NCBI RefSeq assembly: GCF_028330985.1
Contig: NZ_JAQMUE010000072.1
Coordinates: 62,001-126,000, forward strand
Direction of reading: 5' to 3'
Source: Roseofilum reptotaenium CS-1145
GTDB taxonomy: Bacteria; Cyanobacteriota; Cyanobacteriia; Cyanobacteriales; Desertifilaceae
Length of the DNA: 64,000 bases
Below the pieces are notes generated by a model that saw only the letters and a list, made by a program, of their open reading frames with translations, was not told the origin of the DNA and searched no databases. A program made the translations under genes and the position numbers. Numbering within the stretch: the stretch's first letter is position 1; every line of letters begins with the position of its first letter. Of the stretch, positions 1 to 64,000 are shown one piece after another.

Positions 1-460
1 GATAAACGCCAGGAATAGCTTGAATATGGCGCAGCAATTGATAACCGAGTTGGTACAGGGTTTGACGAGTTCGATCGCCTAGATGTAGGGGTTGATGATA
101 GGTCAGGTTCCCATTTTGAATCGCTTCACCATAAAGCGGGCCTTTGGCGCTGAGAATAATTGGTAACCAATTTTTTCCTTCACCGATCGGATATCCCCAG
201 ATGGAAACTGTTTGCTGCAAGGACTCTATGGAGCGACAAAATTCGTAAGTTTTTTGACCCAAAAACGGAAGATGATCGGGAATATTGAGGGTGAGTGGAC
301 AGAACAAAACCTCCTCTGAAGCTTTGAGCGTTTGGATCGATTGAATCGTTGTGTCAATCTTGGGTGAAATCCGTTGTATTGTGTCCTGTAATTTGATGGG
401 TAGAGTAGCCGAGCGATCGCGCTCTGACTCGACAACGATCTGTACAGAGGAATAGATCAT
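1..460 (-). CDS. Hypothetical protein, 3' end cut off by the window edge
   Basis: An open frame starts with ATG at 460 and stays open to base 1 (about 153 residues visible), so the C-terminus lies outside the window. The visible part begins MIYSSVQIVVESERDR and has no signal peptide, membrane segment or motif I recognise. It starts only 9 bp after the stop of the coiled-coil gene at 470-1000, so the two are probably co-transcribed, and together with nblS further upstream may form one minus-strand unit. Reading frame and codon use look genuine. The function is unknown. Confidence 0.7.
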   Translation of the reverse strand, partial: MIYSSVQIVVESERDRSATLPIKLQDTIQRISPKIDTTIQSIQTLKASEEVLFCPLTLNIPDHLPFLGQKTYEFCRSIESLQQTVSIWGYPIGEGKNWLPIILSAKGPLYGEAIQNGNLTYHQPLHLGDRTRQTLYQLGYQLLRHIQAIPGVY

Positions 461-469
461 GGCGATCGG

Positions 470-1000
470 TTAGGTTTGGGGAGAGGTGATGGGAAAGTTA
501 GGTAAATCAATGCGAGACGGGTTACGGGTTCTCATGGCTAACCGATAACTGACGCTTTGTAATTCAGCATGGAGTTGCCTATTTTCCCGTTGCAGGAGGG
601 AAACCTTTTCCCGGATGGGTTCCATGCGTTCGGCAAATTTTTGCCGATAGAGATGGGGAAGTTCTTGTACGACTTGTTCGAGCATTCCAGAGCGATCGCT
701 TAATTCTTGCACGGACTGGCGCAGTTGATAAATCTCACCATCTCGCTCTTGAATTTGTTCTTGATAAAACTGTACTTGCTCTTCCACCTTTTGCAGTTGC
801 TCTTGTAGCGATCGCAAATTTTCGGTTTGATCTGCTGACCCAGTTTGAGCCGGGATAAATGAGGCGTTTCCTTTCACTAAGCGAAACAGTTCTTGAGACA
901 ACTGTTGTACCAATTGATCTCTTAAGGTTAACTCTTCCTGCAAGCGCGTCATTTCGGCTTGAAATTCCTGAATAGCTTCCGAGTCAGAAGAATGGGTCAT
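470..1000 (-). CDS. Coiled-coil protein of unknown function downstream of nblS
   Basis: This 176-residue protein is soluble and strongly helical. Residues about 5-55 and 65-155 are rich in Glu, Gln, Leu and Arg in heptad-like patterns (for example LQEELTLRDQLVQQLSQEL), which indicates a long coiled coil broken by a short Gly/Ala/Ser/Thr linker near residues 43-60. The C-terminal 20 residues are Pro/Ser/Thr-rich and probably disordered. No catalytic motif is visible. It lies 48 bp downstream of nblS on the same strand and 9 bp before the next gene, so co-transcription is likely. A scaffolding or partner role beside the sensor kinase is only an inference from position. Confidence 0.75.
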   Translation of the reverse strand: MTHSSDSEAIQEFQAEMTRLQEELTLRDQLVQQLSQELFRLVKGNASFIPAQTGSADQTENLRSLQEQLQKVEEQVQFYQEQIQERDGEIYQLRQSVQELSDRSGMLEQVVQELPHLYRQKFAERMEPIREKVSLLQRENRQLHAELQSVSYRLAMRTRNPSRIDLPNFPITSPQT

Positions 1001-1020
1001 GTTTTTAGGTCTCCTTTGGG

Positions 1021-1048
1021 TAATGGGGAATAGGGAATGGAAAATAGG
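1021..1048. repeat. Short tandem heptamer-type repeat (GGGAATA-like)
   Basis: The gap between nblS and the coiled-coil gene is filled with GGGGAATAGGGAATGG-type units. The same motif recurs near 14185, 28724 and 58193. Such short tandem repeats are common in intergenic DNA of filamentous cyanobacteria. Confidence 0.6.
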
Positions 1049-3139
1049 TTAGGTATTGATGGGAGATCCTCCATATACAGGTTCCAAGGAACTGACCGGT
1101 TCCGGCTCGATCGCCTCCTCATACAAGGCTAGATCGAACCAAAAGGTTGTACCGACTCCCACTTCACTGACCAATTGTACACAACTATTATGTTTGTCAA
1201 TAATATTGCGAACAATAGATAATCCAAGTCCCGTTCCTTCCAACGTATGCACCCGGTTTTCCACTCGATAGAACCGGTCAAAAATAGCAGCTTGATCTTC
1301 CGTGTCAATGCCGATTCCCGTATCAGATATTTCAATACGGACAACGTTCTGATTGCTCTGAGGACAATAGGCACGAATCATAACTTTACCTTGGGACTCT
1401 GTAAATTTAAGAGAATTTCCCACTAGATTCGTGAGGACTTGGAGGAGTAAATCATAATGGCCCCAAATTTTAGGTAAATCGGCTTCAATTTCTTGTCCGA
1501 GTTCAATCCCTTTATCTTTGGCATTGAGTTGATACGTGCGTAGGGTTTGCTCAATCAGTTGTCCCACATAAACTGCATCCAAATGATAAGTGCGGCTCGA
1601 TTCTAGGCGAGATAAATCTAAGACATCATTGACCAACCGGGTGAGGCGATCGGTTTCATGATTGGCGGTTTCCAGAAAATCTCGCCGTTCCACATCACTC
1701 AATTCTTCTCCATATTCATAAAGGGTTTCGATAAATCCTTTAATATTAAATAATGGTGTTCTCAGTTCATGGGAAACATTACTAATAAATTGGCTTTTTG
1801 CTTCATTGAGTTCTACTTCGCGGGTAATATCTTGAACGGTTATAGCAATCCCTTTCAAGTTGCCAATATTTGCATTTTCTAAATTCGGTTTAATATGATG
1901 CTCATACAAGACACATTCTTGGGCTAGGGGGCGTTCTGGAACCACACAAGTGTCATTCGCATCGTGTAAGCAGTCTTGACATAGGGCATTTTCTCCCGTG
2001 GCGCGATGGGATAACACGGTCGTGAGTAAAATTCTCACTGTGCGTTTAACAGGTTCGGTTAAGGTGATGCGAAACTCATAGATAGATGCACCATCAGACG
2101 GAGAAAATTTCCCTTGGACAATTTCATAGAGAGGACGAGTGAGTTTAACTTGTAGGGGGGGAGGAACATAGCGTAAAACGTTTTTGCCCACCACGGATTC
2201 TCCATCCCAATCAAACATGCGGCGAGCATTAGGATTAACTAAAATGATATTGAGATCGGTATCTAATAAGATGGCTCCATCAGCAATGGTAGAGACTAAG
2301 GTTTCTAATTTAGCTTTTTCAGCCGTTAATTCTTCAATATTTTGCTCTTCATAACTCTCTAACCGTTCCGCCATATCATTAAAACTACAAATGAGTTCGC
2401 CCAATTCTCCGCTTAAGGGTAAATCAATGCGCTGCTTAAAATTACCGGCAGCGATACTTTTAACGCCAGCTAAGAGTTCTTTAATCGGTTGGGTAATGGC
2501 GAGAGCATTAAAGACTCCTCCTAAAATGACCATAGACCAAATGGAGACAAAAACGGCTAGGGTAACATCGCGGGTGAGGTTAGAGGAGGTGACAACGGTG
2601 GGATTGGGATTAATACCGATCGCCAATACGCCGAGATATTGATTGTCATCGATCAAGGGAACGAAGACATCAGTCACTTCCCCATCGGGGGTTTGATGTT
2701 GGCGAACCAGGGGAATTTGTGAGGAAGTGATGTAATTTTCCGGAAGTTGAATTCGACGCTCGATACTCAGGGACGTTTGTACTTCTGAGTCCCAGAAGGG
2801 GAGACCAAAAAAGAGTCTACCGTCTCGATCTGCGTAGAGGAGATAGCGAATATTGGAGGTGCTGTTATAAAAGCGTTGGGAAAACCGAGCAACTTCCGTG
2901 AGGTTATTTTCTGCAACTAAGGGGGTGACGTTAGAAGCTAACAGGAGTCCCAGGTCTTGACCAAAACGGGTATCATGGAGGCGAGCATCCAGTTGAATGG
3001 TATTGACGGCCCAGAAGGTTAGACTACTCATGATTAGGGATACCGCTAGGGTTGCGGCTGCCATGAGTCGAGTTTGCAGGGTAAATTCTGACCACCAATG
3101 GGCGATCGCTCCTTTAATATTTTTCAGTAAAGCCACCAT
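1049..3139 (-). CDS. nblS: NblS-type sensor histidine kinase (Hik33/DspA family)
   Basis: This 696-residue membrane histidine kinase matches the cyanobacterial NblS/Hik33 family, which controls responses to high light, nutrient stress and cold. Domains in order: TM1 about 22-46, an extracytoplasmic sensor about 47-192, TM2 about 193-215, HAMP about 216-262, a short coiled coil, PAS about 275-440, HisKA with phospho-acceptor His457 in the H box SHELRTPLFN, and HATPase_c with an N box (NLVGNSLKFT, about 571-580), a G1 box (DTGIGID, about 606-612) and a G2 box (GTGLGLSIV, about 635-643). All catalytic boxes are intact. The PAS region carries four cysteines (387, 390, 398, 409). The gene follows purD on the same strand, an adjacency I recall from other cyanobacteria. 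The ATG at 3139 gives the usual family N-terminus. Confidence 0.95.
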   Translation of the reverse strand: MVALLKNIKGAIAHWWSEFTLQTRLMAAATLAVSLIMSSLTFWAVNTIQLDARLHDTRFGQDLGLLLASNVTPLVAENNLTEVARFSQRFYNSTSNIRYLLYADRDGRLFFGLPFWDSEVQTSLSIERRIQLPENYITSSQIPLVRQHQTPDGEVTDVFVPLIDDNQYLGVLAIGINPNPTVVTSSNLTRDVTLAVFVSIWSMVILGGVFNALAITQPIKELLAGVKSIAAGNFKQRIDLPLSGELGELICSFNDMAERLESYEEQNIEELTAEKAKLETLVSTIADGAILLDTDLNIILVNPNARRMFDWDGESVVGKNVLRYVPPPLQVKLTRPLYEIVQGKFSPSDGASIYEFRITLTEPVKRTVRILLTTVLSHRATGENALCQDCLHDANDTCVVPERPLAQECVLYEHHIKPNLENANIGNLKGIAITVQDITREVELNEAKSQFISNVSHELRTPLFNIKGFIETLYEYGEELSDVERRDFLETANHETDRLTRLVNDVLDLSRLESSRTYHLDAVYVGQLIEQTLRTYQLNAKDKGIELGQEIEADLPKIWGHYDLLLQVLTNLVGNSLKFTESQGKVMIRAYCPQSNQNVVRIEISDTGIGIDTEDQAAIFDRFYRVENRVHTLEGTGLGLSIVRNIIDKHNSCVQLVSEVGVGTTFWFDLALYEEAIEPEPVSSLEPVYGGSPINT

Positions 3140-3172
3140 AATACCGATACATTGATCTGAAGACCTACAGTA

Positions 3173-3213
3173 GACTTCTTGCAGAAGTCAGGCAAAAGGC
3201 AATAGGCAATAAT
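3173..3213. repeat. GACTTCT palindrome plus GGCAATA-type tandem repeat
   Basis: Bases 3173-3189 are GACTTCTTGCAGAAGTC, a 7-bp stem with a 3-nt loop, followed at 3190-3213 by GGCAAAAGGCAATAGGCAATA units. An almost identical palindrome, GACTTCTCGAAGAAGTC, sits at 14216-14232, also beside a short tandem repeat. This is a dispersed composite repeat in the nblS upstream region. Confidence 0.55.
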
Positions 3214-3300
3214 CATAAGAATATATGATTACTGCATTACTATTCATTTTCTACCCACTTATACAAGAGGTTTAGTTGTTTGCCGTGTTTATATTATGGG

Positions 3301-4584
3301 TTACTGGCTCTGTTTTTGCCGCACCCGATGGCCGATATCTCGACGGTAGTATAAACCTTGGAAGTAAATCGAGGCGATCGCCTGATACGCTTTGTCAAAG
3401 GCTAGATCGTGGGTTGCTCCCACCCCAGTGACTCCCAAGACTCGGCCGCCACTGGTGACAGGGCGATTATCGTTTAAGCTGGTTCCAGCTTCAAAAACGA
3501 TCGCACCTTGAGCTTCAGCCACTTCTATGCCAGTAATGGGGAATCCTTGTTCAAAGCTACCGGGATATCCATCAGAAGCCGCAACCACACAAGCGCAAGC
3601 GCCAGGCTTCCAGGTAATCTCTTGCTGGGCTAATTTTCCTTGTGCAGTGGCTAAGAGTAGGGTTTCTAGGGGAGTCTCTAACAGGGGAAGAATGGCTTGA
3701 ATTTCCGGATCGCCAAACCGGCAGTTAAATTCGATCACTTTGGGATCGCCTTCTGGGGTAATCATCAGACCTGCATACAAGACTCCCCGGTAGGTAATCT
3801 CCCATTTTTTTAAGGTTTTTATGGTGGGGAGGAGAATCTCTTGGTTAATGCGATCGCTCAATTCTGGGGTCACAACGGGTGCAGGAGCATAGGCTCCCAT
3901 GCCTCCGGTATTGGGCCCTGTGTCCCCTTCACCAATGCGTTTGTGGTCTTGGGCGCTAATCAGGGGACGGATGGTTTCGCCGTCAGTCAGAGCTAGGATA
4001 GAGGCTTCTTGACCGGTGAGATATTCTTCAATCACGACTTTTTGACCGGCTGATCCAAATTTACCTGCAAAAGCTTCGGCGATCGCTGCGTTTGCTTCTT
4101 CTAAGGTCATGGCCACAGTTACCCCTTTACCAGAAGCGAGACCATCCGCTTTAATCACGATGGGTGCGCCTTGGCTCTGGAGATAGGCGCGGGCGGCTGT
4201 TTCATCGGTAAACACGGCGGAGGCAGCAGTAGGAATGGATGCTTCACTCATCAGGGCTTTTGCCCAGGCTTTGCTCGCTTCAATTTGTGCCCCGGCTTGG
4301 GTGGGGCCAAATACAGTGAGGTTATGGCTTTGCAGGGCATCGGTTATACCGAGGGCAAGGGGAGCTTCTGGGCCGACAATAATTAGATCGATAGCGTGGG
4401 TTTTAGCATAATCGGCGATCGCCTGAAATTGATCGATCTTGAGGGGAAGATTTTCACAGCGCTTTAACCGGGCTGTTCCCCCATTACCTGGGATACAGAC
4501 CACTTGTTGAACTTGGGGAGATTGCAGGAGGGTTTTGGCGATCGCATGTTCTCGCCCTCCACTACCGATGACAATAATTTTCAC
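3301..4584 (-). CDS. purD: Phosphoribosylamine-glycine ligase (GAR synthetase)
   Basis: This is the full-length 427-residue PurD. It catalyses ATP-dependent ligation of glycine to 5-phosphoribosylamine, the second step of de novo purine synthesis, in the cytosol. The N-terminus MKIIVIGSGGREHA is the hallmark of the family. The ATP-grasp core contains VIKADGLASGKGV (about residues 144-156), GGMGAYAPAP and the metal-binding segment VIEFNCRFGDPE. A C-terminal domain runs to GHRVRQKQSQ. It lies upstream of nblS on the same strand across a 161-bp gap. Nothing unusual was seen. Confidence 0.97.
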   Translation of the reverse strand: MKIIVIGSGGREHAIAKTLLQSPQVQQVVCIPGNGGTARLKRCENLPLKIDQFQAIADYAKTHAIDLIIVGPEAPLALGITDALQSHNLTVFGPTQAGAQIEASKAWAKALMSEASIPTAASAVFTDETAARAYLQSQGAPIVIKADGLASGKGVTVAMTLEEANAAIAEAFAGKFGSAGQKVVIEEYLTGQEASILALTDGETIRPLISAQDHKRIGEGDTGPNTGGMGAYAPAPVVTPELSDRINQEILLPTIKTLKKWEITYRGVLYAGLMITPEGDPKVIEFNCRFGDPEIQAILPLLETPLETLLLATAQGKLAQQEITWKPGACACVVAASDGYPGSFEQGFPITGIEVAEAQGAIVFEAGTSLNDNRPVTSGGRVLGVTGVGATHDLAFDKAYQAIASIYFQGLYYRRDIGHRVRQKQSQ

Positions 4585-4634
4585 GTTCTGTTATTTAATC
4601 ACACTCACCTGCTTAATTTTAATCGGTAATGTGC

Positions 4635-5117
4635 CTATCTCTCTATTTCCCCATTTCTGAGTAAACTGTCGAGCAAACTCGGTGAAACCCAAAAGCCCGC
4701 ATTTTGCAACTGTTGGAATGTTATCTCTAAATCAAGCCATCCACGTGAAGCTGCATCTTTGATAATTCCCAAAAGACCGATTATGTTTAATCCACGCTCT
4801 CTAGCAATTTTCCGAGCCGCTTTATCATCTAAAATCACCAACTCTGCTCTCAGTTGTTCAGACAATAGAATAGCTTCACGCTCTCCTAAATCGAGGGTTT
4901 CTAACCCATGATCTTGAGTTGTTTCAGGAGCCTCAATATTTAACCAATTCGGTGGTCGATCAATCCAAGATTGAACAATAGGTGGAGATTCGGAGGCCGT
5001 TAATTCATCAGCTACTGCTTGGGGGATAGTAATGGTTTGGTACAGTATCGACAATATATCAATGCGATCGATCAGCAGCAGATAACAAATTGTAGAAGTA
5101 TCAAAAACAACAATCAC
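4635..5117 (-). CDS. PIN-like DUF3368 protein, probable toxin of a toxin-antitoxin pair
   Basis: This 160-residue protein has the arrangement of the DUF3368/PIN-like fold: an N-terminal acidic strand, MIVVFDTSTICYLLL, with Asp6 followed by Ser/Thr; a central TLDLGEREAILLSEQL; then VILDDKAARKIARERGL (Asp-Asp-x-x-Ala-Arg) and an IIGLLGII segment. Family members pair with UPF0175 proteins as putative VapC-like RNase toxin modules. Its ATG overlaps the stop of the upstream UPF0175 gene by 4 bp (5114-5117), which indicates translational coupling. PIN acidic residues appear to be present, so it is probably functional. Toxicity is inferred from the family. Confidence 0.85.
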   Translation of the reverse strand: MIVVFDTSTICYLLLIDRIDILSILYQTITIPQAVADELTASESPPIVQSWIDRPPNWLNIEAPETTQDHGLETLDLGEREAILLSEQLRAELVILDDKAARKIARERGLNIIGLLGIIKDAASRGWLDLEITFQQLQNAGFWVSPSLLDSLLRNGEIER

Positions 5118-5380
5118 TGACCTCTAAACCTCTCAAGGGTTTGAAGATCTACCTCTAATTCAGCTCGATCGTAATTTAGATAGACCCCCATACGCTTGAG
5201 AAAAGCATGAGTCGCCAAGCGCGTTGGTAATTTCAAAATTTGACCAACTTCAGCCGTGCTGATATTACCTAAACGGTAAGACTCTGCAACCATCAGTTCC
5301 AAGAGATGATGAGATAAATGTTCTTCATCTTGATCGAGTTGATGGGCAATTTTGTCAGGAATTTCAATAGTGATTTGCAT
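5114..5380 (-). CDS. UPF0175 family protein, probable antitoxin
   Basis: This protein of about 88 residues begins MQITIEIPDKIAHQL and includes the helix-turn-helix-like stretch GNISTAEVGQILKLPTR and the Phe-Leu-Lys-Arg-Met-Gly-Val segment typical of UPF0175. I chose the ATG at 5380 over a TTG five codons earlier because homologues start with this strand motif. The stop overlaps the start of the DUF3368 gene by 4 bp, the classical antitoxin-first order. The start is only 15 bp after the stop of the lipoprotein gene, so the pair may be read through from that gene or have its own promoter inside it. No clear Shine-Dalgarno is seen. Confidence 0.85.
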   Translation of the reverse strand: MQITIEIPDKIAHQLDQDEEHLSHHLLELMVAESYRLGNISTAEVGQILKLPTRLATHAFLKRMGVYLNYDRAELEVDLQTLERFRGQ

Positions 5381-5395
5381 TTTACAAAAGATCAA

Positions 5396-6058
5396 TTATT
5401 GAATCGAGTCTACTTGTAGATTGTTAAGGATGACATTAGCACGGGGAGCAAAGCCATCTCCCATATCCCCAGGAAAAACGACAGTAACGCGGAAAGCCTG
5501 ACCTTGGGATTGACCTAGATGCACTGAACCTAAAAGATTTTGTTCAGAATGATAAAAGTTCATGTTCTTTTTCTCCCAAGGATACGAAAGTGAACCGCTA
5601 GATACTCCTTGTTGCCAGCCTTTGCCTGCAAATACTCCCCCATCTCCAGTTACTCCCGCTTCTAACTCCTCTAAGGTTGTGCCTGCGGAGGGAACAAATA
5701 CATGTACTCTAGCTCGTAAGGGTGCGTCTGTGGGGGAACCAGATACAGACAGACCTTGAAGAAGCTCAAAAGATACTCCGCATCCTTCATGGCTACACGC
5801 ACTCCTGACACTGATATTGTCAGGGTAATAGGTAAGCACGGGAATTTGGTCTTCTTGATAGAGCTTGAGGGTAATTTCTTGTGGTTCTCCCTCAACAAAA
5901 ACGGTTTCTGTCTTACGTTCGGGTAAATTGCTCGCTAACGGAGAGTCAACAGAACTGACGGCAACACTCCCTGGGTTCGGTTCTGAGGCTTCTGGAGATG
6001 TACAGCCTACAATCAATACTAGCCCTGCCATCCAAAGGCGATCGGTTGCAAATTTCAT
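5396..6058 (-). CDS. Putative lipoprotein of unknown function
   Basis: This 220-residue protein has an N-terminal signal (MKFATDRLWMAGLVLIVGC) ending in a lipobox-like VGC at Cys19, followed by an acidic Ser/Pro/Glu linker to about residue 50. The mature domain is beta-rich with two cysteines close together (SACSHEGCG, about 87-95), which could form a disulphide. I do not recognise the domain. It should be anchored in the plasma or outer membrane facing the periplasm. The toxin-antitoxin pair follows after 15 bp. Confidence 0.75.
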   Translation of the reverse strand: MKFATDRLWMAGLVLIVGCTSPEASEPNPGSVAVSSVDSPLASNLPERKTETVFVEGEPQEITLKLYQEDQIPVLTYYPDNISVRSACSHEGCGVSFELLQGLSVSGSPTDAPLRARVHVFVPSAGTTLEELEAGVTGDGGVFAGKGWQQGVSSGSLSYPWEKKNMNFYHSEQNLLGSVHLGQSQGQAFRVTVVFPGDMGDGFAPRANVILNNLQVDSIQ

Positions 6059-6132
6059 CCTAATGTTTCTATGTCTGTGTTTTCAACATCTAGGATTATT
6101 CTAACGCGATCGCTATGGACACAAACAAGTAT

Positions 6133-7614
6133 TTATTCTAAAACTGGACGGATTTTATTCCACAACCATTCAGGCATAGTATGATGATTTTCATCAACTT
6201 GACCGAACTGATTCTGAATTTGCTGGAAATAATCTTCTACAGAGTTCCCCCTATTTTGTAAGGGGATCAAAATTTCATTTTCAAACAGGGTAATCGCCTG
6301 ATTTCTCACCCCTTGTTGATAAAGCTTGTAAAAATAAAGTTGATTTTCCTCGGGCATTCCTACACATTCCCAAGGTATATAACCTTTTAATCCCAGTAAT
6401 TCTGACCAGATATGTAAATTTTCTTCCATAACGAAGAGGTCTTTCCCAAAAGCTTTAATTACTTTTTCTCGATCTCCATAAGCACAAAAACCAGCAAATA
6501 CATAGCAGCATTTCTCACAACGACAACACCAAGGTTTTTGGATGTTACAAGAATTTGTGGCGTAAGGTAGTTGGTCTGCTAATTTAAAAACTAATTCAAA
6601 TATTTTCACATCGTGAATGGCTTTAATTAAACTAGCATGATTAATATTATTAAACATTCCGGCCATCTGGTCTTGTGTTTTTTTAGTAGCTTCTAAGCTT
6701 TTTACCCATTGATGCGCGACTGCTTCTCCTGAATATTTATCGATTAAATTATGAGCATCAGCACTTTTTTCGTTCCCAACTAGCAGCATAGGTATTTTAT
6801 GCATTGCCTGAATGGGGGCTACAACAAAAGGAAGGATGACATTTTCTGCAGCAATATTATGAAAAGGTTTTTTATAATCAAAATACTTTTGGGTGCGATC
6901 GACTATGTTATAACGATTTACCCTTTGTTTAAGCCAAGGATAATAAGAGTCTTGGAAGTAGATATAATGCTGCTTTCTATAGTTTAAATGTTCGCTGGCT
7001 TGAGTAAAAAGTTCTTTTTGTTCTTCAATGTTGCCATAGGAATTATATAAGCAAGTTAAAATATCGTAATTAATGTCAGCCTTTTGTAAAATTAGACTGC
7101 ATAGCAAACTATCTTTACCCGAACCCGATCCTATAATTGCATCTACAGTATTTTGTTCTGTTTTTAAATTGAAAATAGGATAGTGAACCTCTTGACCAAG
7201 TAATGACTCGTTAACTTTTATTTCTGGACTTTGGTATACAAGTTTGCCGACTTGGTAGCGAGTTTCACTCCAGCATTTGGGGATCGTAGTTTGCAGGAAA
7301 TTCAGCAATTCTTGATCGATGAATTGGCTGTATTTGCTAAAATCAACTTTTTGGGGAAGTAAACTAGAAAAGCGCAGGCTAAATAATACGGCAATAACTA
7401 CAGCAAAACATTTTACCCGAGCAGGAGAGGCTAAATTTTGATCTTCAAAACTGATCGAGTCATACTCGACCGAACAATCAACTTCTTCTCCATCTAGAAG
7501 ATAGCGAAACCATATTTGATTTGATTTAACTAAAACATTTTCTAGGATAACGTCATCAACTAAAAAATCTTCAAACTCTTGGCAGTTGAAATGTTTTTTT
7601 TCTAAGTCTTGCAT
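6133..7614 (-). CDS. PP-loop ATP-pyrophosphatase-like protein resembling MurL epimerase
   Basis: The protein has 493 residues. Residues 161-169 (IGSGSGKDS) form a PP-loop, as in enzymes that adenylate a substrate. Two further blocks resemble the MurL family (UDP-MurNAc-L-Ala-L-Glu epimerase): MLLVGNEKSADAHNL (about 276-290) and a C-terminal SCN...PWCCRCEKCCYVF block with cysteines at 356, 363, 364, 366, 369, 370 and 377 that could bind a metal. MurL normally works with a MurD2 ligase; none is visible here, so the substrate is open. The gene is visibly A+T-richer than purD or cruP, a hint of transfer. A GAGGAA Shine-Dalgarno lies about 9 nt before the ATG. An alternative is another PP-loop family such as a tRNA- or natural-product-modifying enzyme. 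Confidence 0.6.
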   Translation of the reverse strand: MQDLEKKHFNCQEFEDFLVDDVILENVLVKSNQIWFRYLLDGEEVDCSVEYDSISFEDQNLASPARVKCFAVVIAVLFSLRFSSLLPQKVDFSKYSQFIDQELLNFLQTTIPKCWSETRYQVGKLVYQSPEIKVNESLLGQEVHYPIFNLKTEQNTVDAIIGSGSGKDSLLCSLILQKADINYDILTCLYNSYGNIEEQKELFTQASEHLNYRKQHYIYFQDSYYPWLKQRVNRYNIVDRTQKYFDYKKPFHNIAAENVILPFVVAPIQAMHKIPMLLVGNEKSADAHNLIDKYSGEAVAHQWVKSLEATKKTQDQMAGMFNNINHASLIKAIHDVKIFELVFKLADQLPYATNSCNIQKPWCCRCEKCCYVFAGFCAYGDREKVIKAFGKDLFVMEENLHIWSELLGLKGYIPWECVGMPEENQLYFYKLYQQGVRNQAITLFENEILIPLQNRGNSVEDYFQQIQNQFGQVDENHHTMPEWLWNKIRPVLE

Positions 7615-7811
7615 TTTTTTATTCCTCGACTTCTATATCAAGATTGCCCGATCATAACAAAAAACAGTGCTTTTAACAGATTATCCTTGGTAAGTTCCTC
7701 AAATCAATATCCGTATAAAGAAAGACAAAACACGAGATCAAAAAAGTTTGATTGCCGATCCTCTTCTCCAACTCACGTTACCCTAGATCCGGGGTTACTG
7801 ATGATAAGGCT

Positions 7812-9374
7812 ATGAGCAAAACTGAAGAGATTTTATCCCAATTACCAGGGGATGTGCTGGGAGAGTTGCGAAAGGTGGATGGGCTTTGGTCGAGTTTGCG
7901 ATCGGGCAAGATTCCTGTCTCCTCAGTCGTTACTGTAGCAGATCGAGAAGGTTCTAGTCCCCATCAACCCTTAGATACAGACGTGGTCATTTGTGGAGGC
8001 ACACTAGGGATTATGATGGCCTGTGCCTTGCAGTTGCGCGGGATACAGGTAACGGTGGTAGAGCGGGGGATTTTGCGTGGCAGGATACAGGAGTGGAATA
8101 TTTCCCGTCGGGAGTTAGGGGTTTTGGTAGAGTTGGGGTTACTGACTCCAGAACAGTTAGAGGAGGCGATCGCCACTGAGTATAACCCAGCTCGGGTTAG
8201 TTTTCCGGGTGGTGACGATATTTGGGTTAAGGATATCCTCAATATTGGTATCGATCCGGTATTTCTGTTGGAGTCTCTCAAGCAGCGTTTTCTAGCAGCG
8301 GGAGGAACCCTATTAGAGCAAACACTATTTCAAGGAGCAACCATTTATCCAGATAGAGTTATGGTTAAAGTGGGCGATCTCTATCTTAACGCTCGCTTAC
8401 TCCTAGATGCCATGGGTCACTTTTCCCCTATTAGTCAACAAGCGCGAGCAGGAGCAAAACCCGATGCCGTTTGTTTAGTCGTTGGTAGCGTCGCTCAAGG
8501 ATATCCTAAAAGTGACACTGGAGATCTCTTTGTCTCCTTCACTCCACCTATCAATCACTGTCAATATTTTTGGGAAGCTTTTCCGGCAAAAGATGGTCGC
8601 ACCACCTATTTATTTACCTACTTAGATGCCCATCCTGACCGATTTAGCCTCGAATTTTTCTATGAGGAATATTTGCGCTTGCTGCCAGAATACCAAAATA
8701 TTTCCCTCGATAAACTCACCTTTCAACGTGCCCTCTTTGGCTTTTTTCCCTGTTATCAAAACAGTCCCCTTAAATTGCCCTTTGACCGTATTTTACCCAT
8801 CGGTGATAGTAGCAGCAGCCAGTCCCCCCTCAGTTTTGGTGGTTTTGGAGCCATGATCCGTCACTTAAAGCGTTTAACCTTGGGTATTGAAGAAGCCTTA
8901 ACCCTCGATACTCTCAAACAGAAAGACTTAACTCTTCTCCAACCCTATCAACCCAGTTTATCGGTCACTTGGCTCTTCCAGCGCTCTATGAGTTTAAAAA
9001 TGGAAAGTAAAGACTTTCTTGTGCCTCCCAATGACTTACTCAGTGGTGTTTTTGCCATCATGGAAGAAGCAGGTAATGAAGTCTTATATCCCTTTCTTCA
9101 AGATGTAGTACAGTTTCCTGGCTTAACCCAAACCTTACTTCAAACCTGGATTCAGCAACCCATTTCTGTTCTAAAAATAATTCCTCAAGTTGGTTTGTCT
9201 ACTTTGTTCAATTGGACGCTCCATTATCAGAATTTAGCCAGTTATACTCTCTTAGATTTAATCGGTAAATCCTTAGAACGCTATCTCAATTTTTTGTCTC
9301 CAGAGCAATTATACACCTATCATCGTTGGCTTGATAGTTGGCACTACGGCTCAGGACGGGATTATCACAGTTAA
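7812..9374 (+). CDS. cruP: FAD-dependent oxidoreductase, CruP-type lycopene cyclase paralogue
   Basis: This 520-residue flavoprotein has a Rossmann FAD-binding motif at about residues 57-85 (VVICGGTLGIMMA then VTVVER), followed by GILRGRIQEWNISRREL and YNPARVSF, which I recognise from the CruA/CruP branch of lycopene cyclases. LPIGDSSSSQSPLSFGGFG matches the second FAD contact. CruP homologues of cyanobacteria and plants are linked to carotenoid metabolism and oxidative protection; their catalytic role is unsettled. I chose ATG at 7812 over a TTG 20 codons earlier because it gives the natural start MSKTEEILSQLPG. It is divergent from the MurL-like gene. No tailing gene follows; mobile-element debris does. 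Confidence 0.75.
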   Translation: MSKTEEILSQLPGDVLGELRKVDGLWSSLRSGKIPVSSVVTVADREGSSPHQPLDTDVVICGGTLGIMMACALQLRGIQVTVVERGILRGRIQEWNISRRELGVLVELGLLTPEQLEEAIATEYNPARVSFPGGDDIWVKDILNIGIDPVFLLESLKQRFLAAGGTLLEQTLFQGATIYPDRVMVKVGDLYLNARLLLDAMGHFSPISQQARAGAKPDAVCLVVGSVAQGYPKSDTGDLFVSFTPPINHCQYFWEAFPAKDGRTTYLFTYLDAHPDRFSLEFFYEEYLRLLPEYQNISLDKLTFQRALFGFFPCYQNSPLKLPFDRILPIGDSSSSQSPLSFGGFGAMIRHLKRLTLGIEEALTLDTLKQKDLTLLQPYQPSLSVTWLFQRSMSLKMESKDFLVPPNDLLSGVFAIMEEAGNEVLYPFLQDVVQFPGLTQTLLQTWIQQPISVLKIIPQVGLSTLFNWTLHYQNLASYTLLDLIGKSLERYLNFLSPEQLYTYHRWLDSWHYGSGRDYHS

Positions 9375-9589
9375 TAATCAACAAAATTGTAGGATGCGTT
9401 GATAATCTCAGTACAGGACAAAAAAGTTGAAAAGGATGCAAGGAGAGGGTTTGATGGAAGTTAGCACAACACTAATCAGACCCTCATGCAATACAGTGAC
9501 TCCATTCGAGAGCAATGACGATCCCATCTGGGCTGGCATGGAGACAGACTCTCCTTGATCGCCTTGTTCATTATCGTTGTGTTCCGAGC

Positions 9590-9706
9590 TATAGTCATTT
9601 TAATTAAGATTGACACACCAAGATTTATCTACAACAACGGTATCTGTAGGGGCGAACGGCCGTTCGCCCCTACAACCATGTCCCATCCTTAATTAAAACA
9701 ACTATA
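9590..9706. mobile_element. MITE-like element with 23-bp inverted ends and TA target duplication
   Basis: The left end at 9590-9612 begins TATAGTCATTTTAATTAAG and the right end at 9684-9706 is its inverted counterpart (19 of 23 bases match). TA is present at both outer ends (9590-9591, 9705-9706). The interior is only about 70 bp, has no coding capacity, and contains the perfect palindrome at 9645-9674. The insertion splits an IS4-type transposase reading frame that becomes continuous when the element and one TA are removed, which is direct evidence that it moved as a unit. TA duplication is typical of IS630/Tc1-type transposition. Confidence 0.7.
9645..9674. repeat. 30-bp perfect palindrome, dispersed GTAGGGGCGAA family
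   Basis: The arms are TGTAGGGGCGAAC and its exact complement around a GGCC centre. This copy is perfectly symmetrical and forms the middle of the MITE-like element. Related copies at 9928, 16590, 17983, 29855 and 59758 have an A/T-rich centre instead of CGGCCG. Confidence 0.8.
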
Positions 9707-9879
9707 AAACTGTGAACCTAGCTGAACTGGCGAGTGTCTGGGGAGGAAGAAGTACCGAAGCGTCAAACTATCCCTCTTCTGTCAAACTGGGAAAACATTT
9801 GTCTTGACTGACTTCTAAAACTCTTGCAGTATCGGCGATCGCGACATTTTTTCCTAACAGAAACTCGAAAATCCAGTCA

Positions 9880-9919
9880 TACCCTTTCCCATGAAGCTGA
9901 GCTTCATAGGGAAAGGGTA
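9880..9919. repeat. 18-bp hairpin with TACCCTTTCCC arms
   Basis: Bases 9880-9897 (TACCCTTTCCCATGAAGC) pair with 9901-9919 with one bulged base and a 3-nt TGA loop. It sits just before another GTAGGGG-type palindrome in the non-coding graveyard between cruP and the phosphohexomutase. It has no T-run of a terminator and is more likely a repeat or mobile-element end. Confidence 0.5.
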
Positions 9920-9927
9920 TTACAACA

Positions 9928-9955
9928 GTAGGAGTGAAAAATTTTTCGCCCCTAC
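9928..9955. repeat. GTAGGGG-family palindrome, one degenerate arm
   Basis: The 3' arm TTTTTCGCCCCTAC is intact, while the 5' arm reads GTAGGAGTGAA with two changes. The centre is AAAAATTTTT. The rest of the 630-bp gap (9375-10007) holds the IS4 remnant, the MITE and the 18-bp hairpin; I see no intact gene in it. Confidence 0.7.
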
Positions 9956-10007
9956 AGATGTATGTCAATTCGCAATGACTTTTATAATGAATTAGCCAAA
10001 TATGATA

Positions 10008-11534
10008 TTACTTCATCGTTGAAAGATCTAGGGCATCAAAGGATTGGAAAAATGCGAGCAGTTTACGGGCAATTTTGACCACACCACCGCTAACATTGGA
10101 TTCAATATTCAGGGGAATCACCGGATCGTGGAGGGACAAACGCAAGAGAAACCATCCATCTTCTTCTGGAGCAGTGCAGGAAACTCGCACGCCTTCATAG
10201 TTATTGGGAACTACACTCCAGTTCGGTTGAGCGTTAGCAAAGGTTTGCAAGGCTTCAATCACCTGATTACCATAGGGTTTGAAGTCATTCAGGGCAAGTT
10301 TAATACGGAATTCCTGGCTTTCGACAGGTTCTTTGAGGTTAGTGATTAAATCATTGAGCGATCGCCCTTCTAATTTCGCTTTTGCCAATTCGATCGCCAG
10401 TTTACTGACTAAGTAAGCTCCATCATCAAGAAAATAGTTTTCTTTCATTGCTGCATGACCGGAGGTTTCAATAGCTAACCAAGATTCCTGACCTTCTGCG
10501 TTTAATCGTTGGGCTTCATTGATAACATTTTTATACCCACGCTTAAACCGATGATGAGTTCCCTTGAGGTCTTCGGTAATGAACTTCGCTAAACCATCAG
10601 AGGTAATGGAGTCCGTAACTATAGTCGATCCGGGATGTTCCCGCAACACAATAGCAGAAATGAGGGCAATGAGACGGTTGCGGTTCAGTTCTTTACCCGT
10701 GCCATCTACGGCTCCCCCGCGATCTACATCAGTATCAAAGATAATCCCCAAATCCGCTTGATTCTCCGTGACCGCTTTACAGATAGCATCCATTGCTTTG
10801 CCATTTTCGGGGTTCGGTACATGGTTAGGGAAATGGCCATCTGGGTCAAGAAATTGACTCCCTGTGGTGTCTGCACCCAAGGGTTGCAAGACTTGACTGA
10901 CATAAAATCCCCCTGCACCATTACCGGCATCAACGACAATTTTGAGACCTTTCAGGGGTTGTTCAAAATTGGTGGGATGGTTCGTGCCTTCCCGGATTTT
11001 TTGCACCAGTTGACCGGCATAAACGCTCATAAAGTCTTTGGAGGTAATGATTCCGGGGGTAGGTGCGGGTGTAAAGTGGGTTTCGGAGGCAATGCTCAGA
11101 ATCTGACTGATATTTTGTTTTTCTAATCCCCCTTTAGCCGTAAAAAATTTACATCCATTGCGATTTGAGGGGAGATGGCTAGCTGTCAACATGATTGACC
11201 CATCACACATAAACCCAGGGGTTACTGTACTCATGAATAGGGCAGGGGTCGAAGCCAGTCCGAAATCATACACTGTTGCACCCAGGGCAGCGATCTCTTC
11301 CATCATCGCATCGATCAATTCTGGCCCAGAAATACGGCTATCGCGTCCCAACCCTAGAGTTAATTCTGTAATTGGTTTTTCTAAAGTTTGACTGAGCCAA
11401 GTGCAAAAACTTTGACCAATTTTACGGCAAACGTCGGGCGTTAAATTAACCGGCTCATCGGGGATCAAGGGAAGTGCCACTCCTCGAATATCCGAGCCAT
11501 TTTGTAATTTTTTCCAATTGATATCGTTAACCAT
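10008..11534 (-). CDS. Phosphoglucomutase/phosphomannomutase family protein
   Basis: This 508-residue alpha-D-phosphohexomutase interconverts hexose 1- and 6-phosphates in the cytosol. The catalytic phosphoserine loop is TASHLPSNRNG (Ser119), the metal loop is FDTDVDRGGAVD (about 265-276), and the sugar-binding loop is ETSGHAAM. The C-terminal domain contributes the phosphate contact near NYEGVRVSC. The metal loop reads DTDVDR where many members have DGDxDR; all three metal-binding Asp are kept. Which sugar is preferred (glucose or mannose) cannot be read from the sequence. It is monocistronic by position and head-to-head with the broken methyltransferase gene. Confidence 0.88.
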   Translation of the reverse strand: MVNDINWKKLQNGSDIRGVALPLIPDEPVNLTPDVCRKIGQSFCTWLSQTLEKPITELTLGLGRDSRISGPELIDAMMEEIAALGATVYDFGLASTPALFMSTVTPGFMCDGSIMLTASHLPSNRNGCKFFTAKGGLEKQNISQILSIASETHFTPAPTPGIITSKDFMSVYAGQLVQKIREGTNHPTNFEQPLKGLKIVVDAGNGAGGFYVSQVLQPLGADTTGSQFLDPDGHFPNHVPNPENGKAMDAICKAVTENQADLGIIFDTDVDRGGAVDGTGKELNRNRLIALISAIVLREHPGSTIVTDSITSDGLAKFITEDLKGTHHRFKRGYKNVINEAQRLNAEGQESWLAIETSGHAAMKENYFLDDGAYLVSKLAIELAKAKLEGRSLNDLITNLKEPVESQEFRIKLALNDFKPYGNQVIEALQTFANAQPNWSVVPNNYEGVRVSCTAPEEDGWFLLRLSLHDPVIPLNIESNVSGGVVKIARKLLAFFQSFDALDLSTMK

Positions 11535-11681
11535 AGCTAGTAAGCATACATAAAGCTAACTTTCAGAGTACCCTAAGTTTCGCTTTTTTCCTCTAAGCTT
11601 AAGATAATTTACCGATCTGCCCTAGATTGACAAAAAACTGAACTCCATTAAACTAGAATAAAGACGCTACACCTGGTTATC

Positions 11682-12560
11682 ATGAAACAGCTTAGTCTAG
11701 ACTTGAATCAGAATGAAAAATTTTCCTATCAATCCTTTTTTAAGCCCGATTTTAAAGTGAAACCCTGTTTAGATTCTAGTCTAGGTGTTTTGTTTGAGCA
11801 AGACTGCTTGACCATTTTGGAAAATATTGAAGATCGAGTGGCTGATGTTGTTTTTGCCGATCCTCCGTTCAATCTAGGGAAAGCCTACGGCCAGAAATCA
11901 AATGATTCACGCTCTGATGATGAATATTTATCTTGGTGCTTTTCCTAGATCGAACAATGTTGTAGAGTTCTCAAGCCAGGAGGAAGCTTTTTTGTATATA
12001 ATTTATCGAAGTGGAATATCATTTTAGGCAATACTTTGATGCAAAATGGTCTAGATTTCCGCCATTGGATTTCTGTTAACGTTAAATCTAGTATGCCGAT
12101 CCCTGGTCGATTATATCCGAGCCATTATAGTTTGCTGTATTATTCTAAAGGTAAACCGAATGTGTTTCGGAAAATCAGAACACCAATAGAAACCTGTCGC
12201 CATTGTGGTAAAGAAATTAAAGACTATGGGGGACATCGTAAATTGATAAATCCGCTAGGGGTTAATTTAACTGATCTTTGGAATGATATTCCTCCGGTGC
12301 GTCATTGGAAATTTAAGAGTCCGAAGAGAAAGACAAATCAGTTATCGACTAAGCTGTTAGAACGAGTTATCCAAATATCTAGTTTACCCGGAAATCTCAT
12401 TATCGATCCGTTTGGTGGAAGTGGGACAACCTATGCTGTTTGTGAAGTAACGGGACGCAATTGGATAGGGATGGAAATTGAAAATTGTGATGTGATTATT
12501 GAAAGGCTAACTGAGCATAATTTATGCTATCATGAGAATAACGATTATGTGGAAGGTTAA
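11682..12560 (+). pseudogene. DNA methyltransferase disrupted by one in-frame TAG
   Basis: The frame from ATG 11682 reads to TAG at 11946-11948 (ending YLSWCFS) and continues without shift from 11949 to TAA at 12560 (IEQCCRVLKPGGSFFVYN). Together they form a normal methyltransferase of about 292 residues. The catalytic motif ADPPFNLG comes before the AdoMet motif DPFGGSGTT, the beta-type order of N4-cytosine/N6-adenine enzymes. A CRHCGKEIKDYGGH zinc-like motif lies between. Relatives have Trp at the stop position (WIDECIRVLKPGG pattern), so a single TGG-to-TAG change is the simplest explanation. The rest of the frame is undamaged, suggesting a recent loss. No restriction gene is recognisable next to it. 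Confidence 0.8.
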
Positions 12561-12814
12561 GCTTTAGCGCGTCCATCAGTTCCTTTAGGTATTCTGGGTA
12601 CTTCGTAACTGGTTTGATCGTGTTCGACTCCAAAAATGAGTAAACTTCCTTGATAACATGCTCCACAATTGCGCCAAAAATCAAAATACGGTTCGAGTTC
12701 TTCAAAGTTGCCAATGCGGTCAGTTAAATATTGGGCTAAATTGCGACAAAGAACAACGACAAAACTAGCTATATCTGGAGAACTGATTAGCTGTTCGTGT
12801 TTAATAACTTTCAT
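12557..12814 (-). CDS. Small hypothetical protein
   Basis: An 85-residue frame starts with ATG at 12814 (MKVIKHEQLISSPDIASF) and overlaps the methyltransferase stop tail-to-tail by 4 bp. It has two close cysteines (RNCGACYQG) and the acidic/aromatic stretch FEELEPYFDFW. There is no signal peptide or membrane segment. A longer reading up to 12946 would run into the DUF423 gene and is unlikely. No clear Shine-Dalgarno is present. I do not recognise it. Confidence 0.5.
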   Translation of the reverse strand: MKVIKHEQLISSPDIASFVVVLCRNLAQYLTDRIGNFEELEPYFDFWRNCGACYQGSLLIFGVEHDQTSYEVPRIPKGTDGRAKA

Positions 12815-12867
12815 GGTGTTTTGTGTGTTACGATCATGACTAGAACAAAGGCAGAGGAGAGAGGGAA

Positions 12868-13251
12868 ATGAGTCAAGTTTTTCTGACGTTAGGATCGCTA
12901 TTCGCAGCGATCGCCGTTGCTGCCGGCGCTTTTGCCTCCCATGCACTTAAAGATCAACTGAGCGATCGCTCCCTGGAAATCTTTGAAACCGCCACCAAGT
13001 ACCAAATGTATCACGCCCTCGGCATTATCTTGGTTGCCCTATTGCTGAATTCTATGCATGTGGGAAATACTTGGATGGTGACAGCAGGATGGGCATTTGT
13101 CGCTGGAATTCTCTTGTTTTCCGGTAGCTTATATGCCCTCAGCGTCACCGGAATCAAAATCCTCGGAGCCATTACCCCTTTCGGCGGTGTAGCATTTTTA
13201 ATTGGTTGGGGATGTTTAGCCCTGTCTACATGGTTGAAAACGGCTGGTTAA
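12868..13251 (+). CDS. DUF423 family membrane protein
   Basis: This 127-residue integral membrane protein has four hydrophobic segments (about 4-22, 46-63, 70-90 and 97-119). The signature AGAFASHALKDQL near the N-terminus followed by KYQMYHALGI identifies DUF423 (YgdD-like). The biochemical role of the family is not established. A strong GGAGAGAGGGA ribosome site precedes the ATG. It converges on the hydratase-like gene with a 12-bp gap. Confidence 0.9.
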   Translation: MSQVFLTLGSLFAAIAVAAGAFASHALKDQLSDRSLEIFETATKYQMYHALGIILVALLLNSMHVGNTWMVTAGWAFVAGILLFSGSLYALSVTGIKILGAITPFGGVAFLIGWGCLALSTWLKTAG

Positions 13252-13263
13252 ACCCAATATTCA

Positions 13264-14133
13264 TTACTCGAATGTTACCGAAACTTCCCCCAAACCCTCA
13301 TATCGCGCTCGAATTATCATGGCCTCTTTTACCGGAGTTAAGGGGGTAATGGTTCCTAAAGATAACAAATCTCCCGGTTTTAAATCAATTCCAGCAGCTC
13401 TCAAATCTTCTTTTAGCCATAATACGGCTTGCAAGGGATGCCCTAATAAAGCGCTACTGCTCCCCTCCGATAACGTCTCTCCTTTGCCATTTTCCATGAC
13501 TACCGCAATGGAGCCTAACCGCTTTTCCCATTCGGGAGTCCCTTCGAGTGCTACCGGTTCCCCCAAAACCCCTAACCTGGCTCCGGTATTGATAGCGACT
13601 AAGGCAGGGCCATTTAAGGTTACGGTGCGATCGTACATCAGATCGGGCAATTCAATAAAGGGAATGACAGCATCTAAACTCTCTAATACCTCTTGGGGAG
13701 TTTTCGCTTGATTGATCTTCGCATCTCCCACGCGCACCATCAAATCCGCTTCAAATACGCCACGAGCGCCAAAGTTGACGGGAACAGTTGCACCACTCGA
13801 GAGTAACATTTCTTTTAATAAAGTTCCCCGCAGAGGATGGGAAACCCCGAACCGCTCCTGAGCCACAGGACTGGTTAAAGCGGCTTTATAGCCGACAATG
13901 GGCCCAAGTTGGGGAATGAGGGCTTGTACAAATTGTTGCTGAAATTGAGCAGCTTGTTCTAGAGTGCCATTGGGAGCGATCGCCGAAACTGGAGTATGAT
14001 TCATATAATCTCTCACCAAGCGCTCTACAGAACTCGGCATCGAACGCACTTCAGCCCAGACACTGCCGGTCAAAAGGATGCTCCCAGAAAGTCCTGCTAC
14101 TAATGCTTTCCTCGATCTCCACGCCATCATCAT
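13264..14133 (-). CDS. Exported 2-keto-4-pentenoate hydratase (MhpD)-like protein
   Basis: This 289-residue protein has an N-terminal signal peptide (about residues 1-28: Arg-Ser-Arg-Lys, hydrophobic LVAGLSGSILLTGSV, then WAEV) followed by a fumarylacetoacetase-like fold of the MhpD type: VGYKAALTS, GVFEADLMVRVGD (acidic metal site) and GDLLSLGTITPLTPV near the C-terminus. Cytosolic MhpD enzymes hydrate vinylpyruvate-type acids; an exported version suggests a different or lost reaction. Three consecutive ATG codons (14133, 14130, 14127) make the exact start uncertain by two residues. No catabolic partner genes are adjacent. Confidence 0.75.
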   Translation of the reverse strand: MMMAWRSRKALVAGLSGSILLTGSVWAEVRSMPSSVERLVRDYMNHTPVSAIAPNGTLEQAAQFQQQFVQALIPQLGPIVGYKAALTSPVAQERFGVSHPLRGTLLKEMLLSSGATVPVNFGARGVFEADLMVRVGDAKINQAKTPQEVLESLDAVIPFIELPDLMYDRTVTLNGPALVAINTGARLGVLGEPVALEGTPEWEKRLGSIAVVMENGKGETLSEGSSSALLGHPLQAVLWLKEDLRAAGIDLKPGDLLSLGTITPLTPVKEAMIIRARYEGLGEVSVTFE

Positions 14134-14184
14134 CTAGTCTCCACGCCCTAATTATGGGTTCACTCTCTCACATTTTGGCACAGG

Positions 14185-14232
14185 CCCATTCCCCATTCCT
14201 CATTCCCTATTCCCTGACTTCTCGAAGAAGTC
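14185..14232. repeat. CCCATTCC-type tandem repeat plus GACTTCT palindrome
   Basis: CCCATTCCCCATTCC, TCATTCCC and TATTCCC units fill 14185-14215, followed by the palindrome GACTTCTCGAAGAAGTC at 14216-14232. The same pairing of palindrome and tandem repeat occurs at 3173-3213. It lies in the divergent region between the hydratase-like gene and pyrG. Confidence 0.6.
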
Positions 14233-14280
14233 TAATGATCGAGCGTGATGTGGCACAATAAATGGGAAGCGAAAGAATAG

Positions 14281-15966
<1,686 letters not shown>

Positions 15967-15987
15967 GCACGATCTGGAGGCAAACTG

Positions 15988-16416
15988 GTGGCATTCTGGG
16001 CTAAAATTCCATTTGAGCGTCAAATCTATGTGATCGATTTAGACCGCATAGATACGTTTATTTGTGCCACGAATGGTAAAATTTCCTTTTGGTTACCCGA
16101 TAGTCAAACGCCCATTGTCCTGACTCCCCAAGGCGAATTGGAAAGTTACTTGAAAGTTCAAAAGTATATTCATAACTGTTTAGAGAATCGGAAGGATAGA
16201 AATTGGCTCAAGTTCCACTATGAGCGCAATGACTATTTTATCAATTTGATTCAGATCAGTTTGTTTGCCTATCATCCAGGGAATAAAAAGTTGACCTTTT
16301 GGTTGCCCAATAGTCAGACAGAAATTGTCCTCAATCCGAAATTTCATGAGCAAGCCTATCATGAAGTCATTGAGTATATTCGACAACAAACTCATTATTC
16401 TTTGGATGATGAATAA
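15988..16416 (+). CDS. Hypothetical protein made of two tandem copies of one domain
   Basis: This 142-residue soluble protein starts with GTG at 15988, chosen because a perfect GGAGG lies 7 nt upstream. It consists of two similar halves offset by 70 residues: FWLPDSQTPIVL at 34-45 matches FWLPNSQTEIVL at 104-115, each preceded by an ER-x-x-Y-x-I-x-L-x-x-I strand and followed by a helix. This is an internal duplication of a beta-beta-helix unit. I do not recognise the domain. It follows pyrG by 21 bp and is followed by a hairpin terminator, so it probably ends the pyrG operon. Confidence 0.8.
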   Translation: MAFWAKIPFERQIYVIDLDRIDTFICATNGKISFWLPDSQTPIVLTPQGELESYLKVQKYIHNCLENRKDRNWLKFHYERNDYFINLIQISLFAYHPGNKKLTFWLPNSQTEIVLNPKFHEQAYHEVIEYIRQQTHYSLDDE

Positions 16417-16421
16417 GCAAT

Positions 16422-16455
16422 AGCTTGTATGGCTTAGGTTCTAAGGCTTCAAGCT
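16422..16455 (+). terminator. Hairpin after the pyrG operon
   Basis: AGCTTG (16422-16427) pairs with CAAGCT (16450-16455), and an inner CTTAG/CTAAG stem closes a GTT loop. It starts 6 bp after the stop. There is no strong T-run, so rho-independent function is uncertain. Confidence 0.45.
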
Positions 16456-16589
16456 GTACCTCATAGAAAAGAGAAACACTATAGACCTCTTGACATCAGT
16501 GAGCAGGAAATAAATAGTAATTCAGTCATCCTGTCTTCTTATGGTTATTCCTTCTAAAAAAAAGGTCTCTCAAACCTTAAGATACTCAA

Positions 16590-16618
16590 GTGGAAGAGAA
16601 AAATTTTTTCTCCCCTAC
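16590..16618. repeat. GTAGGGG-family palindrome, degenerate copy
   Basis: GTGGAAGAGAAAAA on the left faces TTTTTTCTCCCCTAC on the right. The right arm is closest to the family consensus and the left arm has decayed. It is flanked by GGTCTCTCAA (about 16564) and TTGAGAGAGG (about 16636), themselves nearly inverted, so the unit may be larger. The remaining 16417-16729 gap has no gene. Confidence 0.6.
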
Positions 16619-16693
16619 AGCATTTTTTCTTCTGTTGAGAGAGGTTCTTTATCTTTTCTTAAATTTTAATCCGACCAGACTAGGTTATTATAG

Positions 16694-16717
16694 TATGCTA
16701 AAAACTGTTTCAGCATA
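16694..16717. promoter_or_regulatory. Candidate operator in front of sqr
   Basis: TATGCT (16694-16699) and AGCATA (16712-16717) are perfect inverted half-sites, and the inner bases AAAA/TTTC extend the symmetry. The site ends 12 bp before the sqr ATG and overlaps an A/T-rich TATTATAGT stretch that could be the -10 region. Its position suits a repressor, for example a sulfide-responsive one. No regulator gene is adjacent. Confidence 0.45.
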
Positions 16718-16729
16718 GATCGAGAAATT

Positions 16730-17965
16730 ATGGTAAATTCAACCCATCATCAAATTGTAATTGTTGGCGGAGGTTCCGCAGGAATTACAGTAGCAGCCCA
16801 GCTCTTAAATGCAAACTCTAATTTAGATGTGGCGATTATTGAACCGTCAGAAAAGCATTATTATCAACCGGCTTGGACATTAGTCGGTGGTGGAGCATTT
16901 GCCGCAGAAGATACGGTCAAACCCGAAAAAGAATGTATTCCAGAAAAAGCAACTTGGATTAAAGCCTATTGTCAGGAATTTCAGCCCGATCAAAATCAAG
17001 TGGTTACCCAGGATGGAAGTGTGGTTTCTTATGATTATTTGGTGGCTTGTCCTGGGCTACAAATCCATTGGGATTGGGTGGAAGGGCTACCCGAAACATT
17101 AGGGAAAAATGGGGTTTGTAGTAATTATGCCTTTGAGCAAGCCCCCAAAACTTGGGAAATGATTCGCAATTTCAAGGGCGGTACCGCGATTTTTACTTAT
17201 CCAGGTACGGCGATTAAATGCCCCGGTGCCCCCCAAAAGATTATGTATTTAGCCGATGAAGCGTTCCGGAAAAATGGGCTTCGCGATCGCTCTAAGGTTA
17301 TGTATTGCACGGCAACCGGTGGGATTTTTGGCGTTCCTGCCTATGCCAAACCGTTGATGGAAATTGTTAAGCGCAAAGATATTGAGATGCGGGTTAAATA
17401 TAACCTGAAAACTATTAAAACCGATCCCAAAGAGGCCATTTTTGAGGTGACGACAGATGAGGGTGTGGAGTCGGTGAGTATTCCTTTCGATCTCCTCCAT
17501 GTCAGTCCACCAATGAGCGCTCCAGATTTTGTCAAGAATAGTCCTTTAGCGGGTACGGAAGGAGCAGCTAAAGGTTGGATCGATGTGAATAAGTTTACCC
17601 TCCAGCATAATCGCTATCCTAATGTGTTTGGCCTCGGTGATGCCTCATCTCTGCCTACGTCCAAAACCGCTGCTGCTGTGCGTTCAGAAGCACCTGTACT
17701 GGTGCAAAATTTGTTGGCTCTGATGGAGTCTAAATCCCTGAATAATCAGTATGATGGTTATGCGTGTTGCCCCTTAGTGACGGGATATGGCAAGGTGATC
17801 TTTGCCGAGTTTGATTATGATAAAAATCCAAGTCCTACATTTCCCCTCGAACCAACGGAGGAACGCTATAGCATGTGGTTGCTCAAGCGCTACGGTTTGC
17901 CGTTCCTGTACTGGAATCGTATGCTCAAAGGTAAGAATTTTGAGCGATCGCTGCTAAAAAAATAG
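16730..17965 (+). CDS. sqr: Type II sulfide:quinone oxidoreductase
   Basis: This 411-residue membrane-associated flavoprotein oxidises sulfide and passes electrons to quinone. The FAD motif is IVIVGGGSAGITVAAQL (9-25). The protein follows the mitochondrial SQOR pattern closely: HYYQPAWTLVGGG, KCPGAPQKIMYL, FGLGDASSLPTSKTAAAV and CPLVTGYGKVIFAEFDY. Cys164 (in KCPGAPQK) and Cys347 (in CCPLVTGY) align with the two catalytic cysteines of the human enzyme. The C-terminal LPFLYWNRMLKGK suits membrane contact. Type II SQR in cyanobacteria is usually a detoxification enzyme. An inverted repeat just upstream may be its operator. It appears monocistronic. Confidence 0.92.
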   Translation: MVNSTHHQIVIVGGGSAGITVAAQLLNANSNLDVAIIEPSEKHYYQPAWTLVGGGAFAAEDTVKPEKECIPEKATWIKAYCQEFQPDQNQVVTQDGSVVSYDYLVACPGLQIHWDWVEGLPETLGKNGVCSNYAFEQAPKTWEMIRNFKGGTAIFTYPGTAIKCPGAPQKIMYLADEAFRKNGLRDRSKVMYCTATGGIFGVPAYAKPLMEIVKRKDIEMRVKYNLKTIKTDPKEAIFEVTTDEGVESVSIPFDLLHVSPPMSAPDFVKNSPLAGTEGAAKGWIDVNKFTLQHNRYPNVFGLGDASSLPTSKTAAAVRSEAPVLVQNLLALMESKSLNNQYDGYACCPLVTGYGKVIFAEFDYDKNPSPTFPLEPTEERYSMWLLKRYGLPFLYWNRMLKGKNFERSLLKK

Positions 17966-17982
17966 GTTATAACCACACATTT

Positions 17983-18012
17983 TGTAGGGGGGAAAAATTT
18001 TTCGCCCCTACA
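17983..18012. repeat. GTAGGGG-family palindrome downstream of sqr
   Basis: TGTAGGGGGGAAAAA pairs with TTTTTCGCCCCTACA with a single mismatch. It lies between the convergent sqr and anchored-protein genes, where it could also serve as a bidirectional terminator. Confidence 0.75.
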
Positions 18013-18029
18013 TGCAGATTTTTCTATCT

Positions 18030-18893
18030 TCAATTACTGCGATCGGCCCAGATCTGAGCTGAATTTGCATTCTCACCATAAGTAATAACCCGCTCCTGAG
18101 CCGCTCCATAGTTTTCACTATCCTCTGGCACTTGAGCCATTAAATCCCGTGCTTGCTGCCATTGACTAGAAACCTCTTCCCATTCAGCACGGGTACTAGC
18201 CGTTTGCGCCAGTTCAGCAGCACTCATCGCTAGGTTAATCCCCTCTCTCCACGGATCGGTTGAAGCTGGGGGAACTGATGCCGGATTTGCAGGTGTGGCT
18301 TCCGGTTCTGTCGTTTCTGGTGGGCTTTCTACGGCTGTCTCAGGGGCTGCTGTGTCAGGAGCAATTTCCGGTGCAGTTGCAGGCAGGAGAGGAGCTGGAG
18401 CCGGACGTAGGAAAAACCACCAAACTGCGCCACCAATGACAGCAACAATAGGGATTGCCAACAAAGGCAAGAACTTCTTCGCCCCTGATTTCTTCTGCTC
18501 TCCAGATTCATCAAGCTCTGAGTCTAAAGGTTCCGCACCATCGAGATCGTTACCGTTATAAGAATTTAAATCCTCATCCGGATCGTCAAGGGCAAAATTG
18601 GGTAGCTCTTCCTCATCTTCTTTCCCTTGCAACAAGTCAATTGTATCGCTCCAACTCGGCTTTTTCGATCCAATTTGACGGCCGTAGATCTGTAGGGTTG
18701 GGAACGAGTCAATACCCATATTGAGGATTTCGTCATGAACGATCGCCACATATTCTTCCTGTTCGGGTATGTTTTCCCCTTCCAGGAGGATATGTAAACA
18801 GCCTTCTTTAACCAGTGCTTTGGCGGTAACCCCTTGGGGTTGTAAGACACTGTTGAGAGCATCGGTGATCTCTGCTGGATTAGGTTGTGCCAT
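18030..18893 (-). CDS. Anchored protein with cyanobacterial N-terminal domain and Pro/Glu-rich linker
   Basis: This protein of about 287 residues is chosen to start at ATG 18893 (MAQPNPAEITDALNSVL) rather than an upstream TTG. The N-terminal alpha/beta domain (about 1-85, with VKEGCLHILLEGE and LQIYGRQIGSKKPSW) resembles a small module found on several cyanobacterial signalling proteins. An acidic linker follows, then one membrane span (FLPLLAIPIVAVIGGAVWWF, about 141-160), then a Pro/Ala/Glu/Thr-rich stretch of about 55 residues and a helical C-terminus (about 215-287). The topology suggests an N-terminus in the cytosol and a C-terminus in the periplasm. The function is unknown. Confidence 0.75.
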   Translation of the reverse strand: MAQPNPAEITDALNSVLQPQGVTAKALVKEGCLHILLEGENIPEQEEYVAIVHDEILNMGIDSFPTLQIYGRQIGSKKPSWSDTIDLLQGKEDEEELPNFALDDPDEDLNSYNGNDLDGAEPLDSELDESGEQKKSGAKKFLPLLAIPIVAVIGGAVWWFFLRPAPAPLLPATAPEIAPDTAAPETAVESPPETTEPEATPANPASVPPASTDPWREGINLAMSAAELAQTASTRAEWEEVSSQWQQARDLMAQVPEDSENYGAAQERVITYGENANSAQIWADRSN

Positions 18894-18947
18894 GGCGCTG
18901 AGTACCCTGAACCGGATGAATTTGGACAAGGAGGAGTGAGACAGACA

Positions 18948-19016
18948 ATGGTGACTCAGGTTAAGTCTTCAATTCCTGGCCCATTACTATCTCGCGTCAA
19001 TAGTAGCAGAGTTTGA
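18948..19016 (+). CDS. Candidate 22-residue small ORF with strong ribosome site
   Basis: AAGGAGGAG at 18928-18936 precedes ATG 18948 and a 22-codon frame (MVTQVKSSIPGPLLSRVN...) ending at TGA 19014-19016, immediately overlapped by a hairpin with a T7 run. A TACTAT/ATAGTA stem within the ORF could compete with the terminator stem. It could be a leader peptide or short RNA ahead of the Uma2 gene, or a chance frame. The rest of 19036-19259 shows nothing definite. Confidence 0.3.
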   Translation: MVTQVKSSIPGPLLSRVNSSRV

Positions 19017-19035
19017 GGCTCTGTGGGATTTTTTT
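19006..19035 (+). terminator. Rho-independent terminator or attenuator
   Basis: CAGAG (19007-19011) pairs with CTCTG (19019-19023), followed by GGGA and seven T residues (19029-19035). It points in the plus direction, although the nearest upstream gene is divergent, which implies a short plus-strand transcript starting around 18900. Confidence 0.5.
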
Positions 19036-19259
19036 GGCTTACAGGGTACTGAATATTTTATTCGAGATCAAGTGTTACAAGAGGCAATTGGATCAATCTC
19101 ATACTGATATGACTACTATTTACCTAAGGAGAGGAATTCTAGACATAGCGGCTAAACAGGGTTTCGTTGACTACTCATTACCAGCGTACTAGGGATGAAT
19201 CGCGCGATCGCCCAAAGCGCTATATTAGAATCCAACATCAAGCTCACACTATAAATTCT

Positions 19260-19811
19260 ATGCCTAAATTAACCATCAAAGACTTAGAATATCTCCAAAC
19301 CCAGCATCCCAACTATCGGATGGAATTAGTTCAAGGAGAAATTATCTTTATGAGTCCTTCGGGGTTAGAATCAGATGAAGTCGCTGCTGCTATTGTCGCT
19401 GAATTATCCCATTGGGTGAGACCGCGAAAATTAGGGCGAGTCATTGCCTCTAGTGGTGGATTTCGTTTACCCAATGCTGATGGAGATGTTCGCGCACCAG
19501 ATGCTTCTTTTATCCTCGCTCAACGTTTACCTCGCACCACTGATAGTTATGCTGAATTAGTGCCAGATCTCATGTTTGAAGTTAAGTCGAAAACCGATAG
19601 TCTCACCAAATTGCGCGATAAAATTCAAGAATTTATAGCATTAGGAACTCAGGTAGGAGTATTGGTCGATCCAAGAACTCGTACCATGGAAGTTTATCAA
19701 CTCAATCAAGACCCGATAACGTTAGGTGATGGAGATATTTTTACGGTTCCGGAATTGCTCCCTGGATGGGAATTACCGGTGGTCGAAATCTGGGCCCCGG
19801 AATTTGATTAA
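19260..19811 (+). CDS. Uma2 family endonuclease (DUF820)
   Basis: This protein of about 183 residues is of the Uma2/DUF820 PD-(D/E)xK superfamily, extremely common in filamentous cyanobacteria and of mostly unknown target. Family marks: YRMELVQGEIIFMSPSG, then GFRLPNADGDVRAPDASFI with the conserved Asp, and the catalytic-type EVKSKTD, with VLVDPRTRTMEVY near the end. The ATG at 19260 gives the typical start MPKLTIKDLEYL; an upstream TTG-initiated extension is implausible. A possible attenuator lies 225 bp upstream. Confidence 0.88.
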   Translation: MPKLTIKDLEYLQTQHPNYRMELVQGEIIFMSPSGLESDEVAAAIVAELSHWVRPRKLGRVIASSGGFRLPNADGDVRAPDASFILAQRLPRTTDSYAELVPDLMFEVKSKTDSLTKLRDKIQEFIALGTQVGVLVDPRTRTMEVYQLNQDPITLGDGDIFTVPELLPGWELPVVEIWAPEFD

Positions 19812-19902
19812 ATGGAGCCGATCCCATTGTGACTGAGTATGTTATACTACGGGCTGATCTCTACTCAGGCTGCATCTTGGTTTTTCGCTTTGATCTATCT
19901 GA

Positions 19903-20412
19903 ATGGAGATCGTTTCTGTTTCTGAACCTATTGATAAACAGCCTAAATTGAAGTACCAATCGACAAAAGTTTTTGATGGATTTTCTACTTGCTTTCGACA
20001 GTGGCGATCGCAAGGTTCTCATTGTCATTTTTTACACGGTTATAGCGTCTCGTTTAAGGTTTGGTTTGAAGGAGAGCTAGATCACCATTGTTGGGTTTGG
20101 GATTTTGGTGGGATGAAAAAAGCCAGGACTCAAATTGATGGCATGAATCCGAAAGCATGGATGGAGTATATGTTTGATCATACGGTGATTGTAGCAGAAG
20201 ATGACCCCTATTTACCGAGTTTTTATCAACTACAAGAACAGGGGGTGATTCAGCTTCGAGTGCTTCAAGCAGTCAGTGCAGAAAAGTTTGCTGAGTTGGT
20301 GTTGACTAAGCTTAATGAATTTGTGCAGACGGAAACTGCAGGTAGAGTAAGAGTTAAGCGTGTTGAGTTTCGGGAACATGAACGAAATTCTGCTGTAGTA
20401 GAAAGTAATTAA
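19903..20412 (+). CDS. 6-pyruvoyl-tetrahydropterin synthase / QueD-like protein with altered zinc site
   Basis: This 169-residue protein of the T-fold PTPS/QueD family resembles enzymes that act on dihydroneopterin triphosphate. It keeps the catalytic-type cysteine (Cys41, in SHCHFLHGYS), His45, WVWDFGGMKK, FDHTVIV (His93) and the C-terminal VEFREHERNSA. However, the zinc ligands differ from QueD: the usual AAH is STCF (Phe31) and the usual HGHS is HGYS (Tyr47), so two of three zinc histidines are replaced, with extra His40 and His42 nearby. It may be a distinct subgroup or use a shifted metal site. No queuosine or folate genes are adjacent. Confidence 0.8.
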   Translation: MEIVSVSEPIDKQPKLKYQSTKVFDGFSTCFRQWRSQGSHCHFLHGYSVSFKVWFEGELDHHCWVWDFGGMKKARTQIDGMNPKAWMEYMFDHTVIVAEDDPYLPSFYQLQEQGVIQLRVLQAVSAEKFAELVLTKLNEFVQTETAGRVRVKRVEFREHERNSAVVESN

Positions 20413-20617
20413 TGATTAATAATTACGGTGGACATCTAAATAATTGTGTACGTTATACTATCGCTAATGAACTTAACTGACAGTATTTTATCTGATTGTA
20501 TGCATTAGAAAAAGATAGAGAAAAGAGAAGGGTCTCTCCTATACTCTTTCCTCTATTTTAGCACTCTAGCGCTACAATCAATCGCACCTAATGCCCTATT
20601 TTAGCTGAGACAGCCCA

Positions 20618-21331
20618 CTACGCTGCGGCAGGTTCTTCATAGGGAATAAATAGCTTTTTCTGCGCTCCACAGATAGGGCAACTCCAATCATCGGGAATCG
20701 CAGAAAAGGGAGTTCCGGGAGCAATTCCAGAATCAGGGTCGCCTTTTACTGGATCGTAGATCATCGAACATTGACGACAAATCCATTTTTGCGTCGCTTC
20801 ATCATCGCTGGGGGCTTTTTTGGTTGCAGTTTGACCCTCTAAAACCTTGAGAGCATCCGTATATTGACGAGCGTGATGCTGTTCAATACTGGTGAGCAGG
20901 CCGAAATTGTGGGCTGCTTTACGGAAGATTTGAGCGTGTTCTTGGGATTCTTGGGTTTGAGCTTCAAATTCAGCTACTGCATCGCTGTCACGGTCTTCTC
21001 TGGCTGCTTGAGCAAACTCTGGATACATGGTGGTGTATTCGTAAGTTTCTCCTTCAATGGCTAGTTCTAAGCATCGGGAGGCGATCGCCTTTTTCTGCTC
21101 TTCTGTCAACGATTCAGTATCATCAACTACCAGTTCGGGATGAATGAGGCGAAAATGGGCAAACCCATGTTCAGTTTCCTGATTTGCTGTTTCTCGAAAG
21201 AGTTTCGCCAATTCTGGCATCCCTAACTTTTTCGTCACTTCAGCAAAAAATAAATACTTACGGTTTGCCATTGACTCTCCACCAAAGGCAGCCTCGAGAT
21301 TTTTAGCGGTGTTGTTATTGGATAAATCCAT
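20618..21331 (-). CDS. rbr: Rubrerythrin
   Basis: This 237-residue non-haem iron peroxidase reduces hydrogen peroxide in the cytosol. The N-terminal ferritin-like four-helix domain supplies the di-iron ligands ([14 protein letters not shown], then [20 protein letters not shown], and [14 protein letters not shown]). After a linker of about 20 residues comes a C-terminal rubredoxin-like domain with two Cys pairs (CRQCSMIY and CPICGAQ), spaced as in ordinary rubredoxin. All ligands are intact. It is single by position. Confidence 0.95.
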
Positions 21332-21362
21332 AGTTCACGTTTGTTTTTGTTTGAGCAGGTCA

Positions 21363-21926
21363 TTATATCTTAGTAGAATGCAGCCATTTATGAAATAAAC
21401 GGGTTAATCTCGGCATAACAACATAAGCCAATAAAACAACAACTAATCCGGTCATAATGGCTTGGCGGAGAAGAAAGTGCAGGGCAGATAAATGAGGGGT
21501 AACCAGATAACCCAAGATTGATGAACAGACAAAAACTCCCAGCCAAGTCACTAAGACGGTTTTATATTTTGGAGGAGGAGAAAATATGGTATTGGGGAGA
21601 GAAACCAGCGCTTCTAATCCGGTGAGAATCTGTACATTTTCTTGCTTTTCAGTCAGGGGTTGAGCGCGTTCAATCCATTCTTTTCGCTCTGGCGATCGCA
21701 GCCAGTGACAGAGATTGTGATAGCGATCGAAACGGAGAATAATCACATATTCCTTTCTCGAACCTGATTGAGGTCTGAGAATAGTTACCCCCTGATGACC
21801 CTCAAATTCTCTGGCCACTTCAGAAATGCTTTGCAACCACTCTTCATATCCAGATTCGCGACCTGGGCGAATATAATGGGAAATGACAGCAGTCACTTGT
21901 TGATTTTGATTATTTGCGTCATTCAT
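21363..21926 (-). CDS. ABM-domain protein with C-terminal membrane segments
   Basis: The first about 100 residues form an antibiotic-biosynthesis-monooxygenase (ABM) domain (VTAVISHYIRPGRESGYEEW, GVTILRPQSGS), a small dimeric ferredoxin-like fold. Two hydrophobic segments follow (TVLVTWLGVFVCSSILGYLV and a LVVVLLAYVVMPRL-containing one). This fused architecture recurs in cyanobacteria, with unknown substrate. I prefer ATG 21926 (MNDANNQNQQ); the upstream ATG at 21965 adds a Pro-rich 13-residue stretch and lacks a ribosome site. Confidence 0.75.
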   Translation of the reverse strand: MNDANNQNQQVTAVISHYIRPGRESGYEEWLQSISEVAREFEGHQGVTILRPQSGSRKEYVIILRFDRYHNLCHWLRSPERKEWIERAQPLTEKQENVQILTGLEALVSLPNTIFSPPPKYKTVLVTWLGVFVCSSILGYLVTPHLSALHFLLRQAIMTGLVVVLLAYVVMPRLTRLFHKWLHSTKI

Positions 21927-21977
21927 ACTTTCTGGGGGAGTGGGGGGATAGGGGGATTTAATCATAGGATTAAAAGG

Positions 21978-21998
21978 TGACAGCGCGAAGCGCTGTCA
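21978..21998. repeat. TGACAGCGC hairpin at the end of the IS630 remnant
   Basis: TGACAGCGC (21978-21986) and GCGCTGTCA (21990-21998) form a perfect 9-bp stem with a GAA loop. It overlaps the last codon of the transposase remnant and probably belongs to the former IS end. Confidence 0.5.
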
Positions 21999-22372
21999 TG
22001 AAGTACAGTAGCAACAATGAGCAAACCAATTCCTTAAATATTTCCGATCAATTAAGTCCAGGGCTACAGCCAGAAGAGTATCAATCATAGAGCGGGTAGT
22101 AGGAGAGAAATTAGAAATAAAAGACTTCAACTCTATCCTGGGTAATAGCTCCAACTAAAGTCACTTTTGACCCTCGATAAAAGAGTTTCATTTCCCTGAA
22201 TCTTGTCCCTTTTTCTGAGCGACAATAAGGGACGCTTCCCCGTATAAGAATAACCGTTTGATCTATAAAAATTAGGTTTTCTGGGTCTATATCTCTAATT
22301 TTCTCCCAATACTCCACTCTCAATTTTTGCACCCTTTCCGTCTCTGCTTGAGTACTATACCTCGTTAGTATG
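21996..22372 (-). pseudogene. IS630-family transposase remnant
   Basis: Two conserved blocks are readable on the minus strand. From about 22372 comes TQAETERVQKLRVEYWEK, then IRDIDPENLIFIDQT, SEKGTR and FYRGSKVTLVGAI, ending in a stop at 22111. The C-terminal block at about 22083-21996 reads MIDTLLAVALDLIDRKYL then RNWFAHCCYCTS and a stop, the classical end of cyanobacterial IS630 transposases. The N-terminal helix-turn-helix half and the part between the blocks are missing, including the later catalytic acids. It is dead and internally deleted. Confidence 0.8.
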
Positions 22373-22407
22373 CATTGGTATCAAGCATTTAAGGATTTGA
22401 TGCTATC

Positions 22408-22977
22408 CTACCTTGCCCTGCTGCCTTGCCGAAATCCCTGCCAGCGCCGCCAGGTTCCTCGTACATAATGCCATTGTTGGTAAGTGTGGTAGGTAACGAA
22501 TAGCAAAAAACCATAAGATGACCAAAAGTGGAGCGCACGCCCCAACTCTACCTGGTCTTCATTGGGGGGAAACAAATCTGGAACCACCAGCCCGAATAAT
22601 TTTACACCATTGGCTTGGAAAGAGTTGGAGAAGAAAAAACCAGTCAGGGGAACCCCCACCATCAAGATGTACAGGCTCAGGTGTAAAAGGGTCTTCTGCC
22701 ACCATTTGGGAGTGGTTTTGGGAAAGCGCTTGGCATATTTTTTCCCCCAAACACGAACTAAGGTGATAACACGCCAAGCTAAGAGAATCAGAGAGATAAT
22801 TGCGATCGATTTATGAAAGTCGTAGAGTCCATTACGACCAGGGAGATCTCGTGGCAAACGAGCCATGATTGGCCCAGTGCAAAACAAAATAAGATAACAG
22901 CCCGCCATCCACCAATGCACGCTCATTAAGTGTTGAAAAGCTGAAGTTTTTCGAGGTTTGTTTTGTTTTGTTGTCAT
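22408..22977 (-). CDS. Cytochrome b561 family membrane protein
   Basis: This 189-residue di-haem cytochrome b561 (CybB type) has four transmembrane helices (about 20-40, 55-74, 92-112, 147-170). Candidate haem ligands are His21 in SVHWWMAGC, His55 in FHKSIAI, and histidines in ALHFWSSYG and VTYHTYQQWHY. It mediates quinol-linked electron transfer in the plasma or thylakoid membrane. It is the last gene of a probable three-gene unit with the exported amidohydrolase (37-bp gap) and a GNAT gene. Confidence 0.88.
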   Translation of the reverse strand: MTTKQNKPRKTSAFQHLMSVHWWMAGCYLILFCTGPIMARLPRDLPGRNGLYDFHKSIAIISLILLAWRVITLVRVWGKKYAKRFPKTTPKWWQKTLLHLSLYILMVGVPLTGFFFSNSFQANGVKLFGLVVPDLFPPNEDQVELGRALHFWSSYGFLLFVTYHTYQQWHYVRGTWRRWQGFRQGSRAR

Positions 22978-23014
22978 GATCGCATTTCTTTTCGATTTTA
23001 ATTTTTAATTGATC

Positions 23015-24979
23015 TTAGTAGCAACAGGCGCAAGCTAGACCTCCCCAAAATTGAGATAGACTACCCGGTTGATTCAAAGAGAATAACTTTAAGTTGGGTC
23101 GTTTTGGTGAGTGAATACCTGAAGTCCACCTCTGCTCAGATGCAGGAATAACACTGATCCGAGAATCATTATGATATCCCCCAAAATATTTTACCGGAGA
23201 CCAATCTGGACTAATAGGTAAGGGTGGAGGAGATAAGTTGCTAAATTCTTCACTGCCATAAACGGGTTGACCATCGACAAGGGTTAACACGGATTCAAGA
23301 TGTTTGATTCTCTCTTCGGGTACAGAGAAAAAATCTTCTGATAGGACGGCTAAATCTGCCAATTGACCGGGCATAATTGCGCCTTTATTTCCCTCTTGAT
23401 TGGAGAACCAAGCGGCAGCCGTGGTATATAGCCTTAAAGCCTCCATGCGATCGAGACGGTTGGCTTCAGAATAAAGGGTTGTGCCGCCAACAGTTTTGCC
23501 AGCTACTAACCAATATAAACCGACCCAAGGATTGTAACTGGCGACTCGCGTGCCGTCTGTTCCCCCGGATACTGGCACATCCATCGCCATGATTTTTTTA
23601 ATGGGAGGAGTACGATTAGCAGCCTGCACGCCATATCGGTCAAGAAAGTATTCGCCTTGATACGCCATCCGATGTTGAAAGGCAATGCCACCACCTAACG
23701 CTTTGACTCGCTCAATATTGCGATCGCTAATCGTCTCTGCATGATCTAAAATCCAGTGCATTCCATTAAAGGGAATTTCGCGGTTCACTCTCTCAAATAT
23801 ATTTAAAAACCGCGAGATCGATTGATTATAGGTGGCATGGAGTCGGAATGGCCATTTATTAGCAGCCAGAAGTTGAATCACCTCTGTAAGTTCGGCTTCC
23901 ATGTTGGGATTGAGATCGGGACGAGGTTCGGTAAAGTCTTCAAAATCTGCGGCTGAGAAGACTAACATTTCTCCTGCACCATTGAGGCGATAAAAATCGT
24001 CTCCTTGTCCCGGATTGGCAATGTTAATCCAGCGTTCAAAATTGGCTTTTTCTGCCCCTGGGTTTTGGGTAAACAGGTTATAAGCGACCCGAACAGTCAT
24101 CAATCCTTCTTTGTGGAGGTGGTCAATGATTTGATAGTCATCGGGATAATTTTGTCCTCCACCACCGGCATCAATGACGCTGGTAATCCCCAAACGGTTC
24201 ATTTCCCGCATGTAGTGACGACTGGAGTTGATTTGATCGTCTAAACTTAATAGGGGGCCTTGGGCGATCGTTGCATAAAGAATGGCCGCATTGGGTTTAG
24301 CAATCAGCATTCCTGTCGGATTACCATTGCGATCTTTTTCAATGACTGAACCGGGAGGGGGTGTAGTATTACGGTCTATCCCTAGAGCGCGTAATGCAGC
24401 CCCATTGAGCAGGGCACGATTGTATAGATTGAGAATAAATACGGGTACATCTCTCGATACCGCATTAACTTCTGCCAACGTCGGCATCCGGCGTTCAGCA
24501 AACTGAAATTCACTCCACCCACCAATCACCCGTACCCATTGAGGGGCAGGGGTTCTCGCGGCTTGTTCTTTGAGCATTCGCAGGGCATCCGCGAGGGAGG
24601 GCACACCATCCCAGCGCAGTTCCATGTTATAGTTTAAACCACCTCGAATCAAGTGAGTATGACTATCATTTAAGCCGGGAATGACCGTGCGACGATTCAG
24701 ATTAATGGTTTGGGTGCGATCGCCGCGATACGCCATCACTTCCTTTTCCGTACCCACTGCGAGAAAACGGTTACCCTTAATTGCGACAGCTTCAGCAAAG
24801 GAGCGGCGATCGTTTTGGGTAGCAATCCGGGCATTATAAAGAATTAGATCGGCTTTTTGACTCGTATCAGTAGGGTTTTGTCCCCATGATTTCCCTTTAT
24901 CTAATAGATACGTCGAAAATCCTGCGGCTAAAGCCCATTTAAAAAAATCTCGTCGGTGGAATTTGTGGTATTGATTCAT
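23015..24979 (-). CDS. Tat-exported amidohydrolase family 3 protein (YtcJ-like)
   Basis: This 654-residue metal-dependent hydrolase starts with a twin-arginine signal (HRRDFFKWALAAGFSTYLL, about 8-26), so it is exported folded. The amidohydrolase motifs are NDSHTHLIRGG (first metal histidines), DAGGGGQNYPD, a RLHATYN histidine, WILDHAE and SGGTDGTR (catalytic Asp). The substrate is unknown; family 3 contains very diverse amidases and N-substituted formamide deformylases. The C-terminus ends in a Cys-rich ACACCY tail. The start overlaps the GNAT stop by 4 bp (translational coupling), and cytochrome b561 follows. Confidence 0.88.
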   Translation of the reverse strand: MNQYHKFHRRDFFKWALAAGFSTYLLDKGKSWGQNPTDTSQKADLILYNARIATQNDRRSFAEAVAIKGNRFLAVGTEKEVMAYRGDRTQTINLNRRTVIPGLNDSHTHLIRGGLNYNMELRWDGVPSLADALRMLKEQAARTPAPQWVRVIGGWSEFQFAERRMPTLAEVNAVSRDVPVFILNLYNRALLNGAALRALGIDRNTTPPPGSVIEKDRNGNPTGMLIAKPNAAILYATIAQGPLLSLDDQINSSRHYMREMNRLGITSVIDAGGGGQNYPDDYQIIDHLHKEGLMTVRVAYNLFTQNPGAEKANFERWINIANPGQGDDFYRLNGAGEMLVFSAADFEDFTEPRPDLNPNMEAELTEVIQLLAANKWPFRLHATYNQSISRFLNIFERVNREIPFNGMHWILDHAETISDRNIERVKALGGGIAFQHRMAYQGEYFLDRYGVQAANRTPPIKKIMAMDVPVSGGTDGTRVASYNPWVGLYWLVAGKTVGGTTLYSEANRLDRMEALRLYTTAAAWFSNQEGNKGAIMPGQLADLAVLSEDFFSVPEERIKHLESVLTLVDGQPVYGSEEFSNLSPPPLPISPDWSPVKYFGGYHNDSRISVIPASEQRWTSGIHSPKRPNLKLFSLNQPGSLSQFWGGLACACCY

Positions 24980-25494
24980 AATGAGTTAGTCATACTGTTA
25001 GATGACAGGTCAAGTTTCTTGTACATCACATAGACATCAACAAAGCCTTGTGACGGATGTAAACACGCTTCCGGTAATGTCCCCACAATCTCGAAGCCCA
25101 GTTTCCGCCAGAGCCGAACAGCAACCGTATTGGTTGACACCACAAAGTTGTATTGCATCGCCCGAAATCCAAGTCTTACAGCTTCTGTCTGAGAGTGTTT
25201 GAACAGAGCAGAAGCGATGCCCTTCCCACGAGCTGCTTCTGCCACGATGTAGCCAGAATTGCAAACATGAGAACCCGGTCCGGGTTGATTTACCTTTAGA
25301 TAGTAAGTTCCCTGTATTAACCCATCTGAATTTTCTGCAACGCAGGTAACTACTGGCATTTCAACCCAAACTTTAAATGCCTCTTCTTCTGTAATATGAG
25401 TTGCAACGCTGTAGGTCTCACCTGCACGAAATACAGGCTCGATAATTTGCCAAGTTGCTGGCCAGTCAGCTTGTTCTAGAGGTCGAATAATCAT
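24976..25494 (-). CDS. GNAT family N-acetyltransferase
   Basis: This acyl-CoA-dependent acetyltransferase of about 172 residues shows the GNAT acetyl-CoA-binding loop EAARGKGIASALF (about 88-100), preceded by the beta-bulge strand and followed by VVSTNTVAVRLWRKLGFEIVG, typical of the RimI/YhbS-like group. ATG 25494 is preferred over GTG 25497. It overlaps the amidohydrolase start by 4 bp and probably leads that operon. The acceptor substrate is not predictable. Confidence 0.88.
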   Translation of the reverse strand: MIIRPLEQADWPATWQIIEPVFRAGETYSVATHITEEEAFKVWVEMPVVTCVAENSDGLIQGTYYLKVNQPGPGSHVCNSGYIVAEAARGKGIASALFKHSQTEAVRLGFRAMQYNFVVSTNTVAVRLWRKLGFEIVGTLPEACLHPSQGFVDVYVMYKKLDLSSNSMTNSL

Positions 25495-25636
25495 CACGCA
25501 TCAAGGGGATTGTTTTCAGAGGTTATTTTAGGCTGACCTTCCAGGGTTAGGCAATCTCTTATCCATTACAATGCTTGGTGATTTGTGCTATATTGAATCA
25601 AATATTCAGGGCATTATTCAGAGCCAGATCAACAGT

Positions 25637-25948
25637 ATGAAAAATCAAACGCCTAGTTTTCATCAAAAGTGCTATGAACTTTTAACAAAAATTCCCCAAG
25701 GTCAGGTCACAACCTATAAAGAAATCGCAAAAGCCCTCAATACTAAAGCCTATCGTGCCGTGGGAAATGCGATGGCTCGTAATGACAATCCGATTGTCAT
25801 CCCTTGTCATAGAGTGGTCAAAAGCAATGGCGAAATTGGTAATTATCGTTTAGGAGTACCTCGTAAAAAGGAATTACTCCTAAACGAGGGCATTACGATC
25901 AAAAATAATCGGATCGAAAATTTGAGTGAAGTCCTTTATCAATTTTAA
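25637..25948 (+). CDS. Methylated-DNA-protein-cysteine methyltransferase, short form
   Basis: This short, one-domain O6-alkylguanine repair protein is about 103 residues long from ATG 25637. It has the helix-turn-helix TTYKEIAKALNTKAYRAVGNAM (written here as positions about 25-46) with the Arg finger, and the active-site PCHRV with Cys57. Because Cys is present (not Trp as in ATL proteins), it should transfer alkyl groups irreversibly to itself. The N-terminal domain of Ada/Ogt is absent, as in archaeal-type short forms. An ATG at 25571 in frame would add 22 unconserved residues and is less likely. Confidence 0.88.
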   Translation: MKNQTPSFHQKCYELLTKIPQGQVTTYKEIAKALNTKAYRAVGNAMARNDNPIVIPCHRVVKSNGEIGNYRLGVPRKKELLLNEGITIKNNRIENLSEVLYQF

Positions 25949-25963
25949 ACCGATTCAAACGGT

Positions 25964-26569
25964 TTAGAACCTATTTTCAATCACCAATTCGCTCAACGGC
26001 AATTGTCCGGGTTTTGGCCAAGGTTCTTTAAATTTTTTACCAATGGCAACCATTGGCCCCATTACATGGTCTGCGGGTAAATGAATCAGTTCTGCAACTT
26101 TTTCAATGTCAAAGCCAATCATTGGGCAAGAATCATAGCCCATTGCTTTAGCTCCTAACATCAAGGTTTGCATCGCCATACCAATCGAGCGTTGAGCCTC
26201 GTCCCGCTGTAGCCATTCCCGTCCCTCATGAAACGGCCCCATCCAACCTACTAATAAATCAGCCACTTCTTTGGGGGCATTTTGCCAATAGCGTTCGGGG
26301 GCTTTCTGCCAGGCTTTCATATCTGCTGTAAACAGAATTAGTAAAGAAGCATCTGTCATTTGTGCTTGGTCATTGCCCAACTCTTTGCGAATTTTTTCAC
26401 GTAATTCGGGATCGCGAAGAATTACAAAACGCCAATGTTGAATATTAAAACTCGTTGGAGCTTGAATCATAGCTTCCAGAAGTTTTCCCTCTTCTTCTGG
26501 AGTCAGTTTATGATTGGGATCGAAACCTTTAATCGAACGACGTTGATAAATCGCCTGTAAAGTATCCAT
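25964..26569 (-). CDS. Nitroreductase family protein
   Basis: This 201-residue FMN-dependent oxidoreductase carries the N-terminal RRSIKGFDPNHKLTPEE with the FMN phosphate contact, the APTSFNIQHWRFVI segment, and the C-terminal GYDSCPMIGFD and GPMVAIGKKFKEPWPK typical of the NfsB/YodC-like group. It probably reduces quinones or nitro compounds with NAD(P)H. It is on the same strand as the isochorismatase-like gene 61 bp upstream and probably co-transcribed with it, divergent from the LysR regulator. Confidence 0.92.
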   Translation of the reverse strand: MDTLQAIYQRRSIKGFDPNHKLTPEEEGKLLEAMIQAPTSFNIQHWRFVILRDPELREKIRKELGNDQAQMTDASLLILFTADMKAWQKAPERYWQNAPKEVADLLVGWMGPFHEGREWLQRDEAQRSIGMAMQTLMLGAKAMGYDSCPMIGFDIEKVAELIHLPADHVMGPMVAIGKKFKEPWPKPGQLPLSELVIENRF

Positions 26570-26630
26570 TGAGTCAAACTCCTCTTGATTGGTTTAATGC
26601 TTCACGAATTAATCTATTAGAATACTGGAA

Positions 26631-27257
26631 TTACTGTTGTGTAGCAAAATAGCTGGTCATCAAATTTCGATAGTTGGGAATGTACTTAGAGAGTAAAGCC
26701 CCCAAACCTTCAATATCATTGCGCCAGTCACGATGGAGTTCGCAGGCGACACTAAACCAATTCATCATTTGTACCCCAGCCCCTTGCATCCGCAATAATG
26801 CTGCATCTCGTACATCTTTGCTAAATGTACCCGACGCATCAGCTACCACAAAAACATCAAAGCCTTCTTCCAGGGCACTTAAAGCAGGAAACGTCACACA
26901 AACATCCGTCACAACTCCCGCCATAATCAGTTGTTTACGACCGGTATCTTTGATGGCTTTCACAAAGTCTTCATTATCCCAAGCATTAATTTGACCGGGA
27001 CGAGCAATATAAGGGGAATTGGGATGAAATTCTTTAATTTCGGGAACTAAAGGGCCATTAGGGCCATTTTCAAAACTGGTGGTTAGGATGGTTGGAAGAT
27101 TAAAGAATTTCGCTGATTCTGCTAAAGCCAAAACGTTATTCTTAAATTCATTGGGTGAATAATCTTGGACTAATGAGATTAAACCCGCTTGATGATCGAT
27201 AAGTAAAACGACGGCATCATCTTTAGATAGACGTTTGTATTGATAAGAATCAGGCAT
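26631..27257 (-). CDS. Isochorismatase-family cysteine hydrolase (YcaC-like)
   Basis: This 208-residue hydrolase has the catalytic triad elements of the family: Asp21 (VLLIDHQAGL), a lysine near 103-108 and Cys120 in MAGVVTDVCV, preceded by the cis-peptide VV. The closest pattern is YcaC-type proteins of unknown physiological substrate. It lies first in a two-gene unit with the nitroreductase and is divergent from a LysR gene 222 bp away, which is the obvious candidate regulator. Confidence 0.9.
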   Translation of the reverse strand: MPDSYQYKRLSKDDAVVLLIDHQAGLISLVQDYSPNEFKNNVLALAESAKFFNLPTILTTSFENGPNGPLVPEIKEFHPNSPYIARPGQINAWDNEDFVKAIKDTGRKQLIMAGVVTDVCVTFPALSALEEGFDVFVVADASGTFSKDVRDAALLRMQGAGVQMMNWFSVACELHRDWRNDIEGLGALLSKYIPNYRNLMTSYFATQQ

Positions 27258-27438
27258 GATTATTGATTACAGATTGAGACAACATAGCGGTGTTATCAAG
27301 CTAAATAACATTAGCTCGATCTTTACAAAGTAATGGGTCGTTAAGTGATTAATTAAGGGCTGCTACACAAGCAGATGAATTTTGTACCAGCCACCCTCAT
27401 CATAAAATGGTTCTCTAAAAAAGACAATATAGTATTTT

Positions 27439-27455
27439 AGAGACACATTGTCTCT
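27439..27455. promoter_or_regulatory. Palindromic operator candidate for the LysR gene
   Basis: AGAGACA and TGTCTCT flank a CAT spacer, a perfect 7-bp inverted repeat centred 33 bp before the LysR ATG and inside the divergent intergenic region. It fits a LysR-type autoregulatory site, though LysR sites usually contain T-N11-A. Confidence 0.5.
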
Positions 27456-27479
27456 ATTTTGTTTACAATTCAGGGTCTG

Positions 27480-28409
27480 ATGGATAAGTTTGAAAGTATA
27501 CATGCATTCACACAAGTCGTTGAAGAAGGTAGCTTTGCTGCGGCGGCGAGAAAAATGCAGCTCTCGCGTTCAGCAGTGAATAAGCTGGTGATTGCTTTAG
27601 AGAAGTATTTGGGAGTGCCATTGCTCTACCGTACAACGCGTCAAGTTACACTGACCGATAATGGTCAAGCATTTTATGAACGCTGTCTTGATATTCTTCA
27701 TCGCTTAGAAGAAGCAGAATTCAGTATTTCTGAGCAACAGACTGAACCGAAAGGAAATCTGAAAATCAATGCTCCGATGTCTTTTGGTCTCTCCTTTTTA
27801 GGTGCAAAAATAGCTGAGTTTATGACTCAATATAAACAGGTTAAAATCCAATTGACGTTAGAAGATCGTTTTGTAGATCCGATCGCTGAAGGTTACGATC
27901 TGGTTATTCGCATCAGCTTACCTCTAAAATCTCCAAGTTTGATTGTTCACCCCATTGCCACTATTTCTCGCGTCATTTGTGCAGCCCCGAGTTACCTCAA
28001 CAACAGAGGGATTCCGACTGAGATTGAAGACTTAAAACAACATTCGTGTATGCATTATGGATATTTGGCAACTGGGGAACGTTGGCCCTTCATTTATCAA
28101 GGAGAAGAAAGACTTATTTCTATTGATGGGGTCTTTTGTTCTAACAATGGAGAAGTTTTGCGAGATGCGGCTGTCAATGGATTGGGCATTGTAATGTTGC
28201 CCAACTTTATTGTCGAACAAGATTTAAGGAAAGGAAATTTACAGGTTCTCTTGTCGAACTATAACGTTCCAGAATTGACGTTATATGTCGTGTATCCGGT
28301 AAGTTCGAGCATTTCCAAGAAGGTTAAGCTATTTACTCAATTTATGCAACAGGCATTGGATGAGGTTAAATGTCAGGATTCAGAAACGGGAACTCTTAAG
28401 CCAAAATAG
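27480..28409 (+). CDS. LysR family transcriptional regulator
   Basis: This protein of about 309 residues has the LysR winged helix-turn-helix at 1-60 (GSFAAAARKMQLSRSAVNKL), and a substrate-binding domain from about 90 (NLKINAPMSFGLSFLG) to the end, of the DsdC/AaeR-like subgroup often linked to quinone or aldehyde stress. ATG 27480 is the natural start. It is divergent from the isochorismatase-nitroreductase pair, so it is inferred to control it. Its last 37 bp overlap the 3' end of the convergent cupin gene. Confidence 0.92.
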   Translation: MDKFESIHAFTQVVEEGSFAAAARKMQLSRSAVNKLVIALEKYLGVPLLYRTTRQVTLTDNGQAFYERCLDILHRLEEAEFSISEQQTEPKGNLKINAPMSFGLSFLGAKIAEFMTQYKQVKIQLTLEDRFVDPIAEGYDLVIRISLPLKSPSLIVHPIATISRVICAAPSYLNNRGIPTEIEDLKQHSCMHYGYLATGERWPFIYQGEERLISIDGVFCSNNGEVLRDAAVNGLGIVMLPNFIVEQDLRKGNLQVLLSNYNVPELTLYVVYPVSSSISKKVKLFTQFMQQALDEVKCQDSETGTLKPK

Positions 28410-28723
28410 GTTACTACTAATTCCGTTGAACCGGTATTTCGTAATTCATGAATTTCTCCAACATCAATGGCAATGCAAGTGCCTGGAGAAAGGGTATACT
28501 CCTGGTTATCTACGGTAATAATCCCTGTGCCAGATTCAATAAAAAAGACTTCGCACATATCTTGATGGGCGTGACCATTCGCGACTTCTCCAGGGGGAAA
28601 TTTGGCTTGGGAAAAGTTGGTTAAATGGGGTAAGTCCCCAATACGTAACATGACTTGTTTATGGATATTGGCATTATGCGAAACGCCTTCTTGGGGGATG
28701 TCGTTTAAGGTCGTGATTTTCAT
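28373..28723 (-). CDS. Cupin-domain protein
   Basis: This single-cupin protein of 116 residues has metal-site motif 1 NGHAHQDMCEVFFIESG (His-x-His and Glu) and motif 2 IAIDVGEIHELRNTG with the third His. Such small cupins may be dioxygenases, isomerases or sensors; the reaction is not predictable. It converges with, and overlaps, the LysR gene by 37 bp at the 3' ends. Its 5' side carries a GGGAATA tandem repeat directly before the ATG. Confidence 0.88.
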   Translation of the reverse strand: MKITTLNDIPQEGVSHNANIHKQVMLRIGDLPHLTNFSQAKFPPGEVANGHAHQDMCEVFFIESGTGIITVDNQEYTLSPGTCIAIDVGEIHELRNTGSTELVVTYFGLRVPVSES

Positions 28724-28752
28724 TAGGGAATAGGGAATAGGGAATGGGGAAT
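28724..28752. repeat. GGGAATA tandem repeat next to the cupin start
   Basis: Four adjacent units of the TAGGGAA / TGGGGAA type lie immediately upstream of the cupin ATG, in the place where a ribosome site should be. This resembles repeats at 1021 and 58193. Confidence 0.65.
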
Positions 28753-28759
28753 AAACGCA

Positions 28760-29110
28760 TTATGGTTCATCTAGAGATTCAGACTCTAAGGACTTCGGTA
28801 AATTGCGGATGACCTCGGCTTGAAACCAAACCCTGAGAATAGTTTGTAACTGTACTCGACTAATATAGGGCCATCCTCCTTCGGTTTCCATGTCTCGCAG
28901 CAGGGTATACAAGGCTTGACGGTTATTGGGAAGGGAGTCTTGAAACCAGGTTTCTCGAATATAACGATGCATGTCTTCGAGACTGCGAAGGATAGCTAAT
29001 AAGGTAACGGCATCCTTTTGATGTGTAGCGGCTAGGCTTTGTATCCGCTCTAGAGTGGCGTTGAGTTCCTGTTCCCAGGGTTGTAGAGTAGGGTCTAAAT
29101 CCTTGTCCAT
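28760..29110 (-). CDS. Conserved-looking helical protein of unknown function
   Basis: This 116-residue soluble all-helical protein shows LEDMHRYIRETWFQDSLPNNRQALYTLLRDMETEGGWPYISR in its middle (residues about 46-87, key aromatic residues Trp and Tyr). There is no membrane segment or catalytic motif. It lies 36 bp upstream of the cupin gene on the same strand and 86 bp downstream of coaE. I do not recognise the family. Confidence 0.7.
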   Translation of the reverse strand: MDKDLDPTLQPWEQELNATLERIQSLAATHQKDAVTLLAILRSLEDMHRYIRETWFQDSLPNNRQALYTLLRDMETEGGWPYISRVQLQTILRVWFQAEVIRNLPKSLESESLDEP

Positions 29111-29196
29111 CCGTGATTGAATTGTTTACCTATGTTAGGGTGATTGAATTATATTTTACTGTAACCGAAAACTGGCGATCGCCGCTATCCCATCGA

Positions 29197-29796
29197 TTAA
29201 AAGTTGGATTGGAGGATTCGATCGATTTGTTGAAACAATTCGGACTCAGTGGAAGAGTTATCTAACAGGCGATCGCCTCGCTGGCATTTTTCAGCTAAGG
29301 GCATTTGAGAGTTGATTCTCATCTGCGCTTGTTCTAAAGTCAAGTGATTGCGGCGCATTAACCGTTCTATTTGTTGCGCTTCAGAACAGTAGACCACCCA
29401 AATCTCCTCGACTAGATCGGTCATCTGGGCTTCAAAGAGGAGGGGAATGGAGAAGACTAGGGTATCCTGGGGAGAGGATTGATTGAGGTCATGGTATAGG
29501 CGATCGCGCACATAAGGATGAATTTGCTCCTCTAACCATTGCCGCTCTACGGGGTTACTAAAGACAATTTCCCCTAACTGCTGACGATTTAATCCGCCTC
29601 CTGGTAACTCAATAGTCTTTCCATATCGTTGCACAATGCGTTGGAAAATCGGCGATTTCGGTTGCACTGCTTCTCGTGCATACCGATCGGCATCAAACAC
29701 GGGTAAACCATAACGTTGTTCAAGATATCCAGTAACCGTACTTTTCCCAGTCGCAATTCCCCCCGTAATTCCAATTTGCGCTTGTTTTTGGCTCAT
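29197..29796 (-). CDS. coaE: Dephospho-CoA kinase
   Basis: This 199-residue P-loop kinase catalyses the last step of coenzyme A synthesis. The Walker A motif is GITGGIATGKST (residues 8-19), with the CoA-binding FDADRYAREAV, then the LID region QQIERLMRRNHLTLEQAQMR and PLAEKCQRGD. Length and motifs are normal. It lies near phosphoketolase and pta, all of which touch acetyl-CoA metabolism, though on its own it is a housekeeping gene. Confidence 0.96.
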   Translation of the reverse strand: MSQKQAQIGITGGIATGKSTVTGYLEQRYGLPVFDADRYAREAVQPKSPIFQRIVQRYGKTIELPGGGLNRQQLGEIVFSNPVERQWLEEQIHPYVRDRLYHDLNQSSPQDTLVFSIPLLFEAQMTDLVEEIWVVYCSEAQQIERLMRRNHLTLEQAQMRINSQMPLAEKCQRGDRLLDNSSTESELFQQIDRILQSNF

Positions 29797-29854
29797 CGTT
29801 GAGATCGTCCCTCTTATTCGTCATTTCCAATAACAATGAAATATATAGAACAAG

Positions 29855-29882
29855 GAAGGAGCGAAAAGAATTTCGCCCCTAT
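29855..29882. repeat. GTAGGGG-family palindrome, degraded copy
   Basis: GAAGGAGCGAAAAG faces AATTTCGCCCCTAT. The 3' arm is nearly intact and the 5' arm has several changes. It sits between coaE and xfp, just after the xfp stop. Confidence 0.6.
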
Positions 29883-29895
29883 TCGTATTAAATGA

Positions 29896-32304
29896 TTAAT
29901 ACGGCCATTTCCAGTTGACAATCTCTTCCCTATCAATGCCTTGTTCGCGGGCATATTGGAGGTTTTCGATAATGGCATTTTTCATCCGTTCTTTGACATA
30001 GGCAGCCGCAGAACCGAGTTTCGGCACGCGGTCAATTACATCAATTACGAGGTTAAAGCGATCGACTTGGTTATTGATCGCTAATTCCAGAGGGGTGTTA
30101 ATGTTTCCTTTTTCTTTGTAGCCGCGAACATGAATCCGGTCTTGATTAGCGCGGCGATACACCAGTTTGTGGATTAACCAAGGATAACCATGGAAGTTGA
30201 ACATTACAGGTTTATCAACGGTGAAAAGGCTGTTAAAGTCGCGATCGCTTAAACCATGGGGATGCTCCCCTTCTGACATCAGTTTAAACAAATCAACAAC
30301 ATTAATAAACCGTACTTTAAGATCCGGGAATTCATCGCGCAAAATAGCAGTTGCAGCCAAAGATTCCATCGTCGGAATATCGCCACAGCAAGCCATAATC
30401 ACATCCGGCATATCCGGGTCTTTGCCACAGTCATCATTACTGGCCCATTCCCAGATGCCAATCCCTTTGGTGCAATGTTTAACCGCATCCTCCATATTGA
30501 GATATTGCAGGTGCATTTGTTTATCCGAGATGATCACATTTACATAGTCAGTGCTGCATAAACAGTGGTCAGAAACCGAGAGTAAGCAGTTGGCATCGGG
30601 GGGGAAGTAAACGCGAACCACATCGGGACTTTTGTTGGTTACCAGGTCTACAAATCCAGGGTCTTGGTGGCTAAAACCGTTGTGATCTTGTCGCCAAACG
30701 AGGGAAGAGAGGAGAATATTTAAGGAAGATACGGAGGCCCGCCAGGGGACTTCATTTTTACAGATATCTAACCATTTGGCATGTTGGTTAAACATCGAAT
30801 CCACTACATGGGCAAAGGCTTCGTAAGTATGGAAGAGTCCATGACGACCGGTCAGTAAGTAGCCTTCTAACCATCCTTGCAAGGTATGTTCGCTGAGGAT
30901 TTCCATGACCCGACCATCCGTAGAGAGTTCGCTACCGTCGAGGTCTTCGGGAAGAAAGTCAGCCATCCAGACTTTTTTGCTCACTTCGTAGACCGGATGG
31001 AGACGGTTAGAAGCCGTTTCATCGGGGCCGAAGAGCCGGAAATTATTTGGGTTGTCGCGCATAACTTCCCGCAGAAAGTAGCCGAGGAATTTCGTATTTT
31101 CCACTTCCACAGTGCCCGGTTTGGGGATTTCTACAGCAAAGTTGCGGAAGTCTGGCATTTTTAGATCTTTGCGGAGGATGCCACCGTTAGCACTCGGGTT
31201 CGCACTCATGCGGCGATCGCCTTTTGGAGCCAGTTCTTTTAATTCTGGAATCAGTTTGCCGTTCTCATCAAACAGTTCTTCCGGTTTATAGCTCTTCATC
31301 CACTCTTCCAACAAACGCACATGCTCTGGGTTACTGTGCATTCCGCCCATAGGCACTTGGTGCGCTCTCCAAAAGCCTTCTACTTTGTGACCATTTACTT
31401 CTTTGGGCCCCGTCCAGCCTTTAGGAGTCCGCAGAATAATCATTGGCCAGCGGGGGCGTTTGGCTTTTCCTGTTCGACGAGCCTCTTCTTGAATTGCCCG
31501 AATATGGTTAATACAAGTTTCCATCGTTCCGGCCATCTTTTGGTGCATAATGGCCGGGTCATCACCTTCAACCACATAGGGGGTATACCCATAGCCGATA
31601 AATAAGCTTTCAAGTTCCTCTGCACTGATGCGAGAGAGAACCGTTGGGTTGGCAATTTTATAGCCGTTCAGGTTAAGAATAGGCAAAACCGCCCCATCCC
31701 GGATTGGGTTCAGGAATTTGTTTGAGTGCCAAGCTGTAGCCAGAGGGCCGGTTTCCGCTTCTCCATCTCCAACCACCACAGCCGCGATCAGGTCGGGGTT
31801 ATCATACACTGTTCCGTAGGCATGGGAAACACTGTAACCGAGTTCTCCCCCTTCGTGGATAGAACCGGGAGTTTCTGGGGTACAATGACTGCCGATATGA
31901 CCGGGGAACGAGAACTGCTTGAAGAATTTCTGCATCCCTTCTTCGTCTTCGCTTTTGTCTGGATAGACTTCAGAATAGGTTCCTTCCAGATAAACGGGGC
32001 CTAAAACTCCAGGGGCACCATGGCCGGGACCGGCTAGGTAGATTGCGTTGAGGTCATATTTGTTAATCAGCCGATTGAGGTGAACATAGCTGAAACTGAG
32101 GGCTGGGGATGCTCCCCAATGACCGAGGAGGCGGTATTTTATATGTTCGGGTTTAAGAGTTTCTTTTAGTAATGGATTGTCTCGCAGATAGATCATACCT
32201 ACAGCAAGATAATTACAAGCCCGCCAGTAGGCATCCATTTTTTTTAACTCATCGGGGGAGAGTGAATTTTCCTGGGGACTGAGTCTTTCAGGTGAAGCTA
32301 CCAT
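29896..32304 (-). CDS. xfp: Xylulose-5-phosphate/fructose-6-phosphate phosphoketolase
   Basis: This 802-residue TPP enzyme cleaves xylulose 5-P or fructose 6-P with phosphate to give acetyl phosphate plus glyceraldehyde 3-P or erythrose 4-P. Family marks: [30 protein letters not shown], the TPP-binding [30 protein letters not shown] and, in the second half, [18 protein letters not shown]. Its product acetyl phosphate is the substrate of pta and ackA encoded 2 kb away in the opposite direction. Length matches the family. Confidence 0.97.
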
Positions 32305-32669
32305 AAGTTCTAATCTATCTTAACGAAAGGGCCAAATGCTTGAAGTTGTGTCAATTTTGAGCCGTCACTTTTCAGTTCCAAGCCATGCTTCTGAACTTTT
32401 GGTATCTTAAACTCCTTTACCAGCGAAATGTCCCCAGAGTCCAAAAATCTTAAGATTTCCTTTGGGTTCCCAGAGTGGCGTTTATCCCTCTTCTATCAAC
32501 CCGCTCTATAGAACTCTAATGATATTGCTTTTGGAGAAACTTTAAGGTAAGATTAAATTTATGTCTGCTATCTTAATCTCCACATTCTAGAGTCAAGAAA
32601 TCTACCTGAGAAATACTTGCTACTGAATGGGATTGCAAGTCAGCGCTATCTCGTATATTGCTCGCAGCA
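32305..32669. other. Non-coding divergent region between xfp and the membrane-protein gene
   Basis: About 365 bp, A+T-rich, with no convincing frame, tRNA or repeat. It must contain divergent promoters for xfp and the membrane-protein gene, but I cannot assign -35/-10 boxes with confidence. Confidence 0.4.
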
Positions 32670-33377
32670 ATGAATATAAAAAACACTTTTTCTCCATTCA
32701 GTATTACCAGAATCCTCACTGTTTTCTTTCTTCTTTTTAGTCTGGTTAACCTCGTTATCCAACTGGCAAAGTATGGATTTAACTATCGTCAAGAATGGAT
32801 GGTTATTTTTAATATGGATCGGGAAATGAACTTTCCCACTCTATATACGGTACTCTTGCTGGCCTTCTGCTCATTTTTGTTTAAGCTTATCTTCCAACTG
32901 GAGAAGCGTGAAAAATTGCCCTTTGCTTCTTACTGGAGAGTCTTGCATTTTATTTTTGCCTTTATGGCATTAGATGAAGGTTTACAGATTCACGAAATTA
33001 TGATTATCCCGGAAGTAGGCCAACATCTACCAGGTATCTTTGCTGCTGTTTGGGTGATTCCCTATGGCGTTGTCACTTTGGGATTAATCTATTATTTTTC
33101 TAAGTTTGTCAATCATTTACCAAGACAAATTAAAAGGATGGTGATCGCCTCGGGAATTCTTTACGTGTTCGGCGTTTTAGGTTTGGAAATGATGGGTAGT
33201 ATCTGGATTAGAATTGCAGGAGGAATGCAAAACCTCGTCTATTCCTTGCTCGCTAGTACGGAAGAAATGCTGGAAGTGACGGGTTTAATCGTGCTGATCC
33301 ATGCCTTGCTAATTTACATTACGAAATACCATCGCCAGTCGATCGAGATTACCTTTGATATCCAAAGTCAACAATAG
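32670..33377 (+). CDS. Multi-spanning membrane protein of unknown function
   Basis: This 235-residue protein has about six hydrophobic segments (near 12-33, 56-76, 86-106, 123-146, 160-182, 200-222). A short conserved-looking polar stretch, FMALDEGLQIHE, in the third segment puts acidic and His residues inside the membrane region, suggestive of a metal or proton site. ATG 32670 is preferred to an upstream TTG. It is followed by a hairpin and then the histidine phosphatase gene. I do not recognise the family. Confidence 0.7.
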   Translation: MNIKNTFSPFSITRILTVFFLLFSLVNLVIQLAKYGFNYRQEWMVIFNMDREMNFPTLYTVLLLAFCSFLFKLIFQLEKREKLPFASYWRVLHFIFAFMALDEGLQIHEIMIIPEVGQHLPGIFAAVWVIPYGVVTLGLIYYFSKFVNHLPRQIKRMVIASGILYVFGVLGLEMMGSIWIRIAGGMQNLVYSLLASTEEMLEVTGLIVLIHALLIYITKYHRQSIEITFDIQSQQ

Positions 33378-33443
33378 TCTACGAATCGGTCTTTGATAGA
33401 CAAGAGGCTGGGGCACCTTGTTAAGTAGATTTTCATAGAACAA

Positions 33444-33463
33444 TAAGATGACGGGTCATCTTA
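33444..33463 (+). terminator. Hairpin after the membrane-protein gene
   Basis: TAAGATGA (33444-33451) pairs with TCATCTTA (33456-33463) around a CGGG loop. It lies 66 bp after the stop, without a long T-run. Confidence 0.4.
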
Positions 33464-33581
33464 AGAGAGACTTAACTTTATATTAATATCAAAAAATTAA
33501 GGAGTTTGGTAGTTTTAAACCAAGTTTCTCTTGCTAGAACATAATGGGAACAAGCATTCCATCTGTGACCCGTCTAATCCT

Positions 33582-34220
33582 ATGAGCCTAACTTTATATT
33601 TTCTTAGACATGGAGAAACGACCTACAGTCAAGAGGGAGGTTATTGTGGTGTCCTCGATCCTGAGTTGACCGAAGATGGAGAAAAAATGGCTCAACAGTT
33701 TGCCCAAGCCTATGCAAAATTGGATTGGAGAGCAGCTTATGTCAGTCCGATGAAACGGACGATCGCCACAGCAACCCCCTTGTGCCAAACCCTGAACCTA
33801 GAGATGGAACTGCGGGAAGGACTCAAGGAACTCAATTACGGACAATGGGAAGGAGAACAGCCCGCAACTGTAAACCAAACTTATCATGATGACTATGTTC
33901 GCTGGTTAACCGATCCAGGCTGGAATGCCCCCACAGGAGGTGAAAAGGGTATTGATGTTTCCCGACGCGTGTCTGCGGCTATCCAGGAAATTGAGGGTCG
34001 TTATCCCTCTGGCAATGTGCTGGTGGTCTCCCATAAAGCCACCATTCGGATTATGTTATGCCGCTTATTGGGGATTGATGTGGGACGATTTCGCGATCGC
34101 ATTGCCATGCCAGTCGGTGGGGTGAGCATCGTAGAAATGCGCCCCCATGGCCCCTTATTACACCAATTAGCCGATCGCTCCCATCTAGAGAGCGCACTGC
34201 GATCGCGGCCTGGAACTTAG
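33582..34220 (+). CDS. Histidine phosphatase superfamily protein (phosphoglycerate mutase-like)
   Basis: This protein of about 212 residues has the catalytic LYFLRHGETTYSQ (phospho-acceptor His near residue 9), a second-site Arg in SPMKRTIATA, the proton-donor Glu in LKELNYGQWEGEQP, and the second His in VVSHKATIRIML. This matches the cofactor-dependent phosphatase branch (CobC/GpmB-like) rather than true glycolytic mutase. ATG 33582 gives the right start; the upstream in-frame alternative adds 17 unrelated residues. It lies 42 bp before pta and may share its transcript. Confidence 0.9.
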   Translation: MSLTLYFLRHGETTYSQEGGYCGVLDPELTEDGEKMAQQFAQAYAKLDWRAAYVSPMKRTIATATPLCQTLNLEMELREGLKELNYGQWEGEQPATVNQTYHDDYVRWLTDPGWNAPTGGEKGIDVSRRVSAAIQEIEGRYPSGNVLVVSHKATIRIMLCRLLGIDVGRFRDRIAMPVGGVSIVEMRPHGPLLHQLADRSHLESALRSRPGT

Positions 34221-34262
34221 TATCCATTCTTTTTCTTTTGCAATATTTAAGGTGAGTAGACT

Positions 34263-36383
34263 ATGGCCCATTCTTTATACGTTAGTACAACAGAAGTCGC
34301 CAGTGGAAAAGCTCTTGTTTCCTTAGGGGTAATTGAATGCTTATCCCGGAAAACGAGCAATATTGGATTTTTTCGGCCCATCATTCGTAAACCCGAAGTG
34401 GGGGATATTGATGATGATATTAAACTGATTCTCACCCATTTTAGGCTGAAACAATCTCCAGAAGATGCCTTTGGCTTATACTTGCAGGAAGCGACCGATT
34501 TACTAAGTCATCATCATTTAGATGACCTCTTGGATCGGATTATTGAGCGCTATAAACAATTAGAAAAGAAATATGATTTTGTGGTCTGTGAAGGTTCAGA
34601 TTTTAAAGGTCAAGAAGCGGCTTTTGAATTCGATCTGAATGTAGAAATTGTCAAAAACTTAGGCTGTCCAGTCTTAATTGTGGGTAAAGCCAGCGATCGC
34701 ACCCCAGAAGAAGCCATTAATTCCGTACAACTGCCCCTGGATGTGTATCGGGAAAAGGAATGTGATGTGGTTGGAGTGATTCTGAACTTAGCCCAACCCG
34801 ATCAGGTGGATACGCTCAAAGCTAGTTTGGTAAAAGAGTTGGATTTGCCCGAGAGCTTAGTTTCAGTCATTCCCTACGACCGTCGGCTCAGTAGTCCTCG
34901 CATGCGGGATGTTGTGGAACAACTGAATGCTGAAGTCCTATATGGACATAAACGGCTCAATAACCTAGCCAACAAGTACGTGGTAGCCGCGATGCAAGTG
35001 CAACATGCCCTTGAGCGTTTAAAGGAGGGTAATTTAGCCATAACCCCTGGCGATCGCTCGGATGTTATTCTCGGTGTTGTACAGGCCGATCAATCCGTAA
35101 ATTACCCTAACTTAGCGGGTTTGGTTCTTTCCTGTGGTATTCAACCGCACCGAGTGATTGCCAAACTCCTGGATGGTTTACCCGATCCACCGCCCATTTT
35201 GTGCGTCGAAAGTGATACCTATACGACGGCTTCAGCCATTCATGATCTACATATTTCCCTCACCTGTGGCGATCACGAAAAAATCCATGTGGCGATAGAA
35301 ACCTTTGATCGCTACGTTAACTTACAAGAACTAGAAGAGCGTATTGAAGGGGTAAAAACCAAGGGCATGACCCCGAAAATGTTTACCTACAACTTGGTAC
35401 AACAGGCCAAAGCCCAAAAACGCCATATTGTTCTTCCGGAAGGCAACGATCCTCGGATATTGCAGGCGACGAGTGTGCTGTTATCCCAAGGTTTAGTGAA
35501 TATTACCCTCTTGGGTAGCCTCTCAAGCATTGAACAAACGCTGAAAAAACATAATATTCGCCTGGATTTAAACCAAGTCCAGATTATTAATCCTGCCATT
35601 AGTGAAAACTTCGATCACTATGCCGAAACCCTCTATGAATGCCGCAAACATAAAAATCTCAGCCTTGATATGGCTAAAGACTTAATCATGGATGTCTCCT
35701 ACTTTGGTACACTCATGGTCTATAGTGGAGATGCCGATGGCATGGTTTCTGGAGCTGTCCACACTACCCAACATACCATTCGTCCTGCGCTGCAAATTAT
35801 CAAAACTCAACCGGAGTGTTCTATTGTTTCCTCTGTCTTTCTGATGTGTTTAGAAGACCGGGTATTAGTGTACGGAGATTGTGCCGTGAATCCGAATCCC
35901 ACGGCCGAACAACTAGCAGAAATTGCCCTCTCTTCTGCTGATACTGCCAAACGATTCGGTATTGAACCCAGAGTGGCCTTACTCTCCTATTCTTCTGGAG
36001 AATCGGGTAAAGGGGAAGAAGTGGAAAAAGTGAGAAAAGCCACTCATTTAGCTCAACAAAAACGCCCTGATTTGAAAATTGAAGGGCCGATTCAATATGA
36101 TGCTGCTGTCGATCCAGAGGTGGGTGCTCAAAAAATGCCCAATTCTGAGGTTGCGGGACAAGCAACTGTTTTAGTTTTCCCCGATTTAAATACCGGGAAC
36201 AACACTTATAAAGCCGTCCAGCGGGAAACCGGAGCGATCGCGATCGGCCCGGTTTTGCAAGGTTTGCGTAAACCCGTCAATGACCTCAGTCGCGGCTGTA
36301 CAGTTACTGACATTATCAATACCGTCACCATTACTGCCATCCAAACCCAAACCATTTGTCCTCTGAATTCCCCAAGCCCATGA
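34263..36383 (+). CDS. pta: Phosphate acetyltransferase, long form
   Basis: This 706-residue enzyme interconverts acetyl-CoA and acetyl phosphate. The N-terminal half is a BioD/AAA-like domain (LYVSTTEVASGKALVSLG, VVCEGSDFKG) plus a DRTGG-type domain (GDRSDVILGVVQAD). The catalytic PTA_PTB domain runs from about 376 (FTYNLVQQAKAQKRHIVLPE) through DGMVSGAVHTT and VNPNPTAEQLA to SGESGKGEEVEKVR and FPDLNTGNNTYK. Length and order equal the long bacterial Pta. Its stop overlaps the ackA start by 4 bp (36380-36383). Confidence 0.96.
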   Translation: MAHSLYVSTTEVASGKALVSLGVIECLSRKTSNIGFFRPIIRKPEVGDIDDDIKLILTHFRLKQSPEDAFGLYLQEATDLLSHHHLDDLLDRIIERYKQLEKKYDFVVCEGSDFKGQEAAFEFDLNVEIVKNLGCPVLIVGKASDRTPEEAINSVQLPLDVYREKECDVVGVILNLAQPDQVDTLKASLVKELDLPESLVSVIPYDRRLSSPRMRDVVEQLNAEVLYGHKRLNNLANKYVVAAMQVQHALERLKEGNLAITPGDRSDVILGVVQADQSVNYPNLAGLVLSCGIQPHRVIAKLLDGLPDPPPILCVESDTYTTASAIHDLHISLTCGDHEKIHVAIETFDRYVNLQELEERIEGVKTKGMTPKMFTYNLVQQAKAQKRHIVLPEGNDPRILQATSVLLSQGLVNITLLGSLSSIEQTLKKHNIRLDLNQVQIINPAISENFDHYAETLYECRKHKNLSLDMAKDLIMDVSYFGTLMVYSGDADGMVSGAVHTTQHTIRPALQIIKTQPECSIVSSVFLMCLEDRVLVYGDCAVNPNPTAEQLAEIALSSADTAKRFGIEPRVALLSYSSGESGKGEEVEKVRKATHLAQQKRPDLKIEGPIQYDAAVDPEVGAQKMPNSEVAGQATVLVFPDLNTGNNTYKAVQRETGAIAIGPVLQGLRKPVNDLSRGCTVTDIINTVTITAIQTQTICPLNSPSP

Positions 36384-37591
36384 AAATCCTGGTTTTAAAC
36401 GCGGGTTCCAGCTCCCAAAAAAGCTGTTTATATGACATTACCGGAGACCAACTCCCGGCCTATCCTCCCCATCCCCTGTGGGAAGCGACCATTGACTGGA
36501 CAGTGGCCACGGACTATGGGGTAATGAAAGTCAAGGCGAATGGGATCAAGCAGGAAACCAACTTATCCAGTGATGCGAAGGAAGAGGCGATCTCTAAACT
36601 CCTGCAAACCCTGGTGAGCGGAGACACCCAAGTTTTAGAGAGCCTCTCGGAGATTAATGCTGTCGGTCATCGGGTGGTGCATGGCGGAACGGAATATTCC
36701 GAAGCTACCCGCATCACCCCAGAAGTCCAAGCCACCATTACCCAACTCATCCCCCTGGCACCATCGCACAATCCAGCCAATTTGCAGGGGATAGAAGCTG
36801 TGGAGAGGGTCTTACCCGATGTGCCCCAGGTGGCGGTATTTGACACTGCTTTTCACAGCCAGATGCCCCCAGAAGCGGCGGTATACCCTATTCCCTATGA
36901 GTGGTTTGAGCAAGGGGTGCGGCGCTATGGCTTCCATGGAACCAGTCACCGCTATTGTGCCCTACGCACGGCTGAGTTAATGGAAAAACCCCTAGAGTCG
37001 TTGAAGATGATTACCTGTCATTTGGGCAATGGCTGTTCCTTGGCTGCGGTGAAAGATGGTATTAGTGTCAATACCACCATGGGATTTACGCCTTTAGAGG
37101 GACTGATGATGGGAACCCGGAGCGGTTCGATTGATCCGGCGATCATCTTCTATCTAATGCGCGATCGCGGTTTTGATGTCAATAGCATTGACCGAATGCT
37201 GAATAAAGAATCCGGTTTTAAAGGGGTTTCCGGACTCTCTGCGGATCTGCGAACCATTCTACATGCGATGAATGAGAAGAATGAACGAGCAACATTAGCC
37301 TTCGATCTCTATATTCATCGTCTGCGGAGTGCGATCGGTCAAATGTTAGCTAGCTTGGGCGGATTAGATGTTCTGGTCTTTACCGCAGGGGTAGGCGAGA
37401 ATTCAGTAGATGTGCGTCACAGAGCCTGTGAAGGCTTTGAGTTTTTGGGATTAACGTTAGATGTAGAGAAAAATATGAACTCTCCCATGGATACGGATAT
37501 TACTACTCCAGATTCTGCCGTGCGTGTTTATGTCATTCATACGGAAGAAGATTGGGCGATCGCCCGTCAAACCTGGCAATGTTTGCGATAA
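36380..37591 (+). CDS. ackA: Acetate kinase
   Basis: This 403-residue ASKHA-fold kinase converts acetyl phosphate and ADP to acetate and ATP. Motifs: KILVLNAGSSSQKSCLYD at the N-terminus, HRVVHGG, FDTAFH, YGFHGTSHRY, CHLGNGCSLAAV and FTAGVGENS. ATG 36380 overlaps the pta stop (ATGA), the usual coupled arrangement. Length is standard. An 89-bp repeat begins exactly at its stop codon region (37591). Confidence 0.97.
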   Translation: MKILVLNAGSSSQKSCLYDITGDQLPAYPPHPLWEATIDWTVATDYGVMKVKANGIKQETNLSSDAKEEAISKLLQTLVSGDTQVLESLSEINAVGHRVVHGGTEYSEATRITPEVQATITQLIPLAPSHNPANLQGIEAVERVLPDVPQVAVFDTAFHSQMPPEAAVYPIPYEWFEQGVRRYGFHGTSHRYCALRTAELMEKPLESLKMITCHLGNGCSLAAVKDGISVNTTMGFTPLEGLMMGTRSGSIDPAIIFYLMRDRGFDVNSIDRMLNKESGFKGVSGLSADLRTILHAMNEKNERATLAFDLYIHRLRSAIGQMLASLGGLDVLVFTAGVGENSVDVRHRACEGFEFLGLTLDVEKNMNSPMDTDITTPDSAVRVYVIHTEEDWAIARQTWQCLR

Positions 37592-37679
37592 ACCCTTCGG
37601 CAGGGAAGAAACCGGGTTTCTAGCAGCCCACAGGGGAGGACGGGTTTATAGAATCGATCGCTTTGTCTCCTAAACTTGG
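37591..37679. repeat. 89-bp dispersed repeat, copy 1 (upstream of dacB)
   Basis: It begins AACCCTTCGGCAGGGAAG, continues through a GAAACCGGGTTTC palindromic core, and ends CTCCTAAACTTGG. The copy at 39252-39340 has exactly the same length and orientation with roughly 15 differences. The two copies bracket dacB. Confidence 0.75.
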
Positions 37680-37720
37680 GTGAACCCGCCCCTACTTCAT
37701 CTATTTCGAGTCAATCCCAA

Positions 37721-39172
37721 ATGTTTAAAATTTACCTCAAACAAATTACAATTACTTTCCTGATCTTATTTCTCAATCCATTAATTGCCCTGGGTCAAGA
37801 AACAACATCAAAAAATTGCCCTTCCGACCTAAGTAATACTATTAACGCTGTAATAAATCGCCCAATATTTCGTCGCTCTCGGTGGGGTATTTTAGTCGAG
37901 ACCTTATCTGGAAAAAATAGAATCTACAGCCAAGATGCTGAATATTACTTTATTCCTGCTTCTACTTCCAAGCTATTAACAACCGCAGCAGTGTTACAAA
38001 AATTCAGACCTCAATTTAGGATTAGAACGTCTATTTATGGTGATGGAAACGGAAATATATATGTGGTTGGCAGAGGCGATCCTAGTTTAACCGAAACTGA
38101 ACTTAAGAAATTAGCTGAACAACTCAAAAAACGGGGCATAACCAGTATAAATCAGCTTATTGCGGATAATAGTTATTTTCAGGGAACAGCCATTAATTCT
38201 AATTGGGAATGGGAAGATGTTCAAGCGGGTTATGGAGCACCCATTAATAGTTTGATTTTGAATCAAAATTCTATAGATTTAATTTTGTCTCCCCAAGGTT
38301 TAGGTCAACCTTTGAACGTAACGTTTGTCGATCCAGAGCAACGTGAAAAATGGCAAATAGAAAATAACTCTGTCACAGTTGCAACGAATGAAAAAGAATT
38401 TGTACAAGTAGGACGAAGTTTTACTCAACCCATAATTCGTATATCGGGGCAACTGCAAGTGGGTTCAGTATCGGAACCGGTTTATCTAGCAGTTGCCGAA
38501 CCTATGGATAATTTTTTAAATAAATTTCGTCAGGTTTTAGAGTCAGAAGAAATTAGGGTTTCTCGAATAGTCGAAAAATCCCAAACGACCTCGAATTTAA
38601 GCTTAACTGAATTAGCTTTTGTTGAGTCTCCTACAGTGGGAGAATTGATAGAAGAAGTGAATAAAGAAAGTAACAATGTTTATGCAGAAGCGTTGTTACG
38701 TCAACTGGGTGCGAGAAGTAATTTTGCTCCTCATAATGATACGTTAGCAAAAAGCTTGGAGGAGGCAAAATTAATTTTAACTCGGTTAGGAGTTACTCCC
38801 AATAGTTTTAGGTTAAATGATGGTTCTGGATTATCTCGTCATAATTTAGTCAGTCCGGAATCTTTGGTACAAACTCTCAGAATAATGGCTAATTCTCCTT
38901 GGGCAGATCTCTATCAAAATTCTTTACCGATTGCTGGTGTAAGTGGAACTTTAAGTTGGCGTTTTAGAAATAGCTTGGCTGAGGGAAATGTACAAGCAAA
39001 AACAGGAGCATTAAGTGGAGTTGTATCTTTGGCAGGATATCTACAACCTCCCGATTTTGAACCCTTGGTTTTTAGCATTATGGTTAATCAATCTGATTTG
39101 AAAACCCAAGAGGTAAGAACTGCTATTGATGAAATTGTTTTGCTTTTGACTCAGTTGAAATATTGTGGTTAA
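37721..39172 (+). CDS. dacB: D-alanyl-D-alanine carboxypeptidase/endopeptidase (PBP4, peptidase S13)
   Basis: This protein of about 483 residues has a signal peptide (MFKIYLKQITITFLILFL then NPLIALGQ). The S13 active-site motifs are PASTSKLLTTAA (SxxK), KESNNVYAEALLRQLG (SxN) and QAKTGALSGV (KTG). It trims peptidoglycan stem peptides in the periplasm. ATG 37721 is chosen because it starts the signal peptide. The gene is clearly more A+T-rich than ackA and leuA beside it, and it is flanked by two direct copies of an 89-bp repeat, consistent with acquisition or movement by recombination. Confidence 0.92.
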   Translation: MFKIYLKQITITFLILFLNPLIALGQETTSKNCPSDLSNTINAVINRPIFRRSRWGILVETLSGKNRIYSQDAEYYFIPASTSKLLTTAAVLQKFRPQFRIRTSIYGDGNGNIYVVGRGDPSLTETELKKLAEQLKKRGITSINQLIADNSYFQGTAINSNWEWEDVQAGYGAPINSLILNQNSIDLILSPQGLGQPLNVTFVDPEQREKWQIENNSVTVATNEKEFVQVGRSFTQPIIRISGQLQVGSVSEPVYLAVAEPMDNFLNKFRQVLESEEIRVSRIVEKSQTTSNLSLTELAFVESPTVGELIEEVNKESNNVYAEALLRQLGARSNFAPHNDTLAKSLEEAKLILTRLGVTPNSFRLNDGSGLSRHNLVSPESLVQTLRIMANSPWADLYQNSLPIAGVSGTLSWRFRNSLAEGNVQAKTGALSGVVSLAGYLQPPDFEPLVFSIMVNQSDLKTQEVRTAIDEIVLLLTQLKYCG

Positions 39173-39251
39173 ATTAAAATAGCTTTGAGCAAATATTTTT
39201 GAGTTCGAGTGATCCAAAAACATTCAATACCGTCTCTATCAGGTTATTCCG

Positions 39252-39340
39252 AACCCTTCGCCAAGGAAGAAACCCGATTTCTAGCGGCCATTGGGGGAGG
39301 GCGGGTTTACAGAATTGATGGCTTTATCTGCTAAACTTGG
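39252..39340. repeat. 89-bp dispersed repeat, copy 2 (downstream of dacB)
   Basis: It runs from AACCCTTCGCCAAGGAAG to CTGCTAAACTTGG in the same orientation as copy 1. Core bases GAAACCCGATTTC replace GAAACCGGGTTTC, which breaks the palindrome. Confidence 0.75.
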
Positions 39341-39398
39341 CTGTTTCGGAACCCTTGATATCCAAGATAGTATCTACAAAACAATGATATTTCTGAAC

Positions 39399-39432
39399 GG
39401 ATAAGGAGGAACATCAAAATTCCTCCTTATCC
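39399..39432. terminator. Bidirectional terminator between dacB and leuA
   Basis: GGATAAGGAGGAA (39399-39411) pairs perfectly with TTCCTCCTTATCC (39420-39432) around an 8-nt loop, and outer AACGG/CCGTT bases extend it. It ends 10 bp before the leuA stop, on its downstream side, between convergent genes. Confidence 0.75.
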
Positions 39433-39442
39433 AGACCGTTAA

Positions 39443-41053
39443 TTAAACTACAGCGGTTTCATGTTGTGCATGAAGGCGGTCTTTTTCCAACGCTTCCGAA
39501 AGACGGTTGAGCGCGTTGACATAAGCTTGAGCAGACGCGACCACAATATCCGTATTCGCCGCATGACCCGAGTATACTCGATCTTCATGTTGGATGCGGA
39601 TGGTGACTTCTCCGATCGCATCAATTCCCGCTGTCACCGACTGTACCGAGAACTCGATCAACTTATTCGGCACATTAATCACCCGATTAATCGCCTTATA
39701 AATGGCATCTACCGGTCCAGTGCCGATCGCCGCATCAGTTAGCTCTTCTCCGTCGGGAGTCCGCACGGTTACCGTTGCCGTCGGTTGCGCGCGATCTCCA
39801 CAGGAGACTTGCACCAACTCTAAACGGAAGAAGTCTGGTGCTTGTTGAATCTCATCATTAACAATCGCCTCGATATCCCAGTCGCTGATCTCCTTTTTCT
39901 TATCAGCTAACTCCTTAAAGCGCACAAACGCCTTATTTAAATCGGTGTCCGACAACTCAAAGCCCAACTCTTGTAGACGGTTACCGAAGGCATGACGGCC
40001 TGAATGTTTACCCAGTACAATCTGGTTTTCACTCAAGCCAATGGACTCAGCATCCATAATTTCATAGGTGAGCTTATTCTTCAGAACCCCATCCTGGTGA
40101 ATTCCCGATTCATGGGCAAAAGCATTCGCACCCACAATCGCCTTATTCGGCTGCACCAACATTCCAGTTAGATTGGACACCAATCGCGAAGTCTTATAAA
40201 TTTGCTTCGTATCGATCTGGGTCAAAGGTTCTGTGGACTCTGGAGCGCGGCCAAAGAAGGGATTATAATACTGACGGCGCACATGCAGAGCCATCACTAA
40301 CTCTTCCAATGCCGCATTTCCTGCCCGCTCTCCAATGCCATTAATGGTACATTCGAGTTGACGAGCGCCATTTTCCACGGCTGACAAGAAGTTTGCCACT
40401 GCCAAACCTAAATCATTATGACCGTGAACCGAAATAATCGCCTGGTCAATATTGGGTACATTCTCCTTAATACCCCGAATTAAGGCTCCAAACTCGGCTG
40501 GAGTTGTATAGCCAACGGTATCCGGGATGTTAACTGTGGTTGCCCCAGCAGCGATCGCCACTTCCAAAATCTGATATAGAAACTCCGGATCGGAACGTCC
40601 CGCATCCTCTGGCGAAAACTCCACATCATCCACAAACGACTTCGCATAAGCCACCATTTCTGGCGCAATTTTCAGCACCTCTTCCCGGCTCTTCTTCAAC
40701 TTATATTGCAAATGGATATCGGAAGTGGCAATAAACGTATGAATGCGAGGTTTAGCTGCCGGTTTCACCGCATCTGCTGCGGCCTTAATATCCTGGCGAG
40801 TCGCTCTAGCCAACCCGCAAATGGTTGGCCCCGTTTCCGTTCCCACTGTAGCGGCAATCTTCTGAACTGCGTCAAAATCCCCCGGACTCGCAAACGGAAA
40901 ACCGGCCTCAATCACATCAACTCCCAGACGGGCCAGTTGTTTCGCGATCGCCAGTTTTTCATCGCCATTCAGGGTTGCCCCTGGACATTGTTCACCGTCG
41001 CGGAGAGTGGTATCAAAGATGATGATACGGTCGTGTTGAGGTTGCATATTCAT
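39443..41053 (-). CDS. leuA: 2-isopropylmalate synthase
   Basis: This 536-residue enzyme condenses acetyl-CoA with 2-oxoisovalerate, the first committed step of leucine synthesis. The TIM-barrel catalytic domain starts [18 protein letters not shown] and carries the metal-binding [12 protein letters not shown] and [11 protein letters not shown]. The C-terminal regulatory LeuA dimer domain (about 395-520) includes [19 protein letters not shown] and should confer leucine feedback inhibition. It draws on acetyl-CoA, as do neighbouring genes. It is divergent from the large kinase gene. Confidence 0.97.
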
Positions 41054-41229
41054 ACAAGCTATTCGACAAAAACAGATTCATATTATTCTAGCCCAAATTC
41101 TAGTTCTGAGTATATTGAAGCGATCGCTTTTTTGACGTTGGAGGACTTAAAGTTTACTTTATAAAGTTCATCTATAGCTTTTCGGAGTTAAGATATTGAG
41201 GAGAAAAGTCTCTCTAGTGGTTTATTTTT

Positions 41230-44200
41230 ATGGTCACTCTTACTGGATACGAGAACTTAATTCTCATTCACAATAGTGATAACTCGCAAGTGTATCGCGC
41301 TCGAAGAATTAGCGATCGCCAACCGGTCATCATCAAATTTCTCAACCGAGACTATCCCACCTCAGAGCAGATTCGACGCTACAAACAAGAATATCAGCTT
41401 GTTAACCAGTTAGCATCTGCCAAGATAGTCAAAGCTTATAGCCTTGAAAAATGGCAAAGAAGCTTGGCGATGGTTCTAGAAGATTTTGGAGCAATTTCCC
41501 TAAAACAATGGCTGCAAGAGCGTGAGCTAGTTTCTTTGGAAGAATTTTTAGGGCTGGCGATCGCCATTACCGAGAGCTTGGGACAAATTCACGCAAAACA
41601 TATTATTCACAAGGATATTAATCCAGCCAATATTGTGCTAAATACCGAGACCAAAGAAGTGAAAATCATTGATTTTGGTATATCCACCCAACTGAGTCGA
41701 GAAAATCCAACCCTAAAAAATCCCAACGTTTTAGAGGGAACCTTGGCTTATATTTCTCCGGAACAGACGGGTCGAATGAATCGCAGTTTAGACTATCACA
41801 CGGATTTTTATTCCTTGGGAGTCACTTTTTACGAACTGTTAACCGGGAAATTACCCTTTATCGTTGAAGATGCCTTGGAATTAGTTCATTGTCATATTGC
41901 TAAAATGCCCGAGGAATTAGGGAATGGGCAACGGGCAGCAGAGAACGGGGAAGAAATTCCGCCAATTCTGGCAGATATCGTTTTAAAATTGATGGCGAAG
42001 AATGCCGAAGAACGCTATCAGAGTGCCGAGGGATTGCAAGCTGATTTAGAAGAATGCCGCCGACAATTAGAAGAGACAGGAAATATTTCCCCCTTCCCCC
42101 TAGCTCAAAAAGATATTGCTGCTCGCTTTCAGATTCCTCAAAAGCTCTACGGACGTGAAGCAGAAACCACGACTTTGCTCAAAGCGTTCGAGCGAGTAGC
42201 TGAGACAGGAACAGTCGAACTGATGTTGGTCGCGGGTTACTCCGGTATTGGCAAATCCTCTCTAGTACAGGAACTCTACAAGCCCATCACTGCACATCGG
42301 GGCTATTTTATTGCCGGGAAATTCGATCAATTTCAACGCAATATTCCCTATTCAGCCCTGGTTGCTGCTTTTGGCTCCCTGGTGGAGCAATTATTGGGAG
42401 AAACTGAGGCTCGGTTGCAAGTCTGGCGAGAAAAAATCTTGAAGGCGCTGGGAAATAACGGACAAGTTATTATTGATGTGATTCCCGAAGTGGAACTGAT
42501 TGTTGGCAAGCAACCGAGCGTTCCCACCCTAGGAGCCAAGGAATCCCAAAATCGCTTTAATCTGGTTTTTGGAAACTTTATCCACGTTTTCTGCGATAAA
42601 GAGCATCCTTTGACTCTCTTCCTCGACGACTTGCAATGGGCGGATTTGGCAACCTTGCAACTGATGGAGCGGATGTTGCTCGAAGGGAAAACCGAATATC
42701 TCTTGCTGTTAGGTGCTTATCGGGATAATGAAGTTTCTGCCGGTCATCCTTTGGCAATATCCCTGGCCAAACTCCGGCAAAATAAGAGCGAGGAGATCGC
42801 ACAGGTTACTTTAAACCCTTTGCCCCTCGACCAAATTGTGGCTTTAATCGGCGATACCCTCCAGCAAACGTCTCAAGCTGTTAGCGACTTGGCTCAGTTA
42901 ACGCTAGAAAAAACTGGGGGAAATCCTTTCTTCGTCAATGAGTTTTTACAAGCATTGTATGACGAAGACTTGTTGCAATTCGATCGACAAGGGAGAAGTT
43001 GGCAATGGGATATGGCCGCGATCGCGGCGAGGGGCTTCACCGATAATGTCGTAGAATTGATGATAGAGAAACTGCAAAAATTACCTCCATCGAGCCAAGA
43101 GATTTTATCCCTAGCTGCTTGTTGCGGTGCAGAATTTGACTTAGAGCTTCTGACCTGGGTTTGCGAGCGATCGCCTCAAGAAACTTTCGAGCTGCTAAAA
43201 ATAGCACTCGATCGCGGCTTCATCTTGCCTCTGTCAGAACTGGATGAAAACCTGTTGATTAAGTCCTATAAGTTCGGTCACGATCGCATCCAACAGGCCG
43301 CTTATGCTCTGATTTCTGACGCTAGAAAAGAATCGCTTCATTACCAGATCGGACGAACACTGCTCCAAAACATACCTTCAGAAGACAGAGAAGAGAACAT
43401 TTTTGAGCTAGTCGGCCAATTAAATGATGCAACGGCTTTAATCACCAAGCAAAAAGAACGGGACGAACTTGCCGAACTGAATCTCGTGGCCTGTCGCAAA
43501 GCCAAGGATGCTAACGCCTATCAAGCGGCTAGAGAGTATGCCAACACAGGATTATCGTTGCTAGGTGAGACCGGTTGGCAGCGGCAATATGACATAACTC
43601 TAGCATTCCACGAACTCGCGGCTCAATTGGCTTCGCTATGCGGCGATCTTGAGGCGATGGAAACGTTTATTGAACTCGTGATTGCCCGGGCCAAACAAAT
43701 CCTAGAAAAGGTTAAGGTTTATCGGATCGCGATCGTCTCAAAAGTCTCTCAAAATAAACTTAAAGAAGCTATTGCCATAGCCCGACAATTACTGCAACAG
43801 TTAGGGGTTACTTTCCCTGAAACTCCGACCGAGAATGATATTCAAAAGGCACTTGCAGAAATTGGAGAAATAATTGGGGCAAGAAAAACTGAAGACTTAG
43901 TTAACCTGCCAATTATGACCGATCGAGAAAAGATCGCCATTATGGAGGTGATTAATAGTATTATATCAGCAGCTCATATTTCTTCTCCTCTCTTATTGCC
44001 ATTACTGATTGCCTTATCAGTCAAGCTATCGATTCAATATGGCAATACATCGACTTCAGCTTATGCTTACGCCTACTATGGTGCGCTATCTTGTATTCGC
44101 CTCCAAGATGTCGATACAGGGGTAAAGTTGGGTCAGTTGGCACTACAGATCGTATCAAAACTGGATGAAAAGGTCATAACCGCTAAAGTCTTATGCATAA

Positions 44201-46593
44201 TCGTTTTTTCTGTACTACACCGCAAATTTCATACTAAACAAACCCTATCCCTAATGCAGGAGGCTTATACATCAGCTAGCGAATTTGGCCAATTAGAAGA
44301 TATCGGATATGCGGCTCACAATTTTTGTCTCAATGCTTTCTGGTGCGGTCAGTCCCTTAATACATTGAATCATGAAGCGAGTACCTACTGTCTGACTTTG
44401 GTGCAACTGAATCAATCAATAACCGCGAATTACTGTCGAATCCATTGGCAAACCCTTTTGAATTTGCTGGGGTTTGCAGATGATCCAAGTAGTTTGTCTG
44501 GAGAGGCTTTTCAAGAAGCAGAATTTGTGCCTAGACTCATCGCTACCCAGGACTTACTTGGCTTGTTTATGCTCTATTTATACAAGCTAATGCTTTGCTA
44601 CTTATTTGAGGAAATAGAATTAGCTCAAAGTGCTGTTTATGAAGTAAAGTGCTATTTAATGGCTAGCTCTGGAACCGTTGGCGAACCTGCTTTTCTATTC
44701 TATGCTTCTTTAACCGCGATCGCTGCTTTGAATTCGGAATCCGAGGAGGAAATATTAGAGGGACTCCAACAAGTTGAACAAAACCAAACAGAACTGCAAC
44801 AGCAATGGGCACATTATGCTCCCATGAACTACCAACATAAGGTGGATTTAGTAGAAGCGGAAAAATGCCGAATATTAGGGAAAAAAGCAGAGGCAATCGA
44901 GCTATACAACAAGGCGATCTCTGGAGCCAAAGAAAACGAATACATCCAAGAAGAAGCTTTAGCCAACGAACTGGCTGCCAAATTTTATCTAGATTGGGGT
45001 CAGGCAATCGCTGCTCGCGCTCACATAATGGAGGCTCATTACTGCTACTCTCATTGGGGAGCAACAGCGAAGGTAAAGCACCTGGAACAGATGGAAGTAA
45101 GCTATGCTGATACGCTTTGGGGCGCTTCGACTAAAGTTAACCGCTTAAACCACCAGTATTCAACTTTATTCACTGCTTTACCCAAACAGGATTCTGGTTT
45201 TTCTGAGATCCAAACCCAAACATCTAGTGAAAAAAATCTGCATAAAACCTTAGATATAGAAACCGTATTTAAGGCGAATCGGATAATTTCGGGAGAGATT
45301 GTCTTAGATAAATTGCTCGTCGAGTTGATGAAAATTATCCTCCAAAATGCTGGGGCGCAAACGGGCTGTTTGATGATGGTCGATCGAGGAAATTTAGTGA
45401 TTCAAGCCTGGGGAAATATTAACTCTGAAGAGATTAAGGTGCTTCAAGAATTGCCTGTGGAAGAATCAACTTTAGTTTGCCATGCTATTGTCAATTATGT
45501 GGCGAGAACTCAAGAAAGTGTGGTATTGAATGATGCGTCACATTCTGGAACGTTCACTCAGGATAGTTACATTCAAACCCATCAACCTCAATCGATTCTC
45601 TGTGTGCCTCTGGTTAATCAAGGTAACTTAATCAGTATTGTTTATCTAGAAAACAACTTAACAATTGGGGCTTTTACAGATGAACGAGTTAATATAGTAC
45701 AGGTGATTTCCGGACAGGCGGCGATCGCCCTAGAAAATGCGTATTTATACCGAAATCTAGAGCAGAAAGTGGCAGAACGAACAGCGGAACTGGCTTTAGC
45801 TAACGCGGAGATTAAAACCTTAAATGAACAATTAACCTCGGAAAACCTACGCTTAAGTTCCGAGTTGGATGTGGCGAAAAAGATTCAACAGATGGTATTA
45901 CCAAAAATCACGGAATTAGAAGGTATTGAAGATTTAGAAATCGCTGGCTATATGGAACCGGCCGATGAAGTAGGAGGCGATTATTACGATATCTTAAATG
46001 AAGGGGATCGGATCAAAATTAGTATTGGGGATGTAACCGGTCATGGTTTAGAAAGTGGGGTGTTAATGCTCATGGCTCAAACAGTAGTGAGAACGCTACA
46101 AAATATGCATGAAAGCAATGCCATCCACTTTTTAGAAATTGTTAACCAAACCCTCTGCCAAAACTTAGAGCGCATGAACTCGGATAAAAATATGAGTTTG
46201 GCAATTCTCAATTATCAAAAGGGTTTAATTAAACTGAGTGGACAACATGAAGAAATTATCCTGGTGCGAGCGAATGGAGAATTAGAGTTAATTGATACTC
46301 TAGACTTAGGGTTTCCAATGGGTTTAGATTGGCACATCAGTGACTTTATCCATGAACAGGAGTTGGTCTTAAATCGAGATGATGTGCTAATCTTATACAC
46401 GGATGGAATTACGGAAGCAGAAAATCTAGACAACCAACAGTACGGACTAGAACGGTTAACTCAATTGGTACAACAACACGGTCAACATTCAGCCTCTCAA
46501 ATTCGCGATCGGATTATTGAGGATGTGCGCGAGTTCATTGGAGAACAGAAGGTCTTTGATGATATTACGTTGGTGGTCTTAAAACAACGATAA
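41230..46593 (+). CDS. Giant signalling protein: Ser/Thr kinase, AAA ATPase, GAF and PP2C (SpoIIE) domains
   Basis: The protein has 1787 residues. Domains in order: a protein kinase about 7-275 (Lys36; catalytic loop IHKDINPANI with His127-Lys128-Asp129 in place of HRD; DFG at 148-150; SPEQTGRMN), an AAA/STAND-type ATPase from about 305 (Walker A GYSGIGKSS at 336-344, Walker B-like FLDDLQWAD near 466), a long helical TPR-like region about 700-1290, a GAF domain about 1344-1525, a coiled coil about 1515-1555, and a SpoIIE-type PP2C phosphatase about 1560-1787 (EVGGDYYD, IGDVTGHG, YTDGITEA metal Asp). Related proteins usually end in a histidine kinase; this one ends in a phosphatase. No partner regulator is adjacent. 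It is cytosolic. Confidence 0.92.
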   Translation: MVTLTGYENLILIHNSDNSQVYRARRISDRQPVIIKFLNRDYPTSEQIRRYKQEYQLVNQLASAKIVKAYSLEKWQRSLAMVLEDFGAISLKQWLQERELVSLEEFLGLAIAITESLGQIHAKHIIHKDINPANIVLNTETKEVKIIDFGISTQLSRENPTLKNPNVLEGTLAYISPEQTGRMNRSLDYHTDFYSLGVTFYELLTGKLPFIVEDALELVHCHIAKMPEELGNGQRAAENGEEIPPILADIVLKLMAKNAEERYQSAEGLQADLEECRRQLEETGNISPFPLAQKDIAARFQIPQKLYGREAETTTLLKAFERVAETGTVELMLVAGYSGIGKSSLVQELYKPITAHRGYFIAGKFDQFQRNIPYSALVAAFGSLVEQLLGETEARLQVWREKILKALGNNGQVIIDVIPEVELIVGKQPSVPTLGAKESQNRFNLVFGNFIHVFCDKEHPLTLFLDDLQWADLATLQLMERMLLEGKTEYLLLLGAYRDNEVSAGHPLAISLAKLRQNKSEEIAQVTLNPLPLDQIVALIGDTLQQTSQAVSDLAQLTLEKTGGNPFFVNEFLQALYDEDLLQFDRQGRSWQWDMAAIAARGFTDNVVELMIEKLQKLPPSSQEILSLAACCGAEFDLELLTWVCERSPQETFELLKIALDRGFILPLSELDENLLIKSYKFGHDRIQQAAYALISDARKESLHYQIGRTLLQNIPSEDREENIFELVGQLNDATALITKQKERDELAELNLVACRKAKDANAYQAAREYANTGLSLLGETGWQRQYDITLAFHELAAQLASLCGDLEAMETFIELVIARAKQILEKVKVYRIAIVSKVSQNKLKEAIAIARQLLQQLGVTFPETPTENDIQKALAEIGEIIGARKTEDLVNLPIMTDREKIAIMEVINSIISAAHISSPLLLPLLIALSVKLSIQYGNTSTSAYAYAYYGALSCIRLQDVDTGVKLGQLALQIVSKLDEKVITAKVLCIIVFSVLHRKFHTKQTLSLMQEAYTSASEFGQLEDIGYAAHNFCLNAFWCGQSLNTLNHEASTYCLTLVQLNQSITANYCRIHWQTLLNLLGFADDPSSLSGEAFQEAEFVPRLIATQDLLGLFMLYLYKLMLCYLFEEIELAQSAVYEVKCYLMASSGTVGEPAFLFYASLTAIAALNSESEEEILEGLQQVEQNQTELQQQWAHYAPMNYQHKVDLVEAEKCRILGKKAEAIELYNKAISGAKENEYIQEEALANELAAKFYLDWGQAIAARAHIMEAHYCYSHWGATAKVKHLEQMEVSYADTLWGASTKVNRLNHQYSTLFTALPKQDSGFSEIQTQTSSEKNLHKTLDIETVFKANRIISGEIVLDKLLVELMKIILQNAGAQTGCLMMVDRGNLVIQAWGNINSEEIKVLQELPVEESTLVCHAIVNYVARTQESVVLNDASHSGTFTQDSYIQTHQPQSILCVPLVNQGNLISIVYLENNLTIGAFTDERVNIVQVISGQAAIALENAYLYRNLEQKVAERTAELALANAEIKTLNEQLTSENLRLSSELDVAKKIQQMVLPKITELEGIEDLEIAGYMEPADEVGGDYYDILNEGDRIKISIGDVTGHGLESGVLMLMAQTVVRTLQNMHESNAIHFLEIVNQTLCQNLERMNSDKNMSLAILNYQKGLIKLSGQHEEIILVRANGELELIDTLDLGFPMGLDWHISDFIHEQELVLNRDDVLILYTDGITEAENLDNQQYGLERLTQLVQQHGQHSASQIRDRIIEDVREFIGEQKVFDDITLVVLKQR

Positions 46594-46605
46594 ACTTTAG
46601 GTTGG

Positions 46606-46627
46606 CTAGATTTCCTCAAAAATCTAG
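46606..46627 (+). terminator. Hairpin after the giant kinase gene
   Basis: CTAGATTT (46606-46613) pairs with AAATCTAG (46620-46627) around a CCTCAA loop, 13 bp after the stop. There is no T-run. Confidence 0.4.
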
Positions 46628-46694
46628 CGATCTGTCTATTATCTGCCCAGAAATCAAAGGATAAAATCGGGTTTTCTTTATCCAGTAACCAGTA

Positions 46695-47210
46695 CTATAA
46701 ATCCGTTTTCTCGATTAACGGTCGAATATCATTAAGGTCAATATAGCGATCCGTCGCATTGCGCAGTTCCCTAGCAATCATGCCTTCCGTCGATACTACT
46801 GTAATATGGGTACTTTTGGAACGCAGTAACTCAATTGCTCGCTCAAAGTCCCCATCCCCACTAAATAAGATTACCCGGTCATATTGCTCGACCGTATTAA
46901 ACATATCAATAACAATTTCTATATCTAAATTTGCTTTTTGGGAATAGCGACCTGAATGGTCATCATAATATTCCTTAAGAATTTTTGTCCGTACGGTATA
47001 ACCTAAACTAATTAAGGCATCTCGAAATCCTCTTTGATCTTGAGGGTCTTTAATTCCTGTATACCAAAAGGCATTGGCGAGATCCATTTCTTCTTTGCCG
47101 GCAAAGTATTCTAAAACCCGTTTTGGATCGAAAAACCAGCCATTTTTTTGTTGGGCATAGAACATATTGTTTCCATCAACAAAGATTGATACACGATTTT
47201 TATATCCCAT
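46695..47210 (-). CDS. NYN-domain protein, LabA-like (DUF88)
   Basis: This 171-residue protein of the PIN-related NYN family has the acidic nuclease-type residues in SIFVDGNNMFYA (Asp12), NLDIEIVIDMF, and FSGDGDFERAIELLRSK. LabA of Synechococcus, in the same family, acts in circadian output; whether this is the functional equivalent is not shown. An RNase activity is plausible from the fold. It converges on the giant kinase gene. A 350-bp structured region lies upstream. Confidence 0.88.
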   Translation of the reverse strand: MGYKNRVSIFVDGNNMFYAQQKNGWFFDPKRVLEYFAGKEEMDLANAFWYTGIKDPQDQRGFRDALISLGYTVRTKILKEYYDDHSGRYSQKANLDIEIVIDMFNTVEQYDRVILFSGDGDFERAIELLRSKSTHITVVSTEGMIARELRNATDRYIDLNDIRPLIEKTDL

Positions 47211-47294
47211 AAAATGTTCTTCCTAGACTATTTGAGGTGCATATGAGGCCATTAACGGTCGGCAAAGTCGCTAACCGTTCCAACAAAAAACCCA

Positions 47295-47329
47295 CCCCAT
47301 CCAATTGGGCCGTTTAGGCCTATTTGGGG
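47295..47329. other. Bulged hairpin in the labA-like upstream region
   Basis: CCCCA...AAT...GGCC (47295-47312) pairs with GGCC...ATT...TGGGG (47317-47329) with bulges and a GTTTA loop. This lies about 85 bp upstream of the NYN gene and could be part of its 5' untranslated region on the minus strand. Confidence 0.3.
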
Positions 47330-47480
47330 GGGCACTATTGAGCGTTAAAGTAGAAAATTCAGGAGAAATTTAGACCTGAAAATGGAGTCAATAGAATTGA
47401 GGGTAAAAATTGAGTTGTAAGGGTTTTAATAGAAAAAACAAAGCGATAAAGTCGCCTAAAAATCATACAAGAATAACGAG

Positions 47481-47533
47481 GCAGAATCGATTAGAGAAGG
47501 GTCTCTAATCCGATTTAGATCTCTAAATTCTGC
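47481..47533. other. Two-stem structured element before the sulfurtransferase stop
   Basis: An inner perfect hairpin, GATTAGAGA/TCTCTAATC (47489-47510) with a 4-nt loop, sits inside an outer GCAGAAT/ATTCTGC pair (47481-47487, 47527-47533). It lies 32 bp past the sulfurtransferase stop and may terminate that gene. The remainder of 47211-47564 shows no gene. Confidence 0.4.
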
Positions 47534-47564
47534 TTCTATTATGACAGAAAGTCTTAGCTTTTGC

Positions 47565-48422
47565 TCAAGAGTTAGGAAATTCTGTGGCAATGGGGTGTTG
47601 CGGATAAGAACACCAATCACTCCAACTGCCAGCATAGAGTTTTTCTTGGGGTCTTCCAGCTAGAGCTAAGGAAAATAAGTTAACACAAGCTGTGACTCCA
47701 GAACCACAATATACCCAGAATTCTGAATCGACAGGATAGTCTTGCCATCGAGCTTTGTGGTAGTTTACGGATTGCGTCCATCCTGATTCAGTCGTAATCT
47801 CTTGCCATGGGTAATTCATTGCGCCAGGAATATGACCGGCTACCGGATCGATGGGTTCGGTTTTGCCGATGTATCGGTCATAGGCTCTGGAGTCTATCAG
47901 AGTCACATCCGATCGCTCTCCTAATTGCTTAATCGCTTCACAATCAACAACCCAACTGGATTGAATCTGAGGTATAAATTTTCCGGGCTGTTTTGCTACA
48001 CTGGGTTCACGACTGGTCAAATATCCGGCTTCTTGCCAGCCTCTCCAACCCCCATCTAAAATTGCAACTTGTTCGTGGCCTAGATAGCGCAGTAGCCACC
48101 AACAGCGGGAGGAAAATGCCATACGGGAGTTATCATAGGCAACAACTAACGTCTCCTCGGATTTAACCCCTAATTGAGAGAGTTTGGCTGCCAATGCGTC
48201 TGGATCGGGCAACGGATGGCGACCACCATGAGTTTGTACGGAACTGGATAAGTCTTCATTCAGGTGGAGATAAAAGGCTCCAGGAATATGCCCCGCTTCG
48301 TATTCTTGTTGCCCTTGTTGCGGGTTGGCAAGGGAGAAGCGGCAATCAATAATGACGATTTGAGGGTCTTCTAGGTGTTCAGATAACCATTGTGGAGTAA
48401 CGAGAAGGGAGGGAAAGGTCAT
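47565..48422 (-). CDS. Sulfurtransferase (two-domain rhodanese, SseA type)
   Basis: This 285-residue protein has two rhodanese domains: an inactive N-terminal one (about 5-135, ending LRYLGHEQVAILDGG) and an active C-terminal one (about 150-280) with Cys239 in the loop YCGSGVTACVN. CGSGVTA corresponds to the CGSGVTA loop of 3-mercaptopyruvate sulfurtransferases rather than classical thiosulfate enzymes. It transfers sulfane sulfur to acceptors such as cyanide or thiols. It is divergent from the MnmC-like gene. Confidence 0.93.
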   Translation of the reverse strand: MTFPSLLVTPQWLSEHLEDPQIVIIDCRFSLANPQQGQQEYEAGHIPGAFYLHLNEDLSSSVQTHGGRHPLPDPDALAAKLSQLGVKSEETLVVAYDNSRMAFSSRCWWLLRYLGHEQVAILDGGWRGWQEAGYLTSREPSVAKQPGKFIPQIQSSWVVDCEAIKQLGERSDVTLIDSRAYDRYIGKTEPIDPVAGHIPGAMNYPWQEITTESGWTQSVNYHKARWQDYPVDSEFWVYCGSGVTACVNLFSLALAGRPQEKLYAGSWSDWCSYPQHPIATEFPNS

Positions 48423-48540
48423 ATCAATTAAACATTAAAACTTAAAAATGGGTTTGGGGTAAGTTTACTCGTCACGAGGGCAATGTTCAATTTACCGCGA
48501 TCGCGGATTCTCCAGCAAGAGGCTCAGGCTGTTGAGGTGA

Positions 48541-48577
48541 TAGCCTATTTCCTATTGCTATTCGTGCCTATTCCCTG
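48541..48577. repeat. GCCTATTCC-type tandem repeat before the MnmC-like gene
   Basis: GCCTATTTCCTATTGCTATT and GCCTATTCCC units directly precede ATG 48578, occupying the ribosome-site position. Confidence 0.5.
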
Positions 48578-49477
48578 ATGGATCAAATAACGCCTTTTAC
48601 CCCTCAACCCACTGGTGATGGATCGTGGACATTCTTTTCCCCGGAATTTGGGGAACTGTTTCATTCCCACCACGGAGCGAAGCAGGAAGCGAAAAAGAAG
48701 TTTGTGGAACCGACTCGACTGGCGGAGCGCTCCCTCAAAGGTGAGGTCAGTTTGCTCGATATCTGCTATGGACTGGGCTACAATAGCGCCAGCGCCCTCG
48801 AAACTCTGTGGTCGGTGAATCCCCAGTGTCAGGTGAATTGGGTAGGCTTAGAACGGGATAAACGGGTGGCAGAAACGGCGATCGCCCATCAATTTCACGC
48901 AAACTGGCCCCATCCCATTAACGCCATTTTGCCCCAACTCGCCAGCACTGGAGAAGCCACTACGCCCCAATTTACCGGCACACTCCACATCGGCGATGCT
49001 CGCCAAACCCTAGCCTCTGTCATTGCCCAAGGCTTCCAAGCGGATGCTATCTTTCTCGATCCTTTCTCTCCTCCCACCTGTCCCCAACTCTGGACAGTGG
49101 AGTTTCTCAACTTAGTCGCCCAAGTCCTCAAACCCGATGGCTACTTAGCGACTTACTCCTGTGCAGTTTCAGTTCGTACTGCTCTGAAGTTAGTTGGATT
49201 TCAGATCGGAACAACCTCCCCAGTCGGCAGGAAATCACCCGGAACCTTAGCCCGATTTTGCTCTAACGATCTGATGCGCTTATCCGAGCAAGAACAGGAA
49301 CATCTGCAAACTCGCGCCGCCATTCCCTATCGAGATCCTACCTTAGCGGATACGGCTGAAGTAATTCGCGATCGCCGAAAACAGGAGCAACAAACCAGTA
49401 CCCTAGAGCCAAGTTCTCACTGGAAAAAGCGTTGGAATTATAGTGGGAGGGGGAGAAGCGAGGACGCAGAGAAATGA
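48578..49477 (+). CDS. MnmC-like SAM-dependent methyltransferase (Methyltransf_30)
   Basis: This 299-residue protein is like the MnmC2/DUF752 methyltransferase domain, which finishes the mnm5 modification of U34 in some tRNAs. Recognisable pieces: DGSWTFFSPEFGELFHSHHGA at the N-terminus (about 13-33), the AdoMet loop LLDICYGLGYNSASAL, and IFLDPFSPPTCPQLW. The FAD-oxidase half of the fused enterobacterial MnmC is absent, as is common outside that group. It converges on the HdrB-like gene with a 26-bp gap. Confidence 0.88.
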   Translation: MDQITPFTPQPTGDGSWTFFSPEFGELFHSHHGAKQEAKKKFVEPTRLAERSLKGEVSLLDICYGLGYNSASALETLWSVNPQCQVNWVGLERDKRVAETAIAHQFHANWPHPINAILPQLASTGEATTPQFTGTLHIGDARQTLASVIAQGFQADAIFLDPFSPPTCPQLWTVEFLNLVAQVLKPDGYLATYSCAVSVRTALKLVGFQIGTTSPVGRKSPGTLARFCSNDLMRLSEQEQEHLQTRAAIPYRDPTLADTAEVIRDRRKQEQQTSTLEPSSHWKKRWNYSGRGRSEDAEK

Positions 49478-49503
49478 CCCATGGTCTTTTACCTATTCCC
49501 TAA

Positions 49504-50421
49504 TTAAAGTAAGCCCAATTTCTCTAAAACGGGTTCTGTGGAAACTACATGGCGCTCTAACCCCAAGTCTTGGGGAGAAAGTCCCAGAGCCAAACCCACT
49601 AACTGGGGTAAATGGAGGACAGGTAAACCCAAAGGTTGCTCAACCACCCGCGCAACTTCCGGTTGCCGGGAATCCAGATTCAGGTGACAGAGGGGACAGG
49701 GAGTGACTAAACAATCGGCTCCAGCGGCGATCGCCTCTTGCAAATGCCCCCCTGCCATCTTAAACGACTCCGTCGTCGCATAGCTAGAAATCGGCCAACC
49801 ACAGCATTGAGTCCTGCCCCGATAATAAACCGGACTCGCCCCCACAGCCTCAAACAAGTTTTCCATTGACCGGGGATCGTGGGGATTTTCCCAAGCCGTG
49901 TCCTGTCCGCGCAACAGATAACAGCCATAGAACGCCGCACAATTTAAGCCCTTTAGGGAACGACTCACCCGCTTCTGAATCGCCTCTAAACCATAATCAG
50001 CCACCAGTACCCAGAGTAAATGCTTCACTTGAGTTGAACCTTGGTATGGGCTACATCCCTGTTGTTTGAGCAACCCATTGACCTGTTCCAAGTAATCTGG
50101 ATTCTCCTCTTGAGAGTGCTTTAATCGCTCATCCACATGGCCAATCACGCCCTGACAAGTGCTACAATGGGTCAGAAGAGGTAAATTAAGTTCTTCTGCC
50201 AAAGCAATATTCCGGGCATTTACCGTATCTTCTAAGAGTTGCGAATCTTCCTTAAACGTGCCCGAACCACAACAAGAAGCCTTTTTGAGTTCCAACAAAT
50301 CAATGCCTAATGCTTTGGCAACTTCTCCCGTTGATTGGTATAACTCTCGACAAGCTCCCTGGGCAACACAGCCAGGAAAATAAGCATATTTCAGGGAGGA
50401 GGAGAGGGATGATGTAACCAT
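49504..50421 (-). CDS. HdrB-like iron-sulfur protein (two CCG domains)
   Basis: This protein of about 305 residues is of the heterodisulfide-reductase subunit B family. It has two Cys-rich CCG domains: [24 protein letters not shown] and THCSTCQG, then [21 protein letters not shown] and TPCPLCHLN. In methanogens such domains hold a non-cubane 4Fe-4S cluster. Here it stands alone, without HdrA or HdrC, as is usual in cyanobacteria, where its partner is uncertain (a redox or dehydrogenase role is inferred). I prefer ATG 50421; an in-frame ATG at 50496 adds 25 residues not typical of the family. Confidence 0.88.
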
Positions 50422-50617
50422 GGGCTGTTCTCTATTCACACAACACAAGACCTTTAACACTGTATCGCTCTGGCAACCGACTAGGGTAATCTTCATCTAA
50501 AGTTAAGGTCTAACCTCAAGGTAAGAGCCGTCATAATCGAGATCTCAGAAGGTTACCCCAGCCAACCTAGAGGCCCATCTTCAAAACTCGCTGCAAAATT
50601 ACCTCCAAAGTAACCCT

Positions 50618-50646
50618 TTCCGATAAGATCAAAAAATGCTTAGAAT
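50618..50646 (+). promoter_or_regulatory. Candidate sigma-70 promoter of acpP
   Basis: TTCCGA at 50618-50623 and TAGAAT at 50641-50646 are 17 bp apart. Transcription would start near 50653, leaving a leader of about 48 nt with an AAGGAAG ribosome site before ATG 50701. Confidence 0.45.
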
Positions 50647-50700
50647 GATAAGTTGCACAGTAAACCAGTTAAGCCAATTTATTAAGGAAGAAATTAAGCC

Positions 50701-50946
50701 ATGTCAGAGACAACATTCGACAGAGTCCAAAAAATCGTTGCCGACCAGCTCGGAGTAGAAGCGGAAAAAGTCAAACTAGAAGCCAGCTTTACTGAAGATC
50801 TAGGTGCTGACTCTCTCGATACCGTAGAGCTAGTTATGGCTCTAGAGGAAGAGTTTAATCTTGAAATCCCCGATGATGCCGCCGAGAAAATTGAGACCGT
50901 CAAAAACGCTGTAGACTATATCGAAAAGCAAGGAACCCCTGCCTAA
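50701..50946 (+). CDS. acpP: Acyl carrier protein
   Basis: This 81-residue acidic four-helix protein carries growing fatty acids on a 4'-phosphopantetheine arm. The attachment Ser38 sits in the DSL motif ([18 protein letters not shown]). Length and charge are typical. It is followed by fabF (107-bp gap containing short repeats) and tkt, a gene order seen in many cyanobacteria. Confidence 0.98.
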
Positions 50947-50970
50947 ATCTGACTTTTATTGATCGCTAAC

Positions 50971-51034
50971 TTTGTCTTTCGTCCTTTGTCCTTTGTCCAG
51001 ATGGCAATCGACGAATGGCAAATGACGAATGACG
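50971..51034. repeat. TTTGTCC and AATGACG/AATGGCA short repeats between acpP and fabF
   Basis: Repeats of CTTTGTC type (50971-51000) are followed by ATGGCAATCGACGA / ATGGCAAATGACGA units (51001-51034). They fill most of the acpP-fabF gap. Confidence 0.5.
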
Positions 51035-51053
51035 CAAGTTTTAAGAAAAACCC

Positions 51054-52313
51054 ATGACACATTTGGAACAAAAACGGGTAGTTGTGACCGGACTCGGAGC
51101 AATCACCCCTATAGGCAATACGCTAAAAGACTATTGGGACGCACTGCTACAGGGCAAAAGTGGAATTGGGCCGATTACCCATTTTGATTCGTCTAACCAT
51201 GCTTGTCAGATTGCGGGAGAGGTGAAGAACTTCGATCCCCATGAGTATCTAGGGCAGAAAGAAGCGAAACGGATGGATCGCTTTGCCCAATTTGCTGTCT
51301 GTGCAAGTCAACAAACCCTTGAAGACGCTCAGTTTGAAATTACCGATTTGAATGCTCATCAAGTGGGTGTGATTATTGGTACAGGAGTAGGTGGAATCAA
51401 AGTTCTGGAAGATCAACAAGAAACTTACTTGACAAAAGGCGCGAAGAAATGTAGTGCTTTCATGATTCCGATGATGATTGCCAATATGGCAGCCGGATTA
51501 ACAGCTATTAAAACAGGGGCTAAGGGGCCGAACTCTTGTACCGTAACCGCTTGTGCTGCCGGTTCCCATGCCATTGGAGATGCCTTTAGACTGATCCAAC
51601 AAGGATATGCAAAGGTCATGATTTGTGGAGGTGCAGAAGCAGCCGTCACGCCTTTGTCCGTCGCTGGATTTGCTAGTGCCAAAGCTTTGTCTACTCGCAA
51701 TGATGACCCCAGTCGAGCTTCTCGTCCCTTTGATCGAGACCGAGACGGGTTTGTGTTGGGAGAAGGGACAGGGATTCTGTTACTCGAAGAACTCGAACAT
51801 GCTCTCCAGCGTAAAGCCAGAATTTATGCAGAAATGGTCGGTTATGGGATGACCTGTGATGCCTACCATATGACCAAACCAGTTCCTGGAGGGGAAGGAG
51901 CCGCTAGGGCAATTTCCTTAGCCTTAAAAGATGCTGGGATTACGCCCGATCAAGTCAGTTATATTAACGCCCATGGAACGAGTACCTCCGCTAACGATCC
52001 CACAGAAACTCAAGCGGTAAAAACGGTACTCGGCAAAAGGGCTTATGAAATCGCCATGAGTTCGACTAAATCCATGACGGGACACTTATTGGGAGGTTCA
52101 GGAGGTATAGAAGCCGTAGCTACGGTAAAAACGATCGCCGAAGATCATGTACCGCCAACTCTGAATTTAGATAACCCAGACGAAGAACATGGATGTGACC
52201 TCGACTATGTCCCCAATGAATCTCGGAAAATGCCCGTAGAGGTGGCTCTATCTAACTCCTTTGGCTTTGGAGGTCATAACGTGACCCTGGTCTTCCGCAA
52301 ATATCGTTCCTAA
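51054..52313 (+). CDS. fabF: Beta-ketoacyl-ACP synthase II
   Basis: This 419-residue thiolase-fold enzyme condenses malonyl-ACP with acyl-ACP in fatty acid elongation. The catalytic triad is Cys167 (VTACAAGSHA), His307 (INAHGTSTSAND) and His344 (KSMTGHLLGGSGG). N-terminal VVVTGLGAITPIG and C-terminal NSFGFGGHNVTLVF are typical of FabF. It is normal in length and follows acpP. Confidence 0.98.
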   Translation: MTHLEQKRVVVTGLGAITPIGNTLKDYWDALLQGKSGIGPITHFDSSNHACQIAGEVKNFDPHEYLGQKEAKRMDRFAQFAVCASQQTLEDAQFEITDLNAHQVGVIIGTGVGGIKVLEDQQETYLTKGAKKCSAFMIPMMIANMAAGLTAIKTGAKGPNSCTVTACAAGSHAIGDAFRLIQQGYAKVMICGGAEAAVTPLSVAGFASAKALSTRNDDPSRASRPFDRDRDGFVLGEGTGILLLEELEHALQRKARIYAEMVGYGMTCDAYHMTKPVPGGEGAARAISLALKDAGITPDQVSYINAHGTSTSANDPTETQAVKTVLGKRAYEIAMSSTKSMTGHLLGGSGGIEAVATVKTIAEDHVPPTLNLDNPDEEHGCDLDYVPNESRKMPVEVALSNSFGFGGHNVTLVFRKYRS

Positions 52314-52381
52314 ACCTTGCACATAACCTCAATTGATTGCCCATCGATCCCCCTAATGGGAACATGGATGTAGAGCATGGG

Positions 52382-52405
52382 CTAATCCTAAGATCTTGAG
52401 ATTAG
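52382..52405 (+). promoter_or_regulatory. Hairpin between fabF and tkt
   Basis: CTAATC (52382-52387) pairs with GATTAG (52400-52405), with an inner AAGATCTT palindrome. It lies about 70 bp after the fabF stop and 52 bp before the tkt start, and could be a terminator or a leader structure of tkt. Confidence 0.35.
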
Positions 52406-52457
52406 GAGAGGTCTAATTTGTCCAGCCTCTGTACAACAGTATAACCAGCAAAGAACT

Positions 52458-54461
52458 ATGGCCGTTGCAACCCAATCCGTTGAACAACTCTGTATTAACT
52501 CGATCCGCTTTCTAGCTATTGATGCCGTTGAGAAAGCCAAATCTGGTCACCCTGGCTTACCCATGGGAGCCGCTCCCATGGCGTTTGTGCTGTGGGATCA
52601 ATTTATGCGGTTTAATCCTAAAAATCCTCATTGGGTCAACCGCGATCGCTTTGTCCTATCGGCGGGTCATGGGTGTATGCTTCAGTATGCCCTATTGCAC
52701 TTGACCGGTTACGATCAAGTGACCCTAGAAAGCTTACAACAATTCCGCCAATGGGGTTCAATTACTCCCGGACATCCGGAAAACTTTGAGACCGAAGGCG
52801 TAGAAGTTACTACTGGCCCCCTAGGACAAGGGATTGCCAATGGAGTCGGTTTGGCCATGGCTGAAGCTCACTTAGGAGCTAAATTTAATAAGCCAGACGC
52901 TAAACTGATTGACCATTACACTTATGTAATCCTAGGTGATGGTTGTAACATGGAAGGGGTGTCAGGTGAAGCCTGTTCCCTGGCTGGACACTTAGGACTG
53001 GGCAAACTGATTGCTCTCTATGATGATAACCACATCTCCATTGATGGTCATACCAATATCTCCTTCACCGAAGATGTAGGCAAACGATTTGAAGCCTATG
53101 GTTGGCATGTACAGCACGTTCCCGAGGGAAATACCGGTCTAGATGCGATCGCCGCTGCTATCCAAGACGCTAAAGACGTAACCGATAAACCCTCACTGAT
53201 TAAAGTCACCACCACCATTGGTTACGGTTCTCCTAACAAAGCCAATACCCACGGAGTCCATGGAGCAGCTCTAGGAGGAGATGAAGTCCAAGCAACCCGC
53301 GACCATTTAGGTTGGACTTATCCTCCCTTTGAACTGCCCCCACAAGCCCTCGAACGCTTCCGTCAAGCCATTGACAAAGGGGCAAGTGCTGAAGCCGAAT
53401 GGAACCAAACCTTAGCCACCTACAAAACAAAATATCCAGCAGACGCAGCCGAATTCGAGCGCATCACCTCCGGAACTCTACCCGAAGGTTGGGCCGATGC
53501 ACTGCCGAGTTATACCCCAGATGATGGGGGAATGGCCACTCGTAAGCACAGCTATACCGTTCTCAATGCCCTCGCTCCCGTACTCCCTGAACTAATCGGG
53601 GGTTCGGCGGACTTGGCTCCTTCCAATTTAACCCTCATGAAGGTCTCTGGAGACTTCCAAAAAGGCAAATACGAGAACCGTAACCTGCGCTTTGGAGTAC
53701 GCGAACATGGAATGGGAGCCATCTGTAATGGGATTGTTCTACACAAAACAGGCTTAATATCCTACGGTGCAACCTTCCTAGTCTTCACCGACTATATGCG
53801 AGCAGCCATTCGCCTATCAGCCCTCTCAGAAGCCGGAGTCATTTGGGTGATGACCCACGACTCGATTGCCCTAGGAGAAGATGGTCCAACCCACCAACCC
53901 GTGGAAACGATTTCCTCCCTACGAGCGATTCCTAACCTGTTGGTCATGCGTCCAGCAGACGGGAATGAAGTCTCTGGAGCTTACAAAGTCGCCATTGAAA
54001 ACCGTAACCGTCCGACTTTGTTAGCCCTCACTCGTCAAACTGTCCCTAATCTTCAGGGCAGTGGCATTGACCAAGTGAGCAAGGGTGGATATGTACTATC
54101 CGACTGTGAAGGGACTCCCGATCTAATCCTCATTGGTACAGGGAGCGAAGTATCTTTGTGCGTGAAAGCAGCTGAACAACTGAGCGCTGAAGGTAAAAAA
54201 GTGCGCGTCGTTTCTCTGCCGTGTTGGAAACTCTTTGATGAGCAAGATGAAGCTTATCGCGAATCTGTATTACCGAAAGCCGTGACCAAACGGTTGGCTG
54301 TTGAAGCGGGAACGAGCTTTGGTTGGCATCGCTATCTATCCTCAGAAGGCGATATGGTCAGCATTGACCGATTTGGAGTGTCCTCTCCTGGCGGTACAGC
54401 TATGGAAAAATTTGGCTTTACTGTTGATCATGTGGTCGCTCGGGCCAAAGCTCTACTCTAG
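52458..54461 (+). CDS. tkt: Transketolase
   Basis: This 667-residue TPP enzyme serves the Calvin cycle and pentose phosphate pathway, moving two-carbon units between sugar phosphates. Motifs: [51 protein letters not shown], the TPP motif [14 protein letters not shown] and [12 protein letters not shown]. The second half has [15 protein letters not shown] and [19 protein letters not shown]. It shares substrates (xylulose 5-P, fructose 6-P) with the phosphoketolase in this window. Confidence 0.97.
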
Positions 54462-54497
54462 AGCCAATGACCGGTTAAACCCAGTCTAATCTTCGAT

Positions 54498-54531
54498 CAG
54501 GAAGAAGGAGATACTCTCTTCTTTCTTCCTG
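54498..54531 (+). terminator. Hairpin after tkt
   Basis: CAGGAAGAA (54498-54506) pairs exactly with TTCTTCCTG (54523-54531), 36 bp after the tkt stop, followed by GTTTCCC. The good stem and modest U content suggest the end of the acpP-fabF-tkt block. Confidence 0.6.
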
Positions 54532-54540
54532 GTTTCCCTA

Positions 54541-54578
54541 TTTGCCTATCCTCTTATTGCCTATTGCCCTTTGCCCTC
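54541..54578. repeat. TTGCCTA/TTGCCCT tandem repeat
   Basis: Units TTTGCCTATCC, TTATTGCCTATTGCCC and TTTGCCCTCC follow the tkt hairpin. They are the same style of heptamer repeat as elsewhere in the window. Confidence 0.5.
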
Positions 54579-54609
54579 CAACTCTTGAGCAAGAATCAGG
54601 ATAAAAAGA

Positions 54610-54792
54610 ATGCCACAAGCAACCTGGGGGCTGCTCCTCAAAGTTCTATCCTCCTCTGTCCTTATTTCTTTTGCCATTAAGTATGGTGGAAGTTGGCTTC
54701 CCCTGGCAGCTAACCCCATAAGCGCCCTAACGTTAATTCTTTTGCCCACCCTGGTGATGTTGGCCCTATTTGCCTGGCGAGGCCTCCCTTAA
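54610..54792 (+). CDS. Small two-helix membrane protein
   Basis: This 60-residue hydrophobic protein has two predicted membrane helices (about 5-25 and 33-55) joined by a GGSWLPLAANP loop, ending FAWRGLP. It has an AGGA-like ribosome site and clean frame boundaries. It resembles small cyanobacterial membrane proteins of unknown role. It stands alone after the tkt terminator. Confidence 0.6.
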   Translation: MPQATWGLLLKVLSSSVLISFAIKYGGSWLPLAANPISALTLILLPTLVMLALFAWRGLP

Positions 54793-55039
54793 ATACTTTT
54801 ATTATCCTGATTTTGTGCGAATGAAGAATAAGCCGGTATTCTAGAATTAGAGCGAATTATCCATGCAGATTATAATTCGTACTTAAATCTCTGTGCGATC
54901 GCTCAAACCGGTAGTCAAGGCTTTGATCTAGCTCCGGAATTAGCAAAAATCTGCCCCAGGAGGGAATTTCTCTCAGACCGTCTCGCTCAACGGCCTTTAC
55001 CCATCCTCTTCCTCTGATCGGAGTCAACTAGCAGCGCCC

Positions 55040-55708
55040 ATGTTTATTCTCAAACGGCAGGATGTTGAACTTTCCAAAATTCAGCACCCCAGCGCAGAAC
55101 AACCCATCCCCATCCTTACCTATCAGGGACAAACCTATCGCCTGCTCAAAGTATTTGAAGCCCATCAAGCAGAAGAAGCCAAAGCCCTGTGGCGAGATTT
55201 AATTGACAATAAAGGGAAAGTCTCTGTATTGCTCCAAGAACCAGAACGTCATAGCGTTTGGGGTAAAATTCGCCTCGATCAAGGTGAAGAAGGCTCAAGT
55301 TCCGATCAGGCTCTGCCGTTCCTGTTCACTCAAGGTGTTTTTTTAATGGCTCAAGCGGTGGTGATCGATATTGAAGACCTGTTGGGGCCCAAACAAGCCA
55401 AAGCATTTGAAAAAAGTCTGACTCAAGTCTTTCAACAATGGAATTTACCCCATGCTGGCTCGGAGGAAACCATTGTACAACTGATCAGCGTTGACCCTCT
55501 AGAAGATGGGTTCCCCACTAACGCTTGGAAAGAAGTCGATCTGAGTAATTTTTTGCGGGAAGTGCATCGCTTAGGCAAAGACTACTTTGGCAACACCAGT
55601 TTTGCTGTAGGTGCAATGGAAGTCTTAGACGATTTGTCCGATAGCGATCGCCAATCTTTCGTAGACTGGTTAAGACAATCGGGATTAGCAAAACTTTGGA
55701 AAGAGTAA
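55040..55708 (+). CDS. Hypothetical soluble protein, cyanobacterial type
   Basis: This 222-residue protein has no signal peptide or membrane segment and begins MFILKRQDVELSKIQHP. It has alternating strands and helices (FLFTQGVFLMAQAVVIDIEDLLGPKQ, about 92-117) and a C-terminal helical part ending LRQSGLAKLWKE. I do not recognise a catalytic motif. Clean reading frame and HIP1-containing codons support a real gene. The 247-bp gap before it (54793-55039) shows no gene. Confidence 0.75.
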   Translation: MFILKRQDVELSKIQHPSAEQPIPILTYQGQTYRLLKVFEAHQAEEAKALWRDLIDNKGKVSVLLQEPERHSVWGKIRLDQGEEGSSSDQALPFLFTQGVFLMAQAVVIDIEDLLGPKQAKAFEKSLTQVFQQWNLPHAGSEETIVQLISVDPLEDGFPTNAWKEVDLSNFLREVHRLGKDYFGNTSFAVGAMEVLDDLSDSDRQSFVDWLRQSGLAKLWKE

Positions 55709-55836
55709 TTGACTTTCATCTGCTATCTGCCCATAATCTTCCCAATTTCCCCTAAGATGTCAATAATACCTTAAACCTGCTAACGTTGTGGTTTATCTCC
55801 AGCGGCTAACACCTGTCATGAGTTCAGGGAATTTCT

Positions 55837-56781
55837 ATGAGTAGTTCTGCCCAAAAATCATCAAAATCTATCTTTACCACCCAATCCATCGTTTTAGCTG
55901 GAATCACTTGGGGAATCCTGTCCCTATTGTTTTTCCTCCTCTTCAGTGCTAACCCGCCCAACTGGTACTCTCCCTTAACCTACATTTTTGGATTCGTTAG
56001 CAACCTCGCAGCAGCTTTCCTGTGTTTTAGAAACTGGAAAAGTCCTCAAATTGTTAGCGGTCGGAGTGTTTGGTTAGGTATCGGACTAGGAATGTTCTTC
56101 TACTTCCTGGGAGATATCTTGTTTGGCATATGGGAACTGGTCTTTAACCAAAACCCTGCGGTGTCCCCTGGAGATCTCTTCTATCTCATTTCCTATATCT
56201 GTCTCTCGGTGGGCTTATTTTTAGCCGTAACTACCAGACGGCTTAATTTAGAACCGAAGCAATGGCTGATTGTGGCAGGAATTTTTCTCACGTCAACATT
56301 ACTAGCAGTTTGGCTATCCCTACCTACAGGCGTAGATGCTGAGGCCACATCGGCTGAATCGGGAGCAACTCAAACTCAAGTAGAAGTTGCAGCAGCGCCA
56401 GCAGAAACGCCAGAAAACCAGAATGTCCCAGAAATAGTGCTTAAACTTGAAGAAAGCCTTCAACCCCTAGAAAGTGTTGTCACTCTGCTTTACACGATTT
56501 TGGATGTACTGCTCTTAATTGCCGCCAGTACGGTATTACTGGCCTTCTGGGGGGGAAGAACCTCTCAATCTTGGCGGATGATTGCTGCGGCTGCCTTTTC
56601 CCTCTATATTGCCGATATGTGGTTTAAATATGCGATCGCTCGCGTACCGGACTACGAAAGTGGTGGACTCCTAGAAATTTTTTGGATCTTTAGCCCTATT
56701 CTATTTGGGATTGGTGCAGCCCTAGAATTTGACTTGTCTACTCGCTCAACTCGTCGTAGTCGCAGACGAGGCTCGAATTAA
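55837..56781 (+). CDS. Multi-spanning membrane protein of unknown function
   Basis: This 314-residue protein has about eight hydrophobic segments (near 18-40, 46-66, 77-100, 109-131, 142-160, 213-235, 246-265, 273-293). Between the fifth and sixth lies a Glu/Ala/Thr/Gln-rich loop (about 165-210) likely outside the bilayer. The C-terminus is basic (STRRSRRRGSN), so it should lie in the cytosol. No known transporter motif was seen. It resembles a family found mainly in cyanobacteria. Confidence 0.75.
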   Translation: MSSSAQKSSKSIFTTQSIVLAGITWGILSLLFFLLFSANPPNWYSPLTYIFGFVSNLAAAFLCFRNWKSPQIVSGRSVWLGIGLGMFFYFLGDILFGIWELVFNQNPAVSPGDLFYLISYICLSVGLFLAVTTRRLNLEPKQWLIVAGIFLTSTLLAVWLSLPTGVDAEATSAESGATQTQVEVAAAPAETPENQNVPEIVLKLEESLQPLESVVTLLYTILDVLLLIAASTVLLAFWGGRTSQSWRMIAAAAFSLYIADMWFKYAIARVPDYESGGLLEIFWIFSPILFGIGAALEFDLSTRSTRRSRRRGSN

Positions 56782-56908
56782 TTCAATCAAGTTCTATACA
56801 AATTTAGTTTCCTTTCTAGCCATTGATTGGGTATTGTGGAAAAGAGATCATTTTTACAAGTAACGACTTGGTGTTCTCTTGCTGTCTTGTCTACGGTGAA
56901 GTAGTCTT

Positions 56909-57850
56909 ATGTCTCCAAGAAAACTAACAGAATCTGAAAAAGTCGATATCATTAAAACCTATCGTGAGACAGTAGAGACCACTTCAACTTTGGCAACTCG
57001 CTACAGTGTTAGTAATTCTACGATTAGTCGCTTACTTAAGGCCCGTCTGCCAGCCGCCGAATATGAAAATTTGGTGCAGCAAAAACGTGCTGCTGCGGGT
57101 AAAGGTAAAATGCCAAGTGTCTCAAATGTGAGTGAATCGGAGTCCCCTAAAGCTTCTCAACCTGAAGTGCAACAGGTCGATCTTCGTTTGGCTACTCCTG
57201 CTTCGGATGCCAAAGTTGATGCGGATGAGCAAGAGGATTTATCTTTGGAGAGCAAACCGAAAAAAGTGCGATCGCGTTTAAATGCAGTAACGGATAGCTC
57301 TGAGAAAGTCATCCACCCTTCCATACCTGGTTTGAATCTGGTTAGCTCCGATCTGGATACGGAGAATGGTGAGGAAGATGAGCAGGAATACTATGCCCAA
57401 GCGAGTACCTTACGAGAATTGCTGGGAGAAGATTTAGATGAGGAAGATCTCGATGAGGATGAGGATGAAGATGACCTGGATGATGATTATTATGAGAGCG
57501 CTCGGTTAGCTATCCCTGGAGGTATTCCGGCTAAAGTGGAGGTTCTGCCTCTCTCAGAAGCAGCTTTGCCCAGAATTTGTTATTTGGTAATTGATCGGGG
57601 AGCAGAATTGATTACTCGTCCGTTGAAGGAATTTGCACAGTTGGGCCAAATTCCTTCTGCTGAGGTGAGTGAGCGGACGTTACCAGTGTTTGATAATCAT
57701 CGGGTAGCGCGCCGATTTTCTCGCCGTAGTCAGAGGGTGATTAAGGTTCCCGATAGCCGCATGTTACCGAAGACTCGTCCCTATTTGTACGCGAAGGGGA
57801 TTACACGGTTGTTGTTTGATGGCCAGGTGTATTCTTTAGATCAGAATTAA
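56909..57850 (+). CDS. Helix-turn-helix protein with acidic linker
   Basis: This 313-residue protein has an N-terminal transposase-8/Psq-like HTH (LTESEKVDIIKTYRETVET and TLATRYSVSNSTISRLLKAR, residues about 6-47), a Ser/Glu/Lys-rich linker, a very acidic run (about 169-195, mostly Asp and Glu), and a C-terminal domain (about 215-313, LPRICYLVIDRGAELITRP to LLFDGQVYSLDQN). It looks like a domesticated DNA-binding protein rather than a transposase, as no DDE motif exists. Its stop overlaps the convergent LapA-type gene by 4 bp. Confidence 0.8.
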   Translation: MSPRKLTESEKVDIIKTYRETVETTSTLATRYSVSNSTISRLLKARLPAAEYENLVQQKRAAAGKGKMPSVSNVSESESPKASQPEVQQVDLRLATPASDAKVDADEQEDLSLESKPKKVRSRLNAVTDSSEKVIHPSIPGLNLVSSDLDTENGEEDEQEYYAQASTLRELLGEDLDEEDLDEDEDEDDLDDDYYESARLAIPGGIPAKVEVLPLSEAALPRICYLVIDRGAELITRPLKEFAQLGQIPSAEVSERTLPVFDNHRVARRFSRRSQRVIKVPDSRMLPKTRPYLYAKGITRLLFDGQVYSLDQN

Positions 57851-58104
57851 TCCCATCTGGAAGGGTCTAGATCTTGTGGTTCAGAGAAGGGGGAGGTCTT
57901 GTTGCTCCCCCAAGGGAGAATGAGAAGACCAGCAAGAAGTCCAAGAGATGCACTAAAGGCTAAGAGGATGCCTACCGGGATCTGTACGGACTCAAAAAGC
58001 AGGAATTTGAGGGATACAGGGGTGGCATTCTGGACGGAGAGAATGGAGATCGCACTAATCCAAACACTCAGCAGTAGGGTTAGACTCAGATGACGGGCTA
58101 TCAT
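57847..58104 (-). CDS. LapA/DUF1049 domain membrane protein
   Basis: This 85-residue protein has two membrane helices (about 5-22 and 40-63) with the DUF1049 pattern SVQNATPVSLKFLLFESVQIPVG between them and a short hydrophilic tail. In enterobacteria LapA takes part in lipopolysaccharide assembly; in cyanobacteria the role is unknown. It overlaps the stop of the HTH gene tail-to-tail by 4 bp. Confidence 0.85.
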   Translation of the reverse strand: MIARHLSLTLLLSVWISAISILSVQNATPVSLKFLLFESVQIPVGILLAFSASLGLLAGLLILPWGSNKTSPFSEPQDLDPSRWD

Positions 58105-58192
58105 AACTAGAAAAAATAACTCAGGGTAGCATCTGAACGGATTATATAGCGCTGGGCGCTGGTAATGAGGATTCGTCAGAGGTTAAGGGGAG

Positions 58193-58213
58193 TAATAGGG
58201 AATAGGGAATAGG
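58193..58213. repeat. TAGGGAA tandem repeat
   Basis: Three TAGGGAA-type units in the gap between the LapA-type gene and the DUF2839 gene, like those at 1021 and 28724. Confidence 0.55.
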
Positions 58214-58385
58214 CGATAGAAAATGTCGTAATATCCTGGGCACTGCCATATCTTGACGATCAAGTGGGGAAATATCGCAAAACGTATCGTTTTTTATTGT
58301 TTTGTCAACACAGTGGCACGAATCTCTAAGGACAGGCTATTATCAGGATCTAGGTTTAGTTAATTGGTTATTGCGCAAATCAGTT

Positions 58386-58598
58386 ATGGGTGAAGCGAAA
58401 CGCCGTAAAGCTGCTCTAGGAGAACAGTATGGCCAGGAAAAGACCATCTTACCCTGGTTACCGATTACCCAATCACAAGCTGACCGGTTTGTCAAGTGGA
58501 CAAGCACTGGAGCTTGGATTGGCATTGGGGTCATGATTGCAGTATGGGTGATAGTTCGGTTTATTGGCCCCGGTTTTGGCTGGTGGCAAGTGAACTAA
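58386..58598 (+). CDS. DUF2839 family small membrane protein
   Basis: This 70-residue protein starts MGEAKRRKAALGEQYG, the signature of DUF2839, a family of cyanobacteria and plastid-bearing relatives. One transmembrane helix (about 43-62) follows the soluble basic N-terminus, ending GFGWWQVN. ATG 58386 is chosen over an upstream non-ATG extension of 28 residues because the family starts here. The role is unknown. Confidence 0.85.
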   Translation: MGEAKRRKAALGEQYGQEKTILPWLPITQSQADRFVKWTSTGAWIGIGVMIAVWVIVRFIGPGFGWWQVN

Positions 58599-58783
58599 TC
58601 ATTCGAGGGAAAACCCAAGTGTATCTCAGAATACGGTTTACCCAAGAAAATGCTCTTATGGTTAAGCGGAGTCCATTCGCGAGAATGTTGGTTAATCCCT
58701 AGATCAATTCTAAGAAATCTGAGAAAATTCTTAAGAAATTATAAAACCGTCTAGAATAGTGTGGTGAGTGGAGGAAAATAAAG

Positions 58784-59170
58784 GTGTTTATCCGATTAGC
58801 ACACCAACATAGACAATTTGTCCAGGATCTGGTCATGAGCCTTCAGGCGTTGGCTGTTGTTCTGGAGCGCCAAGGGTATTTAGCCTCGTGCTATACCTGT
58901 GGAGATCAAATGAATAGCGCATCCTTTATGGTGAGCTTAGGAGATAACCATCTGATTCGGTTTTTGGTTTCTGATTATGGGATTACCTGGACAGAAATGC
59001 GCGATGACCGAGAGCTGATGAAACTCGAAGGTGCAGAGGCGATCGCTCAACTGCAAGAGTTAGCCAATCTAGCGAAACGGGATAAACTGCCCGAAGACCC
59101 CCCGTTAACGGGTGCGGTTCCTCAAAAGGCAAAGTCTTCTGGCATGAAGGTTCTTCCCAGAGTAGGATAA
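58784..59170 (+). CDS. Hypothetical protein
   Basis: This 128-residue protein starts with GTG at 58784; a GTGGAGGAAA ribosome site lies 8-13 nt upstream. A TAGAAT -10-like box lies near 58752. The N-terminal helix (LAHQHRQFVQDLVMSLQALAVVLERQG) is followed by strands containing ASCYTCGDQMNSASFMVSLG with two Cys. The C-terminal 25 residues are Pro/Lys-rich. I do not recognise it. Confidence 0.7.
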   Translation: MFIRLAHQHRQFVQDLVMSLQALAVVLERQGYLASCYTCGDQMNSASFMVSLGDNHLIRFLVSDYGITWTEMRDDRELMKLEGAEAIAQLQELANLAKRDKLPEDPPLTGAVPQKAKSSGMKVLPRVG

Positions 59171-59509
59171 GAAAATAATCGGTTCTATGATTGAGCGTAC
59201 TGGTGGATTTTCTGCCAGGATGTTCCTTGTGCGCTTCAGTTGATGGGTAGAAAACAAAGAGTTTGCTGCTTGTCTCTTCATTGCAGGGGACTAGGGTATA
59301 GTGACCCTAGAATCTGCATCCTTGAGATAGACTCAAATTCTATAGCAGTGAAAGAGTTGATCAGGACAGTGAGGTTATGGTTTGAGGCAATAGACAATAG
59401 AAAATGTCCTAACTCTCCCTTTCTCTGCTATGATGCGATTTCTCTTTAAGCCTGCTATTTATTGATCATTGGGAGATAATTGGCTTAGATCCAATTACTA
59501 AGGGCATAT
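59171..59509. other. Non-coding gap with one hairpin
   Basis: Within this 339-bp gap, CTAGGGT (59291-59297) pairs with ACCCTAG (59304-59310) around ATAGTG. A 69-codon frame at 59240-59449 is Cys-rich and low in typical codon use and is not called. Nothing else was recognised. Confidence 0.4.
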
Positions 59510-61558
<2,049 letters not shown>

Positions 61559-61692
61559 TTACCCCATTGAGCGATGATTGATTTATTTTTCAATTTTAAA
61601 TGAACCTGAGCCGAGCGTGGGATAAGGAAAGGAGGATCGGGTCGGGAATGTGAGAAACGACTAGTCCTATCCTCCCTCTTAAATGAAGCAAA

Positions 61693-63603
61693 TTAAGCGT
61701 TTACGGGGGTGGGTTGCTTTTGGAAAAAGCGATCGCGGATTGAATCTGCCATTTGGGCTGGCATTAATCCTAACGCGGTTTTCGACTGATCGGGCGTAGC
61801 ATGATCCACGAGGATATCGGGGACACCCAAACGCTGAACAGGAACGACGATATTGGCATCCATCAGCGCTTCTACAATACCAGAACCAAAACCGCCGATT
61901 AAGCTGCCTTCTTCTAGAGTGGCGACGCGACCAATTTTCTCGGCTAACGGTAGAATCAACTCCGTATCTAAGGGTTTAGCAAAGCGAGCATTGACCACCG
62001 TCGTTTCTACACCATGTTCGCTCAACAGTTCAGCCACCTGGAGGGCAGGATGCACCATAGAACCATAGGCAACCAGGAGTAAATCGTCACCATTGCGCAA
62101 GATTTCCCCTTTACCAATGTCCAGAGGTTCCCACCCTTCTTCCATTAAGGGGACACCATAACCATTACCGCGAGGATAGCGCATAGCGATCGGTCCATCG
62201 GTATAATCAATACCGGTAACGATCATCCGTTGCAGTTCGCCCTCATCTTTGGGAGCCATCTGCACCAAATTGGGTAAACAGCGCAAATAGGAGATATCAT
62301 ACATTCCTTGGTGAGTGGGCCCATCTGCACCAACAATTCCCGCCCGGTCTAAACAGAAGAAGACGGGGAGCTTTTGGATACAGACATCATGAATGACTTG
62401 GTCATAGCCCCGTTGCAGGAAGGTCGAATAAATGGCAGCAACTGGCCGCATTCCTTCGCAAGCTAAACCCGCAGCCAGGGTAACAGCATGTTGTTCGGCA
62501 ATGCCGACATCAATATATTGATCGGGTAATTTGGCATGGAGTTTATCCAAACCGGTTCCCGTCGCCATGGCTGCGGTAATACCGATAATCTTGGGGTTAT
62601 TTTCCGCCAGTTGAGTGAGGGTATGGGCAAAGACTTTGGAATAGGAGGGGGGTTTGGGCTTACTGGAAGGAATAGCCTTACCGGTGGTTAAGTTAAAGGG
62701 ACTTTGGGCATGATAGCCGACTTGATCGTTTTCGGCGATCGCATATCCTTTTCCTTTAGTGGTCGCCACATGTACTAACACCGGTCCCTCAATTTGGTGC
62801 GCTTGCTCAAACGTAGTAATCAACTCCTGTAAATCGTGGCCATCTACCGGCCCCATATAAGTAAAGCCCAATTCCTCAATGACTGCACCGACTTTAGAGA
62901 CAGCCAAGCGCTTCATCCCTTCCTTCACCCGTTCCATCTCTGGTGTAAAGGTCTCACCAAAGAAGGGAATATGCTTAAACTGCTCTTCTAAGTTATCTGC
63001 AAAAAACTGCATCGGCGGACTGAGGCGCATTTTATTCAGATATCGGGAAATTGCCCCCACATTAGGAGAAATGGACATTTCATTATCATTTAAGATCACC
63101 AACAGACGAGTATGGGGCAAATGTCCCGCATGGTTAATCGCTTCTAGAGCCATGCCCCCAGTGAGCGAGCCATCCCCAATAATGGCAGCCACCTTATAAT
63201 TTTCGCCTTTCCTATCCCGTGCCAAAGCCATTCCTAAAGCCGCAGAAATGCTCGTCGAAGCGTGTCCAGCACCAAAATGGTCAAATTTGCTCTCGCAGCG
63301 CTTCAAATAGCCTGCAATGCCATCTTTTTGCCGTAGGGTATGAAAATCATTGTAGCGTCCCGTAATCATTTTATGGGGATAGGCTTGGTGACCCACATCC
63401 CAAACCACTTTATCATGGTCAAGATCCAGGGTTTGATAAAGTGCTAAGGTCAGTTCAACCACCCCTAAACCCGGGCCTAAATGACCTCCTGTCGCTGCGA
63501 TCGTTTGCAGATGCTTTTCTCGGATTTGACGTGCAACTTGTTCCAATTGGGCGATCGACAGGCCATGCAATTGGTTGGGATGAGTGAGTTCACTTAAATG
63601 CAT
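61693..63603 (-). CDS. dxs: 1-deoxy-D-xylulose-5-phosphate synthase
   Basis: This 636-residue TPP enzyme joins pyruvate and glyceraldehyde 3-P, the first step of the MEP isoprenoid pathway feeding carotenoids, phytol and quinones. Motifs: [30 protein letters not shown], the TPP-binding [29 protein letters not shown], and in the second half [17 protein letters not shown] and [15 protein letters not shown]. Length is standard. It is divergent from the last gene, with a strong inverted repeat between them. Confidence 0.97.
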
Positions 63604-63653
63604 AGGTAAGGTGTCCTCATTTTTTCATAAACTTAGTTTTCCATACCTTATCC

Positions 63654-63699
63654 ACTGTAAGTTATTAGAGTGCAGTTGTAGCCTCTAATAACTTACAGT
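63654..63699. promoter_or_regulatory. 17-bp perfect inverted repeat between dxs and the last gene
   Basis: ACTGTAAGTTATTAGAG (63654-63670) and its exact complement (63683-63699) flank a 12-nt loop. It lies 51 bp upstream of dxs and 53 bp upstream of the plus-strand gene at 63752, where no terminator is expected. It could be an operator, a leader structure or a small mobile-element end. Confidence 0.55.
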
Positions 63700-63751
63700 A
63701 ATAATTAGGAACCACTGCTCGCCCTATTGTTTTTTGTGAGGAGTTGTAAGG

Positions 63752-64000
63752 ATGTCTAATCCTAAATTTCGTCTAACTTCTGCCTTAAATCCTTTGATGG
63801 GTGGGGTTTTGCTTGCTGCGTTCAGTGCTGTATTGGTGCCACCCCAAGCGGCGATCGCCCGTAATGCCTTTCGCACTTGTGATTATGAGTTAGCCCAGAT
63901 GGGCATTTCTCCAGAAGATCGTTCTAGAGCTTGTGGCACTGCCTTATATCCAAAAGATATTTCTGGATGTGTCGTGGGAATTGTCAATCGAAATGAGAAC
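63752..64000 (+). CDS. Exported protein, 3' end cut off by the window edge
   Basis: An 83-residue N-terminal part is visible from ATG 63752, preceded by AGGAG and AAGG stretches. It has a signal peptide with a hydrophobic core (GGVLLAAFSAVLV) and an Ala-rich cleavage region (PPQAAIARN). The mature part is Cys-containing (RTCDYELAQMGISPED, RACG, GCVVGIV), suggesting disulphide-bonded cysteines in the periplasm or outside. I do not recognise the family from this fragment. Confidence 0.8.
   Translation, partial: MSNPKFRLTSALNPLMGGVLLAAFSAVLVPPQAAIARNAFRTCDYELAQMGISPEDRSRACGTALYPKDISGCVVGIVNRNEN

Follow-up and report, generated by a model that had tools for sequence, protein, structure and literature searches.

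What is the 117-bp unit that interrupts a transposase remnant in Roseofilum reptotaenium CS-1145, what moved it there, and does the GTAGGGG palindrome at its core take part in the movement? We addressed these questions in the window, that is, the whole 64,000-nucleotide stretch of DNA that was analysed, and in the genome it comes from, a draft assembly of 5.67 Mb in 113 contigs (G000). The unit has exact coordinates (Table 1), its termini being TATAGTCATT...CAACTATA and its sequence reading TATAGTCATTTTAATTAAG...CTTAATTAAAACAACTATA; it is non-coding. The preliminary description had seen imperfect inverted ends with TA at both borders and the GTAGGGG palindrome as the core. Both are borne out: the palindrome is perfect, and the two ends agree at 22 of their outer 28 bases, a level that, at 117-bp spacing, only position 9590 reached among the 63,883 window positions tested. 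Since no other window position shows such an end match, we rejected a chance palindrome as the explanation of the unit.

Table 1. Coordinates of the features at the MITE locus, counted from the first letter of the window (a dot stands for no strand)
Feature	Position	Strand	Remark
MITE copy including both target TA dinucleotides	9590..9706	+	117 bp; body of 113 bp at 9592-9704
Left target TA copy	9590..9591	.	Placed from the junctions of other copies, seen at their seven orthologous empty sites
Right target TA copy	9705..9706	.	Based on the same seven junctions as the left TA
Left terminal inverted repeat, 28 bases with TA	9590..9617	+	22/28 against the right end
Right terminal inverted repeat, 28 bases with TA	9679..9706	-	28/28 and 27/28 against the resident IS630 ends
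Core palindrome GTAGGGGCGAACGGCCGTTCGCCCCTAC	9646..9673	.	28 bp, perfect palindrome
Remnant of a probable IS4 transposase, left part, in-frame stop inside	9405..9589	+	89% to uninterrupted paralogue L032
Remnant of a probable IS4 transposase, right part, ending at about 9771	9707..9771	+	Match to L032 carries on past the MITE site
Truncated second dispersed mini-element, unrelated to the MITE, ends CCCTCTTCTGTCA	9769..9879	.	90-95% at ten other places in the same genome

The host sequence shows that the unit is an insert. Without the unit and one TA, SHLGWHGDRLSLIALFIIVVFRA runs on into KTVNLAELASVWGGRSTEASNY in a single frame, and six uninterrupted paralogues in three genomes, namely L032 in the same genome and five others in G001 and G003, lack the MITE; an IS4 copy with the same intervening sequence, which would have made it a normal part of the gene, was thus not what we saw. 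At the target position all six paralogues have CA, where the window has TA. The earlier claim that removal exactly restores a transposase reading frame holds locally and no further: the remnant has an in-frame stop upstream of the MITE and is cut at its 3' end at about 9771 by another mini-element, so what is restored is no more than a local frame in a host gene that was already dead. The assignment of the remnant to the IS4 family is probable, as suggested by a weak match of a 111-aa paralogue fragment (a reading typed by eye) to NCBIfam NF033591 (E 2.8e-8, 33 bits, the whole-protein cut-off being 152); Pfam gave no match.

The surroundings of the remnant are themselves a nest of small elements. 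The second mini-element has more matches in the genome at lower identity or shorter length, and among its copies L033-L037 seem to be complete; their ends are CCCTCTTCTGTCA / TGACAGAAGAGGG, and by eye they measure somewhat below 200 bp. Directly after it lies an imperfect hairpin, ATACCCTTTCCCATGAAGCTGAGCTTCATAGGGAAAGGGTAT, at 9879-9920, and next, at 9928-9955, comes a degenerate GTAGGAG...CCCCTAC palindrome. The nest at 9407-9922 sits at a synteny break: its left (to 9406) and right (from 9923) flanks lie on different contigs of G001, and they match different contigs in G002, G004 and G005 too.

The unit belongs to a multi-copy family, as expected for the MITE that the preliminary description had taken it to be. 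A search of the same genome gave 62 matches, most of them the palindrome and little else. Among 81 loci fetched or read, 14 were full-length copies (113-128 bp, as judged by alignment to one of two sequences), which split into two subfamilies of seven, A (including the window copy) and B; the "part" class of these alignments is untrustworthy because the core alone drives them. The window copy is identical to G000:C103:8067-8183, three further copies are 96-98% identical to it, and other genomes of the genus hold copies as well, one in G004 at 96%. The family is thus a set of short non-coding units with terminal inverted repeats in many copies, as in type I MITEs.

Empty sites in sister strains, which had been proposed as a check, show how these units insert. 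We searched the six genomes of the genus with the joined flanks of 15 copies and found exact-junction empty sites in sister G001 for seven copies (L097, L012, L016, L028, L029, L022 and L025) from both subfamilies. The target dinucleotide was TA in six and GA in one, and it is duplicated on insertion. As for the other copies, L011 was left out of the count for an alignment with only seven bases on one side, L017 is occupied in G001 too (flank matches 97 bp apart with a MITE match between them), and for the remaining six we claim no spanning G001 alignment. For the window copy, the flanks of which lie on different contigs in G001, G002, G004 and G005, we found no empty site at the orthologous place; its empty sites are therefore the paralogous ones, with a CA target rather than TA. 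The draft state of the assembly could lead one to suspect that the repeat arose in assembly or reflects chance base composition. However, the copies have differing flanks, their empty sites in another genome are exact and a single window position reaches the end match, and we give this explanation next to no credence, the empty sites refuting it.

The TA duplication had been read as pointing to an IS630/Tc1-type transposase, and the genome indeed holds one. On contig C53, two matches to the MITE ends lie 949 bp apart. They delimit an intact IS630 element, whose 949 bp include both TAs and which carries an intact 282-aa ORF. Its product matches PF01710 (IS630 helix-turn-helix, 7e-48) and PF13358 (DDE_3, 2e-27), passes NF033545 with 117 bits against a cut-off of 100, and has a D-to-E spacing of 34. 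The two ends of this element match each other over 26 bases, and the right end of the MITE matches them at 28/28 and 27/28 positions, so that an autonomous element present in the genome shares its ends with the MITE. The left end matches them at 22/28 and 21/28, and this is one point against a resident partner: only the right end is close, the left differing at 6 or 7 of 28 bases. The left end starts like an ISY100-type element of pSYSA, TATAGTCATTT. That element is 950 bp long, its ends (TATAGTCATTTCAATTAACGATGAGAGA and TATAGTAGTTTCAAATAAAGCTGAGACG) are of the same kind as those of the MITE and start TATAGTCATTTCAATTAA, like the MITE left end, and its protein differs from the C53 transposase at an identity of about 70%. 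Only one intact element of the C53 kind was present among the six PF01710 hits in the genome, and no closely matching partner for subfamily B was found among these hits. In G004 no relative of the C53 transposase was found at E 1e-20 despite the 96% MITE copy, and the partner there has thus been lost, is unassembled or is a different one.

The C53 element falls into the ISY100 group by its 282-aa IS630 transposase with an N-terminal helix-turn-helix and a DDE domain and by its length close to 947 bp. ISY100 (ISTcSa) of Synechocystis sp. PCC 6803, an IS630/Tc1-mariner element, is 947 bp long with 24-bp repeats and a 282-aa transposase and inserts at TA (PMC2170065, in part). The two transposases are thus equal in length, the elements differ by no more than about 2 bp, the TA target and the DDE domain are alike, and the ends are of the same imperfect, 24-bp class; unlike ISY100, the window MITE has no transposase gene. 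We assign the MITE to the IS630/Tc1-mariner type because the resident IS630 element has matching ends and resembles ISY100. In the same source, ISY100 mini-transposons that keep 30 bp per end are as active in transposition as the complete element, and cleavage occurs two bases inside the 5' ends (PMC2170065, in part). By analogy with this biochemistry, the 282-aa D,D34E transposase of the sole intact 949-bp element would most likely bind the 24-28 bp MITE ends, excise the MITE and insert it at TA, which would thereby be doubled; the 28-bp GTAGGGG palindrome would ride along and is probably not required for transposition. It is very likely, in our judgement, that the window unit is a non-autonomous MITE of the ISY100 group of IS630/Tc1-mariner elements, most likely moved by the resident transposase, with the palindrome as a passenger. 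That it is a recently mobile MITE of IS630 type is confirmed; it is ordinary in kind, and its presumed palindromic passenger is notable.

The core starts with GTAG, as do the GTAG REPs of cyanobacteria, and it is conceivable that a tyrosine transposase (RAYT/IS200-type) acting on the GTAG palindrome spread the unit, the outer repeats being merely its target. One protein of the genome indeed exceeds the NF047646 cut-off for REP-associated tyrosine transposases (84.3 against 80 bits, in a scan of two Y1 proteins out of nine Y1_Tnp matches), and in A. variabilis GTAG-15 dimers are inserted within TATAGGA...TCCTATA palindromes (PMC3733652, in part). However, the unit that inserts here is the whole 117 bp with its TA borders, not the palindrome. 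The stretches examined around the NF047646 gene (L138 / L043, G000:C86:9099-9437) contained no GTAGGGG...CCCCTAC palindrome, so the repeat does not flank the gene there, and the motifs of its protein (NHYH, YIHLNP) fit, by eye, subclass 2.1, which is tabulated as lacking REPs in the part of PMC6006769 that we cite. Furthermore, where a GTAG REP has an unpaired GTAG next to its stem, GTAG is paired inside the stem of the window core with no unpaired foot, and GTAG-CTAC forms the outermost four pairs in 25 of 25 distinct 28-mers, a pairing that the selection pattern demands. The core is therefore not a typical GTAG REP. Neither MITE shells without a core nor exact empty sites for the core alone were found here. 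At L038, which has an IS605 pair, a palindrome lies about 100 bases from tnpA, but it is a differing one. We consider spread by a RAYT hardly credible, weakened as it is by the palindrome-free NF047646 locus and the subclass 2.1 motifs.

The origin of the many palindromes outside the MITE is a separate question. Matches to the pattern GTAGGGGN{4,30}CCCCTAC number 78 in the genome, the reversed pattern giving 2, and a stricter palindrome pattern is present in 49 of 386 cyanobacterial genomes, with up to 140 in one genome. The preliminary description had suggested that the dispersed palindromes may be relics or parts of MITEs. From 14 copies (L017 and 13 that are full-length) we built a profile of the MITE arms, which we ran on the 51 palindromes of the genome outside the training set, with 2,983 random window controls. 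Nine palindromes outscored all controls, with clear arms on one or both sides, one of them (L025) being a full-length copy left out of the training; four more were marginal, above the 1% cut; and the other 38 had no MITE arms by the profile. An earlier alignment-based split, less sensitive than the profile, had placed 22 of 69 palindromes above the maximum of 400 shuffles, 12 of the 81 loci having been left out for want of a palindrome under a loose pattern. The suggestion thus holds for a minority: some lone palindromes are MITE relics, and most show no sign of a MITE origin.

Armless palindromes could also be compared with their sister sites. Four of 41 loci were dropped for having no strict palindrome, and for 18 of the 37 tested the sister stretches fetched did not contain both flanks. 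In 15 of the 19 with both flanks, a GTAGGGG palindrome or near-palindrome was present at the sister site. W59758 showed a degraded palindrome there and L104 a related one; at L091 the sister site came out empty and at W17984 it held other sequence, neither being clean by eye, so that these 19 loci gave no clean empty site for a lone palindrome. Since the armless palindromes are mostly at the same place in the sister, they are older than the recent MITE insertions. One could still hold that all dispersed palindromes are decayed MITEs with the arms worn off and the palindrome kept, a reading that would leave the nature of the window unit unaffected. The palindromes with clear or marginal arms agree with it, and MITEs (L028, L029) share core types, the asymmetric GCGAAAAATATGCAAGC among them, with lone palindromes (L093, L115). 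Against it, most palindromes are armless, several armless ones sit in flanks well conserved in the sister, and, while such palindromes occur in 49 cyanobacterial genomes, the MITE matches listed outside the genus were the core with little flank. We regard decay of MITEs as the sole origin as improbable, though well short of negligible, and have rejected it in part.

Some features of the palindromes themselves are worth recording. In the armless pairs, with L091, L104 and W17984 left out of the sums, differences from the sister amount to 33 in 188 bases of the centre, 115 in 1,903 of the flanks and 12 in 256 of the outer stem, 9 of these 12 coming from one locus, W59758. Between this genome and G001/G005 the rate of change in the centre is thus about threefold that in the flanks, and the outer stem is kept. 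The centre of L093 is identical to that of L115 and unlike that of its own sister copy. Inner pairs covary in 25 distinct 28-mers (16 cells with both sides changed; none of 500 shuffles as high), a result to be read with the outer seven pairs fixed by the pattern and with kin sequences able to beat such shuffles without structure. Homology tends to stop near some palindromes, and does so exactly at the palindrome in 2 of 7. Where the genome has palindrome L098, L258 (G001:C54:8750-10450) has about 1.3 kb between the flanks, with an open frame of 271 aa that is ankyrin-like by eye.

The SDR repeats of cyanobacteria described by Elhai et al. 2008 are reportedly small dispersed palindromes with paired stem changes. 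GTAG REPs (PMC3733652, in part) are likewise small, dispersed and cyanobacterial with paired stem changes; unlike them, the present palindromes have GTAG within the stem, and no palindrome-flanked RAYT gene was found. A literature search for the letters TAGGGGCG as a cyanobacterial repeat found nothing, and among the papers that another listed for Roseofilum with MITEs, insertion sequences or transposable elements, none named Roseofilum. Nezha (Zhou et al. 2008) is said to be similar in size to the present MITE and to have a TA-type target. Both are cyanobacterial MITEs, the likeness being one of description. Nezha is a MITE of Anabaena variabilis, as cited in parts of PMC3733652 and PMC10969869. 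Anabaena sp. 90 has 147 MITEs, classed as type II because no IS matches them (PMC3542288, in part), whereas the present family has one.

A published parallel is the GTAG-15 nest of A. variabilis, which is likewise a GTAG-type palindrome within a long TATAG...CTATA inverted repeat. In the part of PMC3733652 that describes it, as here, shells without the palindromic core were not found. The nest differs from the window unit in holding a REP dimer and in having a shell of other sequence. Section 7 of that paper does not describe the shell as a transposon, nor does it report a partner IS or empty sites. By analogy with the window MITE, the outer palindrome of A. variabilis is probably a MITE, and the published nesting of GTAG repeats in TATAG...CTATA palindromes may thus have a plain reading.

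Taken together, the locus provides a clear case of an ISY100-group MITE in filamentous cyanobacteria, with a partner element and exact empty sites. It is tempting to speculate, on grounds that leave the idea quite improbable at present, that the GTAGGGG palindrome is a separate module that ISY100-type MITE shells take up, carry and seed, cores being exchanged with the dispersed pool and left behind when shells decay. If this were true, a REP-like palindrome without a transposase of its own would spread by riding an IS630 MITE, and transport by MITEs would be a testable answer to how palindromes without a known transposase reach dozens of copies.
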